Part shown: piece after piece, positions 1 to 33,244 of the stretch | How the letters are laid out: each line of letters starts with the position of its first letter | Numbering within the stretch: position 1 is the first letter of the stretch | Origin: a virus | Strand: one strand, 5' to 3' | IMG/VR virus record: IMGVR_UViG_3300020420_000006 | Span: 1 to 33,244 of that record | DNA length: 33,244 nt | Position numbers and translations under genes: made by a program | The notes under the pieces: model-generated | Database searches by the model: none | Seen by the model: the letters and a program-made list of their open reading frames with translations, nothing else | Told to the model about the DNA's origin: nothing

Positions 1-77
1 AGTTCTGGTAAACGGCCTGATCCCATATTTAAAAAGTTTACGCCATCTGCCACACGATCTGTTCCGAACGTATTTGC
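1..77. repeat. Terminal direct repeat, left copy (circle closure)
   Basis: These 77 bases are identical to the last 77 bases of the window. A gene on the minus strand continues in frame across the join, so this is the overlap of a circular assembly rather than a duplicated element. A length of 77 is also a common assembler k-mer size. The virion DNA could be circularly permuted or have terminal repeats that collapsed in assembly; the sequence cannot decide between these. Confidence 0.95.
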
Positions 78-1484
78 ATAACTATGCAATGCTTCAAAGA
101 ACATAAAAGTTTCATCTGACATGCCTTTTGGACGATGAACAGGTCCAGCTTCACCAATCCCTTTTGTGGAAAGATTATAAAGTTTTAGTAGATTTGCGAG
201 GCCATCTCCTTGTATTTGCAAATCACCACTTGCAACGCCATCAAGAGTAGCTTTGAACGAGGCGGGTAAAATATTTCCGTTTACCATCACATTAAGAAGC
301 TGACTATTCCCTTCTATTGTTGCGACAGTCTCACTGTTTGCCCATCCTGTAACATCTGTACGAATACCAGCAGCAGCGAAACCTGCATCGAGTCTGGCTT
401 CTGCCTTTGCCCCTGTAGCATTAGAATTACCACCAGCTACATTTTCCATTAGATTTGCGACAGCAGCAGCTTCAGCCTTATCTGCTAAGCCTTTGGCCCA
501 TACTCCATGTAAAACACTTATCTGATTAGCAATCACACGACGAGTTGCAATATTGCCAATGCTATCAAGCTGATCTTGATCAATAAGTCTTGGCGACATT
601 TCAATAGTAAGTTGACCATCATCACCAAGACTAGATGAAGGGACACTCATAGTTGGGATAGAATCATTAGCATTTCCTGTAAGGAAAGCGCGTCTCAAGG
701 CAATGACGCCATCTTCATCACCAAGTTTCAGTAAACGATCAACCTCACGATATGCAATCTCACCGTAGTAGGCTTGATCAACTTGGTCTGTAATACTCTT
801 AATAAATTGATCTGTAAGCCCATCTTCAGTACCAGTTTCACGCATATCAGCAAGGATAGCTTCACGCATAGCATTAGCACTGCCATACTGATTGTTCTGT
901 ACTAATGCTCTAACAGTATCGACCTGATCTGCGTATTGAATCTGAAGATTTTCAAGACGGATGCGTTCTTGCTCTCGTGATTCCTGTAGCAGCATTGCGT
1001 TGTAATGCTGGTTTTGAACATCAGTTGCGCTGTCGTTAATTACACGATCAGTTAAGAACTGAAACTCATCTGGTACAGCATCACGGAACCCAGAGATAAT
1101 CTGCTGGGATTTTGCCATAAATTCTTCAGATGTTTTTGATTCGCTTCGTGCATTTATTAGTGCTGTTTCAACATCAACTTTGAATGCTCTTGCATAATCA
1201 CGCTCAAGGATAGGGCGAGCCGCGTTCCGTGCAACGCGGCTCATATCTTCTGTTATATCTACAAACTGTAATTTATTGTCTTCACCACGTATTGGAGCAG
1301 TCAATGCAGCTTGACGACCAAACTCACGTTGCTCAACAACAGCATCACGATACATTTGATCTGCAATGCGATTGCTTGCACGCTGCATTGCTTGGCCGAC
1401 AATATTGCTACCAGTATCTGTGCTGACTTGACGAACGCCTGCGGTAAAGATTTGGTTGCCTTTAGATTTGATTACACCAGCCAT
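1..1484 (-). CDS. Internal virion protein, T7 gp15-like (N-terminal part, continues across the circle junction)
   Basis: This holds the start and about the first 494 codons of a gene that runs off the left edge and continues at 33167-32480, giving a 723-residue protein. T7 gp15 is 747 residues. It begins ATG, MAGVIKSKGNQIFTAGVRQV, with the TAATG overlap to the gene before it. The protein is soluble-looking, rich in Ala, Asp, Glu and Gln, with long helical stretches and no membrane segment. In T7, gp14, gp15 and gp16 form the inner core that is ejected to extend the tail across the cell envelope. Identification rests on order (gp12, gp14, gp15, gp16, gp17) and size more than on residue motifs, so the family call is inference from synteny. 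Confidence 0.8.
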   Translation of the reverse strand, partial: MAGVIKSKGNQIFTAGVRQVSTDTGSNIVGQAMQRASNRIADQMYRDAVVEQREFGRQAALTAPIRGEDNKLQFVDITEDMSRVARNAARPILERDYARAFKVDVETALINARSESKTSEEFMAKSQQIISGFRDAVPDEFQFLTDRVINDSATDVQNQHYNAMLLQESREQERIRLENLQIQYADQVDTVRALVQNNQYGSANAMREAILADMRETGTEDGLTDQFIKSITDQVDQAYYGEIAYREVDRLLKLGDEDGVIALRRAFLTGNANDSIPTMSVPSSSLGDDGQLTIEMSPRLIDQDQLDSIGNIATRRVIANQISVLHGVWAKGLADKAEAAAVANLMENVAGGNSNATGAKAEARLDAGFAAAGIRTDVTGWANSETVATIEGNSQLLNVMVNGNILPASFKATLDGVASGDLQIQGDGLANLLKLYNLSTKGIGEAGPVHRPKGMSDETFMFFEALHSYANTFGTDRVADGVNFLNMGSGRLPE

Positions 1485-1927
1485 TACGTAGTCTCCGTTG
1501 ACCCCGGCGTTACATCTTTAAACCGAAGGTGATTAACATACCCAGAAGACAGACCATCTAATAAAATTGCTCTTTGTTGATTAGTGCCTCGCGCACGAGC
1601 AACAGCAGCTTCAAGATTTGATGATGCAATCGCATTCAACGTATTCATTGTATTACGCGCTACATCAGTCCCAGCATCTCTACGAAGCCGCCGATTAATA
1701 GCATCGATGCTGCGATCATCACGACCCATAAAGCCAGCGACAGCAGCATTAGTTGAGAGCGCGACAGAAAGCTGATCGAGCCTTTGATTGTGTCTTTCAA
1801 GGCCCATTAGCTTTGCGTTTTCTGCTTGGCTTTTTGCTTGTTGTGCGCGATTACGAGCTTCAGCAGAAGCATTCTGCATTTGGTTGATGGTGCTAAAAGT
1901 AGTAAATGCAATCAGAAACGGGTCCAT
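1484..1927 (-). CDS. Internal virion protein, T7 gp14-like
   Basis: A 147-residue protein between tail tubular protein B and the gp15-like gene, exactly the slot of T7 gp14 (196 residues). It starts MDPFLIAFTTFSTINQMQNA, a hydrophobic N-terminus, followed by an Ala/Gln/Arg-rich helical stretch (residues about 20-60) that could form a coiled coil. Its start overlaps the stop of the upstream gene and its stop overlaps the next start as TAATG, so translation is probably coupled. In T7 this protein is ejected and forms a pore in the outer membrane. No catalytic motif is visible. The role is inferred from position, size and general composition. Confidence 0.75.
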   Translation of the reverse strand: MDPFLIAFTTFSTINQMQNASAEARNRAQQAKSQAENAKLMGLERHNQRLDQLSVALSTNAAVAGFMGRDDRSIDAINRRLRRDAGTDVARNTMNTLNAIASSNLEAAVARARGTNQQRAILLDGLSSGYVNHLRFKDVTPGSTETT

Positions 1928-4164
1928 TAGATTGTCATCTCCATCACAAGTCCATTCAATGACAACGACATTGGCGCTGATTGAGAAACAGTTACTGTTG
2001 GATCACGGTCAAAACCCAAAACAAAAAACTCTTTTTTGCCAGATATTGCTGTACGTGCAACGCTGAAATCATCATTCACATTACGAATAACTAAATCTGT
2101 GCCGTCAACAGACACAGACAGCGTATCAACAAGATCAAGAATGACAGACGTAATTCTACGAGGTTTACCTGTCATTGGACCATTTTGGACATTCCCATCT
2201 ATTGGCAATGTTTTCATAGTCGGTGTAAATGCTAATCCTATAGATGCGGAAGAAGCAGTAGCGTCAACAGCAGATACATCAACATTGCCAGAAGCTACAG
2301 TAAACTCGCCAAGATAATCTGTGCCATTTACAACTTTGACTGTAGCTCCATTACTAAAATTTGAGCTTACACTGAATACACCAGAACTTCCGCTATAGGT
2401 TTTACAGTAGTCCATTGGCTGATCAGCTTGAAATTCTTCAATATAGAATTTGTTTGTTCCGCTACCATTATCGCGCACAGTAGCTGTGAACAATCGAGTT
2501 CCAACTGCACAAACTGAATGAAAACTACCTGTTGTATTCCAACGCATCCAGCCCTGTCTTTTATCCGCTCTCATAGAGTAAAAGACAGTTAAATCGCCAT
2601 CACTTCCAACATAGAAAGCAAAACTCTCAGGCTTATTCATTGCGCCCTTTGAGACTGCTTGTTGCCACGGCGTTGTAATCAAATGTGATGACAACACAGA
2701 CAATTCGGTTGATACATACGCACCTTCAGAATCGCTGAAGATATATTCTCGGACAGCATTACCAGCCTTTTGCACATGCAAGGTTGCGCCATCCAAAGGC
2801 TCCGGCCTTACAAAGTTAGAGCCAAAAGGTGTTTGTCTTCGAACTCGTGCTGTGGCTGGTGTAATTGGAGTTGTTGTAAATGCGGGTATGAAAAACTCTG
2901 ATTCACTAGCAAAGATTTGCAAATCACGATTTGATACAAGATGACGGATTTGATCGAACGTACCAATCGCACCAGATATATCAATCGAATCATCATCGTT
3001 GCCATCGCCAACATCAAAGTTAAAAAAACGATTACTTTTAGATGCCCAAAGATGATTGGGTTGTGCTTGAGTGCCAGCAAACCATAACCGTCCTTCATGG
3101 AAGGTCACGGCGGCAGGATACCCACGCAAGGAGGAATACGACTGCTCAGCCCACTCAGTAGTAGCTGCGCCTGTCGCAATACGTGGAGAGCCACCTCCTA
3201 CCGCCGTGCTGGTGGCACTTGCAGCGGCTGTGATTTCATAAGTATTTTCATCCAACACAGCCGAAACAGTTCTTGTTCCATTTATATTTGAAGCAGCAAT
3301 ACCTCCCACTGCTGCTGCACGATCAATAACAACAGATGCAGTAGCAGTTAATCCATGTAGTGCATGAGTAACTAAAACCGTACTGCTTCCTTCAACAGTT
3401 TCCAAAGCATCAATGGCAAGCTGTCTGCGTAGTGTACCTTTAATAGTTGCCGTAACTGTTGTGTTGTTTGTAAAGCCAGTGATCAAAGCATCAGTAGTAC
3501 CGATGCGTAATGTTGTGCCAACATGACCGCTTTCAAAATATGCAGCACTAGATGTAAGCGTTGCTCCACTACCAGTGGTTGCGTTTGATGAAAGCGTTAC
3601 CCCAACATCTTGAAAGCTATGGTATGGCTGGAATGTGAGATTATCATCAGACGATTGCTCGAAGGCAAACGTATCTACTTGGAATGTTGTTAAGCCGGTA
3701 CGTACTAATTTACGAATTGGAAAAGTCGTATGGCAAATGAACATTACATCACCAGCTTGAGCAAATGTAATCTCACCTAGCTTTGCTTGTGTCCACGGTA
3801 AAGCTGCTGCACCAGAATCAGCCGTCAATGCTTGGATATGCGATACAGTCCCGTCAGTTAAAAGACGATAAATATCACATCGTAAATTTGAAAATGCGAT
3901 GATGTATTGCTCATCATCAGAAAACACAAACGGCTCAAGTCGAAGCTGCATTCCTATAGCACTGCCAGAATATGTTACAGCGCTTTCAGCTTCTGCCCAG
4001 ATTCGAGTGCCAGCACGTTTCTCCAGACCACCTTCAGAGCGGATAAAGAAATTGCGCAGCGTTTGAGCGGCGCGATTATAGACTTGAGAATCAGTGCGTG
4101 AGAGTAAGTTTGGACTAACTTCACCGTAGTCGAAGCTGGTCAGCGGTACTCTTATTCGTGCCAT
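1927..4164 (-). CDS. Tail tubular protein B (T7 gp12-like, tail nozzle)
   Basis: A 745-residue protein (T7 gp12 is 794). The N-terminus is characteristic of the family: a short start, then FDYGEVSPNLLSRTD, YNRAAQTLRNFFIRSEGGLE and KRAGTRIW, seen in podovirus tubular B proteins. The rest is beta-rich with many Ser, Thr and Gly. It forms the nozzle of the short tail and, with tubular protein A, the gate and fibre-attachment site. It starts one base into the stop of the tubular A gene. No frameshift or truncation is visible. Confidence 0.92.
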   Translation of the reverse strand: MARIRVPLTSFDYGEVSPNLLSRTDSQVYNRAAQTLRNFFIRSEGGLEKRAGTRIWAEAESAVTYSGSAIGMQLRLEPFVFSDDEQYIIAFSNLRCDIYRLLTDGTVSHIQALTADSGAAALPWTQAKLGEITFAQAGDVMFICHTTFPIRKLVRTGLTTFQVDTFAFEQSSDDNLTFQPYHSFQDVGVTLSSNATTGSGATLTSSAAYFESGHVGTTLRIGTTDALITGFTNNTTVTATIKGTLRRQLAIDALETVEGSSTVLVTHALHGLTATASVVIDRAAAVGGIAASNINGTRTVSAVLDENTYEITAAASATSTAVGGGSPRIATGAATTEWAEQSYSSLRGYPAAVTFHEGRLWFAGTQAQPNHLWASKSNRFFNFDVGDGNDDDSIDISGAIGTFDQIRHLVSNRDLQIFASESEFFIPAFTTTPITPATARVRRQTPFGSNFVRPEPLDGATLHVQKAGNAVREYIFSDSEGAYVSTELSVLSSHLITTPWQQAVSKGAMNKPESFAFYVGSDGDLTVFYSMRADKRQGWMRWNTTGSFHSVCAVGTRLFTATVRDNGSGTNKFYIEEFQADQPMDYCKTYSGSSGVFSVSSNFSNGATVKVVNGTDYLGEFTVASGNVDVSAVDATASSASIGLAFTPTMKTLPIDGNVQNGPMTGKPRRITSVILDLVDTLSVSVDGTDLVIRNVNDDFSVARTAISGKKEFFVLGFDRDPTVTVSQSAPMSLSLNGLVMEMTI

Positions 4165-4751
4165 TAACTACGCCTTTCAACTTTAAACCTGTTCGTTATC
4201 AGCTTGCGCGTAGTTTGTTGTTGTGAATCCAACGTGCGTGCTTGGGACATGGCAAGTTTAGCTTTCTCATCCATGATTCTCATCAAGCCATCATCACGTG
4301 CAATAGCCGCAGCAAAGATAGAGGCAAGTTGATATTCAACAGCTAAAGTAAAGTATGAAGGCCAAGTGTTCTCATTAGCCCTAAAAGTAAAATCTGCTAC
4401 AACTTGATCAGCTTCATTTGTATCAGCAAATGCTTTGTCACCATATACAGTATAATCAACCACTAAATCATTTACTGTTAAAGCATGAAGCATCAACAAA
4501 CTAGCAGGAAGCTGATAAGCCTGATCAAAGCGACCAGTAGGTTCATCAGACAATAAATTTAAAACTTCTTGATTAGTAGCAAACCGCCATCGAGCCATAC
4601 ATAAAGATGATCGTGTTACATCTTCGTACATGTTGTTAGCGACAGTAGCTTCTGTGCTTGAATCATCAAACGATGAAATCGGGTTGGCCCCGATTAGTGT
4701 CAATGCACGAGCGGCGATATCAACAGATGAGTTTGCTGCGCTTGATGTCAT
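4164..4751 (-). CDS. Tail tubular protein A (T7 gp11-like, head-tail gatekeeper)
   Basis: A 195-residue protein, the same length as T7 gp11 (196). It has the family's pattern: ARALTLIGANPISSFDD near the N-terminus, then a CMARWRFATNQ block and a helical C-terminus. It connects the portal to the nozzle and helps hold the DNA in. Unlike most late genes here, no Shine-Dalgarno sequence is visible before its ATG. The gene is also separated from its neighbour by 82 bases that can fold strongly in the mRNA (separate entry), so its translation may depend on that leader. Confidence 0.92.
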   Translation of the reverse strand: MTSSAANSSVDIAARALTLIGANPISSFDDSSTEATVANNMYEDVTRSSLCMARWRFATNQEVLNLLSDEPTGRFDQAYQLPASLLMLHALTVNDLVVDYTVYGDKAFADTNEADQVVADFTFRANENTWPSYFTLAVEYQLASIFAAAIARDDGLMRIMDEKAKLAMSQARTLDSQQQTTRKLITNRFKVERRS

Positions 4752-4761
4752 CTAATGGTTT

Positions 4762-4826
4762 GGACGGCGAGTGTCCGGTATACCCAGACCATAGGTCGCT
4801 CAACCGCTGGGAAACACCCGCCGCCC
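4762..4826 (-). ncRNA. Structured RNA element between the head and tail genes
   Basis: In the late mRNA, GGGCGGCGGGTGT (4826 down to 4814) can pair with ACACTCGCCGTCC (4774 down to 4762): 13 continuous pairs, two of them G-U. On the opposite strand those two would be A-C mismatches, so the helix fits the transcribed strand only. Inside the loop CCCAG (4811-4807) can pair with CTGGG (4787-4783), with a smaller GGTT/GACC hairpin within. No T-run follows, so it is not a plain intrinsic terminator. It could be an RNase III-type processing site, a stability element for capsid mRNA, or a control on tail-gene translation. Confidence 0.55.
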
Positions 4827-4833
4827 AATCTCC

Positions 4834-5097
4834 TTAGTCGCCGTCAGTTTCGACGATAGCCGTGCCGTCAGACACATCGACAACTGTGCCTGTGTTCGAC
4901 AGGACATTTACCAGATTAGTGGTCGGTGTATTTGAATCCACTACAATGATAACGTCACGAACAGCAAGCATATTTGCGGCATCGTTAAAGTAACCCTCAG
5001 TGTTTACAGTAGCGATTGCATCAGTCGAACTGTAAAACCAGAGATCACCATTTGAAGCCCCGCCGATGCGAGTCAGATTTGCTGCACTATAAGCCAT
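4834..5097 (-). CDS. Small protein following the capsid gene, possible head decoration protein
   Basis: An 87-residue protein, MAYSAANLTRIGGASNGDLW at the start, then predicted beta-strand stretches (VRDVIIVVD, TTNLVNVLS, GTVVDVSDG) and an acidic end. A very strong ribosome-binding site (AAGGAGGGG, spaced about seven bases) precedes it. It sits 14 bases after the major capsid gene, so it should be made in large amounts. Small beta-rich proteins in this slot of marine podovirus genomes are usually taken as head decoration or minor structural proteins. That function is inferred from position alone. Confidence 0.75.
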   Translation of the reverse strand: MAYSAANLTRIGGASNGDLWFYSSTDAIATVNTEGYFNDAANMLAVRDVIIVVDSNTPTTNLVNVLSNTGTVVDVSDGTAIVETDGD

Positions 5098-5111
5098 ATC
5101 TAATCCCCTCC

Positions 5112-5921
5112 TTAGTTATTATCGAGGACTTCGTAGACACCATTGTCATCAATGACAACAGCACCCATCGACATCATCGAAACAGTGAGGTGAGATACCT
5201 TCTCAGGGACATAATTCACTTCAGTCGAAACTTCAGCATTTACCCCGATACCAACAGCATTCTGGTGGTAAGCAATATTTTTACCAGCAGTGATTGCCGA
5301 TGTTGAGAAGATATTGAAGCCAAGGAACTGCTTCATAGTCATGCCACCTGCAAATGGCAGATTCTGCTCACCAACAAAGTCAGACGATGCAAACTCGTTG
5401 ATAAGGAACAGATCAGCAAAACCTTTTGGGTGCATCGCAAGATAGCGTTGACCGTCTTCTGGCACGTTAGCCGTACCAAAGGTTTCAAACAGAGTAAGCA
5501 AATCAGCCTTCGCAAGAGCTGATCCAGTGTCATGGATTTGGGTCGAGTTCGCACCAGCATCCATTGCAGTATAGATAAGCTCGTCAGTCTTACGACCAAG
5601 CGCAGCAGCAGCCGATGTGGCTACAGCCTGACGCTCATCTATATTAGTCTTCAGTTCATCGAGCTTGTCGATGTACTCGGCTGCATAATGATCTGTCATC
5701 GATGCCTCGACGTTGGTGTGTACCAACTCCATAGGCGTGATGTTGCCATTACGCGATTTGGTGGAAGCAGTTCCTGCGCCGATCTTTTGGAAACGAACAA
5801 CGTTCCCGCTCACCTGCTGATTACGAATGGTGTTCTTTAGTTTAGAACCCATGCGCTGATAAGCCATGTGAACTTCGGACTCAAACTGCTTGATAAAGGC
5901 GGTATCAATAGTATTCGCCAT
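5112..5921 (-). CDS. Major capsid protein (HK97 fold expected)
   Basis: A 269-residue protein, shorter than T7 gp10A (345). It begins MANTIDTAFIKQFESEVHMA, followed by a VRFQKIGAGTASTKS block, an acidic TNIDERQAVATSAAAALGRK helix and a beta-rich C-terminal half ending VYEVLDNN. This matches a family of short tailed-phage coat proteins found in many environmental phages (I believe the Phage_capsid_2-type family, not verified). A good ribosome-binding site (AGGAAGGA) lies upstream, after an 81-base gap. Its place after scaffold and before tail genes supports the call. Confidence 0.92.
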   Translation of the reverse strand: MANTIDTAFIKQFESEVHMAYQRMGSKLKNTIRNQQVSGNVVRFQKIGAGTASTKSRNGNITPMELVHTNVEASMTDHYAAEYIDKLDELKTNIDERQAVATSAAAALGRKTDELIYTAMDAGANSTQIHDTGSALAKADLLTLFETFGTANVPEDGQRYLAMHPKGFADLFLINEFASSDFVGEQNLPFAGGMTMKQFLGFNIFSTSAITAGKNIAYHQNAVGIGVNAEVSTEVNYVPEKVSHLTVSMMSMGAVVIDDNGVYEVLDNN

Positions 5922-6002
5922 AACAACAGTCCTTCCTGTTACAAGGTTTTTACAAGTCCCGGTTGTCCGCGTCGCTCGTCATATGGTTATCCAAATGGGC
6001 CA

Positions 6003-6542
6003 TCAGTTAGACGCAGGCCGTTCGTTATTCTCGAATGACATTTCTATATGAGATGCGCAACGCACAAATCTTAATACTTCGTAGCTATTCACTATTGTTG
6101 GAGTGTATGCAAAACAAAAACCAAGACTGCGCAACCATTTGATGCTGCGCACATGATCAATCGGAACAACATTCTCAAGGATGTCATACTGCGTTTGGAA
6201 ATAAGAAACCATGTCTTTCACCATCCTGTGAAAGTCCAAAGCATGATCTTCAACTAATGATGAGCCAAGAAGCCATATAGAACCAATGCGATCTTCAACA
6301 TTATGCAGCGGCAAAACACCACCCATGCAGATTGGAGTCTTGCCAACTAACGCTGTAAATGTTTCTGCATTATCTATTGTGAGAGGTAGATGTAAAGCGC
6401 GCCACGGTGTTGAACCTTGTATCATGCACTCGCGTAAATCTGTCAGGCGCAAAAGATGTTGCAGCTTCCCAGCATGAGTGGCAGTAGCGCGCTTTACTTT
6501 GATCTGGCCGTATTTAGCCTTGATACATTTTGGAGAAGCCAT
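6003..6542 (-). CDS. GNAT-like virion protein, T7 gp13-like
   Basis: A 179-residue protein with an acetyltransferase-like layout: an N-terminal KVKRATATHAGKLQHLLR strand-helix, a central LVGKTPICMGGVLPL strand pair, IGSIWLLGSS, and a C-terminal IKWLRSLGF segment. This is the pattern of the T7 gp13 / DUF2833-type family, present in many podoviruses beside structural genes. Catalytic acetylation has not been shown for the T7 protein as far as I know. Here the gene lies between scaffold and capsid rather than after the tail tubular genes as in T7. It overlaps the scaffold gene by 29 bases. Confidence 0.75.
   Translation of the reverse strand: MASPKCIKAKYGQIKVKRATATHAGKLQHLLRLTDLRECMIQGSTPWRALHLPLTIDNAETFTALVGKTPICMGGVLPLHNVEDRIGSIWLLGSSLVEDHALDFHRMVKDMVSYFQTQYDILENVVPIDHVRSIKWLRSLGFCFAYTPTIVNSYEVLRFVRCASHIEMSFENNERPASN
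6058..6070 (-). repeat. Copy 1 of 13-bp repeat GATTTGTGCGTTG
   Basis: One of three exact copies of this 13-mer, all in the same orientation on the transcribed minus strand. This copy lies inside the 3' part of the GNAT-like gene, about 140 bases before the capsid start. Only the 13-base core matches the other copies here. Confidence 0.5.
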
Positions 6543-7233
6543 CTTCTACCTGCTTCACAAATGCTGGATCACGAGCGCCTTGTTTCCAATAGCGTTCATC
6601 CATCATCATGGAGCGCAGTTCGTCTTCAGACAACTGGCTCCCAGCTTCTACATTGCCAGCAACCGGAGTTACATTGATTGCTGACATGATTTTTTCGAGG
6701 ACTTCGATTCCGTTAGCTGTTTCGCCAAGACGTTCAACAGCGTCATATTGTTCTTCACTGAAGAACTGGTTTGCCCATAGCTTGACAGCTTCAATACGAG
6801 CGTCAGCATTTTCACCGAGCTTGGTATGTTCTTCTTCAAGGTCGATGCCTCCAGTGAGGGCATTGACATACTTCTCAATCCCTGCCTCGAACTTCTCTTG
6901 ACCAAAACCATGATCATAAGAGAACTGCGCCCACCAGTTAAGGAGATCGTCACCAACAGCCGCCTCTTCATCAAGGGAGTCTGGGATAGTATAATCACCA
7001 ACGGTGGCTGGTCGATCTTGCCATTGCTCTTGGTGCAACTCTTCTTTGACTGCTGCACGTAGCTCTTCGTCAGTTTTGCCCAGCTTGCTTTCAAGATGTG
7101 AGTAAGATGAAACAAGGTCTTCTGGAGTTTTGAACTTTTCGGGAAGCCACTCAGGCCGTTCTACGGCTCCAGATTGGCTACCGTCAACAGGTGCTTCGGT
7201 TGCTGCAACCTCCACATTATCTGCATCATTCAT
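6514..7233 (-). CDS. Capsid assembly scaffold protein (T7 gp9-like)
   Basis: A 239-residue, strongly acidic protein (T7 gp9 is 307). It has the typical scaffold signature PEWLPEKFKTPEDLVSSYSH and ESKLGKTDEELR near residues 28-60, a long acidic helical middle, and a C-terminal helix (DERYWKQGARDPAFVKQVED) of the kind that binds capsid protein. It lies between portal-region genes and the capsid gene. It guides assembly of the procapsid and is then lost. The start overlaps the previous gene by eight bases. Confidence 0.92.
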   Translation of the reverse strand: MNDADNVEVAATEAPVDGSQSGAVERPEWLPEKFKTPEDLVSSYSHLESKLGKTDEELRAAVKEELHQEQWQDRPATVGDYTIPDSLDEEAAVGDDLLNWWAQFSYDHGFGQEKFEAGIEKYVNALTGGIDLEEEHTKLGENADARIEAVKLWANQFFSEEQYDAVERLGETANGIEVLEKIMSAINVTPVAGNVEAGSQLSEDELRSMMMDERYWKQGARDPAFVKQVEDGFSKMYQG

Positions 7234-7489
7234 CAGCTTTTATCCTTTCGGCATGTTTGATACGGCGCTCAATGACGCCAACAAGGTAACGCTGACCCTC
7301 AAGATGTCTGAGTTCAGCATCGCTTACGTTCCCTCCACTGACTGCTTCAATGGTTATGGAACGTAAATACTTCAACACTTCCTTACCAGAAACTGTGTTG
7401 AATACTTGAGAAACTACTAGAGAGATTTCGTTGTCAGCGTCTTCGTTTCGATGGAAACCGTCAAGTCTGACCTTCACTTGGTTGGGCAT
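7226..7489 (-). CDS. Small phage protein, Bbp19-like
   Basis: An 87-residue protein. I chose the ATG at 7489 (MPNQVKVRLDGFHRNE) rather than a longer start inside the portal gene, because the conserved part begins there. The stretch VFNTVSGKEVLKYLR followed by HLEGQRYLVGVIERRI resembles the pattern of small Bbp19-like phage proteins often encoded between portal and scaffold. It overlaps the 3' end of the portal gene by 29 bases and the scaffold gene by eight. Function is not known; it may be a minor head or assembly protein. Confidence 0.65.
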   Translation of the reverse strand: MPNQVKVRLDGFHRNEDADNEISLVVSQVFNTVSGKEVLKYLRSITIEAVSGGNVSDAELRHLEGQRYLVGVIERRIKHAERIKADE

Positions 7490-8993
7490 TCTGCATCCCC
7501 TGCATCTGTGCCATTGCTTGAACAATCTGTTCACGCTGCTGTGCATCTCGAATCAAAGTGTCTGGAACTCCAAACTTCTTTGCTAGATACGTTGCAGCCT
7601 CTTCAGACGACACTAACAGGTTTACCATCTGTGGGCCAAAACGACCACCCACCATCTCAAGGAAGCGATCAATAGATGCAATATCTTGATTTGCTTGAGC
7701 CTGTGCCAGCGGAGATACAGATCGTACTTTTACCTCACGACCATTCAATGTCGGGATATCTATACGGCCTTGCTTCTTTAAAATGTAAACAACACGCTGA
7801 AGAACAGGCTGAATAAACTCAGCTTGCAAGCGACCAAAGGCAGAGCCAATACGTCTCGATAAATCAGCCATGCGCTCTGCCACTTCAGTTGCAGTCGCTG
7901 GCGTGCGATTTGGATCACCGAGCATGTCATTATATAATGCACGTTTAATGTTGTTACGCATATCACTGAGGATAAGATTAGCAACATCGAACGAGCCAGC
8001 AGCACGAATTGGTTGCAGCCCAGAGCTTGTAGGCGACTTAGGTATAATCGTGCCGGGAATCAGATTGATTGTGTCAGTATTGATAACACCATCATCATCC
8101 ATCTGATAAATACCGCTTATAGCCATTTGTGCGTTTTCAAGCACAAGCTCGATTGTGAGGTTAGTAGTCTTGATAGCCGACAAAGAATTGACAAGCGGAC
8201 CCCGCCCATACACTTCACCGGCCGCTTTGGACCAGCGGAAACAAACAAAAGGATTTGAGCCAGCACCCTCAAATTCCTCTTCATATAACAACTCACCATC
8301 CTCTTTGGTGATAACATAAAAGGCATGTCGCTCTACATTTGGCTTGTCATACAAGCGACAAACGATCTCAATAATTTTGCATTTCCTATCAGGCTGATTC
8401 ATCACCTTTGATGCCATGTCAGCAGACAAAGCAGCTTTGGGATATGCAATAGGTAAGTCTCGCATACGCAATTCACGTTCACGGTAAACATGATCGATGC
8501 GATCATCAGGTCCATTTTCGAGGACGATTTGTGGCAAAGGAACGGCGTTGAACCGCACAGGGTTGAGTGCATCCCCTTCTTCTACAAGAAGACATCCAGT
8601 ACCAACTGCAAGGTCTAGGAAACTTTCGTGCGCTTCTTGGCCGAAGTTTGAGTTTTGGATGATCTCGAAAACATATTCCGTGACTTCATCGAACTCATTA
8701 TTGATTCTATCTTGATCAATATCTTCAACTTCAGAGCCAGCAATAAAATCTGCCCACCTAGCAAAGTTCGGACAAATGCCGTTCTGCAAACGTGAAGCAA
8801 ATTCTTGGACGCCAACAACAGCCGTTTCATCGAATATCCGATCATCTCGACGCTGACCGGGAGACATTTTCGTAAAGCCTTCACGTTGCGGGAGAGCATA
8901 CTCATAACATTCATCAAAAAGGTTCTCGAATAGTTGACGGTGCGACTTAGCCTTCTCGTACCGTTGGAGGTAGTTCTTTGCTAAGCCGTGCAT
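7461..8993 (-). CDS. Portal protein (T7 gp8-like head-tail connector)
   Basis: A 510-residue protein, close to T7 gp8 (536). The N-terminus (YLQRYEKAKSHRQLFENLFD, ECYEYALP) and the blocks ETAVVGVQEFASRLQNGICP, FRWSKAAGEVYGRGP and TATEVAERMADLSRRIGSAF are those of podovirus connectors. The dodecamer forms the DNA channel at one head vertex, docks terminase during packaging and holds the tail. Its start overlaps the stop of the preceding 72-residue gene as TAATG. Confidence 0.95.
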   Translation of the reverse strand: MHGLAKNYLQRYEKAKSHRQLFENLFDECYEYALPQREGFTKMSPGQRRDDRIFDETAVVGVQEFASRLQNGICPNFARWADFIAGSEVEDIDQDRINNEFDEVTEYVFEIIQNSNFGQEAHESFLDLAVGTGCLLVEEGDALNPVRFNAVPLPQIVLENGPDDRIDHVYRERELRMRDLPIAYPKAALSADMASKVMNQPDRKCKIIEIVCRLYDKPNVERHAFYVITKEDGELLYEEEFEGAGSNPFVCFRWSKAAGEVYGRGPLVNSLSAIKTTNLTIELVLENAQMAISGIYQMDDDGVINTDTINLIPGTIIPKSPTSSGLQPIRAAGSFDVANLILSDMRNNIKRALYNDMLGDPNRTPATATEVAERMADLSRRIGSAFGRLQAEFIQPVLQRVVYILKKQGRIDIPTLNGREVKVRSVSPLAQAQANQDIASIDRFLEMVGGRFGPQMVNLLVSSEEAATYLAKKFGVPDTLIRDAQQREQIVQAMAQMQGMQNAQPSEGQT

Positions 8994-9211
8994 TACTCAT
9001 TCCTATTTGTGTTGTAAAATCCAATGCCACCGCTTTGCCCAGAAAGCAGTGAGCGCATACCGCTGCCTTTTCTGCGGCGGGTTACTTCTCCCTCAAGAGC
9101 TTCTTGTTTGCGCTGTCTTGCGTCAGCCATTTCTTGTGCCATTCGCTCCTGTCGTTCTGCTTCTACAGCAGGGTCAGGACCGGGGAGCGTTGGAGTTCTA
9201 AATACACACAT
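8993..9211 (-). CDS. Small charged protein with MCV N-terminus, between terL and portal
   Basis: A 72-residue protein of unknown function. It begins MCVFRTPTLPGPDP, continues as an Arg/Glu/Gln-rich helix (residues about 16-48) and ends in a Gly/Ser-rich tail with GGIGFYN. A GAGG ribosome-binding site lies before the ATG. Similar short proteins that begin Met-Cys and carry a proline-rich start and Gly-rich end occur beside portal genes of marine podoviruses. A second protein here (at 11374-12054) also starts MCV. It is probably a minor virion or head-assembly protein, by position. Confidence 0.7.
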   Translation of the reverse strand: MCVFRTPTLPGPDPAVEAERQERMAQEMADARQRKQEALEGEVTRRRKGSGMRSLLSGQSGGIGFYNTNRNE

Positions 9212-9244
9212 ACTAGCCTCTTACATGACGCTTATAATATGCGG

Positions 9245-9276
9245 CAACGCACAAATCACATGCGCGCCCATAAGCC
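9245..9276 (-). repeat. Copy 2 of the bipartite repeat (13 bp + 10 variable + 9 bp)
   Basis: On the minus strand this reads GGCTTATGG, ten variable bases, then GATTTGTGCGTTG. It covers the last codons of the large terminase (Gly-Leu-Trp) and the short gap before the next gene. The same two blocks with the same spacing recur at the end of the small gene at 13333-13506. Confidence 0.55.
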
Positions 9277-10770
9277 TTGTCTACGTTTTTTAGGTTGTCG
9301 AGAGAAAACATCAAAGTCTGTTCTAGCATTAAATGCTCTGCCTTGTGCATTGTGATTCAAAACTTGACGTCCTTCACCAGCACCAAGCATCAAGTATTGA
9401 AGTGCATCATGGATATGACTGAATCGATTTTTCTCTGGTCGATCATCATAACGCTCACCAGATACCTGTATACGACGATAGGCATATCCACCTTCAAACC
9501 CTTTGATTAACTCTTTGCATCTAGGGTCAATCAAAAAACCGGCATTGCCATCAACCATCCTGTTGAGCGGTGTACTCACAGCTTCAAGCCTGAGAGACAC
9601 ATCATTACTAGGAGCGGGTCGAGCTACTAAGCCTGCGCCACGCAAGACTTGAAATGGTGTTGATTCATCTGTCTGTGCGCGGAAGTCACCGGATGGGTCA
9701 CCAAATATATTTACATCAGAGTTCGCATAGCGCGTTGCAATCTCAGCCCGTAGCAGTTCAGCAAAGCGAACAATGCCCATATCAAATGCTACAATCTCTT
9801 GCAGAATAAACCAACGACCACGCACCTTTTGCCCAAACACAGCAGCGGGGGTCAAACCAAAGTCGAGTCCACAATAAAGAGGCATTGAGTCAGCTACCGG
9901 AATCTCTTCTTTGGCTATGTGTGTATCGCTAACAAACATATTGTATACTGGCTTGCCATCTTGGATTGTGCCAAGCCGATTCATCACATACACATCTATC
10001 CATGTTTTACCTTTACCTTGTATTAGATTTGGGTAGTAGCTCTTGAGCATGTGCTTAGCATTTTCCGCTTCTGCGTTTGGCACATAACTTTGAACTTCAC
10101 CATCTTCATCACGTTTTTCTTTCATACCAGAAGGCTGAATGTAAAAACTCCAGTTGTCTGGCTTCACAAGCATTTTAGCTTCAGAGGCAGGAATGTGATC
10201 TGGTATCGGAATCTCGCCAGCCATTATAGGCCACCAGTGATCTTCTTCTGGCGCGTTTGTATCTGCGATGACTCCGGTCCAGCTTGGGCCACCCTCACGC
10301 ATTGAAGGAAAACGGCCAACACGCATGGTACACGCATCGATGATTGACTTAGGTATCTCGCGTGCTTCGTTAATCCAAACGCCTGTAAGCTCAAGAGACA
10401 ACAGCTTTTTCACATCTTCAGGACGATCTAGGGCAAGAAAGATTACCTCAAGCTCAAGGTCACCCTGTTTAATATGATGCGTATATGGCACAGACCACGA
10501 GAACTTACCCCACTGATCTTCGGGAAACCAGTCGAGCCACGTTTTGATGGTCGTCGTACGGAGTTGCGGATTGGTGTTACGGACGATGGCCCAGCGACTT
10601 TTTCGTTTGCCGTCACTGCTTTTCTCCTGCTGTAACGCTCTACGAAACACTTCAACGCAACAAGCAACAGACTTACCGGAACCAACAGGGCCACGAATAC
10701 CACGAAAGAACGTATCGTCTTTCATAAAGGTCTTCAGCACTTCACCATCTGGCTTGTACTTAAATTTCAT
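9256..10770 (-). CDS. terL: Terminase large subunit
   Basis: A 504-residue packaging motor. The ATPase half has a Walker A, GPVGSGKS (residues 27-34), and a Walker B with the catalytic acid, GVWINEA (E135). The nuclease half has GLDFG (D303), GDPSG (D358) and HIHDAL (D455), the three acids of the RNase H-like nuclease. T7 gp19 is 586 residues, and its gene lies at the far end of the late genes; here terL lies upstream of portal. It cuts concatemers and pumps DNA into the procapsid. The start overlaps the end of the preceding 65-residue gene by 11 bases. Confidence 0.97.
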   Translation of the reverse strand: MKFKYKPDGEVLKTFMKDDTFFRGIRGPVGSGKSVACCVEVFRRALQQEKSSDGKRKSRWAIVRNTNPQLRTTTIKTWLDWFPEDQWGKFSWSVPYTHHIKQGDLELEVIFLALDRPEDVKKLLSLELTGVWINEAREIPKSIIDACTMRVGRFPSMREGGPSWTGVIADTNAPEEDHWWPIMAGEIPIPDHIPASEAKMLVKPDNWSFYIQPSGMKEKRDEDGEVQSYVPNAEAENAKHMLKSYYPNLIQGKGKTWIDVYVMNRLGTIQDGKPVYNMFVSDTHIAKEEIPVADSMPLYCGLDFGLTPAAVFGQKVRGRWFILQEIVAFDMGIVRFAELLRAEIATRYANSDVNIFGDPSGDFRAQTDESTPFQVLRGAGLVARPAPSNDVSLRLEAVSTPLNRMVDGNAGFLIDPRCKELIKGFEGGYAYRRIQVSGERYDDRPEKNRFSHIHDALQYLMLGAGEGRQVLNHNAQGRAFNARTDFDVFSRQPKKRRQGLWARM

Positions 10771-10957
10771 CTACCTTGTAATCCTTGCCAATACGAACAA
10801 GTGTAGCAGCAGTCTCTGGGCCAATGGTTGCTATGAGCTTGTCCGCTTCATAGTCAGTACAAAACTCTTTTGGAAAATATTTAAAATGCACATGCTTCAC
10901 AACTTTACGCAGCACGCGCCGCTCTTCTGGCTTGAGCGAATGCAGAAAAGAACTCAT
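10760..10957 (-). CDS. Small protein just upstream of terL, unknown
   Basis: A 65-residue protein that starts MSSFLHSLKPEERRVLRKVV, basic at first, then acidic (CTDYEADKLIATIGPETAATL). The ATG overlaps the stop of the gene before it as ATGA, and its end overlaps the terL start, so it is translationally coupled with terL. I do not recognise a domain. Close packing with packaging genes suggests a packaging or virion role, which is inference only. Confidence 0.75.
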   Translation of the reverse strand: MSSFLHSLKPEERRVLRKVVKHVHFKYFPKEFCTDYEADKLIATIGPETAATLVRIGKDYKVDEI

Positions 10958-11175
10958 CTATATCTCGCTGTTTTTTGAGCTATCTTTTTGGGCTGACGCG
11001 AAACCTGTTTACCGGCGCGACGAGCTTTCCGCTTAGCCTTCGTAGTGGCGGCGTATTCCGCAGACGATAAGGCTGCGATAGCACGAGACGGTAAATATCT
11101 TTCCCCGGTAGCTTTTGGACCTTGCGTGGACGGCTTGCCACTCTTTGTCCTCCACTTCTGGTTTGTCCAGTTCAT
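10954..11175 (-). CDS. Small basic protein, unknown
   Basis: A 73-residue Lys/Arg-rich protein. I placed the start at the ATG at 11175 (MNWTNQKWRTKSGKPS) because a CGGAG site lies seven bases before it and the longer reading upstream is out of character. The middle reads GERYLPSRAIAALSSAEYAA and the end is very basic. It resembles a small family with a W-x-x-Q/E-x-W-R start and a RYLP-x-xA motif known from phages and large DNA viruses (perhaps DUF5872; not verified). Its charge suggests nucleic-acid contact. Confidence 0.7.
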   Translation of the reverse strand: MNWTNQKWRTKSGKPSTQGPKATGERYLPSRAIAALSSAEYAATTKAKRKARRAGKQVSRQPKKIAQKTARYR

Positions 11176-11197
11176 CAGGCTCCGTTGTGACTTTGCT

Positions 11198-11374
11198 CTA
11201 GCGATAGCCGCCTCCCTTGGCTTTGTATTCGCGAGCCAGCATCTGAGCTTTCCTAGCTGACCACTGACCGGGAGCGCCGCCCTTGCCACCAGCCTTGATG
11301 CGATTAAAAAGGTTCTTACGCATTGTTGGCTTTGTGTAGTTGCCAGCTTCGTTTACGCGAGATTTCTTTTTCAT
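11198..11374 (-). CDS. Very small basic protein, unknown
   Basis: A 58-residue protein that starts in the stop codon of the gene before it (TAATG). It reads MKKKSRVNEAGNYTKPTMRK, then NLFNRIKAGGKGGAPGQWSA and RKAQMLAREYKAKGGGYR. The pattern of an AGNYTKP start and a GQWSARKAQMLA end recurs in small marine phage proteins, from memory. High Lys/Arg/Gly content and no acidic patch point to nucleic-acid binding or packaging with the DNA. Too short to be found by usual length cut-offs. Confidence 0.75.
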   Translation of the reverse strand: MKKKSRVNEAGNYTKPTMRKNLFNRIKAGGKGGAPGQWSARKAQMLAREYKAKGGGYR

Positions 11375-12054
11375 TATAAACCTGTTGGTCTACGGCCAGG
11401 GCCACGAGATGCAGAAGCGCTTCTTGCTTCATTCATCCCCAGCATTGTACGACGATTACCACTTGGCGTTATAGGATTAGTAGCAGAGGCAACCGTCCGA
11501 TCTGGTCTTTCTGGATCAGGGTCACGCTCCCTAGCTGCTTTTGCATTGCGTGCCGCTGTCGCTTCTCCAATAGTATTGTATCTAACACCATCGACAGTAA
11601 GGTCATCACGACCTTCCATAAGCCTACCTGTATCTGGATCGCGTGTACCAATAACATCACCACTCGATCCATACACTGGGTCTTGCCCTGCTTGCAGTCC
11701 GCGGATTAATCGCTCTGCAAAAAAGTTGCCCATAGCATTGGCAACATTCATTGTCATGATAGGTGAGCCACCTTCGGCTGTTCGATCATCAATTCGCTTT
11801 TGAATATTACGAACAGCAAGGTCACGCATCTCTGGCGTAGACGGACGCTCTCGCGGAGATGTAGCAGTTGCCTGACGAACACCAGTTGCCTTCTCTGCTA
11901 CATTCCCACGACCGCGCTCTTGCTCTGCAAACCCGGTGCCTGACATGCGAGGCTGCGGACGCCGCTCGACAAAGCCAGCCTTCAGATTAGTGGGAAGGCG
12001 ATCCGACGAATCTTTGGTGGCACCTTCCTTGGGTTCTGGAGAGCCAACACACAT
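11374..12054 (-). CDS. Disordered protein with MCV N-terminus, unknown
   Basis: A 226-residue protein, mostly polar and low in hydrophobic residues, beginning MCVGSPEPKEGATKDSSD. A middle helix (residues about 78-120, MRDLAVRNIQKRIDDR and ANAMGNFFAERLIRGLQ) is the only part that looks folded; it is followed by DPDTGRLMEGRDD and an Arg/Pro/Ser-rich tail. It starts and ends in TAATG overlaps with its neighbours. Position between terS and terL suggests a packaging or head-associated role. I do not recognise the family. Confidence 0.75.
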   Translation of the reverse strand: MCVGSPEPKEGATKDSSDRLPTNLKAGFVERRPQPRMSGTGFAEQERGRGNVAEKATGVRQATATSPRERPSTPEMRDLAVRNIQKRIDDRTAEGGSPIMTMNVANAMGNFFAERLIRGLQAGQDPVYGSSGDVIGTRDPDTGRLMEGRDDLTVDGVRYNTIGEATAARNAKAARERDPDPERPDRTVASATNPITPSGNRRTMLGMNEARSASASRGPGRRPTGL

Positions 12055-12197
12055 TACTTCTTCTTCGCTTTCATAATTCTCATTTGAAGAGACTTAGGAA
12101 GTGTCTTCTGTTTTGCCGTCAGACCACCAGCCTTTTTGGCTGCTGCTTTCTTGGGACGACCACGCTTTGAACCATAAGTTCCCGGACCCATAGGCAT
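12054..12197 (-). CDS. Very small basic protein (MPMGPGTYGSKRGRP type)
   Basis: A 47-residue protein: MPMGPGTYGSKRGRPKKAAA, then a linker and a Lys-rich helix ending KAKKK. The start overlaps the stop of the previous gene as TGATG and its stop overlaps the next start as TAATG. The N-terminal motif is one I recognise from tiny proteins in marine phage genomes; no function is assigned. The GRP-type basic motif resembles AT-hook or DNA minor-groove contacts, which is a guess. The frame is supported by both overlaps. Confidence 0.75.
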   Translation of the reverse strand: MPMGPGTYGSKRGRPKKAAAKKAGGLTAKQKTLPKSLQMRIMKAKKK

Positions 12198-12517
12198 CAG
12201 GCTTTACTCCTCTTCTTCTTCGCTTTGTTACGCTTAGAAATGGCTGCTGCCTTACGCTTTGCATCAGCCTTCGATGAAGCTCCCCACGCACGTAGCGAAA
12301 GAAGCAAACGAGTAGGACGTCCTTTGGAATCACGCTCTGGACCGGGCATCCCACCCATTCTTGCAAGGAAACTCGCACGACGCGGGTTGTCTCCTGATTT
12401 TACCGGCGCTCTTAGCTTGCCGCCTTTATAAGAAGCACGCCCTTTTGCATTGAGGCCACCCTTCGGGTTTTTGCCTGCCTTGCGAGTCCACGCCGGACTT
12501 TTGAACTTTCTAGCCAA
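12197..12517 (-). CDS. Small basic phage protein (NPKGGLNAKGRAS type), unknown
   Basis: A 106-residue, very basic protein. I chose a TTG start at 12517 (ARKFKSPAWTRKAGKNPKG follows) with GAGG eight bases upstream; a TTG at 12532 is the alternative. The blocks KNPKGGLNAKGRAS, VKSGDNPRRASFLARM and DSKGRPTRLLLSLRAWGASS are typical of a family shared by phages and giant viruses (possibly DUF6321; not verified). Function unknown. It overlaps the preceding gene by eight bases and the following start by one. Confidence 0.75.
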   Translation of the reverse strand: MARKFKSPAWTRKAGKNPKGGLNAKGRASYKGGKLRAPVKSGDNPRRASFLARMGGMPGPERDSKGRPTRLLLSLRAWGASSKADAKRKAAAISKRNKAKKKRSKA

Positions 12518-13301
12518 GTTTCCTTGCCTCAACAGCTAACGTATCTAAAGCAGTATCAAGTAATCCCTTGCGCTCTGCATCCATCGGTGTAGCAGGAAAC
12601 ACTGGCGCGATATTATCATCTTCAAACCAAGTGGGCCGAGGTGATGGCCTATCTTCTTCTACTGCATCTTCGGGAGGAATATAGATGTCTACATATTTTG
12701 CACCGCCCTCTTCTGGCGATACAGTGTCTGGCGCAAACTGATTGCCAAGTATGCGCAGGTATGGGTACATCCTACCCATCATACCTTTTTCTTGATTCAT
12801 GCTAGACCTGCGCATAGCGGCTTTGAACTGGGTGACAAAATCAACGTCATTGCCTTGATCTTGCATCACCTCGCCTATCTCATCGAGATATTCCATCACA
12901 AAGCTGGGATTGCTTGAGAAGTCATACTTATCAGTAATGCGATAGCCTTCACCGTCACGCTTTATAACAAACGTGCCGAGCATCAATTTTAAGTCTGTAG
13001 AGAAGCCCTGATCTTCAAAGTCTTTGAAAAAGCTCTGCGTGCCAAAAAAATCATTGACCAGACGATAATCAATCTGGTTTGCGCGTAACGCACGAGCCTC
13101 ACGTGTCTGCCCTCCCGCTTCATACCTTCTAATATGCGCAGCAGTAGTCGCTTCATCTTTGTAGTAATGATCGCCGATCTTACGCAGCACAGCTAATAAC
13201 TCAGGGGATAAGCTATCAGCAGTCAACCTGTCCGAGTCCATAAACTCAGGAAGCAATGAATTGAATGCCGCTGTTAGATAAACTTTTTGATAATCTCTCA
13301 T
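12510..13301 (-). CDS. Hypothetical protein of the packaging region
   Basis: A 263-residue acidic protein that I do not recognise. It has an N-terminal helical part (MRDYQKVYLTAAFNSLLPEF, then DHYYKDEATTAAHIRRYEAG), a middle with KRDGEGYRITDKYDFSSNPS that may be beta-rich, a YPYLRILGNQFAPD motif, and a Pro/Asp-rich tail. No transmembrane segment or catalytic motif is visible. It is the third gene of the late block, before the cluster of small basic proteins and terL. A role in the virion or in packaging is possible from position only. Confidence 0.8.
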   Translation of the reverse strand: MRDYQKVYLTAAFNSLLPEFMDSDRLTADSLSPELLAVLRKIGDHYYKDEATTAAHIRRYEAGGQTREARALRANQIDYRLVNDFFGTQSFFKDFEDQGFSTDLKLMLGTFVIKRDGEGYRITDKYDFSSNPSFVMEYLDEIGEVMQDQGNDVDFVTQFKAAMRRSSMNQEKGMMGRMYPYLRILGNQFAPDTVSPEEGGAKYVDIYIPPEDAVEEDRPSPRPTWFEDDNIAPVFPATPMDAERKGLLDTALDTLAVEARKLG

Positions 13302-13332
13302 GCCGCATCTTCATCGCATAGCTTACGAAATA

Positions 13333-13506
13333 TCAACGCACAAATCGCGCACGTACCCATAAGCCGAAAAACAACAGAATCAATGCAGGCTGTAAGAAGA
13401 CAAACAGAATCAAGTTCCATGCTTCATAGCTGATGCCTGATGCAGCTTCCATCCACAGAATGACATCGACGCAGTAAAGAAACCAGTAGTTGACTTGCTC
13501 TGTCAT
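13333..13506 (-). CDS. Small membrane protein, unknown
   Basis: A 57-residue protein with a strong ribosome-binding site (AGGAGGT, five bases before the ATG). It reads MTEQVNYWFLYCVDVILWME, then a second hydrophobic stretch WNLILFVFLQPALILLFFGL, then a basic end RARFVR. Two membrane segments with a short polar link give a holin-like shape, but it is far from the endolysin. A palindromic operator candidate lies just upstream of the ribosome-binding site, so it may be the first gene of a regulated late message. Confidence 0.75.
   Translation of the reverse strand: MTEQVNYWFLYCVDVILWMEAASGISYEAWNLILFVFLQPALILLFFGLWVRARFVR
13334..13365 (-). repeat. Copy 3 of the bipartite repeat (13 bp + 10 variable + 9 bp)
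   Basis: It has the same GGCTTATGG block, a 10-base variable spacer and the GATTTGTGCGTTG block as the copy at the end of terL, again across the last codons and stop of a gene. The encoded ends share Gly-Leu-Trp. Confidence 0.55.
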
Positions 13507-13519
13507 AGCGACCTCCTAG

Positions 13520-13531
13520 TGCATATGTGCA
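13520..13531. promoter_or_regulatory. Operator candidate, TGCATATGTGCA
   Basis: One of three copies of TGCATATNTGCA, all outside coding sequence. This one lies a few bases before the ribosome-binding site of the small membrane protein gene. A TATACA-like -10 box lies about 35 bases further upstream on the minus strand, with no good -35, so the promoter is uncertain. A protein bound here could block or tune late transcription. Confidence 0.55.
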
Positions 13532-13624
13532 ACAAGCCTTTTTTAGCAGGAATGTTTGTATAGGTCCATTGCGGTGTGCCTGCCGCCTACTTTTTCCCCC
13601 CACCCCCTCTATCTACACTCGGCC

Positions 13625-13999
13625 CTAGCTTAGATCGATCGACACAGATATCTCGCCTGCGTGTAGGTGCATCATCCTGTCTGGACTCTTGAAGCCAGCC
13701 CTGTCGAGGATGTCCTTGCTTGCCTCCAGCTGGACGTACTCTGACCGTGCGCCCTGTGCCAACTGCATCACCTTTGCAGCCGCTGTCGTAGCATTGAGTC
13801 CTATCGTTTCAGATACTCTCTGCATCATATACTGTTGTACGTGTTGAAGCTTCAAAGCCTTGCTGGCTGTCACTCTCCCGGCTTCGCCCTTGGCGTACCC
13901 GGCGGCTTGCGCTGCTTCCTTGATGCTACATCCTGTTGCTACAAGCGTATCTACCAGCGCGGTCTGTTTGTCTGTCAGCTTCTTCGTTGATATGTCCAT
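13625..13999 (-). CDS. terS: Terminase small subunit
   Basis: A 124-residue DNA-recognition subunit. The ATG at 13999 (MDISTKKLTDKQTALVD) has GAGG eight bases upstream; an upstream in-frame ATG at 14032 and a longer reading to 14362 run into the GC-rich hairpin island and look non-coding. The N-terminal half has the small-terminase helix-turn-helix pattern: LTDKQTALVDTLVATGCSIK, then EAAQAAGY and a second helix. The C-terminal half may oligomerise. It selects phage DNA for cutting by the large subunit. It stands about 2.9 kb from terL, with small genes between. Confidence 0.88.
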   Translation of the reverse strand: MDISTKKLTDKQTALVDTLVATGCSIKEAAQAAGYAKGEAGRVTASKALKLQHVQQYMMQRVSETIGLNATTAAAKVMQLAQGARSEYVQLEASKDILDRAGFKSPDRMMHLHAGEISVSIDLS

Positions 14000-14575
14000 C
14001 TTATGTGCCTCGGGCCTTGCCCTCGGGTTCATACCCCCCCTGCAATCCCCCCCATTGCTACAACCGCCAGAACGCTGTGTCAACGCACATTGCCTTACGG
14101 CGGCTGCTTCGCAGCGGCGGGATGCGGCGCGGTCGCTTGGTCGCGAACGCCTTACCCGCGATATGTGCGCGAGAACACCGCGCCACAATTCCCTGTGGCG
14201 CTGTCCCGCTCGGGCCGCTCGGGCCACACAACACCTATCCACACGGCAGCGCAGGTCCGACTCGCGTCGGGCTGCGCTGCCTGACCACAAACGCCCTGCA
14301 TCCCCCCGCCCCATCCCTCTGCGGGATGGGGTCAAGGCGCGACCGTGCAGTGGCTCGGTCACACCTTGATCCGCGCGGTATCGAGTGTGTCACTGTCTGT
14401 CGTGCAGTCCGCGCGGACGGCCGCGCCCCACGTTGCGGGGCGCAAATGGTCAAGTCCAAAGGCACGCTGCGCCTTTGAACTTGAGGGGGCAGTGCGCCCG
14501 TGGTCATTTCCAATGGTGTAGTTGGAGATAACCTCCACCTGCAACACTTCAACAACACGATCTTGGGAGATCAAA
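14000..14575. other. GC-rich divergent intergenic island with a hairpin array
   Basis: It separates the leftward and rightward blocks. Within 300 bases there are: GCGCCACA/TGTGGCGC (14180-14201); a 10-bp stem GGCAGCGCAG/CTGCGCTGCC topped by CCGAC/GTCGG (14245-14281); CCCCATCCC/GGGATGGGG (14309-14331); GACCG/CGGTC (14341-14360); the palindrome GTCCGCGCGGAC (14407-14418); GCGCCCC/GGGGCGC (14423-14443); and CAAAGGC/GCCTTTG extended by CAAGT/ACTTG over one mismatch (14451-14483). A 9-bp tandem repeat GCTCGGGCC lies near 14208. Bases 14033-14053 carry C-runs. Open frames here lack ribosome-binding sites and look like artefacts of high GC. It could be a replication origin, a packaging site beside terS, or a structured RNA leader. 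Confidence 0.7.
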
Positions 14576-15115
14576 ATGACTCAGAAACTCACAGACCACA
14601 TCACTGACCTGTACATCGACAACTACGACGTTGGCTCATTCGACGACGAACGGAACATGTATCAGTCAGACGGCACCACCCTAAACGTCAAGTACAACAT
14701 GGGTGACAAGTACCTGCTTGGTGGGCGCTGCGACCAAGCAGCCTACGCTCTGACTGCGGCCAAGGATTGGTTCGACACCGCCGAAATGCGGTGCCATCAG
14801 GCCAACGAGGATCACGGTCCTCAATCACTGCGCGCGCAACGCGCACAGCTTGACCTGAGCAAAGCACAGGCCAAGCTGGCCAATGCCCAGATGTTCTTCG
14901 AGATTGACACAAACCTCTTCTACACTTTCACAGGTGTCATCTGGGGAGACGGTAACGTCACGCTCGACAACGGACGTCAATGGTGGATCGAATACAAGGA
15001 GCAGATGCGCGGAGGTAACACCGACGCTGCGCCTACCGCCAAGGCGCTAAAAGATCGCAAGAAGCTCCTCAAGCAACGTGCGGCTGACGCATCCACGGCA
15101 GCAGGCGTTCACTAA
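14576..15115 (+). CDS. First early protein, unknown
   Basis: A 179-residue acidic protein with a GGGAG ribosome-binding site six bases before the ATG. It begins MTQKLTDHITDLYIDNYDVG. The middle (residues about 50-115) is a long helix rich in Ala, Gln and Lys, probably a coiled coil; then a WGDGNVTLDNGRQWWIEYKE segment and a basic tail. The codons are visibly richer in G and C at third positions than the late genes. It has its own terminator just after the stop, so it may be expressed alone and early. No family recognised. Confidence 0.8.
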   Translation: MTQKLTDHITDLYIDNYDVGSFDDERNMYQSDGTTLNVKYNMGDKYLLGGRCDQAAYALTAAKDWFDTAEMRCHQANEDHGPQSLRAQRAQLDLSKAQAKLANAQMFFEIDTNLFYTFTGVIWGDGNVTLDNGRQWWIEYKEQMRGGNTDAAPTAKALKDRKKLLKQRAADASTAAGVH

Positions 15116-15123
15116 CTCCCACA

Positions 15124-15161
15124 GCGGGGGGCTTCGGCCCCTCGCTTCTTCTTTCTTCTTT
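15124..15161 (+). terminator. Intrinsic terminator with C(UUCG)G tetraloop
   Basis: GCGGGGGGC, loop TTCG, GCCCCTCGC: nine pairs with one G-U, closed by the very stable C(UUCG)G loop, followed by a pyrimidine tract TTCTTCTTTCTTCTTT. It begins nine bases after the stop of the first early gene. The 184 bases from here to the next gene hold another small inverted repeat (AGCAGG/CCTGCT near 15186) but no gene I can support. Confidence 0.85.
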
Positions 15162-15345
15162 CCCCTTAACCCCACTGCCACGCACAAGCAGGTCGGCCCT
15201 GCTGCGCACCCCCGAACCCCACCCGGCAAGTGCCACACGACGAGCAAGGTGCCTCACTAAACAACCTGCAACCCGGGGGGTGACGCGCTCCTTGGCTGCG
15301 ATTTCTTTGATCAAATTCATTTCATTTTGAAAACGGAGTAACCTG

Positions 15346-15537
15346 ATGTCTCAGTTTAGTTTTCGTGAATACTATTTGCTTGTGCGGAAACAAAAGACCG
15401 CACAACTCGAACAAATCCTCAACACCCCACGGATGAACGCACGCCTGACACGCAACCATATGGAAATCATCAGACTTGTTCTGCGCCAGCGTGAGCGTAA
15501 GTTGGGTATCTTTGCTGAAAAGGAGACAACTACATGA
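15346..15537 (+). CDS. Small early protein, unknown
   Basis: A 63-residue basic, helical protein, MSQFSFREYYLLVRKQKTAQ at the start. A CGGAG site lies eight bases before the ATG. Its stop overlaps the next start (ATGA). No motif is recognised. Its place at the head of the replication block fits a host-takeover or regulatory role, but nothing in the sequence shows it. Confidence 0.7.
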   Translation: MSQFSFREYYLLVRKQKTAQLEQILNTPRMNARLTRNHMEIIRLVLRQRERKLGIFAEKETTT

Positions 15538-15827
15538 GATCACGGGAAGATTATCTCGAACTAAAACTCAACTCAATCATGTCTGTATTACACAGGCACA
15601 TGGATGAGCTTGAACAGTTGCAGCTTGCTCGACCTGTTGAGTTTGCAGAAGTCCTTCTACGTCAAAAGCTGCTGCGTGAAATCATCAATGCAATCAGTAG
15701 TGTCGATGACAAATACGGTGATATCGTTGATTGCAGCAATGACTGTAACTACTCAGACATTACGAACGGTGAGTGTGAATGCTTCAACCGAGAGCAAGAT
15801 GAAATCGAATCGAGGTGTCCGGTATGA
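15534..15827 (+). CDS. Small early protein with Cys-rich tail, unknown
   Basis: A 97-residue protein. Residues 1-60 look like a helical hairpin (DYLELKLNSIMSVLHRHMDE, then a second helix RQKLLREIINAIS). The tail has five cysteines (67, 71, 81, 83, 95) in an acidic setting, which could bind a metal. It overlaps both neighbours by four bases (ATGA), so it is coupled to the DnaA-like gene that follows. Confidence 0.7.
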   Translation: MRSREDYLELKLNSIMSVLHRHMDELEQLQLARPVEFAEVLLRQKLLREIINAISSVDDKYGDIVDCSNDCNYSDITNGECECFNREQDEIESRCPV

Positions 15828-16318
15828 TCGATCAAGGCAGACTGATTGCACAGATTGTACTTGGTGTTTGCGAACTACGTAACTGCCAAGCCAACAGCAT
15901 CCTCGCACCACGTCGCCACAAGGAAGCGATGTACAACAGAATGTTGGTGTATTTGATTGCTCATGATTATTGCCAACTATCATACTCTGCTATTGGTAGA
16001 GTATTGAACCGGGATCACACCACGGTAATACATGGTGTGAAACGTGCGGTTGATGAATACGAAACCAACCGCGACTTTTGTAAGGACTACATCCAACTCA
16101 CACAGGAGGTCAGATTATGGATGGAACAACAACTCTCAACGACTTCGACTTCCCCGTCGAACTCGTTCCACTCTCGTGTCTTACAAGCGATGGACACAAT
16201 ATCAACGTACCCGAGAACATGTCCCGCGCCCTCATACGGCCAGATACAAATGACGTACTCGGTGTCCATGGTTCCAAGTACAGAATCACCACGCACAGTC
16301 AGGTCGTTGACACGGTAG
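15824..16318 (+). CDS. Stand-alone DnaA domain IV-like DNA-binding protein
   Basis: A 164-residue protein. Residues about 5-98 match the pattern of the DnaA C-terminal DNA-binding domain: helices with ILAPRRHKEAMYNRMLVYLI, then the turn LSYSAIGRVLNRDHTTVIHG with the DnaA signature RDHTTV (63-68), then a closing helix. There is no AAA+ ATPase domain. It may bind DnaA boxes or related phage sites, to help start phage replication or to interfere with host initiation. The last 67 codons overlap the next gene in another frame and read as a Ser/Thr/Pro-rich tail, so the functional part probably ends near residue 100. Confidence 0.8.
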   Translation: MIDQGRLIAQIVLGVCELRNCQANSILAPRRHKEAMYNRMLVYLIAHDYCQLSYSAIGRVLNRDHTTVIHGVKRAVDEYETNRDFCKDYIQLTQEVRLWMEQQLSTTSTSPSNSFHSRVLQAMDTISTYPRTCPAPSYGQIQMTYSVSMVPSTESPRTVRSLTR

Positions 16319-16974
16319 AAGAAGCTGTCGTTCAAGCAAACTTGAGCAGCGACCGCACCATGACGGTCGATGTCCACGAGAATGGCGCACTACTCAAAGG
16401 CACCATCAGCTTCAACGACATCACTATCCAGCCCGTTGTTGGTGACTACATTCGCTTCGACATCAACTTCTGGAACTCATACAACGGCCAATGGTCTATC
16501 CAGATTACTGGTGAAGGACGCCGCTTGTTCTGTATGAATGGGTGCAGCACCCCACATTCTGTGGCACGCACCTTCCGCAAGCACAGTTCTAGCATCAATC
16601 CAAAACAAGAAGCTGCCAAGCTATCAAAGTCTCTTGATATCTTCTTCAATCAAAAAGATGTCTGGAGTCAGTGGGCAAATTGCTCAGTGTTTTTGGATGA
16701 TGTCGAGTACTTCTTCAAAGAAGAATTGTGTCAGTACCCAAGCAACTCAAGCTGGGAGCGATACAACATGAAGCAGCTTGATGCACTGATGAAGCAGTAT
16801 CACGAGGAGCGTCAGACTCTCGGCAACACTGCTTGGGCTGCTTACAATGCAATGACTCATTGGGCATCACACCCTGATGCGTCAAAGCCATACAATGTAG
16901 AACGCTCACGATCTAATGCAGTTGCAAAAGCGTTGCGTTCAAACACATGGAATACCAAGGTACTTTGTTTGTAG
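16117..16974 (+). CDS. DUF932-type phage/plasmid protein
   Basis: A 285-residue protein with a strong site (AGGAGGT, six bases before ATG). The N-terminal half has the DUF932 layout: RALIRPDTNDVLGVHGSKYR (residues about 37-56), a beta-rich stretch, and FDINFWNSYNGQWSIQITGE followed by RRLFCMNGCST. The C-terminal half is helical. Members are common in phages and plasmids; function is not established, and a role in DNA metabolism is often suggested because of gene context. Its first 202 bases overlap the DnaA-like gene in a different frame. Confidence 0.8.
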   Translation: MDGTTTLNDFDFPVELVPLSCLTSDGHNINVPENMSRALIRPDTNDVLGVHGSKYRITTHSQVVDTVEEAVVQANLSSDRTMTVDVHENGALLKGTISFNDITIQPVVGDYIRFDINFWNSYNGQWSIQITGEGRRLFCMNGCSTPHSVARTFRKHSSSINPKQEAAKLSKSLDIFFNQKDVWSQWANCSVFLDDVEYFFKEELCQYPSNSSWERYNMKQLDALMKQYHEERQTLGNTAWAAYNAMTHWASHPDASKPYNVERSRSNAVAKALRSNTWNTKVLCL

Positions 16975-17083
16975 GGAGGCTTTTCCTTGCGCGGCACTAG
17001 CAGATGCCGGTCGTCAGATATCCAGCGGTCCCAGATTCTTTGTGTGTGTTTCTGTTTGGTGCCGTCAAGCTCGTGCCTCCCGG

Positions 17084-17214
17084 CTGTCAGAAGATAGCTG
17101 TGCAACACTGACAGTTATTATGGCGAGTATGGTTATCATCTGCGGGGGTCAGTCTTGCTGGTTAGGGGCTGACCCCCATCCCCAAAATCAGTGAAGAACC
17201 TGCTAGTTCTTCAC
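17084..17214 (+). other. Intergenic inverted-repeat cluster
   Basis: The 263 bases between the DUF932 gene and the next gene contain three inverted repeats in a row: CTGTCAG/CTGACAG (17084-17114), GGGGGTCAG/CTGACCCCC (17144-17177), and GTGAAGAAC/GTTCTTCAC with a six-base loop (17191-17214). The last is a perfect 9-bp hairpin ending 12 bases before a ribosome-binding site; no clean T-run follows it. The set could be terminators, an origin or an RNA leader. Confidence 0.55.
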
Positions 17215-17237
17215 CACTTTCTGACTTGGAGGTCACG

Positions 17238-17543
17238 ATGAATCTCAGCATTACATGCAAACCAAATGGAATGACCGTTCAACGCATCGTTCATTCAGAC
17301 TTCACTACTGTTTTGTTCACCTTTGAAGATGCGAATGGTGGCAAACTCAAAGTAACAGTGAACGAATACGATACAGCCAAATGTTCACATTCAAAGTATC
17401 CACGCATACGAGAAGAACATGCGTATATTTCTGCTGCCGGTGTAGATTCTAATGTTGAGCAACGCGCAAGATACCCTATTTTTCTTCAGCAGATGACTGA
17501 TCTGGACGAATGGGAGACTCGTGATGACTACAAAATTGCGTGA
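17238..17543 (+). CDS. Hypothetical protein
   Basis: A 101-residue protein, MNLSITCKPNGMTVQRIVHS at the start, with a TTGGAGGTC site before the ATG. The N-terminal half alternates like beta strands (TTVLFTFEDANGGKLKVTVN); the C-terminal half is helical and charged. It overlaps the next gene by 20 bases. No domain recognised. Confidence 0.75.
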   Translation: MNLSITCKPNGMTVQRIVHSDFTTVLFTFEDANGGKLKVTVNEYDTAKCSHSKYPRIREEHAYISAAGVDSNVEQRARYPIFLQQMTDLDEWETRDDYKIA

Positions 17544-17715
17544 GCGTGTCTACAGAGTGAATGTATATATGACAGCATTTATTGATGTTGTTAATATCAA
17601 TGATGCATCGGCTCGTGTTATGGCTTGTGAGGAGCTTCGCAGAAAAATCGATGACAATTTTAAGTATGATGTCACCGAAACTGAACTGTATGACGTTGAC
17701 GAATTGCCACGGTAG
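17524..17715 (+). CDS. Small acidic protein, unknown
   Basis: A 63-residue protein, MTTKLRERVYRVNVYMTAFI then INDASARVMACEELRRKIDD and an acidic tail. The strand-helix layout could be a small alpha/beta fold. There is no clear ribosome-binding site; the start lies 20 bases inside the end of the previous gene, so coupling is likely. Confidence 0.65.
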   Translation: MTTKLRERVYRVNVYMTAFIDVVNINDASARVMACEELRRKIDDNFKYDVTETELYDVDELPR

Positions 17716-17727
17716 CTGTCAGCCACT

Positions 17728-17739
17728 TGCATATCTGCA
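17728..17739. promoter_or_regulatory. Operator candidate, TGCATATCTGCA
   Basis: Second copy of the TGCATATNTGCA palindrome. It lies between genes, about 20 bases before the ATG of a small helix-turn-helix protein. A weak promoter could run through it (TTGCAT, 18 bases, TACTGT). The position suits self-repression of that gene. Confidence 0.55.
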
Positions 17740-17760
17740 TCCTTTGTGAATACTGTGTGC

Positions 17761-17967
17761 ATGGATAGTTACTTTGCACAACTAAAAACTCTTTCAAATC
17801 AAAGAGATGTAGATTTACGTGCTGCTTTCTCATGGGCCAACATACCCGGCAGCACGTACTATCGTGCCAAAAAACGTGACGACATGAGATACGACACAGC
17901 GTTGAAAGTCCTCGATGCCATCAACAGAATTTACGCATCTCAGACAGCCGGTCAACATCGACCCTAA
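17761..17967 (+). CDS. Small helix-turn-helix protein, possible Cro/CI-type regulator
   Basis: A 68-residue protein from the ATG at 17761; an in-frame GTG at 17746 would add five residues. No Shine-Dalgarno sequence is visible before either, so it may be leaderless or poorly translated. Residues about 17-55 read as a lambda-repressor-type HTH: VDLRAAFSWANIPGSTYYRA, a recognition-helix region, and DTALKVLDAINRIY. The nearby palindrome is a natural target. It could be the phage's switch protein or an early-gene timer. Its end overlaps the next gene by 53 bases. Confidence 0.6.
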   Translation: MDSYFAQLKTLSNQRDVDLRAAFSWANIPGSTYYRAKKRDDMRYDTALKVLDAINRIYASQTAGQHRP

Positions 17968-18166
17968 CTGGCTACGTACCGTCGAGTGTCTTGTCGAGGC
18001 GCGTCACGCACACTCTCTGTCACAAGAAGCACTAGCCCACAAGATCGGCTGCGCCGCTTCTCTCATACACAAATGGGAACAGTACAAACGACTGCCATCA
18101 GGCTTCATGTTCTTATGCTGGCTGGAGGCACTCGATTGTGAAATCCAAGTACGACCGCGTAGGTAA
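17915..18166 (+). CDS. Helix-turn-helix (XRE-type) protein
   Basis: An 83-residue protein. Residues about 20-75 carry an XRE-type HTH: VECLVEARHAHSLSQEALAH, then KIGCAASLIHKWEQYKRLPS, then a helix. The exact start is uncertain: the ATG at 17915 gives a 53-base overlap and has only a weak site. It overlaps the following gene by 29 bases. Two small HTH genes in tandem may act together or antagonistically on the repeated palindrome. Confidence 0.65.
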   Translation: MPSTEFTHLRQPVNIDPNWLRTVECLVEARHAHSLSQEALAHKIGCAASLIHKWEQYKRLPSGFMFLCWLEALDCEIQVRPRR

Positions 18167-18407
18167 AGCAAAGAACTGCGATGCCTGTGGAACGCGCACC
18201 CATTACTATGTCTGTCCGCTCAAGCACAGCGGAGGATCGTACAACATCTGTCTTAACTGTTACGAGAAAGAGTCATGGCAAGCCGCGCTCGCGCTAAAGG
18301 AAACTACCACGAAAACTGGTTCATCAAATTATTCGAAACGTGGAAGATCAAAGCCAAAAAGCAGCCGCTCTCTGGCAGCTTGGGCGGCGAGTATCGAGGA
18401 GACATAG
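18138..18407 (+). CDS. Zinc-ribbon protein, unknown
   Basis: An 89-residue protein with a GTG start and GGAGG nine bases before it. Cysteines at 14, 17, 26, 38 and 41 (CDACG ... CPLKH ... CLNC) form a likely zinc ribbon. The C-terminal 44 residues are Ser/Lys/Thr-rich and overlap the next gene by 133 bases in another frame, so the working part is probably the first 45 residues. It may be a DNA- or protein-binding accessory of the nuclease encoded next to it. Confidence 0.6.
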   Translation: MKSKYDRVGKAKNCDACGTRTHYYVCPLKHSGGSYNICLNCYEKESWQAALALKETTTKTGSSNYSKRGRSKPKSSRSLAAWAASIEET

Positions 18408-18592
18408 TTCTCACAATTAACGGTGTCGAACTGATCACCGAAGTGAAGTACAGAAAAGGTACGTTCCCCTCACCCTTTACTGTACTCGACCGTAGAGATG
18501 CTGCTATATATAAGAGAGGCAACGGCACCGACCCCAAGTGGGTATTGATCCTGCCAGATCATGTCGTTGAAAAGATATGGAGGTCCAAGTGA
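18275..18592 (+). CDS. PD-(D/E)XK nuclease, Holliday-junction-resolvase-like
   Basis: A 105-residue protein with the Hjc-type core: E13 (GNYHENWF), the PLSGSLGGEYRGDI loop with D43, and ELITEVKYRK with E56 and K58. Then PFTVLDRRDAAIYK and KWVLILPDHVVEK, which fit the rest of the fold. Such enzymes cut four-way DNA junctions. Beside exonuclease and annealing protein genes it probably resolves recombination and replication intermediates before packaging. Other small PD-(D/E)XK families are possible. The start has only a weak ribosome-binding site. Confidence 0.75.
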   Translation: MASRARAKGNYHENWFIKLFETWKIKAKKQPLSGSLGGEYRGDIVLTINGVELITEVKYRKGTFPSPFTVLDRRDAAIYKRGNGTDPKWVLILPDHVVEKIWRSK

Positions 18593-18593
18593 A

Positions 18594-19199
18594 ATGGCAT
18601 ACAAACTTGTTGATGATGTCATCAACCATGACGTTGGCGATGCTATTGCCAAACTCGTTCTCATTGCACTCGCTCGTTTTGCAAATCAAAACAACCAGTG
18701 CTTCCCCAGCCTAGCAAAAATTTGTGAAGTCACTCATCTTTCTAACGCTACCGTGTGTAGAAAGTTGAACTGGCTTGAACAAAATGGATTTGTTTCACGT
18801 GAAACATCGAAAGGTGTCTCAACGCGATACACCCTACGTGTCTCACAGAGAGACCAAGTAGTCTCAGAGAGAGACACTAAGCTGTCAGTAAGCAATACAA
18901 AACATACAATACCGGATGAGTGGGTAGCATCGAAGGAGTTGCGTAACTCCATCAATGCTAAACTCAAATTGGAGGTCGACCATGACTATGAAGAAACTAG
19001 ATTCCGTAGCTGGAACCAAGCTCACGGCAAGAAGCTCACAGATTGGGACGCAGGCTACAAGCTCTGGTGCAATCGTATTGACCCAGAAAGAAGCCCAAGG
19101 AGCTTTGGAAGTATTATCCCAGCCAGATCGTCAGCCAAGCGGCACCAACCTCAATCTTCTTTCTTCTCTCGCGCAGCACGGAGTCTCACTGGAACCTGA
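18594..19199 (+). CDS. Replication initiation protein with winged helix
   Basis: A 201-residue protein. Residues about 1-84 form a helix_turn_helix_36-type winged helix (IALARFANQNNQCFPSLAKI, then THLSNATVCRKLNWLEQNGF, then a wing RYTLRV). A variable linker follows, then RFRSWNQAHGKKLTDWDAGY and KLWCNR (about 150-175), the aromatic motif found at the C-terminus of phage initiators and DnaT-like helicase-recruiting proteins. It probably binds an origin and brings in host helicase. GGAGGTC lies about ten bases before the ATG. The last 73 codons overlap the next gene in another frame. Confidence 0.75.
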   Translation: MAYKLVDDVINHDVGDAIAKLVLIALARFANQNNQCFPSLAKICEVTHLSNATVCRKLNWLEQNGFVSRETSKGVSTRYTLRVSQRDQVVSERDTKLSVSNTKHTIPDEWVASKELRNSINAKLKLEVDHDYEETRFRSWNQAHGKKLTDWDAGYKLWCNRIDPERSPRSFGSIIPARSSAKRHQPQSSFFSRAARSLTGT

Positions 19200-19569
19200 G
19201 TTTACATCGAACTATGAGGTAAAAAAATTCAAACCAACCTTGGCTCGTGACGTCAACCTAGATGATTGTCGTCGTATGATTGAGATGGCTATGGTTCCTA
19301 TGACTGTTGCTGATATGGAGAAAGCATTGCTGACATCTATGATGTTGATGACCAAGAGTCCCGGCGACACAGCAGAAGACTGTGCTATGCGTTGCAAGCT
19401 GTATGCTAATCAAATGCAAGATTGGCCTGCTGACTGCTTCAACTACACATTGAAGGTTGTGACTCGGCATCACAAATGGTGGCCAGCCTTTTCTGATTTC
19501 TACAAAGAGTACTCATGGATTGTACGTCCACGATTGAAGATGCAAGAATGTCTTTCAGACTTGACCTAG
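18982..19569 (+). CDS. Hypothetical protein, possible replication partner
   Basis: A 195-residue protein with an excellent site (TTGGAGGTC, spaced four bases), which supports the start despite a 218-base overlap with the initiator gene. The first 65 residues are low in structure. Residues about 85-190 are helical: DVNLDDCRRMIEMAMVPMTV, a Met-rich helix, then MQDWPADCFNYTLKVVTRHH and KWWPAFSDFYKEYSW. The place directly after an initiator is where phages often encode a helicase loader, but I see no ATP-binding motif, so this is only a suggestion. Confidence 0.7.
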   Translation: MTMKKLDSVAGTKLTARSSQIGTQATSSGAIVLTQKEAQGALEVLSQPDRQPSGTNLNLLSSLAQHGVSLEPEFTSNYEVKKFKPTLARDVNLDDCRRMIEMAMVPMTVADMEKALLTSMMLMTKSPGDTAEDCAMRCKLYANQMQDWPADCFNYTLKVVTRHHKWWPAFSDFYKEYSWIVRPRLKMQECLSDLT

Positions 19570-19589
19570 GTGCATATATGCACTAAATA
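19561..19589 (+). promoter_or_regulatory. Promoter candidate with palindromic operator in the spacer
   Basis: TTGACC (-35, five of six), a 17-base spacer, then TAAATA (-10, weak). The spacer contains GTGCATATATGCAC (19570-19583), a perfect 14-bp palindrome and the best copy of the TGCATATNTGCA motif. An operator between -35 and -10 is the classic place for repression. The exonuclease gene starts 24 bases downstream, so this could control the recombination genes. Confidence 0.5.
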
Positions 19590-19612
19590 TATTCCAACGA
19601 TTGGAGGTCGTA

Positions 19613-20398
19613 ATGGAACGCACTGGATTTATTGGCGGCTCCGACATGATGACTATCATGGACGGAGATTGGGAATATCTTTGGCAGATCAAAACGGGTC
19701 GTGCAGTGCCTGATGATTTGTCGAATGTCTTCCCGGTACAACTCGGCATCGCCACCGAAGAGTTCAATATGTCACTGGTTGAAGATGCAACACTGCCGAT
19801 GGACCGGCAGCATGTTGTTGCAAACTGGTGGGAAGGTGTGCCGCTCAAGGCAACGCTCGATGGGTATCGCCGTGATCTCAATGGCAATGGCGTTGGTGTA
19901 GAGTGCAAGCACACTCACGAACGAAACACCCTTGATAACCAACTTCAAAAATATATGCCGCAGCTTCAGTTCTACATGTGGGTTGCTGATTGCCAGTATA
20001 TGTATTTCGCCAACATCTTTGGCAATCGTGATTGGAAAATGTGCAAGGTCCAGCGTGACACTGCATACATTGAAGCAATGCAAACACCGCTGAAGGAGTT
20101 TTGGCATTTCGTCAACACTGATCAGCAGCCACAGCTTCCGCACTATCCTGTCATGCAACCCGGCATTAAGCACATACCAATTGATGACATGATCAGTCGT
20201 GACATGAACAGCGACAACCAGTTTATGGATCGCGCCCACACCTTCATCGAAACGAAGGACGCGCACAAGGTCCACGAATCAGCCAAAGCTGATCTCAAAG
20301 CCATGCTCGGCGAAGACGAGCGTGAGCTTGTATCGGACGTACTGTCCGTAAGACGCACCAAGTCAGGTGTACGCATCACAGCCAAAAAGGAGGTGTAG
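19613..20398 (+). CDS. YqaJ / lambda-Exo-like 5'-3' exonuclease
   Basis: A 261-residue nuclease with a TTGGAGGTC site. It begins with the YqaJ pattern RTGFIGGSD (residues 3-11), then LGIATEE with E49/E50, PLKATLDGY with the metal-binding D83, GVECKH with E97 and K99, and YMPQLQFYMWV with Q117/Q119. This is the PD-(D/E)XK fold of phage recombination exonucleases. It resects double-stranded ends to give 3' tails for the Erf-type annealing protein encoded downstream. Confidence 0.88.
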   Translation: MERTGFIGGSDMMTIMDGDWEYLWQIKTGRAVPDDLSNVFPVQLGIATEEFNMSLVEDATLPMDRQHVVANWWEGVPLKATLDGYRRDLNGNGVGVECKHTHERNTLDNQLQKYMPQLQFYMWVADCQYMYFANIFGNRDWKMCKVQRDTAYIEAMQTPLKEFWHFVNTDQQPQLPHYPVMQPGIKHIPIDDMISRDMNSDNQFMDRAHTFIETKDAHKVHESAKADLKAMLGEDERELVSDVLSVRRTKSGVRITAKKEV

Positions 20399-20399
20399 T

Positions 20400-20642
20400 G
20401 TGACGCAAAACCAACAAATCCTAGCAGCCTTGAGGGATGGCAAACGCATCAGTCCGCTGTCCGCTCTGCAAGACTATGGCTGCATGAGACTCGCGGCTCG
20501 TATCTATGATCTGCGGGATCAGGGCTGGGATATTCAGTCCATTTCAACAACCAATGGCAAAGCCACATGGATGGAATATAAAATGGCCGAGGACGCTGCC
20601 ACATCCCCGGCCAGTGTTCAAACAGATTGGAGGTCAGTTTGA
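20400..20642 (+). CDS. Small winged-helix protein
   Basis: An 80-residue protein with a GTG start and AGGAGGT seven bases before it. QNQQILAALRDGKRISPLSA, DYGCMRLAARIYDLRDQGWD and IQSISTTNG match the HTH_39-type domain found in many phage early operons. It sits between the exonuclease and the annealing protein, and its stop overlaps the next start (TGATG). It may bind DNA as a regulator or recombination accessory; the sequence does not tell which. Confidence 0.75.
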   Translation: MTQNQQILAALRDGKRISPLSALQDYGCMRLAARIYDLRDQGWDIQSISTTNGKATWMEYKMAEDAATSPASVQTDWRSV

Positions 20643-21139
20643 TGACTAAACCTACCTCAAAGGACTCGTCGCCCAAAGCGAAAAGTGATCCGAAGATACA
20701 ACATCTTGAGCAAGCACTTGTTGCTTGGCACAAGACCTTGCCCTCTGCATCAAAGGGCGGCAGCAATCCTCACTTCCGCAGCAGCTATTCAACGCTGGAA
20801 GAGGTCATTGCTGTAGCTGAAACTGCCACAGAGTTTGGCATTACCTTTACTCAACTGACTGACTTTACAGTCATTGAGGGTGGCGTCATCGAATACGTGA
20901 AGACATGGGTCATGCACGAAAGCGGTGAACGTCTAGAAGCCCGTACCCTTATCAAAGCTAAGGATAAGAGTAATCCCCAGCAGATGGGTTCGGGTATCAC
21001 CTATGCTAAGCGTTATGGTTTACAAGCCGCGCTTGGCATCCCATCCGAAGACGACGACGCAAATGCTGCCACTAAACCAAAAGCTGAAGAGGTCGTCGAG
21101 TTCGGCAACAAGGCAACAAACACCGATGGAGGTTGGTAA
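20642..21139 (+). CDS. erf: Erf-family single-strand annealing protein
   Basis: A 165-residue protein. The N-terminus is Lys/Ser-rich, then LEQALVAWHKTLPSASKGGS, NPHFRSSYSTLEEVIAVAET, and the typical block KDKSNPQQMGSGITYAKRYG (residues about 109-128) followed by LQAALGIPSEDDDAN. This is the Erf superfamily signature. It anneals complementary single strands made by the exonuclease, circularising genomes or building concatemers. The acidic tail resembles those that contact partner proteins. A TTGGAGGTC site lies before the start. Confidence 0.92.
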   Translation: MTKPTSKDSSPKAKSDPKIQHLEQALVAWHKTLPSASKGGSNPHFRSSYSTLEEVIAVAETATEFGITFTQLTDFTVIEGGVIEYVKTWVMHESGERLEARTLIKAKDKSNPQQMGSGITYAKRYGLQAALGIPSEDDDANAATKPKAEEVVEFGNKATNTDGGW

Positions 21140-21140
21140 C

Positions 21141-21395
21141 ATGCCTATATTCAAGTCTAATATCGCTATCCCCCCACGTCCTCTTCCTACGCCTAATTCA
21201 AAGGGAACCAAGAAGTATGCTTGGCTTGCTAATTGGAAGGTTGGGGATTGTATCGAAGTTGATACCGAAGAAGATTGCCAGCGCATCGACGGTGCTGTAA
21301 GGGCTTTTGGATTTGGTGGTGTGCCGGGCAAGCTGTCACGCCGTAAGATCAATGAAGATGGTCAGACCTTTTACCGTGTATGGAGGATTTCTTGA
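21141..21395 (+). CDS. Hypothetical protein of the recombination block
   Basis: An 84-residue basic protein, MPIFKSNIAIPPRPLPTPNS, then KKYAWLANWKVGDCIEVDTE and a basic GKLSRRKINEDGQTFYRVWR ending in Ile-Ser. The second half could be a small alpha/beta domain. GGAGGT lies before the ATG. Its stop overlaps the TTG start of the SSB-like gene. No family recognised. Confidence 0.7.
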   Translation: MPIFKSNIAIPPRPLPTPNSKGTKKYAWLANWKVGDCIEVDTEEDCQRIDGAVRAFGFGGVPGKLSRRKINEDGQTFYRVWRIS

Positions 21396-21769
21396 GTCAG
21401 TATGACGACACGGATCGTGGGGCGGCATTCCCGCCTCGCGAGAACCAGCAGATGATTCTGTCTGGTCCAATCAATGACAACGGCGAGGACTCTCGTGTCG
21501 CCGTTGTCAAATCAATGCTGCCTGATGGCCGGGTTATCTTTGACCTGTACCAGAAGGTCGGCACCTTGTTCGACAATGAGTCGGAGAAGCCCAACGCACC
21601 GCACTTCACCGGTCCATGGAAAGGTCGGCGGGTCGCTGCTTGGAAAGCAGAAAAAGACGATGGCACTAAATACATGCAGCTTCGTCTGTCAGACCGCATG
21701 GCAAAAGAACAGCCAGCAGTCCACGAAACTGAAGCCACCCCGCTTCCGGCCGATGACATCCCGTTCTAG
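21392..21769 (+). CDS. SSB-like protein with acidic DDIPF tip
   Basis: A 125-residue protein. I chose the TTG at 21392, with TGGAGG five bases upstream and overlapping the previous stop; an ATG at 21380 is the alternative. Beta-strand segments (RVAVVKSMLPDGRVIFDLYQ, then GRRVAAWKAEKDDGTKYMQL) suit an OB-fold or DUF736-like barrel. The last residues ADDIPF copy the acidic tip by which bacterial SSB proteins recruit partners. With an exonuclease and an annealing protein upstream, a role as the phage single-strand binding protein is likely but not proven. Confidence 0.6.
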   Translation: MSQYDDTDRGAAFPPRENQQMILSGPINDNGEDSRVAVVKSMLPDGRVIFDLYQKVGTLFDNESEKPNAPHFTGPWKGRRVAAWKAEKDDGTKYMQLRLSDRMAKEQPAVHETEATPLPADDIPF

Positions 21770-21890
21770 GCCGTACGCCGCCGCACTGCTCTCTACAAAG
21801 CGAGTGCGGCGGCGATCACGCTTCCGGCAACGAACTGCCTTAGTTATACTCGCTGCCCTTGTAGCAACCTTTATCCTGATTGGAGAGTAG
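21753..21890 (+). CDS. Possible small membrane protein
   Basis: A 45-residue reading frame: MTSRSRPYAAALLSTKRVRR, then RSRFRQRTA and a single hydrophobic stretch LVILAALVATFILIGE. A basic stretch followed by one membrane segment is a believable topology, and the frame ends one base before the next gene. Against it: no ribosome-binding site, and a 12-bp perfect inverted repeat lies within it, which may be the real content of this gap. Confidence 0.4.
   Translation: MTSRSRPYAAALLSTKRVRRRSRFRQRTALVILAALVATFILIGE
21776..21814 (+). other. Strong hairpin after the SSB-like gene
   Basis: CGCCGCCGCACT and AGTGCGGCGGCG form a perfect 12-bp stem; inner GCT/AGC can add three pairs. No T-run follows, so intrinsic termination is unlikely. 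It could mark an mRNA processing or stability point, or be a byproduct of codons in the overlapping small reading frame. Confidence 0.5.
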
Positions 21891-21891
21891 T

Positions 21892-22095
21892 ATGCCATAT
21901 GCGCAATACGTAAACCGACACCTTGTCGGTGGTGCCATTGAAGGCACAAACCACGGCACCAATGACCGTGTTATTCAACAAAGAAACAAAGAAGCATGGA
22001 AGAAAGTCTCTGAGAGTTTGCCTGATGATGCGTTTGCTGATGACGTTGTGTTTGTAGATACCATCCCTTTTGTAAGGGGGTTCAGCGCACAATGA
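21892..22095 (+). CDS. Small hypothetical protein
   Basis: A 67-residue polar protein, MPYAQYVNRHLVGGAIEGTN at the start, then a helix RNKEAWKKVSESLPDDAFAD and a hydrophobic end. TTGGAGAG lies before the ATG. Its stop overlaps the next start (ATGA). No domain recognised. Confidence 0.65.
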   Translation: MPYAQYVNRHLVGGAIEGTNHGTNDRVIQQRNKEAWKKVSESLPDDAFADDVVFVDTIPFVRGFSAQ

Positions 22096-22316
22096 TCTTG
22101 ATCATCCCAAGAAGCGACGGTGTAGGCGTCAGCATTGGCGGCGAATATCATCACATCACCATGACTGCTCAACAGATGTTCGAAATGTCACAACGCTTCC
22201 AGCAAGCCGGTCTAGAAATGCTTAGACAGGAACAGCTAGAAGCCTCATTTTCTCTATCAGACGCTCTGCGCGGTTTGGAACCTGCCGATACCAACGGCTC
22301 GACTCCATCTCATTAG
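22092..22316 (+). CDS. Last rightward gene, small hypothetical protein
   Basis: A 74-residue protein. Residues 1-20 look like beta strands (MILIIPRSDGVGVSIGGEYH) and 22-52 like an amphipathic helix (MTAQQMFEMSQRFQQAGLEM). The last third overlaps the 3' end of the endolysin gene on the other strand by 95 bases. No family recognised. Confidence 0.6.
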   Translation: MILIIPRSDGVGVSIGGEYHHITMTAQQMFEMSQRFQQAGLEMLRQEQLEASFSLSDALRGLEPADTNGSTPSH

Positions 22317-22674
22317 CGGCTGTGTCCCAATCCCTGTCATCAACCGCAGCTTTCATCTTCTTGAATTTAGAAAGCCTCGGTAAGCCCATGTTGAACATCA
22401 TATTGGCGATGACAAGCTGAGCATCTTCGGGAAGGTCGTTGAAATCAGGATAGAGCTTCAAGCAATCTAATCTGACACGATCAACGTCCTTCTCGAATAC
22501 CTCACGTACACGCTCCTCTGACACTGGTGTGCCTAGCGGCTGACCAAATTCAGGGTCATCCTGAGTAACGAGATGGCCGATTCCGAACGTAGCGTAACCA
22601 AGATGATCGTTATAAATTTCGAACTTACAACCTTCATCAACTTCCAAAGCGGTGATCAGTTTTTCAATGTTCAC
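22222..22674 (-). CDS. Endolysin, T4-lysozyme-type (GH24)
   Basis: A 150-residue muramidase with a GTG start overlapping the stop of the holin-like gene (GTGA). The start VNIEKLITALEVDEG and IYNDHLGYATFGIGHLVT align with T4 lysozyme, placing E14, D23 and T29 at the catalytic Glu-Asp-Thr positions. The family's C-terminal block SSRWYRQVPNRAERLIEKMR is also present. It cleaves the MurNAc-GlcNAc bond. No signal peptide is visible, so it needs a holin to reach the cell wall. It is the last gene of the leftward block. Confidence 0.95.
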   Translation of the reverse strand: MNIEKLITALEVDEGCKFEIYNDHLGYATFGIGHLVTQDDPEFGQPLGTPVSEERVREVFEKDVDRVRLDCLKLYPDFNDLPEDAQLVIANMMFNMGLPRLSKFKKMKAAVDDRDWDTAANEMESSRWYRQVPNRAERLIEKMRLLAVPV

Positions 22675-23048
22675 TTCTTCAATCCTTTCAGTCCGCGTAA
22701 ACCAAAGCTCGCTGCTATCGAGGCGTACATCGCCCACTGAAACCAACTCGGTGTTCCCTCCAGCGCAGTAAAGCCACGCACCACATATGGCTGCAACGGC
22801 GGTATGAAACACATCGCAATGATCACTATAAATAATATAGTCCATGCCTCGTCCTTCCAGCTATCTTTGCTGGCTTCGGCCATGACACGCTCCCACCCCG
22901 CTTCATGCGTAGCTGCGACACGCATCACCTCGGCCTCGGCTTCGGCTCGTGCAACTTTGACTTGACTCTGTGCTTCCTTCTCCGCTGCCTTACCTTTTAG
23001 CCACCCACCAGCTAACTCTCCAACAATCGGTATCAATGCCTGTATCAT
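22671..23048 (-). CDS. Holin candidate, GTA-holin-3TM-like
   Basis: A 125-residue protein. MIQALIPIVGELAGGWLKGK gives an N-terminal hydrophobic helix; then a charged Ala/Glu/Gln helix (residues 20-60), DSWKDEAWTILFIVIIAMCF as a second membrane segment, and SWFQWAMYASIAASFGLRGL as a third. The layout matches the three-segment holin family named after gene transfer agents. It lies directly before the endolysin with a GTGA overlap. It would make the lesion that releases the endolysin. Confidence 0.75.
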   Translation of the reverse strand: MIQALIPIVGELAGGWLKGKAAEKEAQSQVKVARAEAEAEVMRVAATHEAGWERVMAEASKDSWKDEAWTILFIVIIAMCFIPPLQPYVVRGFTALEGTPSWFQWAMYASIAASFGLRGLKGLKK

Positions 23049-23251
23049 TTTTCGCTTCCCAACCAGACGGCGAACGCCCCTGTCATTGCGCCAGTGACCG
23101 TAGCTGTCAACGCTGTGGCCTGTGAAGTCATCGCCTCGGGCGGCAACGAAATGAACCATTCGATCACGCGAATGTACATGAACGTCATCACAAACATCAT
23201 AATGCGTGGCAGTATTTTCCAAGCAAGAAAGCGTTCCATCGTAACTTCCAT
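23045..23251 (-). CDS. Small two-segment membrane protein, possible holin or antiholin
   Basis: A 68-residue protein. I chose the ATG at 23251 because AGGGAG lies six bases before it; an adjacent ATG at 23254 would add one Met. Segments MMFVMTFMYIRVIEWF and ATVTGAMTGAFAVWLG are membrane-spanning, joined by SLPPEAMTSQ. It overlaps the following gene by four bases. Two membrane genes before an endolysin often act as holin and antiholin; which is which cannot be said. Confidence 0.65.
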   Translation of the reverse strand: MEVTMERFLAWKILPRIMMFVMTFMYIRVIEWFISLPPEAMTSQATALTATVTGAMTGAFAVWLGSEK

Positions 23252-23682
23252 CATAGTCTCCCTTGATGGTGCAGTATCAGCATAACCAAAGCGCCAACAA
23301 CAGCCAAGCAACACAGCGCAAAGATAGAAATGATTGTCCATTCGACAATCTTTTTACGCTTATGTGCAGCAGCAATCTCAGCCTCACGCCTAGCCACTCT
23401 AGCTTTAGCCTGAAACTTTTGCCAATCATGCCATAGACCGGGACGGCCAAGGATAATCATCATTTGTTTAAGTTCTTCTTCTTTCTCACGAATCTGTTCA
23501 AGAGCCATAAACTCTTCTAGATCGGAGCCATTGCCTTTCTTTGCTGCCTTAGATTGCAGCTTCTCTTTAGCACCAACAAACTCAGCAATAGAATTGGCAG
23601 CAGAAGCTATATCCTTACCATTGCTAACGCATTGTTTTATAACGGCGAATGCCGCATTGGCTGCTGCAAGCTCAGCTAACAT
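23251..23682 (-). CDS. Membrane-anchored coiled-coil protein of the lysis region
   Basis: A 143-residue protein. MLAELAAANAAFAVIKQCVS starts a helix, followed by a charged Lys/Glu/Gln coiled coil (EQIREKEEELKQMMIILGRP) and a basic stretch, then a C-terminal membrane segment IVEWTIISIFALCCLAVVGA (about residues 111-137). The topology (long cytoplasmic helix, C-terminal anchor) is the reverse of an Rz inner-membrane spanin. It may be a lysis accessory. Start and stop overlap both neighbours. Confidence 0.7.
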   Translation of the reverse strand: MLAELAAANAAFAVIKQCVSNGKDIASAANSIAEFVGAKEKLQSKAAKKGNGSDLEEFMALEQIREKEEELKQMMIILGRPGLWHDWQKFQAKARVARREAEIAAAHKRKKIVEWTIISIFALCCLAVVGALVMLILHHQGRL

Positions 23683-23870
23683 CAGTACACCTTTGTCTTG
23701 CTATCTACCACGACCGGCAGACAATAAGCGGTGATGTTTTTTCCTTGTTTGGACAATCGTTGAGCGAAGTACACGCAGTCATCGACACTGCGAAAATGCA
23801 TATCATTACTTTTGAGACGTTTGTCGTCACCCAGTCCCATGTAAACAAATAATAAAAAGACATGAATCAT
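23682..23870 (-). CDS. Small protein with hydrophobic N-terminus, unknown
   Basis: A 62-residue protein: MIHVFLLFVYMGLGDDKRLK looks like a signal or membrane segment, then SNDMHFRSVDDCVYFAQRLS and a short beta-like end. Similar small proteins occur near lysis genes in marine phage genomes, from memory. Two cysteines (32 and 50) could pair if the protein is exported. Overlaps ATGA with the upstream gene and TGATG with the downstream one. Confidence 0.7.
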   Translation of the reverse strand: MIHVFLLFVYMGLGDDKRLKSNDMHFRSVDDCVYFAQRLSKQGKNITAYCLPVVVDSKTKVY

Positions 23871-24037
23871 TCATTCACAATGATCCCTATAAGAAGCAGT
23901 ATGGTAGTGCCAGCAGTTCCAATCATTATGTGTTCGATGCGCTTAATGCGCAGGATTGTTTCTTTCCAGCGTTCAGCGCAGACTGCTTCATGAGTATCTA
24001 GTTCAGCCTTAACTGATGTGACGGTTGGCTTGCTCAT
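23867..24037 (-). CDS. Small membrane protein, unknown
   Basis: A 56-residue protein: MSKPTVTSVKAELDTHEAVC, then a basic amphipathic helix AERWKETILRIKRIE and one membrane segment MIGTAGTTILLLIGIIV. The layout (charged helix then C-terminal anchor) recurs in small phage proteins of the tail-to-lysis interval. The frame is supported by the ATGA overlap with the next gene. Function unknown; a hemolysin-XhlA-like lysis accessory is one possibility. Confidence 0.7.
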   Translation of the reverse strand: MSKPTVTSVKAELDTHEAVCAERWKETILRIKRIEHIMIGTAGTTILLLIGIIVNE

Positions 24038-24047
24038 TTAAAAGCAT

Positions 24048-24938
24048 TTAATCCTCTATATACAAATATACATTTTCATCAGCATCTCCCTCTAGCGGAG
24101 AGTCTAAGTGTGAAATGGAAAAATGATATGCCATAACTAATTTATGAGCAGTGTTAGCTGCAACATTAACGTTCGGTATCCTAAGCCAGACATATGCATT
24201 TTCAGTCGTGCCGCTTGACTCAATAAACATATAATCTTGATTTGCGACTTGCGGAACGACTGCCTCACCAGCTTCAGGAAGGGCAGTTGTGCCGTTTTGA
24301 AATGCTGTAGCAACCCCATCAGTTGGGCCTGTAAAAGTGCTGGTTGTGTGACCTCCTCCACCCCATCGACCGGAGGATGGCGCAACAGTAGCATCTGCAA
24401 AGTTATAAGTTAAAAGATCGGGTCTTGTGTTTGCATTGAAATTTGGTGAGCCGGGATTTGCGCCTGTTGGGTCTATGTCATCAGTTGTAGCAAAAGACAC
24501 ATTTACATTTGTATTGCTGCCGGGTGGATTAGCTTGACCAGTAGAAAAAACAACGGCTGTTGGGCTATGAACCTGCAAAGCACCTAAAGCAAAATCATTG
24601 TGAAATGTGGCGTTATTTAAGCGCAGCCTGACGCCTATATAAATTGTCAGAGTCGTAGAAGTGCTGGTAGTAAAGGTAATATCTTTAACGGAATAATTGG
24701 TATCATCGTCGTTATCAGATTGACCGAAAGTCCCCTCTTCGTTCGCCGGTATAACAACGTAATCAATATTTGGAATAGCAAATACAGTGTTCAGGGCAGA
24801 TAGCGCATGAGCATGATTGCTATCATTTGTACCAGAACGGGAAACACCACCTCCACCGCCCCCACCGCCACCACCGGTAGCAACAATGACACGCCGTCTG
24901 GCACTCATAGTGCCTATGTTGCCAACGCCACCAAGCAT
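24048..24938 (-). CDS. Gly-rich surface or tail-associated protein, unknown
   Basis: A 296-residue protein, start at 24938 (TAATG overlap, GGAG eight bases before); an internal ATG at 24908 (MSARRRVIVAT) is the alternative. A run of ten glycines (about residues 22-31) acts as a hinge, then an Asn/Thr/Asp-rich, beta-looking body (TSTSTTLTIYIGVRLRLNNA) with a short GGGG near the middle. It follows fibre and adhesin genes, so it is likely virion surface material. No family recognised. Confidence 0.75.
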   Translation of the reverse strand: MLGGVGNIGTMSARRRVIVATGGGGGGGGGGVSRSGTNDSNHAHALSALNTVFAIPNIDYVVIPANEEGTFGQSDNDDDTNYSVKDITFTTSTSTTLTIYIGVRLRLNNATFHNDFALGALQVHSPTAVVFSTGQANPPGSNTNVNVSFATTDDIDPTGANPGSPNFNANTRPDLLTYNFADATVAPSSGRWGGGGHTTSTFTGPTDGVATAFQNGTTALPEAGEAVVPQVANQDYMFIESSGTTENAYVWLRIPNVNVAANTAHKLVMAYHFSISHLDSPLEGDADENVYLYIED

Positions 24939-25249
24939 TATGACATCTCCGTCACAAATACCGTTCCAGCTTCCGAGCTTTGGATAGCTGCGCATTTCTC
25001 ACCAGCGGTTACTTTGAAATACTCCACTTGATTGGCTGGCATGAAGGGCAGTGAGGTTGTGGCTGTCGGTGCTGCTGCAAAAGTAATGTGACAATCCTTG
25101 GTTGCCACAATTCGAACCACTGTTGTGCCAGCAGCAAATGCACTACCTGTTGCGGCACTTGATCCGCTAGTGGTAATCGTTTGTGTTGTACCCGGCGCTA
25201 ACGCTTGTATTGGGTAAAACTGATTTTGGTCTATTGCAAGTACACTCAT
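24938..25249 (-). CDS. Small beta-rich structural protein, unknown
   Basis: A 103-residue protein starting at 25249 (MSVLAIDQNQFYPIQALAPG, GGGAG site). Alternating Thr/Val/Ala-rich strands (GTTVVRIVATKDCHITFAAA, QVEYFKVTAGEKCAAIQS) suggest a small beta sandwich. Among fibre-region genes, such proteins may be trimer-capping or decoration parts. Two cysteines (53 and 85) are present. Confidence 0.7.
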   Translation of the reverse strand: MSVLAIDQNQFYPIQALAPGTTQTITTSGSSAATGSAFAAGTTVVRIVATKDCHITFAAAPTATTSLPFMPANQVEYFKVTAGEKCAAIQSSEAGTVFVTEMS

Positions 25250-25259
25250 TTTTCTCTCC

Positions 25260-25448
25260 CTATTCGGCATCCTGTATGGTTAAACTGCCAGCAGCAACCT
25301 GCCGCATGATTTCGGCATAATGGCGATTGGTTGGGTCTATTGCTACAGACAGGGTTTCGCCATCCACGACAATAGTCACACTCACGTTAACCGGAGTATC
25401 CCCCTCGTTTTCTGCAAATTGATGATATTTTGCTGAAGTAATATTCAT
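25260..25448 (-). CDS. Small conserved-looking fibre-region protein
   Basis: A 62-residue protein starting at 25448 (MNITSAKYHQFAENEGDTPV, CGGAG about nine bases before). VNVSVTIVVDGETLSVAIDP then TNRHYAEIMRQVAAGSLTIQ: a strand pair followed by a helix. The NRHYAEIMRQV motif is one I recall from tiny proteins near marine phage fibre genes. Function unknown; possibly a fibre chaperone or virion part. Confidence 0.7.
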   Translation of the reverse strand: MNITSAKYHQFAENEGDTPVNVSVTIVVDGETLSVAIDPTNRHYAEIMRQVAAGSLTIQDAE

Positions 25449-25450
25449 AT

Positions 25451-26494
25451 TTATAACTCCGCATCTAGGTGAACACTGCAAGAGCCACCAAAGCCAGCCA
25501 CCAAAGTGTTTACTGTACCTGAGTTAGTAACGGTAATTGTGACCCGTGGCGCTTCCATTGCAGAAAAAGCAGCACCAGTAGCAGTTGCCGTAACTGAACC
25601 ACGAAGTGCTGAACTGAAAGAGACGAGAGTTGGATTGGCTCTGAGGTTCACAGGAGTTTGTACGGCCACTGAAGTGTTACCAGCACTATCGGAAGAGCCT
25701 AAACACTGTGCATCACCTTTGAATAGATAGCGTTGGCACTGCAAAAGTGTGTCGCCAAATGACCGATGCTCAAACGGCGTAGCTTGTGGGCCGACTTCTA
25801 GTTGGACTCCAGTTAAATGGAAATCGTCACTTGTACTTGCACCGATTGCAACATTCAAACCTGCTGCTCTGTCAGCTTCAGTCGAGGCTTCCCAAGCTGT
25901 TGGCACTGCCCCAGTGTTGTAAGTTGATCCGGCAGCAAGCCACCACTCAATATCTAAAGAAGCACCGTTATCATTATTGAAAGCACCTGTGGTATCTCCA
26001 GCAAAAGTAATACTTTTAAATTCCCAAGTATTTGCAGAACTGATTGTGTATGTTGCTCCGATTATGCGGCTATTATCTAAATCTCTCAAATTGACCTGAT
26101 ATGTGCCTGTTTTACTCGACCTTACATGAAAAGATAAAGTTGTAGATTCGGCAGCAGATGTTCCCTTTTTGAGGTGTTGTAAGTTTTGTCCCTCTAAGCA
26201 CTGCATAAGAACTAAGTAGTTAGGCGATGCGTCTGCTGACGTACAATCTAGCTTTAAGCTATTAGAAAAACCGCTAGGCGCAGTAGTTGATTGACTTTCA
26301 GTAAAGGTTCCACTGCTGCCATATTGAACCTCCCACCTGTCACAAGTTGAATAAGTGGCCGTACTCGATAGACTAGCTACACTCGTATTTCTTTGCGCCA
26401 CCTGCATTGCACCGTTGATAATCAGGTTCCTGCCTGTCAGGCCACCGGCATCTGCCGAACCGGCTAAGTCTGCAAAATCTCTAGCTCTGCTCAT
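25451..26494 (-). CDS. Tail-associated adhesin (NLIINGAMQ type)
   Basis: A 347-residue protein. It has the N-terminal block GRNLIINGAMQVAQRNTSVA, a DRWEV segment, a beta-sandwich region like a carbohydrate-binding module, then FHLTGVQLEVGPQATPFEHR and FGDTLLQCQRYLF. This arrangement is common in phage tail proteins that bind surface sugars, and the QLEVG...FEHRS...CQRY end is typical. It overlaps the tail fibre stop (ATGA). It may be a second receptor-binding protein. Confidence 0.8.
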   Translation of the reverse strand: MSRARDFADLAGSADAGGLTGRNLIINGAMQVAQRNTSVASLSSTATYSTCDRWEVQYGSSGTFTESQSTTAPSGFSNSLKLDCTSADASPNYLVLMQCLEGQNLQHLKKGTSAAESTTLSFHVRSSKTGTYQVNLRDLDNSRIIGATYTISSANTWEFKSITFAGDTTGAFNNDNGASLDIEWWLAAGSTYNTGAVPTAWEASTEADRAAGLNVAIGASTSDDFHLTGVQLEVGPQATPFEHRSFGDTLLQCQRYLFKGDAQCLGSSDSAGNTSVAVQTPVNLRANPTLVSFSSALRGSVTATATGAAFSAMEAPRVTITVTNSGTVNTLVAGFGGSCSVHLDAEL

Positions 26495-28692
26495 TGTCCT
26501 GACTCCAGTGCAGCAACCTTGGTTTCGAGTGTCTCAATCTTGGCGATGGCTTCTTTCAACGCGCCGGTTAAAAGCGGCACTAGCTTGGCTTGGTCGATGC
26601 CCTGCATAACTGCATTACCATCAGTATCCACCTCGTTGTGTGTGCCGGTGACAGCCTGAGGCACAACCGTCTGCGCTTCGTGAGCGAGGAAACCATCAAC
26701 CGTTGTGTTAGGCTCTACAATAAAGTTGAACCGTTTCGGAGCAAGCTGCTTCACACGATCGATTGCGCCAGTCATGTCGGCTACATTTTCTTTGAGCCGG
26801 TGGTCTGACGAAGTGTTGTAGCCGGTTGCGGTTGACGTTACATCGATTGAACCAACGTCAGATGTACCTCTGTTGAAGCGTACTGCTTCACCAGTGCTCG
26901 ACCGGCCTACAAGCAGCGTAACGCCTGCGTTCCTATAGAGAACAAGTGCGCCGTTATTACCTTGCCATTCAAAGCCGCTAGTAAAGTCGCCGGTGGCAGT
27001 TTTATTGAAAAAAACAGTGCCGTTTACGTTTAGCTTTGACGCTGGGCTGGTATAGCCGATCCCGACGTTGCCACTGCTGTCGATACGCATACTTTCAGTG
27101 CCAGACCCGCTTCCCCTAAAAAACCGTGTTGAACCAGAGCCAGCATCACCATTCCAAATGTTAAGGTTGGTGGCACTGTCTAGCTCCATCAATGCAAAGC
27201 GTCCAGACGATGTTTCGTCTAATCGTACAGATGGGTTTGAGTTTGAAGGAAAAGCCGCACCAGATTTCTCAATCGTTATAGGGCGAACTGGTGAAGAAGC
27301 ATTGATTCCTAAATTAGCATTAACAATCACATTGCCGCTAAACGTACCACCGGCAGAAGCAGATACCATGTCAGCCGTAGTAAATGACTTGAACGCATAG
27401 ATATTCACAATGTCATTGAGAGCCGCACCAGAAGCTAAAACAACGCTAGTACCGTTGGTCGCTGTAAAGTCTGATGGATCAAGGACGATGCCATTCATCA
27501 CAACTTGCAGATTATTTACTGTATAGGACAAAGTGGCGCTGTTGTCGTCAGAACCAGAGAATGTAGTCTGCCCTGCCGTTGCTGTGTATTCGTACAGGAT
27601 TAGGCTGGTTTGTCCAGCAGAGGTGGCAGCAATCCAATTTGCACCGTCGTAAACCCGCATCTCGTTGGCGGTGCTGTTGAAATATAATGCGCCAGAAACT
27701 AGGGCGTTTCCGTCATTATCGGTTGATGGGTTGCTGGTCTTACTGCCAAGATAGGTGTCATCAAAATTGTCAAATACTGCAGCCGCAGATGCAGCGCTGA
27801 CCGCCGCAAGACTCTGACTATTTGCAGCAGCCGTAGCAGATGTTGCTGCATTAGTGGCAGATGTTGCAGCATTAGTTGCGCTGGTCGATGCCTCAGATGC
27901 TTTTGTCGTAGCCGTGGTTGCACTTGTAGAAGCCTCTGATGCTTTTGTTGTAGCTGTAGAGGCAGATGTGCTGGCATTTGTTTCACTTGTACCAGCAGCA
28001 GTTTCAGAAGCCGCAGCAGCGGTGGCACTTGCAGCCGCCGCAGTCGCAGATGCAGCCGCGTTTGTTGCGGATGTTGATGCTTCACTGGCTTTTGTCGTTG
28101 CTGTAGTAGCACTACCAGACGCAGATGTTGCACTAGACGCAGCAGCGGTGGCACTGGCAGCGGCATTAGTCGCATTTGTTGATGCATTTGCAATATCAGT
28201 AGCGGATGGCCCAGCTTCTACAGCACCTGATGATGCATTAAATGCAAGAGTCTTACCCTTGCGAGTATCTACATCTGGCAAAGCTAAGTTTGCTGCTGCA
28301 TCGAAATCAGTAAGACGCAAAGAGCGATCAATGCCATCTTGAAGATCAGCAGCGATAGCAGTAAAGCGATCCAACTCTGTGTTGAGGGATGCGATATTGA
28401 ATGGACCAGATGTTTGGAAGTCTGTCGTACGCTCGTGATCAATGTCCCTCGTGATAACCACCGTGCTACCGCCAGTGGCACCAGTAACAGACATAGTGAT
28501 AGAGCCAGTAGAGCCGCTACCACCACTAGCAAGAGTATAGTGCGTAGTTTTTGTTTTTTGCGTGCCATCAACATACACGTTGAGATCATCGAGATCGAAG
28601 AACTCAAACGGAACAGTGAACGTAGTTTGCGTTACACCCTCGGAAACGCTGTAACTAATACGCGGATCATTATCTGAAAGGCTAATCGTCAT
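26491..28692 (-). CDS. Tail fibre with T7 gp17-like N-terminus and S74 chaperone domain
   Basis: A 733-residue fibre. Residues 1-125 resemble the tail-attachment domain of T7 gp17 (YSVSEGVTQTTFTVPFEFFD, LNVYVDGT, FNIASLNTELDRFTAIAADL). Residues 165-306 are Ala/Ser/Thr repeats (KASEASTSAT units), a trimeric coiled shaft. A beta-rich part follows. Residues from 628 form a peptidase S74 intramolecular chaperone: SSDHRLKEN, with S629 and K634 at the self-cleaving Ser-Lys spacing, then a C-terminal coiled coil. The chaperone folds the trimer and then cuts itself off. Confidence 0.92.
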   Translation of the reverse strand: MTISLSDNDPRISYSVSEGVTQTTFTVPFEFFDLDDLNVYVDGTQKTKTTHYTLASGGSGSTGSITMSVTGATGGSTVVITRDIDHERTTDFQTSGPFNIASLNTELDRFTAIAADLQDGIDRSLRLTDFDAAANLALPDVDTRKGKTLAFNASSGAVEAGPSATDIANASTNATNAAASATAAASSATSASGSATTATTKASEASTSATNAAASATAAAASATAAAASETAAGTSETNASTSASTATTKASEASTSATTATTKASEASTSATNAATSATNAATSATAAANSQSLAAVSAASAAAVFDNFDDTYLGSKTSNPSTDNDGNALVSGALYFNSTANEMRVYDGANWIAATSAGQTSLILYEYTATAGQTTFSGSDDNSATLSYTVNNLQVVMNGIVLDPSDFTATNGTSVVLASGAALNDIVNIYAFKSFTTADMVSASAGGTFSGNVIVNANLGINASSPVRPITIEKSGAAFPSNSNPSVRLDETSSGRFALMELDSATNLNIWNGDAGSGSTRFFRGSGSGTESMRIDSSGNVGIGYTSPASKLNVNGTVFFNKTATGDFTSGFEWQGNNGALVLYRNAGVTLLVGRSSTGEAVRFNRGTSDVGSIDVTSTATGYNTSSDHRLKENVADMTGAIDRVKQLAPKRFNFIVEPNTTVDGFLAHEAQTVVPQAVTGTHNEVDTDGNAVMQGIDQAKLVPLLTGALKEAIAKIETLETKVAALESGQ
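27775..28200 (-). repeat. Ala/Ser/Thr-coding repeat tract in the tail fibre
   Basis: Imperfect tandem units encode variants of Lys-Ala-Ser-Glu-Ala-Ser-Thr-Ser-Ala-Thr and Asn-Ala-Ala-x-Ser-Ala-Thr over about 140 residues. Open frames on both strands in this tract are byproducts of the repeat. Unit number could change by slippage or recombination, altering shaft length. Confidence 0.75.
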
Positions 28693-28733
28693 AGTTTTCT
28701 CCTATCATGCAGCGCATATGCTATCCACGCACA

Positions 28734-31700
28734 TTATTCAAACCAATCAAGCAGGAATGAAATCAATGGAGATGTTGGTGAGTTGTAACCAAACTGCTTT
28801 GCAGCCTCTGTTTCTTCTCCATTAAAGAACTGTTCAGCAGCTTGATACCAAGCAAACAACATACCGGGCGCTGCACCAAGAGGTTCGGTAAGTACATCAC
28901 CTATGCTCGGATTATATTTAGGTTTAAGGAGAGCTTCATCGGCTGTCATTACACCTGTGCCGATTGCAACATGTGTTGCTATATATGCAAGCTCACCATA
29001 AACGCCCATGAGGCCAGATTGATCGATGCTGCGCTGTAGGATTTCTGTATTACTGCGCTTCTCAAACCACCACGGATTACCGAGTTGTTTTAGATGCAGA
29101 ACACTATAGCCCAGCCCGATTAAAGCAACGCCGCCAACAAGACGATGACGCTTCATAGGATCAAACATACCAGCAGTAATTCTATTGGTAGCGCCAAGCA
29201 TAAAGTTGAAGAATTGAAATGGCATAGTCATCGCTTGGCTTTCCAAGCGGGCAACCTTGATAGATGCTGATGACGCCCGCGTGTCAACCTCAAGGCCAAT
29301 CTTGTTCATCCAAGGACGATGACGAACATATACAACGCCATCCATCACACGAGGCTTATCGTATGAAGTAGCGTGTAAAATGGTGTTGCCAATACCAGCA
29401 TTCATAGCCGTATTCCATTTAAGAAGAATCTCTCGTTCTGCTTTTGTGGATTTCGGCCAAGCATCGACATTGGCAAAGATGTAACGATCACCTTTCTCAT
29501 GCGGATATGATGCAATGATACGTGCATCATCTTCATTCAAACCCATACGAGCCATATACTGCACATCAGCTTTTGAAGCTGTGTTGTTAGCCATTTTAAT
29601 CAAGACATCCATGTAATGACCGGAGCGATGCACGCCATCAATCATCTTGAACCAGTACGTCAACGTACCGAGGCCATTACCAAGCACCGGAATATTGTAA
29701 TATGCACGTGTAATAGGATTAAAAATACGCTCTTGCAGATTAGGATTTATGCCTTCGATGTTGTCAGCAATAAATCTTTGCTGAAAGCCTCCGAGTGCAA
29801 GTTCATTTGCTTCACCAGAAAGACGAACAACATTCTTTGCTTTTTGCATCAGAGCTTTATCAAGTTCAGAGCGATGAGCAAGGAACAGATTGCCGGGGCC
29901 ACGCTCCATTATGATATTGCCAACATCAGTAACTGAGGCAATCGATGCTGCATCAAGGTATGACATGCCAGCGATCTCTTTGAGAGCCTTGCCAAACTGA
30001 GCATCAAATCGATCTGGGCTTTTAACGTACTCACCCATCGTGCGCTCATAATCGAAAAGAAAGTCTTGCCGCAATCCTTGGATTTTCTTTTCAGAATACC
30101 CAGCAGAACGCATATCAACTTCAAATTCATCCAAGATTTCTTCGATACTGCGATTGCCAAAGTTACGGACAAACTCCATCCGCTTGCCAATACGTTGCGC
30201 ATAGCTGTGCAACACACGTGGGTCTTTGATTATAAAATCAGCAATCAAATGTTCTGGGATATCGATCATACGATGGCGCAGGTGCTTGCCTTTTGGCGCA
30301 CCAGCAGCAACATCCATGATTGTAATTGGCTCACCCTCTTCAAGTATTGAAGCAACAGCATCTTTAGCAATTTGTTTAGGGGATTTTGTACCCCTGACAT
30401 TCTCAAATTTTTGAGTCTCTGGGTTGTACATCTTTTTGATGGGATGAGCGCGAATCCAATCTTCAAAGATTTGTTCAAGACGTTCTCTATTCGAATCACT
30501 ACTTAGAATTTTGCCTTTATCATAGTAAATCGGGAACTGATATCGTTCTGTAAATCGAGCCTCAATAAGTTCCTCAAAGAACTCGACTTGCTTCTGCATA
30601 CTTTCGAGTGCTGCTGCTTGCCTCTCTGTTGGGGCAACACCCTTCGATGCGTTCTCATCACGAATTGCAGCGATCTTTTCATTCATATCAATGACACGCT
30701 GTTTGAACCATGCTCCGTCATAGAGCATATTCAAATCTTGCAGGTCCATCTGATAGTCTTTGAAAAATCTATCAAGCACCTTCACAGCTTGCTGGTTCTC
30801 TGGAGACAGATCAGTTAGATCAAGCCGCCCAGCAGAGTGCATGAGCTTTGCATCTACAATTCCACTAAACCATGTATCGAATGTTTGTTTTTGCTGAGAT
30901 CGTGCAACAAGATCATCTGTATTATATCCCAACACCTCGGTGCTTAAACCTCGACCAAGCTGATCCTTCGACCAAAGCTGCTTCATTTCATTGATTGTTG
31001 TAATAGATCGAGCAACATGCGTCTTTGCACGACGAGCAACTGATTGATGTTGTGTTCTGCCTGTTTCCACATTGAGTGTGCGGAACTGATCAACACCAGC
31101 AAGCAAGTGATATGCACGCTTCATCAGTGGCGTGCCATCACGCATAATGCGTTTGCCGGGTGTTGTAAGAATCCTAAATGCTAAAGAGCTAGTGAATGGT
31201 GTTTCGACCAAATCACTGCCTTGCGCCATACGATCATACGCAATTTTGTTTGTCTTATTTACATAAGCAGCTTTGGTTGCTTTCGATGGTCGCCCTTTTG
31301 GCATTTTAATTTCATCACGAACAGAAGCTCGAATGATTTGAAAGTCAGACCATTCTTGTGGTGTAAGGAAATCAGCCTCTTTGAATGGCTTTGCACCCTC
31401 TACTTCTGGGTTTACCCAAGGTCGTCGATCAAACTCTTCACTAAGAGCTTTTTCATCAATGGTGACCTTCTTGCCCTTGATAGAAACGCCGGGAGTTTGA
31501 GGAACACCAGCGGCTTTTTGAGATTTTTTAATAAGAGCAACACGTTGTTTTTCGAGTTTTTTTAGTTCTTTAACTAGTTGCTTACGCACTTGCTCTGGCA
31601 TCAATAGATGCTTTGGGATATCCGCAAATGGTGATTCCGCAAGAGCTTTTGCAAGAACCTCAGGCTCATTTACTTGCCTAAAAATTCTTTGAATTTGTTT

Positions 31701-32480
31701 ATCTAACTCTGCAATTTCAGTCTGAAATGTTTTGCTAGGAGCAGGTGGTGCAACTTCGTTTGAGCCATAACTAATAGTACGCCCACCAAACGACTCAGGC
31801 AGTGTGCCTTTGCCTTGGAAGACTTCATCGCGCATGGCAGCGCCTTTACGCACTGAATTATAACTGCCACGAGCCATAGCAGGGACAGAACCAAGAATCG
31901 TACTCACCGCTGTCATAGTGGCAAGATTCATTCCAGTTTCTGTTGCGGTGTTTGTTCTATCGAAAGGAGCGCGTATACCTTCAGATACTAAGCCAGTAAC
32001 AAAGCCACCTCGTGCTGATGCAGCGGCAGCTTGCCTCACTGTCATGCCACCCTTCGCCATCAGGCCAAGCTGCCCCCAAACGGGGATGGCAAATGCAATA
32101 TTCATAGGGTCGATCAAAGCAGCAACCCACATGCCACCAGACCATATCCCAGCTTCTGCTAGTATATCTTTCTCAGCCCTGCGCCGATCAATGTTTGCGG
32201 TAATTGCTCTGTAATGCTCTTCATCTTTAGCCAGAGCTAGTTCGTTTAATTCGTCTTCATACCCAGCGATACGTTCTTCTGTAAACGGATCAAACATAGG
32301 GTCATATGTACGAGCGCCAAATTCTACTTGTTCTGCCGCAGCATCAAGCAATGGCCTGTAGTTATATGCAAAGGTTGCTCTGAATGCTTCACCAAAACTT
32401 ACGCCGTCTGATGGGCGATTCGATATAACGCCAGCATCACTTGGAAGAACATAAGAGCTTTCAACACCAGCAATAGCCAT
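28734..32480 (-). CDS. Internal virion protein, T7 gp16-like ejection protein
   Basis: A 1248-residue protein (T7 gp16 is 1318), directly after the gp15-like gene with a TAATG overlap and before the fibre, as in T7. Hydrophobic segments lie near residues 115-142 (MWVAALIDPMNIAFAIPVWG), 183-205 and close to the C-terminus (LVGGVALIGLGYSVLHL). Long charged helices and coiled coils fill the middle. I do not see the lytic transglycosylase motifs that T7 gp16 has at its N-terminus. It probably forms the inner-membrane part of the DNA ejection channel. Confidence 0.85.
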   Translation of the reverse strand: MAIAGVESSYVLPSDAGVISNRPSDGVSFGEAFRATFAYNYRPLLDAAAEQVEFGARTYDPMFDPFTEERIAGYEDELNELALAKDEEHYRAITANIDRRRAEKDILAEAGIWSGGMWVAALIDPMNIAFAIPVWGQLGLMAKGGMTVRQAAAASARGGFVTGLVSEGIRAPFDRTNTATETGMNLATMTAVSTILGSVPAMARGSYNSVRKGAAMRDEVFQGKGTLPESFGGRTISYGSNEVAPPAPSKTFQTEIAELDKQIQRIFRQVNEPEVLAKALAESPFADIPKHLLMPEQVRKQLVKELKKLEKQRVALIKKSQKAAGVPQTPGVSIKGKKVTIDEKALSEEFDRRPWVNPEVEGAKPFKEADFLTPQEWSDFQIIRASVRDEIKMPKGRPSKATKAAYVNKTNKIAYDRMAQGSDLVETPFTSSLAFRILTTPGKRIMRDGTPLMKRAYHLLAGVDQFRTLNVETGRTQHQSVARRAKTHVARSITTINEMKQLWSKDQLGRGLSTEVLGYNTDDLVARSQQKQTFDTWFSGIVDAKLMHSAGRLDLTDLSPENQQAVKVLDRFFKDYQMDLQDLNMLYDGAWFKQRVIDMNEKIAAIRDENASKGVAPTERQAAALESMQKQVEFFEELIEARFTERYQFPIYYDKGKILSSDSNRERLEQIFEDWIRAHPIKKMYNPETQKFENVRGTKSPKQIAKDAVASILEEGEPITIMDVAAGAPKGKHLRHRMIDIPEHLIADFIIKDPRVLHSYAQRIGKRMEFVRNFGNRSIEEILDEFEVDMRSAGYSEKKIQGLRQDFLFDYERTMGEYVKSPDRFDAQFGKALKEIAGMSYLDAASIASVTDVGNIIMERGPGNLFLAHRSELDKALMQKAKNVVRLSGEANELALGGFQQRFIADNIEGINPNLQERIFNPITRAYYNIPVLGNGLGTLTYWFKMIDGVHRSGHYMDVLIKMANNTASKADVQYMARMGLNEDDARIIASYPHEKGDRYIFANVDAWPKSTKAEREILLKWNTAMNAGIGNTILHATSYDKPRVMDGVVYVRHRPWMNKIGLEVDTRASSASIKVARLESQAMTMPFQFFNFMLGATNRITAGMFDPMKRHRLVGGVALIGLGYSVLHLKQLGNPWWFEKRSNTEILQRSIDQSGLMGVYGELAYIATHVAIGTGVMTADEALLKPKYNPSIGDVLTEPLGAAPGMLFAWYQAAEQFFNGEETEAAKQFGYNSPTSPLISFLLDWFE

Positions 32481-33244
32481 TAGTTAGTAATACCTCTGCG
32501 CTCAAGGTAGCTTTCAGCTTGATCCCCTGTGCCGGTAATAGAAGTCTCAGCTTGTTCGATAACAGCAGACCTGACATTTCTTGCTCTAGCTATCTTTGCT
32601 TCAAGTCCTCTTTTGAAAGCAGACTGCATATCTTCACTTCTGTTAATTTGATCGGTGCTAATTGTAAGAGGCATACTCGAACCGTTCCGTCGTACATAGT
32701 TCCCCTCTGCATCAACAACAGTCCAAACAATCTTACGATTTGTTGATTGATTGCTAGGCCACAAGAAATGTGTTTCACCAATGATATCGGTCACATTCCC
32801 AGTGTTGGCCGCAAGTATATCGTTAGCTTTCGTAAGAAAAACATTATAAGTAGTGCCACGACTGCCATAGAATGTTTCTGGAGCAAACTCGTGTCTCGTA
32901 TACTCAAACCCATCAGGAGAACGAATCAGATTTGTTTCGCCATATATTGCCTGATAAGCATTAGCAACAACTTCGACAGCTTGATCTTTAGGTAGAGAAC
33001 CAAAAGCACGGATTGCAACGGGCATCAATTTTCGTACAGAGCCGGGAGTAAGTGGCTGACTAAAAAACGTGCCATCAAACTTATCTTGGTTCTCAATCAT
33101 AAATGTAGAAATGATCCGTTCAGCAGATTGATTTGGTTGTCCAAACGACATTTGGATTTTAGATTCAAGTTCTGGTAAACGGCCTGATCCCATATTTAAA
33201 AAGTTTACGCCATCTGCCACACGATCTGTTCCGAACGTATTTGC
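32480..33244 (-). CDS. Internal virion protein, T7 gp15-like (C-terminal part)
   Basis: The last 229 codons plus stop of the gene that begins at 1484 and crosses the circle junction; the final 77 bases repeat 1-77. A GTG at 33220 could be mistaken for a start, but the frame is open without break through the junction to the true ATG. This end has a helical FMIENQDKFDGTFFSQPLTP region and MPVAIRAFGSLPKDQAVEVV, and ends SYLERRGITN. The stop overlaps the gp16-like start as TAATG. Confidence 0.85.
   Translation of the reverse strand, partial: ANTFGTDRVADGVNFLNMGSGRLPELESKIQMSFGQPNQSAERIISTFMIENQDKFDGTFFSQPLTPGSVRKLMPVAIRAFGSLPKDQAVEVVANAYQAIYGETNLIRSPDGFEYTRHEFAPETFYGSRGTTYNVFLTKANDILAANTGNVTDIIGETHFLWPSNQSTNRKIVWTVVDAEGNYVRRNGSSMPLTISTDQINRSEDMQSAFKRGLEAKIARARNVRSAVIEQAETSITGTGDQAESYLERRGITN
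33168..33244. repeat. Terminal direct repeat, right copy (circle closure)
   Basis: Exact repeat of bases 1-77. It should be removed once when the genome is circularised, giving about 33,167 bp. Confidence 0.95.

Follow-up and report, generated by a model that had tools for sequence, protein, structure and literature searches.

Evidence for a structured RNA on the late strand beside the terminase small-subunit gene of a phage genome

The locus and its genes

The window analyzed here is the whole of IMG/VR virus record IMGVR_UViG_3300020420_000006, a stretch of 33,244 bases. Its terminal 77 bases are identical at both ends, and the genome is therefore circular or circularly permuted and essentially complete. 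The minus strand encodes TerS, TerL, and other structural proteins. Early/replication genes run on the plus strand between 14576 and about 22316, among them those for a DnaA C-terminal-domain protein, an O-like replication initiator, a RecE-like exonuclease, and an Erf-like annealing protein. The DnaA-related product (15815-16318, plus strand) carries the C-terminal DNA-binding domain (Pfam Bac_DnaA_C; E value, 1.5e-13), and no ATPase domain was found in it. There are no tRNA or tmRNA genes in the genome. Among isolates, Pelagibacter phage EXVC031P Hodr is the nearest, with 65% identity in TerL and 56% in TerS.

A preliminary description of this DNA placed an array of hairpins at the divergence point between the two transcription blocks and next to terS, and both placements hold: terS lies on the minus strand at 13625-13999 (Pfam PF03592 [Terminase_2]; E value, 4.5e-9; PHROG 2538), and the early genes begin on the plus strand at 14576. 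The first early gene (14576-15115, plus strand) encodes a protein of 179 amino acids from a lineage-wide family that is predicted to be all-helical (AlphaFold pLDDT, 85) and whose gene adjoins the island in other clades too. Searches for this product returned no Pfam, PHROG, isolate-phage, or significant PDB match. It was considered as the RNA-binding partner of the island and set aside: the helical model, though confident, has no significant match in the PDB, and neighborhood is the sole argument for that role. The leader of this gene contains a small hairpin, TGGAG-ATAAC-CTCCA (14523-14537, plus strand; found by eye), and at that position relatives have hairpins of other sequence (by eye). 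Directly after the gene there is a terminator-like hairpin with a T-rich tail (15123-15146, plus strand).

Reality of the hairpin array

The hairpin array is real and exceeds chance. All seven helices corresponding to the seven inverted repeats described earlier are present between 14180 and 14483, and the structured, GC-rich island is slightly larger than first noted, at about 14100-14520. Its GC content is indeed elevated, at 0.69 in 14100-14505 versus 0.47 for the genome and 0.54 to 0.56 for the two flanking genes. The 304 bases from 14180 to 14483 contain five nonoverlapping perfect inverted repeats with arms of at least 7 bases, compared with 0 to 2 in 200 dinucleotide shuffles and 0 to 3 in 217 genome windows of the same length. 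When both strands of this interval were folded against shuffled sequence, as had been proposed, z scores were −6.2 for the plus strand and −8.1 for the minus strand, and no shuffle folded equally well. The minus strand folds better because A-C mismatches in the two longest hairpins on the plus strand become G-U pairs on the minus strand. The last hairpin, described as a 12-bp stem with one mismatch, corresponds to 14450-14484; read on the plus strand, the mismatched position is A-C, whereas on the minus strand it is G-U and the stem runs to 16 continuous pairs.

A sliding scan of the genome in 150-nucleotide (nt) windows placed two of the three lowest z scores in the island. The lowest of all (−6.9, minus strand) belongs to a strong hairpin elsewhere, CGCCGCCGCACT...AGTGCGGCGGCG, at about 21757-21815, which spans the stop codon of the gene ending at 21769.

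The island contains no conserved protein, in agreement with its description as gene-free, and a coding function was rejected on the 1-base and 5-base gaps among the homologous islands. The preliminary description had named two outcomes that would speak against it, a protein conserved in one frame across relatives and a lack of conservation of the stems; both were tested, and neither occurred. The GC skew, which it had suggested profiling, undergoes no sharp switch at 14.3 kb.

Architecture of the core

The minimum free energy fold of the minus strand delimits a core of about 223 nt (14283-14505), in which P1 closes around helices P2 to P6. P1 is a long-range stem between GACCAC (14500-14505) and GTGGTC (14283-14288), extended inwards. 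P2 (14450-14484) and P3 (14420-14445) are each capped by CGC-NNN-GUG. P4 (14369-14418) has arms at 14409-14418 and 14369-14378 with a loop region of 30 nt between them, P5 (14333-14368; UCAAGGUGUGACC...) contains two invariant U-G pairs, and P6 (14309-14331) has 9 pairs. All coordinates refer to features on the minus strand. P2 and P3 are twins, being the only hairpins in the genome with a CGC-NNN-GUG cap and at least 6 pairs.

A P7 hairpin of 10 perfect pairs (14245-14281, minus strand) adjoins the core, and its membership of the same RNA is uncertain. Further GC-rich hairpins (e.g., 14177-14204) continue on the minus strand through 14100-14244 up to the late promoter; these are similar in the relatives L220 and L255 and different in L003 and L004.

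Homologues and covariation

Relatives were collected by a TerS search, which yielded 80 related viral contigs, and by a scan for the conserved promoter motif, which yielded more. A clearly homologous island is present in L003, L004, L220, and L255. A covariance model built from five sequences also finds L005 (E value, 2e-8) and L310 (E value, 7e-8), and a pattern scan adds L317; in these three, P2, P3, and a closing stem are kept, and P4 and P5 differ. In all eight genomes, the RNA is flanked by the first early gene on one side and the terS late promoter on the other, and every viral contig matching the P2/P3 pattern (7 of 7) does so upstream of terS. The covariance model, run over 1.3 Mb of related loci, revealed no further family. 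Several other matches were discarded. GTDB genome contigs that fit the P2/P3 pattern had no covariance-model match, the short-motif pattern scan mostly hit unrelated phages by chance (L315 and L316 were inspected and judged to be such cases), and weak opposite-strand matches of the model (e.g., 14242-14373, plus strand; E value, 1.8e-6) are mirror images of palindromic stems.

The stems are conserved with compensatory changes in the aligned relatives. The consensus of the five-sequence alignment on the late strand has 74 pairs with 93% of cells paired, and 23 of these pairs are changed on both sides yet remain paired, compared with 11.8 ± 2.3 in shuffles and 1 to 5 when partners were slid. The whole core is available in five sequences only. 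L003 and L004 closely resemble each other, which makes the number of independent changes smaller than these counts suggest. For P2 and P3 together, seven distinct sequences gave 97% paired cells, 10 double-changed pairs (5.6 ± 1.4 in the control), and a covariation of 0.38 versus 0.10.

The individual helices contribute unequally. L220 and L255 retain P1; in L003 and L004 (CGGACG/CGTCCG) and in L005, inspection by eye shows a comparable closing stem that differs in sequence. Among seven distinct sequences, P2 has 98% and P3 95% of cells paired, each with 5 pairs changed on both sides, and the G-U pair of the cap is invariant in both (14 of 14 cells). P4 is paired in 100% of cells in five sequences, with 3 pairs changed on both sides. 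In P5, TCAAGG/CCTTGA has become TGAAGG/CCTTCA in L003, L004, and L220. P6 has 4 pairs changed on both sides and is partly absent from L003 and L004. Loops and junctions that are invariant across the family comprise CGC-NNN-GUG, CTTGACC, and GATSAAGGTGT.

Evidence for the strand

The consensus folds at −97.5 kcal/mol on the late strand versus −74.7 kcal/mol on the opposite strand. In a separate strand test, helices were defined by Watson-Crick pairs only and interior non-Watson-Crick cells were counted. The core has 16 interior G-U cells (in 6 pairs) versus no A-C cells (sign test, P = 0.03). Outside the core, four other alignments run in the same direction and one carries no information; the core and these four together give 18 G-U versus 1 A-C pair, or 18 versus 4 when the promoter-near stretch is added. 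That stretch, 14100-14280, runs in the opposite direction (0 G-U versus 3 A-C interior cells), and it is not claimed for the same RNA because the late-strand wobble bias is absent there. The proposition that the late strand is the more stable one in all relatives was rejected: it is favored by raw energies (65 of 79) but not by z scores, the raw preference being due to base composition.

Both marks of a structured RNA are therefore found here, namely, helices with compensatory changes beyond the controls and a strand-specific wobble, the latter from few independent pairs (6). As far as comparison of sequences can tell, an RNA fold on the late strand is under selection.

The late promoter and the G runs

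Between the island and terS there is a putative late promoter (14055-14089, minus strand), consisting of TGTGCGTTGACA as the −35 part, a spacer of 17 nt, and TAGCAA. The same arrangement, with a spacer of 17 to 18 nt and a −10-like hexamer, occurs in 79 nonredundant related sequences, and in nearly all relatives it lies between the RNA and terS. The motif ATTTGTGCGTTG(A/C) recurs upstream of late genes at 13342, 9253, and 6066 (minus strand), with a variant at 28733; together these sites probably serve as late promoters of the phage. The −10 region is followed at once, just before terS, by the element GGGGGGG-ATTGCA-GGGGGGG (14034-14053, minus strand). Two runs of six or seven G residues separated by about 5 to 7 nt are found in the 79 relatives, although the search pattern itself required G runs; the twin runs may adopt a G-quadruplex or have some other role.

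No promoter was found by a strict sigma-70-type scan of 13400-15400, and neither that scan nor inspection by eye recognized one for the RNA itself. The 3′ end of the RNA is not marked by a clear terminator. The island hairpins lack U tracts. Terminator-like hairpins precede the late promoter immediately in 10 of 79 relatives, compared with 3.9% of control positions, which is a weak excess.

The same position in other clades

Few relatives carry the RNA of the window, but about 40 to 50% of the 79 upstream regions have z scores below −2 at the same place. The clade of L063 has a long rod there with 18 double-changed pairs, a count made without a shuffled control, and in the isolate Hodr the position is occupied by a rod of about 170 nt, with z scores of −5.0 and −5.15 on the two strands. 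Other clades are thus structured differently at this position, and the sequence found in the window is therefore not needed across the lineage. On the plus strand, the base of the Hodr rod (L082, 6115-6451; about 12037-12373 of OQ414635) pairs with the first early gene's ribosome-binding site, and a plus-strand leader function or translational control is also possible for this rod. Contigs L007, L048, L055, L067, and others start close upstream of terS, a few hundred bases away at most, as seen by eye; contig ends near terS possibly come from assembly breaks at hairpins or from strain variation.

Interpretation

We favor, with a probability of roughly 0.55, the interpretation that the island encodes a separately transcribed, protein-binding, structured noncoding RNA on the minus (late) strand. 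Transcription would begin near the first early gene and run leftward toward terS, and the transcript would be separate from the terS mRNA because the conserved promoter follows the RNA before terS. The RNA would probably act by binding protein, and P2 and P3 are the probable sites, since their cap is shared by the two hairpins and unique in the genome and since they belong to the part kept in all eight genomes. An effect on RNA polymerase in the early-to-late switch, for example, is a guess. The suggestion of a structured leader RNA made in the preliminary description thus stands in part: the compensatory changes and one-strand G-U pairs support a structured RNA, and the late promoter before terS weakens the leader part.

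If the RNA were a cis-acting leader, it would form the start of a leftward transcript that continues through terS and the late operon of 25 kb; its hairpins would act on the very RNA polymerase that had made them, by antitermination, or would regulate the operon in another way. The RNA does share its strand with the late operon, which it directly precedes in every member, and its most conserved part, two adjacent stem-loops with a short linker, recalls the put RNA of HK022. The strongly conserved late promoter in between, however, would leave most late transcripts without the RNA, and similar promoters further down the operon lessen the need for one long antiterminated transcript. We consider such a leader rather unlikely, and it is mainly the intervening promoter that leads us to rank a separate RNA above it. 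In another reading, the island is an insulator: any stable hairpins might part divergent early and late transcription by blocking read-through or interference, with folding kept and sequence free to change. The different hairpin sets at the same place in other clades, the long rod of Hodr, and the slight enrichment of terminator-like hairpins ahead of the late promoter are in keeping with this idea, which is nevertheless improbable given that invariant loops and junctions within the family of the window would be superfluous for an insulator and that the island hairpins have no U tracts.

It is more improbable still that the island acts as DNA, with cruciforms at the early/late boundary serving as a replication origin or packaging (pac/cos) site, both of which the preliminary description had raised. 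Terminases of other phages recognize sites at or near terS, which the island adjoins; several contigs of relatives end, by eye, just upstream of terS, and the hairpins are stable as DNA too (z score, −4.9). Yet mismatches in the core are G-U pairs on a single strand, a property for which DNA would not be selected, and the lack of a sharp GC-skew switch at 14.3 kb also speaks against a DNA element. Origins of the lambda type consist of iterons bound by an O-like initiator and usually lie inside its gene. Iteron-like repeats, GTGTCTCA...GAGAC, spaced at 21 to 24, are found at 18814-18875 inside the O-like initiator gene, and they are the likely origin; no iteron family exists within the island. 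An origin at the island is less likely because of these repeats, and the strand asymmetry points to RNA rather than a DNA cruciform.

A wider proposal can be put forward tentatively, and we hold it to be less probable than the reading for the window itself. An aquatic lineage of short-tailed phages may keep one locus, at the early/late divergence beside terS, for a fast-evolving structured RNA that does the same job by its structure. The RNA would be multibranched in the clade of the window and rod-like or otherwise closed elsewhere, including in Hodr, and the job might be, for example, to prepare the RNA polymerase of the host for the early-to-late switch or to block one of its defenses.

Phage annotation is usually confined to proteins, and here a probable folded RNA lies at the main regulatory boundary of the genome. 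The lineage that carries the locus consists of widespread, mostly uncultured phages. In Hodr, an isolate is available whose TerS is related and whose genome is also structured at this position, which makes transcription and function directly testable.

Comparison with known RNAs

The hairpin cluster is most likely a folded RNA of a sort not reported before. Rfam 15 gave no matches at the gathering threshold in the window and in 12 related loci, and when E values of up to 5 were allowed, the sole match in the window was a weak one to tfoR (15046-15154), which falls outside the island. A search of openly licensed papers found no described RNA at such a locus.

The put RNA of HK022 is a cis-acting antitermination RNA of about 70 nt within the operon that it controls. 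In the RNA of the window, too, a pair of neighboring stem-loops stands where a phage transcription unit begins, but this RNA is larger and multibranched, and a further promoter lies between it and the operon. Packaging of the phi29 type uses an ATPase and pRNA rather than a TerS/TerL terminase. Like pRNA, the RNA described here is a structured phage RNA in which the sequence varies and the fold is kept, and its gene adjoins a packaging gene; it was not assigned to this class, as the phage has both TerS and TerL and no Rfam model matched. The rods of the L063 clade and of Hodr resemble 6S RNA in being long imperfect duplexes, whereas the RNA of the window is multibranched, and no 6S match was obtained from Rfam in any clade tested.

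GOLLD and ROOL RNAs are about 660 to over 800 nt long and often lie near tRNA islands (PMC12286853). They share with the present RNA a phage origin (GOLLD and ROOL being found also in prophages), a noncoding, multihelix nature, and recognition through comparative genomics. Membership of these classes was rejected on size (above about 650 nt), tRNA neighborhood, and model match: the core here measures 223 nt (about 225 to 400 nt overall), the genome has no tRNA genes, and Rfam returned no match. Structured phage RNAs without an assigned function are a known kind, as GOLLD and ROOL illustrate; the RNA beside terS matches no Rfam model and departs from them in size, neighborhood, and fold.

Follow-up and report, generated by a model that had tools for sequence, protein, structure and literature searches.

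Why would a phage carry the DNA-binding domain of the bacterial initiator DnaA detached from the rest of the protein? The question is raised by a 164-aa open reading frame (ORF) with an ATG start at positions 15824 to 16318 (plus strand) of IMG/VR virus record IMGVR_UViG_3300020420_000006, of which positions 1 to 33,244 form the stretch analyzed here (the window). Many phage annotations include a free DnaA domain IV gene, frequently under the label of replication initiation, and a protein of about 100 residues that is invariant solely at its DNA-contact residues makes an easy test object. Should such proteins act as decoys, they would offer phages a simple route to stopping host initiation; should they act at phage origins, the view of HTVC010P-type phage replication would change.

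The 164-aa ORF encodes a predicted free DnaA domain IV

The start codon of the free domain IV gene (here called dnaA-IV) shares the tetranucleotide ATGA with the stop of the preceding ORF. Residues 9 to 74 of the product matched the Pfam family Bac_DnaA_C (PF08299) with 51.1 bits and an E value of 1.4e-13; the curated cutoff is 31.5 bits, which places the profile match far beyond chance. Bac_DnaA_C was the sole family above its cutoff: no match to the AAA+ domain III, which in the same protein would mark a full-length DnaA initiator, was found in the 164 residues. A PHROG without known function, phrog_16091, matched as well (4.1e-6). Searching with the sequence alone, we recovered the DnaA domain IV structures 3pvp, 1l8q/2hcb, and 1j1v, and the significant matches among solved structures were exclusively to DnaA.

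An AlphaFold2 model, built from a four-sequence alignment, was confident over approximately residues 1 to 105 (mean pLDDT per block of 80 to 93 for residues 1 to 100) and of low confidence beyond approximately residue 110. The nine best PDB matches in a Foldseek search with this model were all DnaA; the E values were weak, 1.8e-3 at best, with a probability of 1.00. Compared with DnaA-DNA complexes, the model gave an rmsd of 1.4 Å for 3pvp, the leading match, and 1.6 Å for 1j1v. The pLDDT values and the alignment with Escherichia coli domain IV delimit a folded domain, consisting of a helix-turn-helix and a long C-terminal helix, to about residues 1 to 105 (15824 to 16138, plus strand), and these residues are the real domain of the 164-aa protein. 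As judged from sequence and model, the product is a free DnaA domain IV without an ATPase, oligomerization, or helicase-loading part. The first-pass annotation had proposed just such a DnaA domain IV-like protein lacking the ATPase domain, on the strength of an RDHTTV signature that is indeed present at residues 63 to 68, and the profile search and structural comparison that it suggested as checks both came out in its favor.

The DNA-contact residues are kept in free phage domains

We built an alignment (A3) of E. coli domain IV and 13 free domains encoded by phages. The invariant residues were solely R31, R39, D64, and H65 of the window protein, equivalent to E. coli R399, R407, D433, and H434 as numbered from the chain positions in the structure-search alignment. 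The R31 codon (15914 to 15916, plus strand) thus aligns with that of R399, an arginine that, in the account given in one review, inserts into the minor groove of the DnaA box; the same account describes R399A and T435M as defective in box binding (PMC5742627). The RDHTT signature, R63-D64-H65-T66-T67 (16010 to 16024, plus strand), aligns with E. coli R432 to T436, and the window protein has both threonines, T66 and T67, of this helix. Among the 13 phage proteins, the T435-equivalent position (T66) is threonine in 11 and alanine in two, those of Harreka and phi19:3. An NMR study of Bacillus subtilis DnaA describes a conserved histidine that begins the recognition helix and sits in the major groove (PMC11511705); by our own reading, this histidine is the equivalent of H434. 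The window protein is predicted to read DnaA-box-like DNA (in probe form, TTATCCACA), and its identity as a free domain IV is supported by predicted fold and contact residues as well as by sequence.

The gene is accessory in related phages

Three related viral contigs carried the full gene (L001, L002, and L003), and a fourth, L007, had a copy cut at the contig edge. The protein shared 54 to 57% identity with those of L002 and L003, with the contact residues unchanged, and the position of the gene before a DUF932 gene was kept in the window, L001, L002, and L003. Of 114 loci with DUF932 relatives, 80 were kept, and a domain profile found dnaA-IV in four of them (L003, L007, and L011 and L012, which are the L001 and L002 contigs). 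The other 76 had no clear match, 6 of these being uninformative because they begin less than 450 nt upstream of DUF932; L070 gave one weak match of 14 bits, located elsewhere than the DUF932 locus.

By tblastn against annotated phages, 14 records matched the window protein, and the Greip protein matched 21, of which 19 were Pelagibacter phages including HTVC010P. Seventeen BFVD models matched below 1e-3, several of them named DnaA C-terminal. Bac_DnaA_C was found in 14 of 18 records and was absent from Hodr, MEP301, HTVC019P, and the cut L007 contig. The DUF932 loci, together with Hodr and MEP301, mark the gene as accessory in these phages. A single case came up in bacterial genomes, in Paracoccus siganidrum, where an ORF of 108 aa neighbors one that looks integrase-like by eye; a search of bacterial genomes for DUF932 found none. 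Genes of this type are already annotated in phiGT1 (gene 62), phi19:3, and the Skadi phages, and Harreka also carries one. DnaA is named in print in a passage on HTVC010P-related phages (PMC6811365). A search by title and abstract found no experimental test of a free phage DnaA domain IV, and a term search found no mention of DnaA in two phiGT1 papers.

The C-terminal tail lies in DNA shared with a DUF932 gene

The DUF932 gene (16117 to 16974, plus strand; 285 aa), recognized by profile matches and locus comparison, is a conserved partner directly downstream and has its own AGGAGG-type ribosome-binding site. Its 5′ end contains the last 202 nt of the dnaA-IV frame (16117 to 16318, plus strand), which encode the low-confidence tail, approximately residues 106 to 164, predicted to be disordered. 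The overlap measures 202 nt in the window, L001, and L007, 193 nt in L002, and 160 nt in L003. Within it, 12 sites distinguish the window from L007, and 9 of these are third positions of DUF932 codons; 7 of the changes are synonymous in DUF932, and none is synonymous in the dnaA-IV frame, where all 12 are nonsynonymous. The window and L001 differ there at just 3 sites, too few for judgment. Between the window and L002, third positions changed in 23 of 64 codons in the overlap versus 90 of 159 further down DUF932, and this lower rate may reflect some extra constraint on the overlap.

DUF932 relatives lacking dnaA-IV align to the query from residue 1, 6, or 8. Because these matches begin at about the first residues of the query, the simplest order of events puts the DUF932 start before the overlap and makes the tail a run-on into DUF932. 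A functional tail was rejected, as the overlap varies like DUF932-frame DNA and bears no mark of selection when read as dnaA-IV. The original description of the protein as only a domain plus a tail thus holds for the missing AAA+ domain and needs correction for the tail, which is DNA of the DUF932 5′ end. So long an overlap is unusual, and the window gene is a minimal form of a known phage gene type.

An accessory gene with an unselected tail might be a captured remnant of little function, carried along with the neighboring DUF932 gene. The folded part argues against this: over the 293 nt before the overlap, the window and L001 differ by 10 synonymous and 5 nonsynonymous changes. The identity with L002 and L003, the unchanged contact residues, and the kept place before DUF932 in the window and in L001 to L003 point the same way, and we regard a remnant as very improbable.

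The phage seems to use host replication enzymes through its own O-like initiator

The minus strand of the window encodes the major head protein, head-tail adaptor, large terminase, internal virion protein, and tail fibers. Among the rightward genes, PHROG matches identified an O-like replication initiation protein of the HTH_36 type (18561 to 19199, plus strand; phrog_1032, E value of 1.2e-17), a RecE-like recombination exonuclease (19601 to 20398, plus strand; phrog_434, 1.4e-27), an Erf-like single-strand annealing protein (20627 to 21139, plus strand; phrog_2324, 1.9e-32), and a Holliday-junction-resolvase-like protein. The O-like ORF overlaps a conserved ORF (18955 to 19569) in a different frame, and ORFs 18138 to 18407 and 18275 to 18592 likewise share a long overlap in different frames. 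Lambda has its helicase loader gene, P, directly after O. The conserved 199-aa gene just after the O-like gene in the window (18970 to 19569) had no PHROG match, and the model of its product was of low confidence (mean pLDDT of 59). Phage DNA similarity was not found for 14500 to 21800, nor were tRNA or Rfam matches in the window.

DNA_pol_A and DnaB_C matched none of 15 carrier records including the window (10 plus 5 records tested), a set of carriers only, with no noncarrier control, that comprises 11 complete phage records and 4 IMG/VR records that are possibly fragments. HTH_36 occurred in 8 of 10 carriers, above the cutoff in 5, and phrog_1032 occurred in 6 of 13. Among Pelagibacter phages, there was no overlap between the 19 records with a DnaA domain IV and the 35 listed PolA records (36 match PolA); this pattern follows phage lineages, and ancestry alone may account for it. 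The first-pass annotation had stated that the genome has no polymerase or helicase and that the phage must recruit host replication. The first statement holds and the second is supported for the two families tested, DNA_pol_A and DnaB_C, in a virus record whose outermost ORFs are cut at either end, where the absence of a gene is therefore not final; the O-like initiator had been overlooked. Taken together, the gene content fits a small, podovirus-like phage whose O-like initiator seems to give it the use of the host polymerase and helicase. The major head protein (5112 to 5921) shares 50% identity with that of Pelagibacter phage Hodr, the nearest by capsid, and approximately 31% with that of Methylophilales phage MEP301, hinting at a marine host.

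Consensus DnaA boxes are not in excess in carrier genomes

One use for a free domain IV would be to mark the phage origin, binding origin DNA and helping, with the O-like protein, to bring in the host helicase. Such a role would suit carriers without PolA and DnaB matches, and the Pelagibacter phage proteins are longer, with an N-terminal extension, and encoded a few genes after nuclease/annealing genes; genes of this kind are also annotated as DNA replication initiation. The box counts speak against it. The window contains no exact copy of TTATNCACA, a consensus box that may not be that of the host, and no cluster of near-matches: 18 sites have at most one mismatch, compared with 34.1 in dinucleotide shuffles and a mean of 27.6 for permuted words. 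We do not claim box depletion or avoidance, since 19% of the 250 permuted words had counts equal to or below that of the box. Consensus boxes were not in excess in any of seven carrier records (the window, phiGT1, Mae-JY35, Harreka, HTVC204P, Greip, and HTVC024P) or in four relatives' loci, where L005 and L006 (the L001 and L002 records) have one exact site each. The island at 14.2 kb holds one near-match, CTATCCACA at 14235, which is not kept in L002 and L003, the two relatives alignable there (L001 differs upstream, so the island alignment uses the window, L002, and L003).

A DnaA-box phage origin was accordingly rejected as unsupported for consensus boxes. The lack of excess in every counted carrier genome weakens the earlier suggestion that the protein could mark a phage origin, as do the unkept near-match and the phage's own O-like initiator. 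That initiator is encoded by a separate gene, and the window protein has no extension for helicase contact. We therefore consider an origin marker unlikely.

DnaA also serves as a transcription factor in bacteria, and the free domain could instead be a phage regulator with its own specificity, repressing or activating at phage operators such as might lie in the GC-rich (approximately 60%) divergent intergenic region at 14000 to 14575. The gene is near the start of the rightward cluster, downstream of this region, in which a block around GGCCGCTCGGGCCACACAACA and TCCACACGGC is largely kept in L002 and L003. A strong terminator-like hairpin (15123 to 15146; 10 pairs and a T-rich tail) follows a 179-aa gene and precedes the dnaA-IV cluster. 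L002 (as L006, 11828 to 12439) and L003 (3064 to 3759) encode a cI/LexA-like repressor on the minus strand, with its gene lying between a 64-aa gene and a small Cro-like gene; the corresponding window site is 17713 to 17763, and no match to this repressor was found in the window, L001 (as L005), or L007 records. The missing match suggests that these three form a virulent branch, and another regulator could be needed there. However, L002 and L003 carry dnaA-IV together with the repressor, so the one does not replace the other. A repeated operator set did not stand out either, and promoter-like matches were near chance (6 versus 4.9). A regulatory role is, in our estimate, doubtful.

A proposed role as a host-directed competitor fits the observations best

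In the likeliest reading, the free domain IV would occupy host DnaA boxes and keep full-length DnaA from assembling. We put this forward tentatively, as a role that is quite possible. The protein would be made, probably early, from the rightward gene cluster, which holds regulatory, replication, and recombination functions, and would occupy the DnaA boxes of the host origin or of promoters under DnaA control. Full-length DnaA could then not assemble at those boxes, and fewer new rounds of chromosome initiation would leave the replication enzymes of the host to the phage. We observed the domain with its predicted fold and kept contact residues, its gene context, and a phage genome lacking consensus boxes; that the protein binds DNA, targets the host, is expressed early, and benefits the phage is what we infer.

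Competition with host DnaA would be compatible with all of these observations. It is favored by the domain and fold, by the invariant contact residues, and by the absence of PolA and DnaB matches from carriers; in addition, carriers have no box excess, and the O-like protein could serve the phage origin. Against it, the gene is accessory, the polymerase pattern may reflect ancestry only, and the free domain may no longer share the box specificity of DnaA, which would leave the box count with little to say. A host-directed competitor fits best, though we hold it with no more than moderate confidence; its chief rival is a regulator that recognizes a motif of its own. A broader claim, which we rate as rather unlikely, is that many small polymerase-less phages, including the HTVC010P type, encode a domain IV decoy that blocks host initiation, their own genomes having no box excess, so that host enzymes serve the phage alone.

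Comparison with known systems

Bacterial DnaA domain IV (PDB 1J1V and 3PVP) has the same fold as the window model, at an rmsd of 1.4 to 1.6 Å, and the same contact residues; bacterial DnaA also has domains I, II, and III, which the phage protein lacks. Lambda O-like initiators (phrog_1032 and related) have a counterpart in the window at 18561, a protein separate from the free domain IV. Sulfitobacter phage phiGT1 gene 62, a 348-nt gene annotated as DnaA C-terminal domain IV, encodes a similarly short free domain with 26% identity to the window protein in A3. The phiGT1 genome resembles the window in having an ERF gene and no PolA or DnaB match and differs in the neighbors of the gene and in lacking an O-like match. 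The HTVC010P-type Pelagibacter phages (HTVC010P, HTVC024P, HTVC203P, HTVC204P, Greip, Skadi-4, and Lederberg; 33.6 to 36 kb) also encode a free domain IV. Identity to the window protein in A3 is 17 to 19% for HTVC010P, Skadi-4, Lederberg, and HTVC203P and 24 to 25% for HTVC204P and Greip. As in the window, no PolA or DnaB match was found in the seven HTVC010P-type records tested, and putative nuclease and annealing genes lie nearby where annotated. Their proteins carry a long extension on the N-terminal side of the domain, whereas the window protein is the domain without it, with the same invariant residues and, like theirs, no ATPase.
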